Shown here: positions 1 through 28,858 of the stretch, piece after piece | Position numbering within the stretch: position 1 is the first letter of the stretch | Layout of the letters: every line of letters starts with the position of its first letter | Origin: Acanthamoeba castellanii str. Neff | Taxonomy: Eukaryota > Discosea > Longamoebia > Acanthamoebidae | Length of the DNA stretch: 28,858 bases | NCBI RefSeq assembly: GCF_000313135.1 | Contig: NW_004457364.1 | Span: 1-28,858, forward strand | Direction of reading: 5' to 3' | Made by a program: the position numbers and the translations under genes | Notes under the pieces: model-generated | What the model saw: only the letters and a program-made list of their open reading frames with translations | What the model was told of the DNA's origin: nothing | Database searches by the model: none

Positions 1-1495
1 CGCCAGACTCGGTGAAGGACTTGATCATGGCCCGGCGCTGCTCCTCCGACCCGCCGGCGAAGATGTCCTGGAACACCTTGTTGAGGGCCGCGTCGCCCTC
101 GAGCTTCTCCTCCTCCACCTCCTTCTCCAGCTGGTCCCAGTTCAGCTTCTTGCGCGACGACGACGGGTACAGGTGCTTGTTGGCGCCTTTTCGATGATGA
201 CGACGAATATGAAGAGACACACGTCAACCTTAGAAGAGACACGCAGCAGTGAAGAAGAAGAAGAAGACATGATGGAGATGGAGACGTACTCGAGGTGTCG
301 GGCCAGGGGTTGACGACGGCACCGGGCTTGGCCTCGAGATTGGCCCACTGGCCGGAGCGCGCCTTCTTGAGCTTAATCTCCACGTTGGCCCGGTTGATGG
401 CGATCTTGCACTGGTCGGGCACGATGGCATCGCACAGCTCGGCGTCGAACACGAACGACGTGCCGTCCGGCAGCTCCAGCGTCACGTCGAGCTGGTGTGT
501 GTGTGTGCGTGTGAACGGTAGATGTAAGCGAGGGAGCCAAGATCCTAAATCGGCCGTTGTTTGGCTGCATCCGCACCTCCTTCTCTTCGAACTGGACCTT
601 GACGTCAGTCTGCTTCAAGTCGCGCTGATAGAAGGTCACGTACACGAACGACTCGTTCTGGTACCACGTGTGCCTGCACCGCATGCACGCCCATCGTGAG
701 CCTTCACACAGCTTTCAACCCCCTCATCGCACGTTGGCTGCCCACTCACAGTGACGCATCGCGTACCTGACCCGGGGCTCCTTGGGAGGAGCAGCAGCCT
801 CGGCCGCTTGTGTGGGCGCCGGTGCGGGAGCTGCGGCTTCCTTGGGCGCCTCCTGGGCAGGAGCAGGGGCAGTAGTGGCAGGCTGTGCGGGAGCAGGAGC
901 AGCCGCCTCGCCCGAAGAAGCTTCAGCTTCGCGTCCTTCCTCGCCTGCGATGCACCAAAAGAAGAAAGTAGGGAGTCAGACGGTGGTGGTGCCACGCGCC
1001 CACAAAAGAAGTAGAAGAAGGAAAGAAGAAAGGTGCCCTACCAGCAAGCTCGGCCTCGCACTTGCGGAGCCAGGTCTTGAAGGTGCTGTTGGCGGGCTCT
1101 ACGGCAAGTCCCGCCTGGAAGGCCTCCCTGGCGGCCTCGAACTCGTCCAACGCGAAGCACGCAGTACTAGATGAAGCGGTGAGATCGTCAGCAATTAATT
1201 GAATGTTTTATACGATTAAATTTAATAAATCCAAGGAAAAAGCATGCGCGTACCCTTTACGCAGAAGGGCACGAGGGTTCTGGGGATCGATGGCGAGAGC
1301 CGCGTTGGCGTCGGCCACGGCGTCGGTGTGGTGCTGCAGCTTCGCGTGGCACGCCGAACGCTTCACGTAGTATTCTGCCGTCTCCTTGGAGGCAGGGCCG
1401 GCAAGGTCGATGGCCTGGCTGAACGCGCCAAGGGCCTCCTCAAAGTCCTCATCCACAAACAGACTGCATCCACGCTGGAACGCCTCGCTGGCCAT
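1..1495 (-). CDS. SGT1: SGT1 co-chaperone (TPR-CS-SGS), 3' end outside window
   Basis: SGT1 links HSP90 and SKP1/SCF ubiquitin ligases and acts in kinetochore assembly and in folding of LRR proteins. Minus-strand exons are 1254-1495, 1042-1166, 767-944, 577-673, 290-491 and 186 to beyond position 1. All five introns are GT-AG with consistent phase. About 343 residues are visible. TPR repeats cover residues 1-122 ([27 protein letters not shown]). An Ala/Pro-rich linker follows to about 180. A CS (p23-like) domain begins at [16 protein letters not shown] (about 181-272). The SGS domain follows, with [14 protein letters not shown] and [13 protein letters not shown]. The window ends at KSFTESG, so only a short C-terminal stretch should be missing. 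The start is the ATG at 1495; the in-frame codon at 1504 is TTG. The three-domain order is diagnostic. The RPAP2 gene ends 153 bp upstream on the same strand. Confidence 0.93.
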
Positions 1496-1648
1496 CTCTC
1501 TCAATATATCTACAAATTATGCTCTTCTGTTGTAGCCAAGCTGCGAGTTTCTTTTGATCTCTCCCCCCCCCCGTCTTCTGCAATTCGGCACTTCCTGCGA
1601 AATCTGGCAGCTCGTTCTTGCCTTTCTTTTTTCGCCTGTTGTTTTTGT

Positions 1649-3789
1649 TTACAGGAACAGTTCGACGAGGAGCTGCCACTCGTCGGGCGAGAGGTTGTGG
1701 GCGGCAAGCAGGCTCCGCTTCTGTGCGTCGCTGGCCTGCATCTGCGCCCGCAACACGTCGTCGCCACGCGCGGCGAGCCTGCAGAGCAGAGATTGCGTCA
1801 GTGCTGCAGATTCCCGTATGGCACACGACACGACCAATGAATGACACGACACGCAACACGACACGACACAAGGGCGACGTACACGTCGAGCAGGACGATG
1901 AGAACGAGGCGCAGCTGCTGTGGCTTGAACATGAGGGGCCGAGGGAAGGCGAAGGTCTCCAGAAGGCGCGACAGGGTGCTGTGAAGCGGGACCGAGATGC
2001 GGAGCTGGGCGCACACGGCGGGCAGCTCGCGCAGCAGCATCTCCTGGATCGTTCGGCCCCTCGCCCGCTCTTGGTCCTTGATTCAGAGAGCGCAACAAAC
2101 AAATAAACAAACGTTCGCAAAAGAGCGAAAGCGGCGGAATGCTGAGAATTGTGTGGTGGCGGCCCGGCGCGTCCCAACGTACCGCGTCGCTGATGGGCAT
2201 GATGTCGCGCGGCGGCTGGGGCGGTTCTTCTTCGTCGGCTTCCTTGGTCATGAGCTCCGCTGTGCCCTCGCCCTGTGATGGCGCCACACGCAGCAAAGAT
2301 CGCGTGAACGCGTTGACACAACTCGTCAGCGATCGCGAAGCAACGGCCGGAGGAGTGCCATGGCCTGCCGCACCTGCGAGCCGCCGCTTCGCTTGAGAAA
2401 CGCGCGCGAGCGTGACGAGGGCCAGTCGGAGAGGGTGGTCCACAGCTGCGCGAACAGGGAGAGCATCGGCTCCGGCATGAAGTTGTCTTCGTCCTCGTCC
2501 TCCTCTTCGTCCGATGTGATATTATTATCGCCCTCTTCCCCATACGCGTCCTGCGCCTCTTCGTGAGCATGACATCGGCGTGCGGGAGCAACGTACAGCG
2601 ATACCAACGTACCGCGTCGCCTGTGTCCCCTGCAGCGCCGGTTCGTTGCTGTTGCTGCGACGGCTTCTGTGTGCGCGGCGGGGTGGGCATTGGGGCCAAG
2701 GTGGGCTCGTCCTGGATCTTGACCAGGCGGAAGGCCTCCTCGAGGGGAATCACCTGCACCGTGCGCCGCTTGCCCATGATGCCCTGGAGGATGGCGGGTC
2801 CCTCGCTCACCCATTCCTCCTCGCGCATGCCCGGCCGGCTCACCCGGTCGCCGCCGCCCGATGACGACCCCACCAGCTTCACCCTCTTGGCGGCGTCGTT
2901 CTTGGCCGGGGAGGTGCGCGACGCCGCGGGCGGGTGGGCGGGTCGCCGCGGGAGCGCGGCGGGGAGCGGACTGCGCGTTCGGCTCGGATGCACCGGGCCG
3001 GCGCCGGTGCCCTTGAGCAGTTTGCCCCACACGTAGCCCTCGACGTCGCCCGTGTCTCGGAAATCCGTGGAGGGCGCACCCGCCTCCGCTCGCTCTGTGA
3101 TCTGCCCAGCCACCGCCGAGCCGCTGCACACGACACACGGCACGGGTAGGGTAAGGAAAGCACTCGGCGATAAGGCCTCGGGGGGGGAGGCAGCTACCGC
3201 TTGGGCGGGAGAGGGTCGCTGCTGTCGGATCGGAGGTGGACCTCCTCCAGCCGGGCGCTGACGAGGCACTCGTCGGAGCAGAACAGGACCCGGTCGCTCA
3301 CGTCGTAGACCCGCTTCTCGCGCAGCGAAATCCGGTATCGCTGGGCCTGTCATCCCGCCTCCGAACATGTGAGAAACACGCACACGCTCGTAGCAGAAGA
3401 GGAGGAGGAGACGAACGGGGACAGCGTGTGCGGTGGTGAGGTAGTTGGGGCACAGGGGGAAGCCGCACAGGCCGGCCACGGCTCGCTCGGCCACGACGTC
3501 GCGGTATTGCCCCGCCGTCAGGAGGTCCACCTGTTTGTTGCGTGCGCGTGCAATGAGCACAGGCACACATGTGTGTGGGGGGTCTGCCAGGGCAATGGAT
3601 GCAAAAGGGGGCGGGGAGGTAGATGCACACGTTTTCGAGGAAGTAGGCGCGAGCAACGTGCCGCTGCAGGAGGGCGCATTGTATCTCGAACTGGGGGATG
3701 CCCGTGATGACCTCCTCCTCGCGTAGCTGGGCCTGGTCCGCAATGCCATGACCCTCGGCATCTGCAGCTGCTACCCCCTCCAGCTCCAT
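1649..3789 (-). CDS. RPAP2: RPAP2/Rtr1-family RNA polymerase II CTD phosphatase
   Basis: This family removes Ser5 phosphate from the RPB1 C-terminal domain and helps import Pol II. Exons: 3631-3789, about 3423-3530, 3198-3346, 2613-3123, 2183-2550, 1883-2076 and 1649-1778; about 539 residues. The Rtr1 zinc module is clear: LTAGQYRDVVAERAVAGLCG, then ISLREKRVYDVSDRVLFCSD. Its four cysteines lie near residues 75, 80, 112 and 116. GYVWGKLLKG follows, then a long Pro/Ser linker, an acidic stretch and a helical C-terminus (SLFAQLWTTLSDW). The donor of exon 2 is ambiguous: two in-frame GT sites at 3422 and 3416. Exon 5 (368 nt) needs one extra base near 2330 to connect its two halves. An in-frame ATG at 3861 would add 24 residues; I chose 3789 because the family-like sequence starts there. 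The gene runs in tandem with PEPCK, 115 bp downstream of the PEPCK stop. Confidence 0.88.
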
Positions 3790-3904
3790 CTTCTTCACGC
3801 CAGGCCAAAAACAAGAAATTGGACGAGAAACGATTTGTGCAAAGTTGAGGAAAATATTCAAAGACAGAGATCGCCAGGTGGCGGTTGGCTGGCGGAAGGG
3901 CGCT

Positions 3905-6628
3905 TTAGGCGAGGCGCTTCTCGAGGGCGTCCATCTGCTTCTTGAGGCCGGCGGGCAGGCGATCGCCGAACTGCTCGGTGTATCGCCTCATCTCCTGGAC
4001 CTCCTCCTTCCAGTCGGACGGGTTGACCTCGAAGAGCTGCTTGATGGCCTCCGGCGAGACGTCGAGGCCCGACGTGTCCAGGGCGCCCTCCTTCGGGATG
4101 TATCCGATCGGGGTCTCCTTGGCTGCACGCGCATTCATCATTCCCACCACACCGGAATTGACGTGAGAAAACCACAACAACAACAACAACAACAACAACA
4201 AAATGAATAGAAATGATGCAAGAAGCTCGAGCTCGAGCGCGGGTCGGCTGTTTGCACGTACCATTACCGGACTTGTTGTCCGTCTGGTCGAAGATCCACT
4301 TCAGCACGCGCGAGTTCTCACCGTAGCCGGGCCACAGGAACGAGCCATCAGCTCCCCTGCGCGCGCGAACATCACCACCACCGCCGTCATCGTCATCAGC
4401 CATTCGTCCACCCAAAGAAAGCTTGAGAGATGCGGCGCACGCACCTTCGGAACCAGTTGACGAAGAAGATCTTGGGGAGCTTGTCGGCCGAGGAGCGGGA
4501 GCCGACGTTGAGCCAGTGCTGCATGTAGTCGGCCATGTTGTAGCCGCAGAAGGGCAGCATGGCGAACGGGTCGTGTCGCATCTCGCCGCGCTTGCCCTCG
4601 GCCGCGGCGGTGACCTCGGAGCCGATCGAGCTGCCAATGTAGGTGCCGTGCTCCCAGTCAAAGGCCTGGTACACGAGCGGCACCACCGTGCGGCGGCGGC
4701 CGCCGAAGAGGATGGCCGAGATGGGCACGCCCTGCGGGTCCTCCCACTTGGAGTCGAGCACAGGGCACTGGTCGGCGGGCGTGGTGAAGCGGGCGTTGGG
4801 GTGGGCCGCGGGCTCCTTGGACTCGGGCGTCCAGTCCTTGCCCTTCCACGAGATCAGGTGCGCGGGCAGCTTGTCGGTCATCGACTCCCACCACACGTCG
4901 TTGTCGTCCGTGAGGGCGCAGTTGGTGAAGAGCGCGTTCTTGACCGTCGTGGCCATGGCGTTGGGGTTCGACGACATCGACGTGCCGGGCGCCACGCCAA
5001 AGAATCCGTTCTCCGGGTTGATCGCGTAGAGACGACCATCTGTGGGTGGTGAGGGGGGGGGCAACCGCACGACACGCACAACACAGGACACGACGTGTGA
5101 GAAAGCGGCACACCAGCACTCTCTCGGTGAGGTGGCGGTCGGTGGCGGTGGTGGAGGCGTAACGCACCCTTGCCGAACCGCATCCAGGCGATGTCGTCAC
5201 CGACGGTCTCGATCTTCCATCCGGGGAGGGTGGGGTTCATCATGGCCTGGTGAATGTGCACCGCGCGCGCGCAAATTAATACATGTATGCTGCGTACGGG
5301 GAGCGGGCGGGGCGTGCGTACGAGGTTGGTCTTGCCGCAAGCCGAGGGGAACGCGGCGGCGATGTACTTCTTCTTGCCCTCGGGGTTGGTGATGCCCAGA
5401 ATGAGCATGTGCTCGGCCAGCCAGCCTTTTTTTGTTGGTTCCCACACCACACCACCGCCACAGGGTTAGGTTGCGATAAGCAGCAGTAGTGGTAGCAGTA
5501 GTGGTAGTAAAGCACGGGTACTCGGTAAGGTACCTTCATCACGGGCCTGGACGGAGGCGATGCGGAGCGCGAAGCACTTCTTGCCGAGGAGGGCGTTGCC
5601 GCCGTAGCCGGAGCCGTAGGACCAGATCTCGCGGGTCTCGGGGTAGTGGACGATGTACTTGTCGGGGTTGCACGGCCACGGCACGTCCTTCTGGCCCGGC
5701 TGCAGCGGCGCGCCCACAGAGTGCACGCACGGCACGAAGTCGCCGTCGCTGCCCAGCGCATCAAACACCTGCGACCGAGCTCCAAAGTTAGCCAAAAGCA
5801 GAAAGGTCCCACGGTTCCGACCGTCACAGCTCACTTACGTCATTAGAGTCCAAGAAGCCCATGAGCTAAGTAGCACGACTGACGTTCTTGTAAAAACACT
5901 TCATCTTATTGCTTATATGAAATACGCCGATTAAAAACAATAATAAGATGTAAATAAATAGGACTGTGGAAGAATACACAAATAAATATTGAATATACAA
6001 AAGAAATGAATTGATTGATTACCTGCTTGCCCATGCGCGTCATGATGCGCATGTTGGCCACGACGTAGGGGGAATCGGTGATCTCCACGCCGATCTTGGA
6101 GAGGGGCGAGCCCACGGGACCCATGCTGAAGGGGACCACGTACATCGTGCGGCCCTTCATCGCGCCAGCGAATTTGCCGTTGAGCGTGGCGCGCATCTCC
6201 TTCGGATCCACCCAGTTGTTGGTCGGGCCTGCGTCGGCCTTGTTGGTCGAGCAGATGTACGTGCGGCCCTCTACGCGCGCAACATCACCAGGGTCCGAGC
6301 GAGCGAGGTACGAGTTGGGCCGCTTGGCCTCGTTGAGCTTGATGAGCGTGCCGCTCTTGACGAGCTCGCTCTTCAAGCGTTCGTCCTCTTCGACCGATCC
6401 GTCGCAGATGTGCACGGCGCTGGGCTGGAGCAGCTTCTGCTGGGTCTTGAGCCACTCAATCAGCTTCTTGTTGGATGTCGAGGCCTCGATGCTCGAAGAA
6501 GAAGATGCGAGCCATCTCCTGACCGCCTGGGGGTACAGCATCGCTGGCGATGTAGACGCTACACGTGATGAGGTCCTTAGGCCCCATGCCGTCGCAGCGC
6601 CACCCTGTCTAAACCCAGAACGCAACAT
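3905..6628 (-). CDS. PCK: Phosphoenolpyruvate carboxykinase (GTP), probably mitochondrial
   Basis: It converts oxaloacetate and GTP to phosphoenolpyruvate, CO2 and GDP, the entry step of gluconeogenesis. Exons: 6023-6628, 5534-5768, 5322-5425, 5168-5246, 4445-5039, 4262-4356 and 3905-4122. They sum exactly to 643 codons plus stop, close to animal GTP-PEPCKs. Visible motifs are [20 protein letters not shown], the P-loop and active-site cysteine in [10 protein letters not shown] (306-315), [10 protein letters not shown] (331-340), FFGVAPGTS and [15 protein letters not shown]. The first 45 residues are rich in Arg, Ser and Ala and lack acidic residues ([10 protein letters not shown], then SSRVAS and [10 protein letters not shown]), as in a mitochondrial presequence. 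This favours the ATG at 6628 over the in-frame ATG at 6754. Intron 1 (5769-6022) carries an AT-rich block and intron 6 a CAA repeat. The gene diverges from TRA2 across 360 bp. Confidence 0.97.
4174..4201. repeat. (CAA)n run in PEPCK intron 6
   Basis: Nine CAA units (TTG on the coding strand) lie between the exons ending KSGN and starting AKETPIGY. Confidence 0.95.
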
Positions 6629-6988
6629 ATCTTTCTCTATGAATCGAGGAGAAGCGGCCGTTCTGCGTGCCGTGGCTTCTTGTCGCGGTGAGACGTGTGT
6701 CTTCACTGCCTTGCTCTCGTCCCACTTTATCGGTTGCAACTTTCTTGTAGACATGTAACAAGACGCGGGCTTCGAATTTTCTGCAGTCCGTTGATCCGGA
6801 ACATGGCATTCCGCGCATACTTATCATTCCAGAGAACGTTATGGTGCCCTTTATTCCGGCTGGGTTCCGATTTGATCGAACTCCAAACACAATGGTACAT
6901 CCACCCAACTTAATTTTTTACTTGATCAGCTCGCTCAAGTTTTCATGGATTCTCGGTACAGTCGGATACCGGAGTACCTGAGCTTAAC
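6629..6988. promoter_or_regulatory. Divergent intergenic region, PEPCK / TRA2
   Basis: These 360 bp separate the two start codons and must hold both 5' UTRs and promoters. The block is less GC-rich than the flanking exons. I see no convincing TATA box and no recognised gene. Short open frames run through it on the minus strand, including an in-frame ATG for PEPCK at 6754, but none resembles a known family. Confidence 0.5.
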
Positions 6989-8664
6989 ATGGACAGGTAC
7001 CCCCGCGCAATTTTTGTTATATTTCGGGTGTAGGATTAAGATGTTGACGAATTTACTCGTGTGGCAGCCCAAGGCGGTCGCCCTCCAAGTCGCCAGTGAG
7101 GGGAGGATCGCGCAGTCGTTCGCCGCGCTCTCGCTCCCCTCCCCGTGTCCGTTCGCCGCGCTCTCGCTCTCCCCCTCCCCGTGCCCGCTCGCCTCGCTCT
7201 CGCTCGCCGCGCGCCCGTTCGCCGCGCTCTCGTTCGCCCGCCCCGCGTGCCCGCTCGCCGCGCTCTCGCTCCCCGCGCGGCAGACGCTCGCCCCGTCGTG
7301 ACTCTCGCGATCGTTCGCCCCGTCGTGACCGATCGCCGCCTCCCCGCACCATCAATCCGGGCGACACGCTCTACGTGACCGGCCTCGCTTCCCGCACGAG
7401 GGAGGCCGATCTCGAGCGCAAGTTTTCCAAGTTCGGCGAGGTCGTCAAGGCCCACCTGGTACAATCATCATCCTGCTCATCCCCTTTTCATTATATTTGT
7501 GTATAATTATTGTATTTTGTTTGTTTGTTTTATTTGTGCTTATTACTATTATTCGTATTTTTTGTTCTACTTGGTCGGGACCAGGTGTGCGACCCGAGGA
7601 CGGGCGATTCGAGGGGTTTCGCGTTCGTGACGATGGGCTCGGACACCGAGGCGCAGGACGCCATGGAGGGCGGCAACCGAACCGAGCTGGACGGCCGCAT
7701 CATCAGCGTTGAGAAGGTACAACCGGCGTCCCCCCCTCCTCCCTTTCCACAATTGCACACATCGCTCTCTCGCTTTTGCGGCGCACGCACGGTGGGACGT
7801 GGAGTGCTGCTCGTGTTGGACTAACCCGGGTCATGCGCGCGGCCTTTAGAACATAGAATTTCACACAACAACTACAACAACCAACCAACACCTCAAGAAC
7901 ATCATCAACAAGCACAACAACAACAACAACAACAACAAAAGTGCAAATGCCAACAACAAATCTTACAACCCTCGCCGGCAACGAGCTGATGATGGCCATC
8001 AAGTGAGCAAATTGCAAGCCAACAGCAACAGCAGCAGCAGCAGAAACAACAACAACAACAACAAGCAGCGTATCGCCACTCAAATTTGATGAGCGCCTGC
8101 AAGTGTCACCGTCACAAGTGTCAAGCTCGCTGCCACGCAAGCAAGTGCACCGCGACATGTCGTGACCCCACCTGGCCCCGCCGGCGCTTAAGCTAACGCT
8201 CTCCAACCACCACCACCACCACCACCCACTTTTGTACCTCCTCATCTTAAGTCCAAGCGCGCCAGACCCAGGTCCCCCACGCCGGGCCGCTACTTGGGCC
8301 ACGAAAAGGGCTCCTGTACGTCGCCCCCCCCCCACCAAACCCCAACCCCAACAACCATTCCTTTCCCATCAGGCCCGATCTCGACTCCTCACCACCTCTT
8401 CGCTACCCCGTTGTGTTGTGTGTTGTGTGTACAGCTTTGCCTCGCTACGGCGGCGGCGGCGGCGGTTATGGAGGCGGCGGCGGCGGCCGCTACGGTGGCG
8501 GATATGGTGGCGGCGGTGGATATGGAGGGCGGTCGGGCGGCAGCAGCTACAGCGGCCGGCGCTACGACCCCTACGAGCGCAGGGACAGGAGGAGTCCCTC
8601 CCCCCGCTCTCGCCGCTCCCCCGACTACAGCCGCCGTTCCCGCTCGCGAAGCCGCTCGCGCTAA
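6989..8664 (+). CDS. TRA2: TRA2-type SR splicing factor (RS-RRM-Gly-RS)
   Basis: Transformer-2 proteins bind exonic enhancers and promote splice-site use. Exons: 6989-6996, 7068-7458, 7585-7716, 8252-8315 and 8435-8664; 274 residues. The first coding exon is only 8 nt (ATG GAC AG) and joins at 7068 to give MDSPRRSPSKSPVRGG. Without it the RS frame has no ATG. RS1 (about 5-90) is made of SRSP/ARSP repeats. The RRM has RNP2 LYVTGL (104-109) and RNP1 RGFAFVTM (143-150). The TRA2-specific post-RRM linker is KRARPRSPTPGRYLG (about 179-193). Then come a Gly/Tyr-rich stretch and a second RS domain ending SRSRSRSR. Two RS domains around one RRM, plus the linker, separate TRA2 from other SR proteins. 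Intron 3 is unusually long (535 nt) and holds a possible extra exon, listed separately. The gene converges on ALG11, with 139 bp between the stops. Confidence 0.92.
7850..8089 (+). other. Possible alternative Asn-rich exon inside TRA2 intron 3
   Basis: Within the 535-nt intron, CTAAC at 7821-7825 lies 24 nt before a TTTAG acceptor at 7845-7849. From 7850 an open frame runs in phase with exon 3 for 79 codons to TGA at 8087-8089. It encodes Asn, Gln and Ser-rich sequence with Asn runs. A GTGAGC donor at 8003 would make a 153-nt (51-codon) cassette that keeps the TRA2 frame. Reading past that donor would truncate the protein after the RRM. The skipped form gives the canonical TRA2 linker, so this would be an alternative form. 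CAA/AAC repeats rarely contain stops, so openness alone is weak evidence. Confidence 0.4.
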
Positions 8665-8803
8665 TCCGGCTCGAGCCCGCTCGCCACACAACACAACACA
8701 CAGCTCGTGTGGCCCCTCTTTCAGGCCTTCGGACCCGGAAGAATCAAAGAGAAGAAGAAGAACAACAACATGCAGTTGAGGCGTGCGCGTGTTGTTTGTG
8801 ACT

Positions 8804-11006
8804 TCACTGAGCAGCGACGGCGAGGGGGACGAGGCAGGCGGCGAACTGCTCGGCGAAGACCTCGTCCGAGAAGCGCTGGGCGGAGCGGCGGGCCGAGCGC
8901 TGCATGTCGGTGTGCGCCTCGGGCCGCTCGTTCTTGGCCACCAGCGCCCGCTCCATGCACTCGGCGTACTCCTCCTCCGTGGCCGCCAGGAAGCCCGTCT
9001 GCCCGTGCTCCACGATGTCCGTCTTGGGTCCGCCCGAGTTGTGCGCGATCGTCACCAGACCTGCAGCCTGCGTGGCCCCGGTTCGGTTGGGTTTTGCGGT
9101 CAGTTGTGGTTAGTCAACTGTTGACTGGTCGTTGACTGCGGCTGAAGACACGCAGTGCGTGGGGGGAGGCGCGCACCATCATCTGGACGACGCCGATGCC
9201 GAAGTGTTCGCACCACATGGTGTGGAGGCCCACCGCCGAGTGGCCCAGAAGCCGTCGTAGCTCATCCCAGCCCACGTTCTTCAAGAAGTCCACGCGATTC
9301 ACCACGCCCTTCTCCAGGGCCAGGGCCGCCACTTCGTCCAACAGCTGTTGCACCCCACCACCACCGCCATGTGAGTGAACCACGCGGCCTTCTGCGGTTT
9401 CGATGAAAAGAGGTGGTGGTGGTCGAGGGTCGAGAGTCAAGGGTCGGCGTCTCACCTGCTGGTCGGCGGGTCCGCGGCAGCCGCCGACGAGCAGCAGGCG
9501 CACGGAGTCGGCCCACGCGTGCCTGGTGAAGGTGGGGCTCTGCAGCAGGCGTGCGAACGCCCGCACCTGCAGCTTGTGGTCCTTCTCCTCGCGGAACTGG
9601 GCTGTCGTTTGATTGGGCCACGTGAGCGACAGAAAGCACAACGCCGACGCCCACGTACGTGCGACGAGGAGAGAGAGAGAAGAGAAGAGAAAGGTACCCA
9701 GGGACATGATGACGTTGTTGCGCTGGGCGACATCCAGCTCGATCTCCTGGAACTGCGTCGTGTCACACGGGGGGAACACCACGCGCGTGCTGCACACACC
9801 ACACCGTTACATCATCAGCACACAGCTCCACAGTGTGTTGTGATGTCGTGGTGTCGTGGTGTCGTGGTGTCGTGGTGTCGTGGTGTGGCGCACGAACCGG
9901 CTGGGGATGCGCCAGAGGCTGCGTATGTGGGCCTCGGTCCACGAGGAGTTGACCATGACGGCATGGGCGCCACCGCCCATGAACCCGTAGAGCCAGGCGA
10001 AGGCGCGGTAGTAGACCATCTTGTGCACCGACGTCACTCGCCCGATCATGTCCGTCGACACCGTCGGGTAGTGCACGTAGCTCCCGACCTTGCACCCACC
10101 GAACACGCGCACCAGCCAATAGCCAAACGCGTAGCCCATCGTGTCTGCGCAACACGACACGCATCGAACGCACACGCGGTCGTTAGTACGCGCTCGCACG
10201 AGTGGAAGAGAAAGAAAGAACAAGAACGAAGCGAAGCGAAGCTCGATTTACCGACGAAGAGGTGGGGCGGGCAGAGCTGCAGGGCCTCCCAGGTGAGGAG
10301 CATGGAGCCCAGGCTCTGGCCCAGGATGGTGAAGCGCGGCCATCGGCGCTTTTCCACCCACTCGCGCTTGGTCAGCCGCACAAACTCGACCGACCCCTCC
10401 GGCAGCTCGATGCCGAAATTGGTCTGCGCAGCACGCGGCACACGCGGCACACAACACGCACACGGCGCACGAGACACGATGCACACACACACACACTTAG
10501 GCCAGGAAGTGGATCACGAGAGCTCGGGGGAGGGGGGCTGTGCGGCACCTTGGTCTTGGCGAGGATGGCGGCGGCCGGCGCGTCGTCTCCGGTGTAGATG
10601 ACGAAGCGCGCCGGCACGTTGCGTCGGAGGAGGGCCTCCCGCAGGGCCTCCACGCCGCACCACAACACCCGCTCCCCGCCACCGCCATCATTGCTGCAGA
10701 CACCCATTAGTACATGAATGCCGCCAGGCACATGACATACACACGACACATACACGAGGCACACGACACACACGAGGCGTTGCCGTATGTGCGAGCGGGA
10801 CAGAATGCCGTATGTGCGGTGCCGAGATAAAGAAGGGGGGGGGCAGGGGTGTATGTCTACCAGTAGGGGTGGAAGAAGCCCACCAGCAGGGTGCCCTGCG
10901 GTGCGAGGGAGGCACGCTTGGCTGCCAGGCGTCGCCGCACCACCAGCACCATCGCTGCGGGCACCGCTAGCAGCGCTACTACGAGGGACACCCACCACCA
11001 CCACAT
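8804..11006 (-). CDS. ALG11: ALG11 GDP-Man:Man3GlcNAc2-PP-dolichol alpha-1,2-mannosyltransferase
   Basis: ALG11 adds the fourth and fifth mannoses to the dolichol-linked N-glycan precursor on the cytosolic face of the ER. Exons: 10861-11006, 10549-10693, 10252-10423, 9898-10144, 9698-9789, 9456-9601, 9177-9344 and 8804-9067; exactly 459 codons plus stop. An N-terminal signal anchor ([18 protein letters not shown], about 6-23) is followed by the donor loop [18 protein letters not shown]. Other family blocks are [77 protein letters not shown] and [12 protein letters not shown]. The family is GT4 with a GT-B fold. The second Glu of the EX7E motif is Gln here (E362...Q370). Length and order match ALG11 rather than ALG2. 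Intron 4 contains an 8-bp tandem repeat. The gene diverges from PEX12. Confidence 0.95.
9845..9887. repeat. GTGTCGTG 8-bp tandem repeat in ALG11 intron 4
   Basis: Five consecutive 8-bp units follow the donor of exon 4 almost directly, so they occupy most of the 5' half of this 108-nt intron. Confidence 0.93.
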
Positions 11007-11179
11007 GTTTATGCTGTTGTCTTGCTCTCTTCGTGGCGACGTGGCGTCTGTGCTTTGTGCTTCTACTCGTGCTCGATTTTACTTTTTCGTTTCCCTCTTC
11101 CCGCTGGAGGAAAATTGAAAAGAAAACATTAGACCGTGGCCACAACAGCGATCGACGTTCATCAACAAGCCGGCCCGCC
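11007..11179. promoter_or_regulatory. Divergent intergenic region, ALG11 / PEX12
   Basis: 173 bp between the two ATGs, with a pyrimidine-rich stretch in its middle and an A-rich stretch near 11110-11125. No TATA box is evident. Its size implies overlapping or shared core promoters for the two genes. Confidence 0.45.
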
Positions 11180-13008
11180 ATGTTTATGGCCAATTTTTCG
11201 AGCGGCGAGGCCCAGCGGCCCTCCTTCTTCGAGATGGTAGCCCAGCAGGAGCTCCTCCCCTTCTTCGGCCCCGCCCTCAAATACGCCCTCTCCGTACGAA
11301 CCCCTCTCCTCGCCCTTCTGCCACTGCCACGGCTCGCCTCGCGTGCGCCCTGCATCTTGCGCTTTCAATAGATGCACCCGCAACCCCGTTGCCCACCCAC
11401 GCCACCGCACTGACGCTGCCACGTCACGGCATGGGCTGCTGCTGCAGGTGGCGGCCGTGCGATGGCCGCGTCTGGAGTGGGGCGTGACGCACCACGACGA
11501 GCTCTTCTACGGCCTGCGCCTGCTCCTCGAAGCTCATCATCTGCGCCGCCACGGTACTCTACCACCACCATTGCCACACCGCCGCCGCCGCCATCAACAC
11601 AACGTCATGGCTGACTCCGTCCATTCATGATGTTACTACCTCTCGCCAGACGCGTCGTTCTCGGAGCACTTCTACAGCCTGAAGCGGGTGCGGGTGGCGG
11701 CACCCACCACCGGTGCGCCCGACTCGGGGGCGTCGCCGTCGCCGGCTACAGCGGGCAGCCGCCTCACCGACCACGACCGACGCGTGTCGCTGCTCCTGCT
11801 CGTACGCTACCGTTTGGCACCACCCACCACCCACCCACCCACCCGCCACCACACCACCCCACACCCACAACACCACCACTCTAATCTCTTCTCTCTTCTT
11901 CTTCTTCTCTTTTTCTCTTCTCTATTCGGACCAGGTGGGGCTGCCCTACGTCAAGGCCAAGCTCGACCAGTTGCACAAGCGGATGGCGGGGCCGCTGAGC
12001 GGGTGGCTGGAGACGGAGGGATCGGACGATGATGAGGGCGATGATGGCGACGGCGAAGGCGACGAGGGCACCGCGGGCGAAGACGGCGGGCGGCGCGCGC
12101 GGTGGTGGCGGCGGTGGCGGCGCGTGGTGCGGGTGGCGCGCGGTCTGTTCGTGGCCGGGTACCCGTGGGCGAGCGCGGTGTACGAGGGCCTCTTCTTCGT
12201 GTACCAGGTGCTCTACCTCTACGACCACACCCGCTACTACACGCCCTTCCTCCACCTGCAGCGCCTCCAAGTCCAGCGACTCTCCCTCGAGGACACCGTA
12301 CACTTCACCCCCCCCCATCTCGCACACGCAACACGCACCACCGCACACGCAACACGCGACACGCCGCGTACGACACGCCTCATTTTTTGGATTGCCGCAG
12401 ATCGAGATGACGCAGGACACGGCGCGACGAAGGGCGGCCGGTGCGGAGAGCTGGGGCGTGGGCGACGCGAGGGGAGCGGCGGCGGTAGTGCGCACGGTGG
12501 GTCGCGTGCTGGCGCGCGCGTGGCACGTCGTTGAGGACTACTCGGCACTCGCCCTCCCGCTGGTGCTCTTCGTGTTCAAGTTCCTCGAGTGGTGGTACGC
12601 CGAGAACACCAAGCAGACCGCACCCGCCCTGCCCACCCCGCCCCCGCCACGCCCTCCTCCCGTACGTCGTCTCCCTCCCGACACTGCACGCACTTCACCA
12701 ATGTCATCATCAATCCTCAATCATTCATCAATCATTCATCATCTTCGTTATCATGACGTCCGGCTCCGTTGGTTCGCGTTGGGTGCGATGACTGTGTGCA
12801 GGTGGTGGAGGAGGCCGGGCGGAAGAAGGCGGACGGCGAGTGCGGACTGTGCGGGAAGCGACGCACGAACCCGGCCATGGTGGCGGGCACGGGCTACGTG
12901 TTCTGCTACCCGTGCCTGCACGCCTCCGTCACGACCCACGGCCGATGCCCCGCGACTGGCCTTCCAGCCTCGCCCGACTCGCTCCTCAAGCTTTACGAGT
13001 CCACCTGA
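11180..13008 (+). CDS. PEX12: Peroxin-12 (PEX12), peroxisomal RING ligase subunit
   Basis: PEX12 is an integral peroxisomal membrane protein that works with PEX2 and PEX10 in ubiquitination and recycling of the import receptor PEX5. Exons: 11180-11293, 11448-11553, 11650-11801, 11935-12297, 12401-12661 and 12802-13008; exactly 400 codons plus stop. Family blocks are AQRPSFFEMVAQQELLP near the N-terminus, SFSEHFYSLKRV, VGLPYVKAKLDQL, YEGLFFVYQVLYLY, the membrane segment LALPLVLFVFKFLEWWY and the [10 protein letters not shown] linker. The C-terminal RING has CGLC (346-349), GYVFCYPC (Cys367 and Cys370) and Cys381, with KLYEST ending the protein. This is the reduced zinc-ligand set typical of PEX12. 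An acidic Asp/Glu/Gly insert in exon 4, followed by an Arg/Trp-rich run, is unusual. The gene converges on ISY1, 269 bp between stops. Confidence 0.95.
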
Positions 13009-13277
13009 CCTCGCTGTGCATACATAATAACCTTCCTCACGCACGGCCACGCAAGGTCGAGCAGACAAAGAACAGATTTGTTGTTCTTCAGCTTCATTCC
13101 TCGCAGCAGCAGCAGCAGCAGCAGCAAAAAGAAGAGGTCACGGTGGATGGATAGGACGGAATCAATCGCTTTACATGGGGGGGGGGATGGGTGAAGTGGG
13201 CAGTCCGTGGTTCTCTCGGGGTTGCCGATGGCCCACCACCGCCGTAGCTGACATTGCACGCAATGGTTGGCCACGCC
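13009..13277. other. 269-bp convergent spacer, PEX12 / ISY1
   Basis: It contains a CAG-type triplet run near 13104-13126 and a G run near 13178-13187. It holds the 3' UTRs of both genes; no additional gene is seen. Confidence 0.55.
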
Positions 13278-14434
13278 TCACTTGGCGCCGGAATACTTCC
13301 GCAGCAGGTCCTGTGCACGTGCAGCCGCGACCACAGGTTGGAGTGTGAGTACGAGAGCAGCAGCCCCAGAACTGAATCGATCGCTTCACGTGAGTGGCGG
13401 TACGGTACCTGCTTGCGCCGCTCGATGAGGGCGCGTTCGACGGCCTCGGCAGAGGGCACGCGGAACACGTTGGCTCCCGAGAGCTCCTCGTCGTTGTCTT
13501 CCTCGTCCTCCAGCTTGCGTCGCTTGCCCGTGGCCTGCTCCCACTCCTTGACCGCCGCCTCCACGGCCGCTGCCTCCGCCGCGCGCTCGAGTTCTTCGAG
13601 CTTGCCGTCCTCGTCGTCCCGGAACCCGTAGTAGTCCGCGTCCACCGCGCGATACAGATCCGCCCTCGTCTTCTTCTTCTTCTCCGCTTTGTGGTGTGTG
13701 CGTGTGCCGACGCGTCGGGTCAGCGCCGACAACCATGCGTGTGTGTGCGTGCGTACGTGTCGTGTCGTGTGCGTTGTGTTCAAATGCTAGCTTCGAGGTA
13801 CCTTCGGGGAGCTGTTGGAAGAAGAGCTGCTTCACACCGGGCAGGTCGCGCGCAGCGCCGAAGTAGCGGTAGCCTCCGGGCTCCACCGTCTGGCCGCCGT
13901 CATCTCCCGCCACCGCCGAGCTGCTCTGCACTCACCAACCCCCCCCCCACGACCAGCTTACCGGTAAGCTGCTACCGCCTCTTACCCTGATCATCACTCC
14001 CTCACACCACGCGAGCGTACCAGGTAGTTCGGCCCACCCAGTTCAAGGATTCGCCGTTCCCAGTGCCCCTTTTCTCGAATCAGCTTGTTGATCTCGTCGT
14101 TGAGCTGTCGCAGCTTGTGCTCGCCCAGCGCAGCTGTGGAATGTGGAAATCAAATTTTGCGATCATACGAGGGAGGTGGATGAGCGGAAAGCGAGAAAGA
14201 GATAGATCGAGCAACAAGCGTCAATTGAATGGAGTAGCACGTACCGCTCTGTATCTCCTGCACCTTCTGTCCAATTTCGTGCAAGATTTGTAGACGCCAT
14301 TTCTCGCAGGCTATGGTGTTGTTGCACTTGGAGGCAAGGTAGGGTCGCTTCCTTTCCTTCTTGTCGAGGTCACCCGACTTGAAGGCCCACCACCTGTTGA
14401 GCATAGACTGCGCCTTCTCCTCATTTCGTGCCAT
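13278..14434 (-). CDS. ISY1: ISY1 pre-mRNA splicing factor (NineTeen-associated)
   Basis: ISY1 is a spliceosome component associated with the Prp19/NTC complex and active around the first catalytic step. Exons: 14245-14434, 14021-14133, 13802-13925, 13409-13686 and 13278-13310; exactly 245 codons plus stop. The N-terminus MARNEEKAQSMLNRWW is the signature of the family. It is followed by RPYLASKCNN, EKWRLQILHEIGQKVQEIQS, QLNDEINKLIREKGHWERRI, ELGGPNYL, GYRYFGAARDLPGVKQLF and KTRADLYRAVDADYYGFRD. A charged helical tail ends in ERRKQDLLRKYSGAK. The last exon is just 33 nt. Two splicing factors (TRA2 and ISY1) lie in this window, but gene order gives no sign of co-regulation. Confidence 0.96.
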
Positions 14435-14607
14435 CTTTGTGTCGTTGTGTGATTTGGAGTAGGCCCAAAATTTATTCTCTTCTCTTTCCCCTGTTTCGTT
14501 TTACATGTTTGGCAGCTTCCAAATGTTTCGTTTATGTTTGGTGATTTCCTTCCTTTTCCTCTCCGCTGGGGACATTTTGATCTGATTTTGTTTGAATTGG
14601 CCTCAAG
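14435..14607. promoter_or_regulatory. Divergent intergenic region, ISY1 / uL13m
   Basis: 173 bp between start codons, T-rich on the plus strand (repeated TTTC/TTTG words). It must contain both promoters. No specific factor site is claimed. Confidence 0.45.
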
Positions 14608-15714
14608 ATGACGACGTCCTTCGCGCCCTGCAAGGTGCCTACCCTTTTCCTCTCACCAAACATGAAGCAAACGTAGGACTAATCGACTTTCTTCCTTCAC
14701 GGCAGCAACCCTTGACCAACACCCACATGTGGCATGTGGTAAACGGCCGAGGGCTCAAGGTGGGACATGCAGCATCTAGAATCGCGCGCCTTCTCATCGG
14801 CAAGCACAAGCCCACCTACAACCCCGCCTGTGCGCACCTCAATCTTTTTCTTTCCTCCCTCAATCCGGATAGCACGATTTTCCGGAAGTAGCATAATTCG
14901 CTGGTGAGCTCACTACTCGCCACACCATGGCTGCCATGTCGATTGTGTGTGCATCTCTTCTTTCATCGGCAGTCGACGCGGGCGACTACGTGGTGGTGAC
15001 CAACGCGGAGAAGCTCATCTTCACCGGCGACAAGTGGAAGCAGAAGCTCTACCGGTGGCACACGGGCTACCCCGGCGGTCTCAAGGAGGTGAAGGCCAAG
15101 GACATGCTCTACAAGCACCCCGATGCCATCATCCGCACTGCCGTCTCCAAGATGGTGCGTGCTAGCACCACTCGCCACTCACTTCATCGCGGCTCCTGCC
15201 ACTGTCGCATCGGTCGGTCTGCCACTGTGCGCTCATTGTGTCGTGTGTTGTGTGTGTCGTGTGTTGTGTGTGTCGTGTGTGTGTGTGTGTGTGTCGTGTG
15301 GTCTGCTTGCAGCTGCCGAAGAACAAGCTGAGGTGGGAGCGGCTGAAGCGGCTGAGGGTGTTCGTGGGCGAGGAGCACCCGCACGAGGGGCAGGTGTCGC
15401 AGGGCTACCACTACCAGGTCGAGCCCCAGAGCAGGAGCGCCGTCGACCCGGCCCTCGCGGCCTTCCGGGACCAGGTGGTGGCCGACCCCGACGCCTTCGT
15501 CCGCAAGTACGGCGGCGGCAAGTTCTCGATCGTGCCGCAGGAGCAGGGCATGGCCGTGGTGGCCACCAAGATCAAGGGCACCCACGCCCACGCCGTGCGC
15601 TCCTTCGGCAACACCCGCTCGCTCCGCGCCGCCCGCCTCGACCGACTCCGCAAGGTGGTCGAAGACATCCAGTCCGCCCAGGCCCGCGAGGCCGCCAAGC
15701 GCGACCCGCTCTAA
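14608..15714 (+). CDS. MRPL13: Mitochondrial ribosomal protein uL13m
   Basis: It is a large-subunit protein of the bacterial-type (mitochondrial) ribosome. Exons: 14608-14634, 14706-14829, 14973-15154 and 15313-15714; exactly 244 codons plus stop. The uL13 core is MWHVVNGRGLKVGHAASRIA, LLIGKHKPTYNPAFDAGDYV, then VVVTNAEKLIFTGDKWKQK, HTGYPGGLKEV and MLPKNKLRWERLKRLRVF. This is the bacterial HTGYPGG / MLPKN pattern, not cytosolic uL13, hence the mitochondrial call. There is a short N-terminal extension and a C-terminal extension of roughly 90 residues beyond the bacterial core. The start at 14608 was chosen because the 27-nt exon 1 joins in phase (AAG|CAA) through a GT-AG intron. The gene shares a 173-bp divergent promoter with ISY1. 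Confidence 0.93.
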
Positions 15715-15733
15715 GTAAGCTTGTGCACACGCA

Positions 15734-15781
15734 CAAGAAGAGCGAAAGAGAGAACGTTCAAGAAGAGCGAAAGAGAGAACG
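15734..15781. repeat. 23-bp direct repeat, two copies, 2 bp apart
   Basis: The sequence beginning CAAGAAGAGCGAAAGAGAGA occurs at 15734-15756 and 15759-15781, in the convergent spacer just after the uL13m stop codon. Confidence 0.93.
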
Positions 15782-15795
15782 AATGAATGAACACG

Positions 15796-15801
15796 TTTAT
15801 T
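15796..15801 (-). terminator. AATAAA poly(A) signal of the 6PGD gene
   Basis: The plus-strand TTTATT reads AATAAA on the minus strand, 103 nt after the 6PGD stop codon. It lies in the convergent spacer shared with uL13m. Position and sequence fit a polyadenylation signal, but no cleavage site can be proved here. Confidence 0.5.
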
Positions 15802-15903
15802 GTTTGTCCTTGACGCACACTTCACTGCACTGCGCGTTGTTGTTGCTTGGTATTCGACGAATGTGTGTGTGTGTGTGTGGCGTGTGTGTGTGTAAGTGTG
15901 TGA

Positions 15904-17633
15904 TTACACGTTGTAGGTGGTGGAGTGGGTGGCGCCGCCGCGGCCGGTCCAGTTGGTGTGGAAGAAGAGGCCGCGGTCGCGGTCGACGCGCTCGTAGGTG
16001 TGGGCGCCAAAGTAGTCGCGCTGGGCCTGGAGGAGGTTGGCGGGGAGGCGCGCGGTGCGGTAGGCGTCGTAGAAGGAGATGGCCGAGGCGATGGCCGGGG
16101 CGGGCACGCCGTGCTCGACGGCGAGGGCGGTGATCTTGCGCCAGCCGGCCTGGGCCTTGTCGATCTGGTCGCGGAAGAAGGGGTCGAGCAGGAGGTTGGT
16201 GAGGGCGGGGTCGCGGTCGAAGGCCTCCTTGATCTTGCCCAGGAAGGTGGAGCGGATGATGCAGCCGCCGCGCCACATGAGGGCGATGCCGCCGTAGTTA
16301 AGCTTCCAGTCGAACTTGGCGTCGGCGGCGCGCATGAGCATGAAGCCCTGCGCGTAGGAGACCAGCTTCGACGCGTAGAGGGCGTCCTTGAGGTGGCCCA
16401 GCACGGTCGCGCGGTCGCCGGCAAAGGGCGGCAGCCCGGCGGGGCCGGCCAGGACCGCGGCGGCGGCGGTGCGGTCGGCCTTGAGCGAGGAGAGGGTGCG
16501 CGCGAAGACGGCCTCGCCGATGAGCGTGACGGGCGCGCCAAAGTCGAGGCCGGCCTCGACGGTCCACTTGCCGGTGCCCTTCTGGCCCGCCGTGTCGAGG
16601 ATGAGGTCGACCACGTGCGCGTCGGGCTGCTCGTCGTCCCGCTTGGCCAGGATCTCGGCCGTGATCTCGATCAGGTAGCTGTTGAGCTCCCCGCGGTTCC
16701 ACTCGGCGAAGGCGGCGTGCATCTCGTCGTTGCCCATGCCCAGCAGGTGCTTCATGACAAAGTAGACCTCGCAGATGAGCTGCATGTCGCCGTACTCGAT
16801 GCCGTTGTGCACCATCTTCACAAAGTGGCCCGCGCCGCCCTGGCCCACCCAGTCGCAGCACGGCGAACCGTCCTCCACGCGCGCCGCGATGGCCTGGAAG
16901 ATGGGCTTCACCGCCTCCCACGCCTCGCACGCCCCGCCCGGCATGATCGACGGCCCCAGCAGCGCCCCCTCCTCGCCGCCCGACACGCCCGCGCCCACAA
17001 AGTGCAGCCCACGCGCCGCCAGGTCCCGCGTGCGCCGGTTCGAGTCCGGGAAGTGCGAGTTGCCGCCGTCGATGATGATGTCGCCCTCCTCGAGCAGCGG
17101 CGCCAGCGCGTTGATGAAGATGTCCACCACCTCGCCCGCCATCACCATCAGCATCACCTTGCGCGGCCGCTTGATGCTCTTCACCAGGTCCTCCAGGCTG
17201 TGGCACCCGACCACGCTCTTGCCCGCCGCACGCCCGCTCACAAAGTTGTCCACCTGCACTCACCACCCGCCATCACCACCACCACCCCCGGGTGTTAGCA
17301 CGCCGCGCCGCTTTGCTCTTTTTCACCCGGCCCTCCCTCCCATTGGTCGCCCGCAGAGCCCAACCACGCAACACTTCTTATTCAGTGGGCAATAATAATA
17401 ATAATAATAGTGATAAATTCAAGCCCTCATCCGCGAATAATGGATTTTGATTTTCAAAACAACAAAATAAAATGATTGCACCTGGTGACACGAGTACGAG
17501 TGGGGGGGGGAAGTGCCTTGGACGTGGTGCGGTTGTACACGGCCACAGTGAAGCCGTGGTTGAGCATGTTGAGCACGAGGTTCTCGCCCATGACCGCCAA
17601 ACCCACCAAACCGATGTCCGCCGTGGCTGCCAT
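15904..17633 (-). CDS. PGD: 6-phosphogluconate dehydrogenase, decarboxylating
   Basis: It is the oxidative pentose-phosphate pathway enzyme that turns 6-phosphogluconate and NADP+ into ribulose 5-phosphate, CO2 and NADPH. It has two exons, 17517-17633 and 15904-17253, encoding 488 residues. Motifs are the dinucleotide loop GLVGLAVMG (8-16), NRTTSK (34-39), [13 protein letters not shown] (101-113), GVSGGEEGA (128-136), [17 protein letters not shown] with catalytic Lys185, [11 protein letters not shown] and the C-terminal [10 protein letters not shown]. Its single intron (17254-17516) begins with GC, not GT. The exact family match at the junction (TSK|VDNF) and the phase leave no suitable GT donor. 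The intron is AT-rich at its centre. There is no obvious organellar presequence, so it is probably cytosolic. A 450-codon uninterrupted exon with high GC3 produces long antisense shadow frames. Confidence 0.97.
17254..17516 (-). other. GC-AG intron of 6PGD
   Basis: The exon ends in CAAG and the intron opens GCACTT; it ends in TGCAG before GTG GAC. Phase 0 on both sides restores the invariant TSKVDNF segment. No GT donor in phase 0 exists in the neighbouring 40 nt. Confidence 0.8.
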
Positions 17634-17863
17634 GTTGTGTTGTGTTGTTGTGTTGGGAGGATCGAGAGTCACAAGGAAGGGCGGCCTTTATTTTCTCGTC
17701 TGCGGGTCTCCCCGATCTTCTCCCCGCCCGCCGGCGCGTGCAGAACATTCCAGAGGCTTGGGTACCACGAATTCCGCCTTGAAATTTCGGCAGCTTCGAA
17801 AAAAAGGAGAGAAAAGAGGGCGAGAAAAAGGCCGGGCCACCAAGAGAGTACACAAGAGAGCTG
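17634..17863. promoter_or_regulatory. Divergent intergenic region, 6PGD / ZnT-like gene
   Basis: 230 bp between start codons. TTGTGTTGT-type repeats lie next to the 6PGD ATG and an AAAAAGG/GAGAAAAG purine tract lies before the ZnT start. No TATA box is evident. Confidence 0.4.
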
Positions 17864-19921
17864 ATGGAAGAGGATTTCGGAGGGGCGGCGGGGTATACCC
17901 CCCACAGCGGCGGGGCCGGTGGCGGCAGCGGGGTCTGGGGCCGGCGTAGCGCCGTGAAGGGCCTCCTCAACCAGCCCGAGTCGCGTCGCGTGGTGGCCTT
18001 CTTCGCCGTGTTCGCCGCGTTCGGCCTCCTCCAGTTCCTCCACGCCTACCTTTCGGGCAGCCTCGGTATACACCTTCCCCCCCTCCTCTTTGCCTCTTGA
18101 CACGCCTCTTTCTTTTCTCTTCTTCTTCAACAACGACCGCAACTCGTGGTCCAGCTTTCCTCCCGGCTGACCGAAAGGTGTGGTGTCGTTGGTGACGTGT
18201 CATGATGTGCGTGCGTGCGTGGCCAATGCGGCAGCGTTGATGGCGTTGAGCTTCCACACGGTGTTCAACGCGGTGAACCTCAGCCTCACCCTCCTGGCCA
18301 TGCTCTGTGCTCGCCTCAGCCCCACCCCTAGCTACACCTACGGGTACGTGTGCTGTGTGTGTGTGTTGTGTGTGTCGTGTGTGTGTGTGTGTGTGTGTGT
18401 GCCCCAGCCGCCTGCCGCCCGCCCACTCACTCAGCACGCGCCCACACGTGTGTGAGTGTCGAAGTTTGCGTTCCATTGCCCTCCCCGCGCGTGCGCACAC
18501 GCGACTGATCGATGGCCGGTGGTGCGGTGGTGGTGGGTGGCGCAGGTACCAGAGGTACGAGGTGGTGGCGGGGTTCGTGAACAGCGCGTGCCACTCGTTC
18601 GCGGCCATCTTCGTATTCTTCGAATCCGCCGAGCACCTCCTCATCGAGAGCGAGGCGCCCGAAGACCTCACCAGGCACACTCCCCCCTCCCCTCCTCCCC
18701 CTCCCTTTCCCACTCCCTCCCGTTGACGCGCCGCCACCGCACTTCTATATTTTTTATCTTTCATTCTAATGCGTCATCAACTATACACATTTTAAATAGA
18801 GATTGATTGCATATTTATATATATATATATGTGCAATTACAATATAAACAATATATTGACAGGAGGGAGGGGGGTTGTGGTGGGGATGGACACAGCTGGG
18901 AGGTGGCGCTGGTGGGGCTCGTGAGCGTGGGGCTGAACCTGGTCTGCCTCGTCTCCTTCCAGCCCCTGCGCCGCTTGACCACCCTCGGTACCGCCGCCGG
19001 CGTCGCCCATTCGACTAGACCGCTATTGCCCTGCCCCCCCCCTCGAGGCATCCGATTGGCAAACACGTGTTTGCTGTTGCTGCTGCTCTGTCGCTGCTGC
19101 TGCTGCTGCTGCTAATGGTGATGCATGGTTTGTGGAACTGGCTGGGTGTTGGCAGAGTCGCCGAGCGAGGCTGAAGATCAGTCGTGGGCGGTGATGAGTA
19201 CCATCGCCGTCACGGTGGCCACGCTCGTGGTGCCCTTCCTCCTCAAGTGGTACCGTGGCCCTCCTCTCCTCTCCTCCTCCGGGGTTGCGCTGCCGCGCGT
19301 GTGCGATGCTCACCCGTCACGGGTGTGTCGTGTCGTGCTGTTTGTTGTGTTTGTTGTGTCGTGTGCACCAGGGGCCTCGCAATGGGGGACATGGTGGTGG
19401 CCGTCTTCACGGCGGTCGTGCTGCTGACGGTGGCCACGCCGTTCGCACGCCACACGGGCAAGGTGCTGCTCCAAACGACCCCCAACGTCATCAAGGACCG
19501 CCTCGGCAAGAGCCTCTCGGAGGTACGCACGCACACACGCACCCGACCGACGTCCCACGCCCGCACACCGGTGGCCTCCTTTTCTCATTCTATCGATGAT
19601 ATCCGCCGGCAGGCGGCCATGTACGAGGGCGTGCTCGAATGCCGCAAGGAGCACTTCTGGGCGCTCTCCCCCAGTACCCCCCACCCCCCCACCCCCACAA
19701 CTGCGCGTTTGCACCACCCCATCCGTCCACGCACCCACCCCCTTATGTTGTTGCTGCTGCTGCTGCTGCTCCCGCCAGACGAGTATGTGGGGAGCTTCTT
19801 CCTGCGGGTGAAGCAGGACACGGACGAGCAGCTGGTGCTGGCCAAGGTCACCAACCTCTTCTCCGGCTTTGTCAAGCACCTCACCATCCAGATCGAGAAG
19901 GAGGAGTCCTACTTCCAATGA
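17864..19921 (+). CDS. ZnT6-like SLC30 (cation diffusion facilitator) protein
   Basis: SLC30 proteins move Zn2+ out of the cytosol into the secretory pathway; animal ZnT6 is a non-transporting partner of ZnT5. Exons: 17864-18065, 18235-18343, 18546-18674, 18896-18987, 19156-19249, 19372-19522, 19613-19673 and 19779-19921; exactly 326 codons plus stop. There are six hydrophobic segments, and YGYQRYEVVAGF stands in the usual YxFGxxRxE position. The cytoplasmic end matches the ZnT6/ZnT5 group: GKVLLQTTPNVI, EGVLECRKEHFWAL, then VRVKQD-like LRVKQDTDEQLVLAKVTN. Metal-site residues are incomplete: TM2 has HTVFN instead of HxxxD, and TM5 has no HxxxD. Intron 3 (18675-18895) is GC-AG. A dimer-partner role is inferred. 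It converges on the myosin with only 83 bp between stops. Confidence 0.85.
18675..18895 (+). other. GC-AG intron 3 of the ZnT-like gene
   Basis: The exon ends in ACC AG, the intron opens GCACAC, and the acceptor is ACACAG. The phase-2 join gives DLTSWEV and leads into TM4. The nearest GT donor gives the wrong phase. The intron is strongly AT-rich, including an (AT)n run. Confidence 0.75.
18812..18832. repeat. (AT)n run in the AT-rich ZnT intron 3
   Basis: An ATATAT run sits within a roughly 110-bp AT-rich block (18745-18860), in strong contrast with the GC-rich exons beside it. Confidence 0.85.
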
Positions 19922-20004
19922 TGACCATCCACTACACACAAACATTATTTTGTTTTTTTAAAAAAAGAAAAAGAAAATAATGAGAGGATGTCGGCGCGTT
20001 TCGG
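19922..20004. other. 83-bp convergent spacer, ZnT / myosin
   Basis: It has a T7-A7 tract followed by A-rich sequence. Two genes must end transcription here, so their 3' UTRs very probably overlap in antisense. No canonical AATAAA is seen on either strand. Confidence 0.55.
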
Positions 20005-23000
20005 TCAGGCGTCGGGCGTGGGGTCGAGGAAGGTGCGCAGAGGTTTGTCGTCTGCGGTTCGGTTGGAGAAGGTCGCACTGAACCAGGCCTCCACCGCCGG
20101 TCCGCCACCTTCCGCCGCCTCCCTGCGCACCTGTTCGTCGTCGCAGCACTGGGCCAGCACACCTGGCAAGGCCGGGGAGAGGGTGTGGTGAGACTCGGGA
20201 CTGATGGGAGGGCATTTTCAAGATCGTGAGAGAAGCGTCGGGCAGTGCGTACCGCTCAGCCGGACGTTGGGGCGCGATAGGCGGGCAAGGGCTTTGGCCT
20301 CATCGCTCTTGCTGAAGGCGCACATGGTGGAGTCGTAGGCCCCCGATTCGTAGGGCGGCGGTGTGCTTGCGGCGGAAGCCACGGGCGTGATCCGGAGAAG
20401 CAGAGAGGCGCAGGGCACGGGCGGGGCGGTGTGCAGCATGCCGTGCCGTATGCTCTGCCCGGCCGGCGGCGCCTGCTTGAGGGGCACCTGGAAGCAGCCC
20501 TCATTGAGGACCACCTGGTTGGACGTACCACGACCGCGCACGCGCACGCGTTGAGGGTCAGGAGGCTGGTACGGCATGACACGTGCGGGCGGCGGGCCGG
20601 AGTACCTGAGGGTGGGCGAGGTGCGGGTCGGCGGGCTGCCGGCGGGAGTTGGCGAGGCAAAAGACGTTGAGGGTGGCATAGCCCAGCACCTTCTGCTGCC
20701 CGGTGCCCTTCTCCAGGCCAGCACCTTGGCCACGAGCGTGAGGGTGGCGTCGGTCATCCGCATCCGTATCGTACGGTGATACTGTGCAATGCAAAGCGCG
20801 CACGCACGCACGCACAGGACACGCACGCACGCACAGGACACACACGTCACCATAGAACCATATCTTAGCATTTACCGTGGCGGATTGGGGGGATGAACTC
20901 ATCGCAACGAGGTCCCTTCTGCGCCAGAGAGGGACTGTTGCGGGAGAAGGAGGTCTAGAGAAGGGACACACGCACACGCACCGCAAAGACGGGGTTATGT
21001 GCGGAGGAGACCAGGGCGGGAAGGGCGAGCATCTCCGGACCCATCTTCTTGCCCGTGGCCCGGTACAGCTGCCCCAGCACCTGCGCCCGCCGCCCCCCGC
21101 AGCCAGCCACCGCCAGCCAGCCAGCCACCGCCACACGAACACAAGAGGGGGGAGGGGAGGAGGAAACCCTCAGTGCCTGACATTGGGGGGCTTACCATTG
21201 GGGGGGGGGGCATGCGCGCGTGGTACCGTGGCGGCTACGCAGTTGGAGGGGAGAAGGCGAGCGCCGTCGATGCTCAGGGTGAACCCCACGTGGCCCTCGA
21301 ACCTCTTCGCTGTACCTCGGCGGAGACACGTCGCGTGTGAACAACAAAACACTCGCACCCACCCACTCGCAACCTACTACGTCGCGTGGTCGTCCGCAAG
21401 AGTGGCGCGGAGGAGAGAACGAAAGAGAACGAAAGGGGAAAAAGAGGGGAGGGTTGGTACGCGGGGGGAGGCCGTTGTCGCGGGGGAGGAACCAGGGGAG
21501 GGGCGTGGGGGGCATAGGGGGGGACTCGGGCGCGCCAAAGACCGTGCGCAGGTCGGGGTAGGACCCCTGGGCGCGCAGGGACCCGCGCACCGCTCGCACC
21601 CGCGACTTGCGTTCGGCCGGCGGCGGCGTCGATGGTGGCGTCATCGCCGCCCGCGAGATCCGCGGGGAGGCCAGAGACCTCCTCCTTCCCGCTCCTCCTG
21701 TGGCCACGACTGCAGATTGGGACATGCGCTGCCTGGCCCGCTGCTCCCGCTGCTGTCGCCGCTGCTCCTCCTTGAGCCGGGCCTCCCTCGCCAGGGCCAT
21801 GCTACGCGACAGCCTGCGTCCCACGTGCCGCCGCCAACATCTCTGTTGCCACCCCACCCCACCACCCACCAGCCCCCCAGGCCAGCAGCAGCTCCTGCGT
21901 GATGAGCGTCGAGTGTACCGTCGTGGTGCATCGGTGAAAATACAATAAATAAACAAATAACCCGTGTATACCTGAATGACGATGGCCGCCTTCTCCCTCC
22001 GCCTGCGCTGCCGTGCTCGATACGCCCGCCACCTGCGCACACCACCCCCGTGCCCCCCCTACGATGTGAGACCTCCCGTCCTTCTCTCATTCCATCACCA
22101 CCACCATCATCACCATCACCATCACCACAGCCGCCACGACCGCCACGACCGCCACGACCACCACCATCACCACCACCACCACCACGACCACCAGCCACCA
22201 TCAGCCGCCGCCGCCATCACCGGGTGGGCGAACCGAGTCTGGATGACGAGGGCGAAGCAGTGCAGCGCGGCATCGCGAAGGCCGTTGATCTGGACGTACT
22301 GTACCGTGCCGTATGGTGCCAAGCAAAGGGGCGTGAGGCCACCCATATATGGGTGGTGGTGGTGGTGTTGCGCGTGGTGGCTGGTGGTGGTGGTGGCGGC
22401 GGCGGCTGGTGGTGGTGGCTGGTGGTGGTGGCTGGTGGTGGCGGCGGGCGTACCTCCTTGGCGCCCAGGAAGACCTTGGACCGGCCCATCTGCACCCCGT
22501 CGAAGCAGATGTGGGCCTGCTGCTTATGGATGTGCTCCACCAACGCCTGCCAACCGCCGGCGCCGCCACCGCCACGAGGTCAGCAGGTGGTGGCGGAGAG
22601 GGGGGCGAGCAAGAGAATCGCGTGGACGCGACGAACCTCACAGGCGCCGACGTAAAAGGCGTGGGCGGCCTCAGCGTCGCCGGGCCGCAGGGCGGCTTCC
22701 TCGCTCCTCCACGCGGCATCGGCTCCCTTCTGCCGCAGCAGCAGCAGCACCCGGTACCTGGCCCGCCGCCGCCGCCGCCGCTCCAACATCAGCCGCGATG
22801 GTCCTCGTTTGGAGGGGTGGTGCAGCTCTCTTCCACTCAAACCCGGGGGTTGGTTGGTTGGTTGGTTGGTTGGTAGGTTGGTTGGTGTAGGTACCGGCGG
22901 TAGAAGTGCGGGAAGGGGAGGCGCACGGGGTATCCGTCGCGCCGGATCCGCACACACTCCATGAGGCCCGCGCACCTGGCCACCGCATAGTTGGGTGTGT

Positions 23001-26000
23001 GTGTGTGTGTGTGTGTGTAAGGCGCCGCCCTACCACACGAAGAGGGAGTGCGTGCGCGCGTGTGCCTATGGAAGGGGCGTGGGCGTGGCGCACCTCAGCT
23101 GCCGGAGGACCTCGAAGGGCTCGAAGAGGTCCCGCTGCTTGGCCCCGTTGGGCTTGATGCACCGCACAAAGTGCAGATCTACCGGCACCAGCCACCGCCA
23201 GCCACCAGCCACCACCAGCCACGCAGCAGTAGTTGGACCAAAGGCGTCTTCGGGCGAGGAGGGGCAGCGACGTACCCGTCGCCGAGAGAGTGGCCACGAG
23301 GCGGTCCAGCTGGGCCTGATGGCGAAGGAGGAATGTTGGAGCATCGCTCGTGTGAGACGGCAGATGCCGCGCAAGAGATCAGAGAAGAGAGAGAGAGAGA
23401 GAAGGAAGCAGCGGCCTAGTAGTAGGAAGGGCGAACGGGCGGGCAGGAAGGCAGGTGCTACACAAGAGGCGGACGCACCCTGAAGAGGTCGGCGAGGGTG
23501 GGGCGTTGCTTGGCGGCGGTGGCGGTGCCGGTGCCGGCGAACAGGGAGGCGAGGAAGGGGAAGGCGCTGCTCTGCTGGAGGAGCAGGGTCAAGTCGACGG
23601 CCATGTGGTCGTTGTTCTTGGTCGTCATAGCCTCCACGCAGTACTCCACCACCTCCGCATAGTGGCGACCTTGAAGTGCTGCGACGCCCTGCACACGCGG
23701 GTGGTGGGTTACCTGCGACGGCGTTCGTCGGGCAGGTGCTGCGCTGCTGCTGGTGGTGGTGGTTGTGGTGGTGGTCGCACCTGTCAGGGCGGGACTTGAC
23801 GAAGGAGGGACTGCGGGCGTGGGCGTTCGTGACCTTGGCCAGGAAGCCCTGGTCGCTTCCCTTGGGCACCCGGCACTCCTCCGAGAGCAGCGGAAACACG
23901 CCCGCAGGTTTCTATGACACACGCGCGACACGCGGCGTACTTCAGCTGCGGCCCAAACCCACGCAGGCACCGCCACCACTACCCTTTGAGGGAGGCGGAG
24001 GAGGAGGCGGACCTTTTCGAGGAGCTCCACGCACTCGTGGTTGTTGTTGAACTCGATGGTGATCCAATCGATCCCCTCGGCCTCGTACTCGTCCTGCTCC
24101 TGCTGGAATATGTGCTGGTTGAAGAGCTGCTGCAGCTTCTCGTTGGCGTAGTTGATGCACAACTGCGCTCGAGAACACAACCAGTGGGTGAGTGCGAGGA
24201 AACCGTGCACCGTCGGTTGGTGGTGGTGGGGGGTTTGTGTTGTGCGTTGTGCGCGTTGTGTGTTGTGTGTGTTGTGTGTGTTGTGTTTGAGCACGACACC
24301 TGTTCGAAGGAGTTGGTGTCGAAGATCTCGAACCCGAAGATGTCGAGCACGCCGATAGACTTGAAGGCGGGCGCCGACGACCGGGCAGGCGCGAGGGTCT
24401 GATTGATGCGCTTTACCAGCCAATGGAAGAGGGCCTCGTACAGGGCCTTCGACAACACATCGCTCGACTGACGGGCCTGTCGCACGACACGTGGCAACAG
24501 GATAGGAATTGGATAAGTGAATTGTGTGTGTGTTTGTTGTCGTGTCGTGTCGTGTCGTGTCGTGTCGTGTCGTGTCGTGTCGTGTCGTGTCGTGTCGTGT
24601 CGTGTCGTGTCGTGTCGTGTCGTGTCGTGTCGTACCTCGTCGGGGGAGAGAGGGATGACGTAGATGGAGTTGCGGGAGGAGGACCCCATGGTGCGGCTAC
24701 AGAGCACCCGCTCGAGCTCCTCCGCGCGGTGCCCCAGCAGTTGGGCCGCCAGACGCAAGTCTGCGAGACCCCGGTCAGTCACGTCCACCGCGGTGGACAG
24801 GAGAGTGCTGGAGTAGGGGGGGAAAAACAAAACAAAACAAAAAAAAACAAAAACAAAATAGATAAAAGAGAAATAGAACGTGTACCCTCTTGGCTATCCA
24901 CCATGGCGCCCTTGGCAGAGGTGCCGCGACGCTTGCAAAACTGGACCACCGATCGCGAGAGTGAGCAATCAGGCGCGTGGCGTCGTGCCTGCCAGTGGCC
25001 ACACTAAAAACAAACAATGAATGTACGTATGGTGGTCGGTACCTGCATGTTGCCCAGATGCAAAATGGCAGCCATGATCTGGAAGATGGCGTCTTGCTCT
25101 TTTGCGCCGACGCCCAGCACGGTGAGCGCATCCTGCAAGGTGGACACAGGATGATAAATAAAGGAAAGAGTGAGTGTGAATAGGACCAGCAAATCAATGC
25201 AATCATACCGTAAGTGTGTGGAAGTCTTTGGCGTCGTCCACGCCGTCAATGCGGGTGCAGGAGCCCTGGCTGAGGTACCGAAAGTGCTCCGCTGAGCGCA
25301 GCCCAAAGCGCTCTGCAAACCGATGCAGCATCGTTATTTGAGAAGTGGAGATTCCACGGTTGTGGGCCAGCAAAGCTGTAGTGCGTACTCTTGCGTGTCT
25401 CATCGAGTCCTGCGCACAGCTGGTAGAAGGAGTGGTAGTTGCGTTCCGTGTGGCTCTGCGTGCAGATGCGTGATTTCTCCAGCAGGTCTGCCCACACCAA
25501 CACAAGAGGTTAGCGAGAAGGGGTACGAAAGGGAAGGGGCCAACACATCATCATCAGCAGCAGCAGGGCGTAAGCAAACATCAGCGGAAGCGCATTCTCG
25601 CGTACAGCTGATGACCTCGGCGCCCTGCATGCGCCCGCGGGCGTCGAAGAATATCTTCACGAACTTGCCGAAGCGAGAGGAGTTGTTGTTGCGGGCCGTC
25701 TTGGCGTTGCCTGCGCGCACCGACAAATAGTATGTATCGTTGGTCGTCTCGTGAATGTGTGTCCGGAGATTGGTTCGTTCACAACTGGTGTGTGTGGTGG
25801 TGGTCGTGGTGGTGGTGGTGGTGGTGGTGGTGGTGGTGGTGGTGGTGGTGGTGGTGGTGGTGGTGGTGGTGAGTTGCGTACCGAAGGCCTCGAGGATGGG
25901 AGAGGCCTGAAGGAGGCGCTGCTCGATGCTCCCGGCTGATGGCGATTCGCCACCGCCGCCGGCGTGGTGGGCCGGCGACCTGGCGAGGAGGAGGCCGCTC

Positions 26001-27045
26001 GCGTGGGACAGGTACTTGAGGATGAGCTTCGTCCCTTCCGTCTTCCCCGCACCCGACTCTCCGCTGAGCGCACGCACACGTACACGACGTGCACGTCGTA
26101 AGGTGCAATAGCGTACGGGGAGCCATCATCATCATCCTCATTATCATCATCACCATCATCGCCGTCGTGGCCAGGACGAGGAGATCTCAAGTCCACCGGT
26201 GCCGCTCGCGGACCCGCCCGCGTCGTAGGTACGTGCCTGATGAGGACGGACTGGTCGCGATTCTCGGCGAGCAGGCGCTGGTAGGCGGCAGCGGCCACCC
26301 CGTAGATGTGGGGCGAGCCGGACCCGTCGGCCTTGGCCTTGGCAAAGCGTTGCAGGTGGGGCTCCCCGTGGTGGTTCGTGAGGACCTTGTACGGGTTGAC
26401 GCTCACCAGGATGGGGCCCACGTTGGTCTGGCCTCGTCCACATCACACGGCACCACCGCGCACCGCGCACAGCACAAATTGCACACACGACACACACGAC
26501 ATACCGCACACGACGCACACCACCACCACCACCCACCAGCAGCACGTGCGCATGTGCACAGGGCAGAGCGGTGGTGAGTAAGCAACGTCGTCTCGTCCGC
26601 GGTAGGTGCACGTGTGTGCGGGGGGGGGGCAAGGTCACGTGCATAGATGAGGTCGCGTGCGTGGCGCTGCTTGATGTGGTGCAGGATGGCGGGTTCGCTG
26701 AGCTCAGCGAGATCGACCAGGTCGTCGAGGGGAGTCAGCCAGTTGTCCTCCACGCGCCCCAGCACGTCCGCCCGGGCCACCGCCACCACGTTGGAGGGTT
26801 CCTTCCGGTCTCCCGCCTGGTCGCCGTCGCTGCCGTCGTCGTGGAGGTAGGCCACGGTGAGGTGCTGCCCGCTGCTGCTGCTGCTGCTGCTACCGGAGAC
26901 GTGGTGCCCGCCGACCACCTCCGCACAGCAGAAGGCCTTGGCGGCGTGGGGGACCCACACGCGGGTACCCGCCTCCAGGAACCCGAGTCCGCCGCCTCCG
27001 CCGGCCTTCGCGGTTGCGCCCCTTCTGGTCGAGGCCTCCCTCCAT
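20005..27045 (-). CDS. Unconventional myosin heavy chain, 2 IQ motifs, C2-like tail
   Basis: An actin motor of about 1255 residues in 27 exons. Exons: 26639-27045, 26237-26432, 25882-26063, 25606-25710, 25389-25487, 25209-25312, 25043-25132, 24886-24940, 24636-24760, 24300-24476, 24013-24162, 23781-23911, 23479-23688, 23276-23315, 23094-23178, 22895-22975, 22637-22757, 22454-22546, 22234-22298, 21972-22032, 21461-21842, 21239-21309, 20982-21080, 20876-20918, 20606-20781, 20253-20514 and 20005-20162. An SH3-like N-terminus is followed by [12 protein letters not shown]-loop [10 protein letters not shown], switch [10 protein letters not shown], switch II DIFGFE and FVRCIKPN. Two IQ motifs ([11 protein letters not shown] and [12 protein letters not shown], about 837-865), a charged helix and a Pro/Ser linker precede a C2-like domain. 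Frame corrections of one base are needed near 27020 and 23667, and probably two compensating ones in exons 24-25. The acceptor of intron 1 (GAG) is non-typical. No MyTH4, FERM, SH3 or long coiled coil is seen. Confidence 0.88.
22093..22200. repeat. (CAY)n-rich block with CCACGACCG units
   Basis: Runs of CAC/CAT flank three CGCCACGAC units in the myosin intron between the exons that make IQ motif 1. It can be read as poly-His, but the surrounding exon phases show it is intronic. Confidence 0.85.
22848..22875. repeat. (GGTT)n tetranucleotide run in myosin intron 16
   Basis: Seven near-perfect GGTT units lie immediately inside the donor side of the intron between FYRR and YRVLLLL. Confidence 0.9.
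24541..24633. repeat. (CGTGT)n pentanucleotide tandem array, about 18.6 copies
   Basis: Perfect 5-bp repeats fill most of myosin intron 9 (24637-24759 to 24477 side). They are read through in many frames but lie between coding exons joined in phase 0. Confidence 0.97.
25795..25871. repeat. (TGG)n trinucleotide array in myosin intron 3
   Basis: About 25 copies with one TCG interruption near 25805. On the coding (minus) strand this is a (CCA)n run in the intron that separates LEAF from [10 protein letters not shown]. Confidence 0.95.
26064..26236 (-). other. GC-AG intron 2 of the myosin, just before the P-loop
   Basis: The exon ends in CTC ATC AG and the intron opens GCACGT. The next exon starts C GGA GAG, so only this join produces the invariant [10 protein letters not shown]. 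The GT 3 nt further in gives the wrong phase. Confidence 0.85.
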
Positions 27046-27287
27046 CTTCTGGTCTTATCAACCCTTGGGGGGGGGGTAAAAATAATAAAATAGGGAGGGG
27101 AGGTGGGACTCCTGTCCTCGTCTGGTGCCTTAGGGCGGGGGGGGGGAGGCGAGGGCGTGGCTGCTGCACCCTCTTAAAATCTTAAACGGGGGGGGGGGTC
27201 GTGTGGACGCAGCGCCCCGTCGACACTGTTTACCTTCACAAACGGTATTTTCCTTTCTTGGCTTCTTCGGCAGCAACTTGCGTTGGC
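27046..27287. promoter_or_regulatory. Myosin upstream region with three long G runs
   Basis: This spacer lies between the stop of the low-complexity gene and the myosin ATG. It contains G runs of ten or more at 27067-27076, 27137-27146 and 27188-27198. It must hold the myosin promoter and the neighbour's 3' UTR. No TATA box or AATAAA is clear. Confidence 0.5.
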
Positions 27288-28823
27288 TCACGCGTCGTGT
27301 TCGTCGCCGAAATCATCGAAGTCAAACACATCGCGGCCGCCGCCGCCGCCGCCGCGGGAGGAGGCGGTACCGAGCGTCTTCGTCTTCGTCTTCATGGCGG
27401 CGGCGGCGGTGGTGCGTGGGGCGGCAACGGTAGGGCGGCGCGTGGGCAGCGCCTTCTTGCCGAGGAAGGCCAGCAGCTCGTCCTGCTCCTGGCGGAGGGC
27501 CTTCTCCCGCCGCTTCTGGTGCCCGTCGAAGTCGAACGGGTCGTCCTCCGGGTCGTCGTCGTCGTACCCTGCGTGCCCCGCCGCCGCCGCCGCCGCCTCC
27601 TCGTCGATCTCCTCGGCCATGCGCTCGTAAGGGTTGATCCACCGCGTCTTGCGCTCCTCCTCGGCCTCCTCCTTCTCCAGCCGCGTCCGGCTGCGCGAGC
27701 GAGCCAGCGTCGTAGGCCGCGCCTTGTTGGGGCTCAGTTCCTTGCTCTGGGTCGGCGCCTCCCGATGGCGAGACTTGGCTCTGGTGGTGGTCGTGGTCGT
27801 TGGTGAAGGACAGTCAAGGATGCTGGTCGCCACGGCGCGACCCTTCTTGCCCTTTCGTTCTCTCTGCTGCTGGCCGCCGGACGGCGCCTTGGCCGCACCC
27901 TTTGGCGCGCGCTTGCGGGCTGCCTGCGCGCCGGACGCGGACTTGGAGGTGGCCACCGGTGACGACGATGATGATGGCGGCGTGTCGCCCTCCTCTTCCT
28001 CCTCCGCGTGTGCGCGACTGGTGCGGGTCTTGGTGGCCGCCCGCTTGTTGGTGTTCTTCTGCTGCGCGGATTCCTGAAGGGTCCTCTTCTTGGGCGCGGC
28101 AGATGGTGAGGGTGGTGCTCCCCGCTTCAACGCGAGCCCCTTCCGTTGCTGCTCCGCTGCCGCACTTCCGCCGCCGCCGGCATTGTCGCCTTCGTGCGGT
28201 CGCCGCCTCTTCCTGGTGTAGGACGCGGACAGCGGTTTCGAGCCACCGACGCCACCCCGCGCGTTGCCCTCTTCGTCCTCGTCATCGTCATCGTCATCGT
28301 CACTCCAGAACAGGATGTCTCGGGTGCGTCCGCTCTCCTCGGTTGTTGACTGGGTCTGTGGCCTGTGGGCCTTTGCCTCGGGCCCTTTCCTTTCTTCCCG
28401 CTCGGCCTCCTCCTCCTCCTCTTCGTCATCCTCTCTTTTTGCTTTGCCGCCAGCGTGCGGGCGTGGACCCAAGGCCACGACCGAAGTGTGCCCGTCATCC
28501 TCGTCCTCGTCCTCGTCGCGGTGCATGGGCTGCCTGAATCGGAGCTTGAGGCTGCGCTGCCGCCCATCAGCAGCGCCGAGCTCGGTGTCTTGTGAAGCCG
28601 ACGTCGCCGCCGTGTCGTCGTGATTCCGCTTTCGCCGGACGTACTGCGGCCCGTCGCGCTTGCGCGGGGACGGACTGTACGTGGCCAGCAGATCTTCGTC
28701 GGGAAGGCCCCGCCCCCGCTGCTGCTGTGGAGAATTAGCCGCGGCCGAGGGACCACACACGATGGACGGGTTCCACAGGGGCCACATGTCCAGCATCGCC
28801 ACCGACGCGTCCTGCGTGATGAC
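27288..28823 (-). CDS. Unrecognised low-complexity protein, 5' part outside window
   Basis: One open exon encodes the last 511 residues of a protein I do not recognise. Just before 28823 the coding strand reads TTTATTGCTCGAACAG, a good splice acceptor, so earlier exons probably lie beyond the window. The segment starts VITQDASVAMLDMWPLWNPS, the only part that looks folded. The rest is disordered, with clusters of Asp/Glu, Lys/Arg, Ser and Gly, many basic patches resembling nuclear localisation signals, and YSPSPRKR and KKRTLQESAQQKN. It ends in a Gly run and FDFDDFGDEHDA. Composition suggests a nuclear or nucleic-acid-associated protein, but no function can be assigned. The stop is 242 bp upstream of the myosin start, in tandem. 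Confidence 0.6.
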   Translation of the reverse strand, partial: VITQDASVAMLDMWPLWNPSIVCGPSAAANSPQQQRGRGLPDEDLLATYSPSPRKRDGPQYVRRKRNHDDTAATSASQDTELGAADGRQRSLKLRFRQPMHRDEDEDEDDGHTSVVALGPRPHAGGKAKREDDEEEEEEAEREERKGPEAKAHRPQTQSTTEESGRTRDILFWSDDDDDDDEDEEGNARGGVGGSKPLSASYTRKRRRPHEGDNAGGGGSAAAEQQRKGLALKRGAPPSPSAAPKKRTLQESAQQKNTNKRAATKTRTSRAHAEEEEEGDTPPSSSSSPVATSKSASGAQAARKRAPKGAAKAPSGGQQQRERKGKKGRAVATSILDCPSPTTTTTTRAKSRHREAPTQSKELSPNKARPTTLARSRSRTRLEKEEAEEERKTRWINPYERMAEEIDEEAAAAAAGHAGYDDDDPEDDPFDFDGHQKRREKALRQEQDELLAFLGKKALPTRRPTVAAPRTTAAAAMKTKTKTLGTASSRGGGGGGRDVFDFDDFGDEHDA

Positions 28824-28858
28824 CTGTTCGAGCAATAAATCAGGAGGGGTCAACGTGT

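What the first reader, a model, noticed from the sequence alone, without database searches (positions are those of the whole stretch)
20005..21842. Myosin motor fused to a C2-like / CCDC17-like tail
Seen: after two IQ motifs and a Pro/Ser linker the protein continues with [20 protein letters not shown], then, under the corrected frame, [32 protein letters not shown] and [10 protein letters not shown]. From memory, the IDGARxLP, QSAxY, GYATLNVF and LNEG...Q pattern resembles the C-terminal domain of CCDC17-type proteins, which I take to be C2-like. Known Acanthamoeba myosin tails are TH1/GPA/SH3, coiled coil or MyTH4-FERM. Inference: a little-described myosin class whose cargo or membrane binding uses this domain.
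Basis: partly seen in the sequence, partly recalled or inferred. Interest (0 to 1): 0.75.

Follow-up and report, generated by a model that had tools for sequence, protein, structure and literature searches.

The report
Amoeba myosin with uncharacterised tail
An amoeba gene encodes a motor protein of the myosin family whose tail matches no family in the libraries searched; the tail does belong to the motor gene, but the idea that it is a membrane-binding C2-like domain could not be shown.

Summary
Partly right. A minus-strand gene (26 exons, 26984 to 20005, N-terminus open) in an Acanthamoeba castellanii-type genome encodes a myosin motor (PF00063, 717 bits), two IQ motifs, a basic Pro/Ser linker and a C-terminal domain of about 250 residues. 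An apparently intron-free contig protein, P0001, agrees with the window at 319 of 320 residues and joins the exon with half of IQ2 and the linker to the tail exons, so motor and tail are very probably one transcript. One single-base frame break remains in the tail, two in the motor. The tail has no Pfam, NCBIfam or PDB match; a home-made C2 profile scores it at noise level; AlphaFold failed (pLDDT 32). C2 and CCDC17 kinship thus rest on recalled motifs. The motor fits no class clearly. Its TEDS residue is Ser in R-N-S-I-Y, suggesting PAK-type control. Best reading: an orphan unconventional myosin with a lineage-restricted or very divergent, possibly C2-like, tail. Many orphan myosins are known, so interest is moderate.

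The parts
22454..26984 (-). Myosin motor domain, exons 1-18, with P-loop GESGAGKT, switch [11 protein letters not shown], switch II DIFGFE, SH1 region [18 protein letters not shown]; weak N-terminal SH3-like start (Myosin_N 15.8 bits, under its cut-off of 27); true start codon not resolved; frame breaks at the 24887/24807 junction and near 23666
   Evidence: (PF00063 716.8 bits)
24636..24807 (-). Exon coding the TEDS site: Ser437 of the joined protein in R-N-S-I-Y, 16 residues before the Asp of DVLSK
   Evidence: the 16-residue spacing is recalled, the TEDS rule itself is in PMC6981383 (passages)
21972..22298 (-). IQ motif 1 (split over exons 19/20) and first part of IQ motif 2 (exon 20)
   Evidence: (PF00612, 2 stretches)
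21461..21842 (-). Exon 21: rest of IQ2, Arg/Glu-rich stretch, basic Pro/Ser linker (after IQ2: 121 aa up to the tail domain, net +15)
20982..21309 (-). Tail domain exons 22 (21309-21227) and 23 (21080-20982): [14 protein letters not shown] to SSAHNPVFA
20876..20954 (-). False exon (number 24, TSFSRN...FIPQSAT): intronic, absent from P0001 and P0002
20606..20781 (-). Tail exon 25: [20 protein letters not shown] then [19 protein letters not shown]; single-base frame break near 20718
20253..20514 (-). Tail exon 26: [12 protein letters not shown]...[13 protein letters not shown]...[11 protein letters not shown]; 72 of 87 residues identical in P0003
20005..20162 (-). Last tail exon 27, ends ...FLDPTPDA stop; 31 of 52 residues identical in P0003

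Best explanation
The gene makes a single-chain unconventional myosin: motor, two IQ motifs, a basic linker and a C-terminal domain of about 250 residues. Shown: motor, IQs and the first tail exons lie in one unbroken frame, the tail exons are joined to each other and to the linker in an intron-free contig, and the tail is conserved in a more distant relative. Inferred: calmodulin-type light chains bind the two IQs; a PAK-family kinase switches the motor on at the TEDS serine; the basic linker together with the tail domain, perhaps a C2-like beta sandwich that does not need calcium, holds the motor to an acidic membrane or to a cargo protein, so that the motor pulls that cargo along actin or tethers it there.
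For: PF00063 716.8 bits and two IQ stretches. One uncorrected frame from motor to tail. P0001, 319 of 320 residues as in the window, joins exon 21 to the five true tail exons. P0003 conservation 72 of 87 and 31 of 52. TEDS Ser in R-N-S-I-Y and linker charge +15. TEDS phosphorylation regulates class I myosins of Acanthamoeba, and A. castellanii has a PAK-family myosin I heavy chain kinase (passages of PMC6981383 and PMC8847673). In the C2 profile alignment the tail's NPVF and LGYA fall on the C2 'nPvw' and 'lG' positions, though the score is not significant.
Against: No library recognises the tail. C2 profile score at noise level. The tail lacks the 'SDPY' motif and double-Asp loops of calcium-binding C2 domains (by eye, against the alignment). 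AlphaFold gave no usable model. P0001 does not itself reach the motor, only the exon that holds half of IQ2. Frame breaks in the motor leave a small chance that this copy is decaying.
Confidence: 0.5

Rival explanations
1. The tail is a protein-protein cargo adaptor of a fold specific to Acanthamoeba and near relatives, not C2 and not membrane-binding; the architecture is an ordinary orphan myosin.
For: No match in Pfam, NCBIfam or PDB. Only three relatives, two near-identical and one at 60-83% by exon, in a protein set of 5.77 billion. No second copy found in the genome (these searches score only their best candidates).
Against: Recalled motif layout (IDGARxLP, NPxF, GYAxLNxF, LNEGxxQxP, PCASLLxR, PPYExGxYDS) looks like C2-like tails of CCDC17-type proteins of other organisms; the protein searches restrict candidate length and need shared 5-residue words, so absence is weak evidence.
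Confidence: 0.35
2. The motor gene and the tail are two neighbouring genes that the reader joined.
For: P0001 and P0002 start inside exons 21 and 22 and do not reach the motor.
Against: P0001 joins exon 21, which carries half of IQ2, to the tail; both IQ motifs are split over exons 19-21; the frame runs unbroken from motor to tail over exons 13 to 23.
Confidence: 0.04
3. The window copy is a pseudogene, as it has several single-base frame breaks.
For: Breaks at the 24887/24807 junction, near 23666 and near 20718; start codon frame unclear.
Against: At the tail break two other contigs (P0001, P0002) read through, the motor signature motifs searched for are intact, and the tail matches P0001 at 319 of 320 residues; assembly error is simpler.
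Confidence: 0.07

Closest known systems
Myosin superfamily (PF00063), orphan unconventional myosins of protists
   Same: Motor with P-loop, switches and SH1 region, two IQ motifs; PMC5583752 reports 287 unclassified orphan myosins (passages)
   Different: Tail matches no family; motor scores similarly with several classes (best entry per class 445-528 bits)
Acanthamoeba class I myosins
   Same: Serine at the TEDS position in a basic-x-Ser-x-Tyr setting (consensus recalled); basic region after the neck
   Different: No TH1 or SH3 match in the tail; the best class I motor in the PDB rows shown scores only 445 bits
C2 domains (PF00168)
   Same: Possible NPxF / lGyA landmarks (weak)
   Different: No significant score, no SDPY motif, no calcium-loop aspartates (by eye)
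CCDC17-type C-terminal domain
   Different: Coiled-coil partner replaced by a myosin motor; no sequence was at hand to compare

Membership tests
Myosin superfamily | Myosin head above Pfam cut-off | tested here: met
   716.8 bits against a cut-off of 33.3
Myosin superfamily | P-loop, switch I and switch II motifs | tested here: met
   GESGAGKT 179, [10 protein letters not shown] 246, DIFGFE 492 in the joined protein
Myosin superfamily | IQ neck | tested here: met
   PF00612, two stretches, 24.6 bits against a cut-off of 20.3
Known Acanthamoeba tail types (TH1/SH3, MyTH4-FERM, DIL, coiled coil) | Pfam match in the tail | tested here: not met
   no such family among the seven hits at E <= 1 (query with the false exon) nor for P0001-P0003 at E <= 10; coiled coil was not scored separately
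A defined myosin class (II, V, VII, X, XI, XV, I) | clear class preference of the motor | tested here: inconclusive
   best entry per class 445-528 bits among 60 rows shown of 150; control class II motor 654 bits with class II; no tree built
C2 domain (PF00168) | sequence profile match | tested here: not met
   no Pfam hit; -0.3 bits, 25 of 1000 shuffles reach it, while the 15 C2s left out one at a time score 25-103 bits
C2 domain (PF00168) | eight-stranded beta-sandwich fold | tested here: inconclusive
   AlphaFold model pLDDT 32, unusable; no fold search made
CCDC17-type proteins | homology to their C-terminal domain | not testable with these tools
   no CCDC17 sequence held; searches returned none; of 46 papers that name CCDC17 the 15 listed titles and abstract openings are not about its domains
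TEDS-regulated myosins | Ser/Thr at the TEDS position | tested here: met
   Ser437, 16 residues before Asp of DVLSK (spacing recalled)

The most novel reading that the evidence does not exclude
A separate myosin class of Acanthamoeba-like amoebae that uses a calcium-independent C2-like domain, otherwise met in CCDC17-type proteins of ciliated organisms (recalled), as its membrane or cargo hook in a cell without cilia, switched on by a PAK-family kinase.
Probability: 0.35. Interest if true: 0.55.

Novelty: new variant of a known kind. Interest (0 to 1): 0.36.

Why it matters
Myosins are sorted by motor and tail, and the tail sets the cargo. A tail outside the families that libraries describe would add a way in which an actin motor is hooked to its load, in the genus in which unconventional myosins were first found (recalled). 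It also gives a conserved, unnamed domain that can be expressed and tested. The splice evidence corrects the reading of the tail.

Tried and rejected
Searches with that exon in the query were followed by searches with the cleaned tail. Led nowhere: two viral-contig scans (33 and 5 pattern matches, none a relative); a protein search sized for CCDC17-length candidates (746 candidates, none at E <= 10); own-genome searches for tail paralogues (the gene itself; the other 32's 33 matches fall on query bases 471-547, window 20860-20784, which is intron); AlphaFold, so no fold search was made. No motor phylogeny was built: reference motors of all classes were not at hand. Papers: the two myosin classification papers (PMC5583752, PMC3942036) and the A. 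castellanii genome paper (PMC4053784) were seen as passages only; 'C2 domain' occurs 0 times in the main text of each. I did not find this tail in print, but that rests only on searches of an open-licence library, mostly seen as listings.

Full report
What is there. The window is part of contig C176 (253,091 bases) of a 38.4 Mb assembly in 250 contigs. The minus strand from 26984 to 20005 holds 26 exons with 25 introns: 22 GT-AG, 2 GC-AG and one odd junction that coincides with a frame break. Exon numbers below are those, in which number 24 proved false.

Motor and neck. The joined protein scores 716.8 bits with the Pfam myosin head and has two IQ stretches. P-loop, switch I, switch II and the SH1 region are intact. 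The N-terminus is weakly SH3-like (E 0.012, under the cut-off) and its start codon is not resolved: its open frame holds no ATG before it.

One gene. From inside exon 13 to the end of exon 23 one frame runs without correction; this piece of 432 residues alone scores as myosin head (113.8 bits) and IQ (21.4 bits) and ends in the tail. IQ1 and IQ2 are both split over introns, which ties exons 19, 20 and 21 together. P0001 (320 aa on a contig of 1075 bases) agrees with the window at residues 1-143 and 145-320 and joins exon 21 to the five true tail exons. As that stretch spans about 1.6 kb of genome, a 1075-base contig that holds it must be free of introns, hence most likely cDNA; this is inference, the library is not named. 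P0001 does not reach the motor.

Correction to the finding. P0001 and P0002 both read NPVFA-YHRTIRM. The stretch 20954-20876 with FIPQSAT is thus intron. It is 79 bases long, so adding it shifts the frame, which made two corrections seem needed. One single-base break remains near 20718; P0001 and P0002 read through it. Two further breaks lie in the motor (24887/24807 junction and near 23666).

The tail. It has about 250 residues. P0003 (195 aa, metagenome contig of 1209 bases) shares 72 of 87 residues of exon 26 and 31 of 52 of exon 27, and carries an intron-like insert between them. The first protein search gave 3 relatives among 4480 candidates; a second, with the tail region of the whole protein, none at E <= 0.001 among 6007; both queries still held the false exon. 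A third, with the cleaned tail and sized for CCDC17-like proteins, gave none at E <= 10 among 746. Pfam at E <= 10 gives nothing for P0001-P0003, NCBIfam nothing for P0001 and P0002, PDB only chance hits. No second copy was found in the genome, and a DNA pattern for the P-C-A-x-L motif matches once in the genome, here.

Is it C2? A profile of 15 classical C2 domains (3 from this genome, 12 copied from PDB alignments) scores each member, when left out of the profile, at 25-103 bits, but the tail at -0.3 bits (P0002 core; 0.3 for the P0001 core); of 1000 shuffled tails 355 were reported and 25 reach the P0002 score. The alignment falls in the expected register (NPVF, LGYA), which is a hint, not a result. 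AlphaFold with three sequences gave pLDDT 32.

Class. The motor's best PDB match is 7dhw (528 bits; named 'Motor domain of myosin', which I recall as plant class XI), then, taking the best entry of each class among the 60 rows shown of 150, myosin VIIa 493, 7kch 480 (class not named), X 478, II 474, XV 463, Va 461, I 445. The control, this genome's own class II motor over 595 residues, scores 654 bits with a class II motor that I recall as Dictyostelium's. The best-scoring other place in the genome is that class II gene, 43% identical over query 178-857, favoured by having few introns. By my grouping of the 143 matches the genome has about 20 myosin loci. The class stays open.

How it may work. 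TEDS position: Ser437 in R-N-S-I-Y (the 16-residue spacing is recalled). TEDS phosphorylation regulates class I myosins of Acanthamoeba, and A. castellanii has a PAK-family myosin I heavy chain kinase (passages of PMC6981383 and PMC8847673); that the kinase prefers basic-x-Ser/Thr-x-Tyr is recalled. The linker after IQ2 is basic (net +15 over 121 residues). I therefore favour a kinase-switched motor that is held to membrane or cargo by a basic linker plus the tail domain. The attachment step is inference only.

Verdict. A real, apparently single-copy, probably expressed unconventional myosin with a tail unknown to the libraries searched. PMC5583752 already counts 287 unclassified myosins (passages), so such an architecture is not in itself a surprise. 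The C2/CCDC17 reading would raise the interest, if shown.

Noticed in passing
26642-26428 and 26236-26064: Two introns of the myosin gene seem to use GC donors (both GCACGT) instead of GT; by hand, the nearby GT alternatives break or lengthen the frame.
   Followed up: partly
17863-19921 (+): Spliced cation efflux gene (zinc transporter type, PF01545, 85.7 bits), convergent with the myosin; 83 bases lie between the two stop codons.
   Followed up: partly
15904-17259 (-): 6-phosphogluconate dehydrogenase gene, main exon intact (PF00393, 422 bits).
   Followed up: partly
about 14608-15714 (+): Ribosomal protein L13 (uL13) gene with TG-rich introns by eye (open frame of the last exon: PF00572 23.3 bits, just under its cut-off).
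   Followed up: no
27288-28856 (-): Long open frame rich in acidic, basic and low-complexity stretches (522 aa, no Pfam hit at E <= 0.01).
   Followed up: no
G000 (whole assembly): About 20 myosin loci, by my grouping of 143 PF00063 exon matches.
   Followed up: partly
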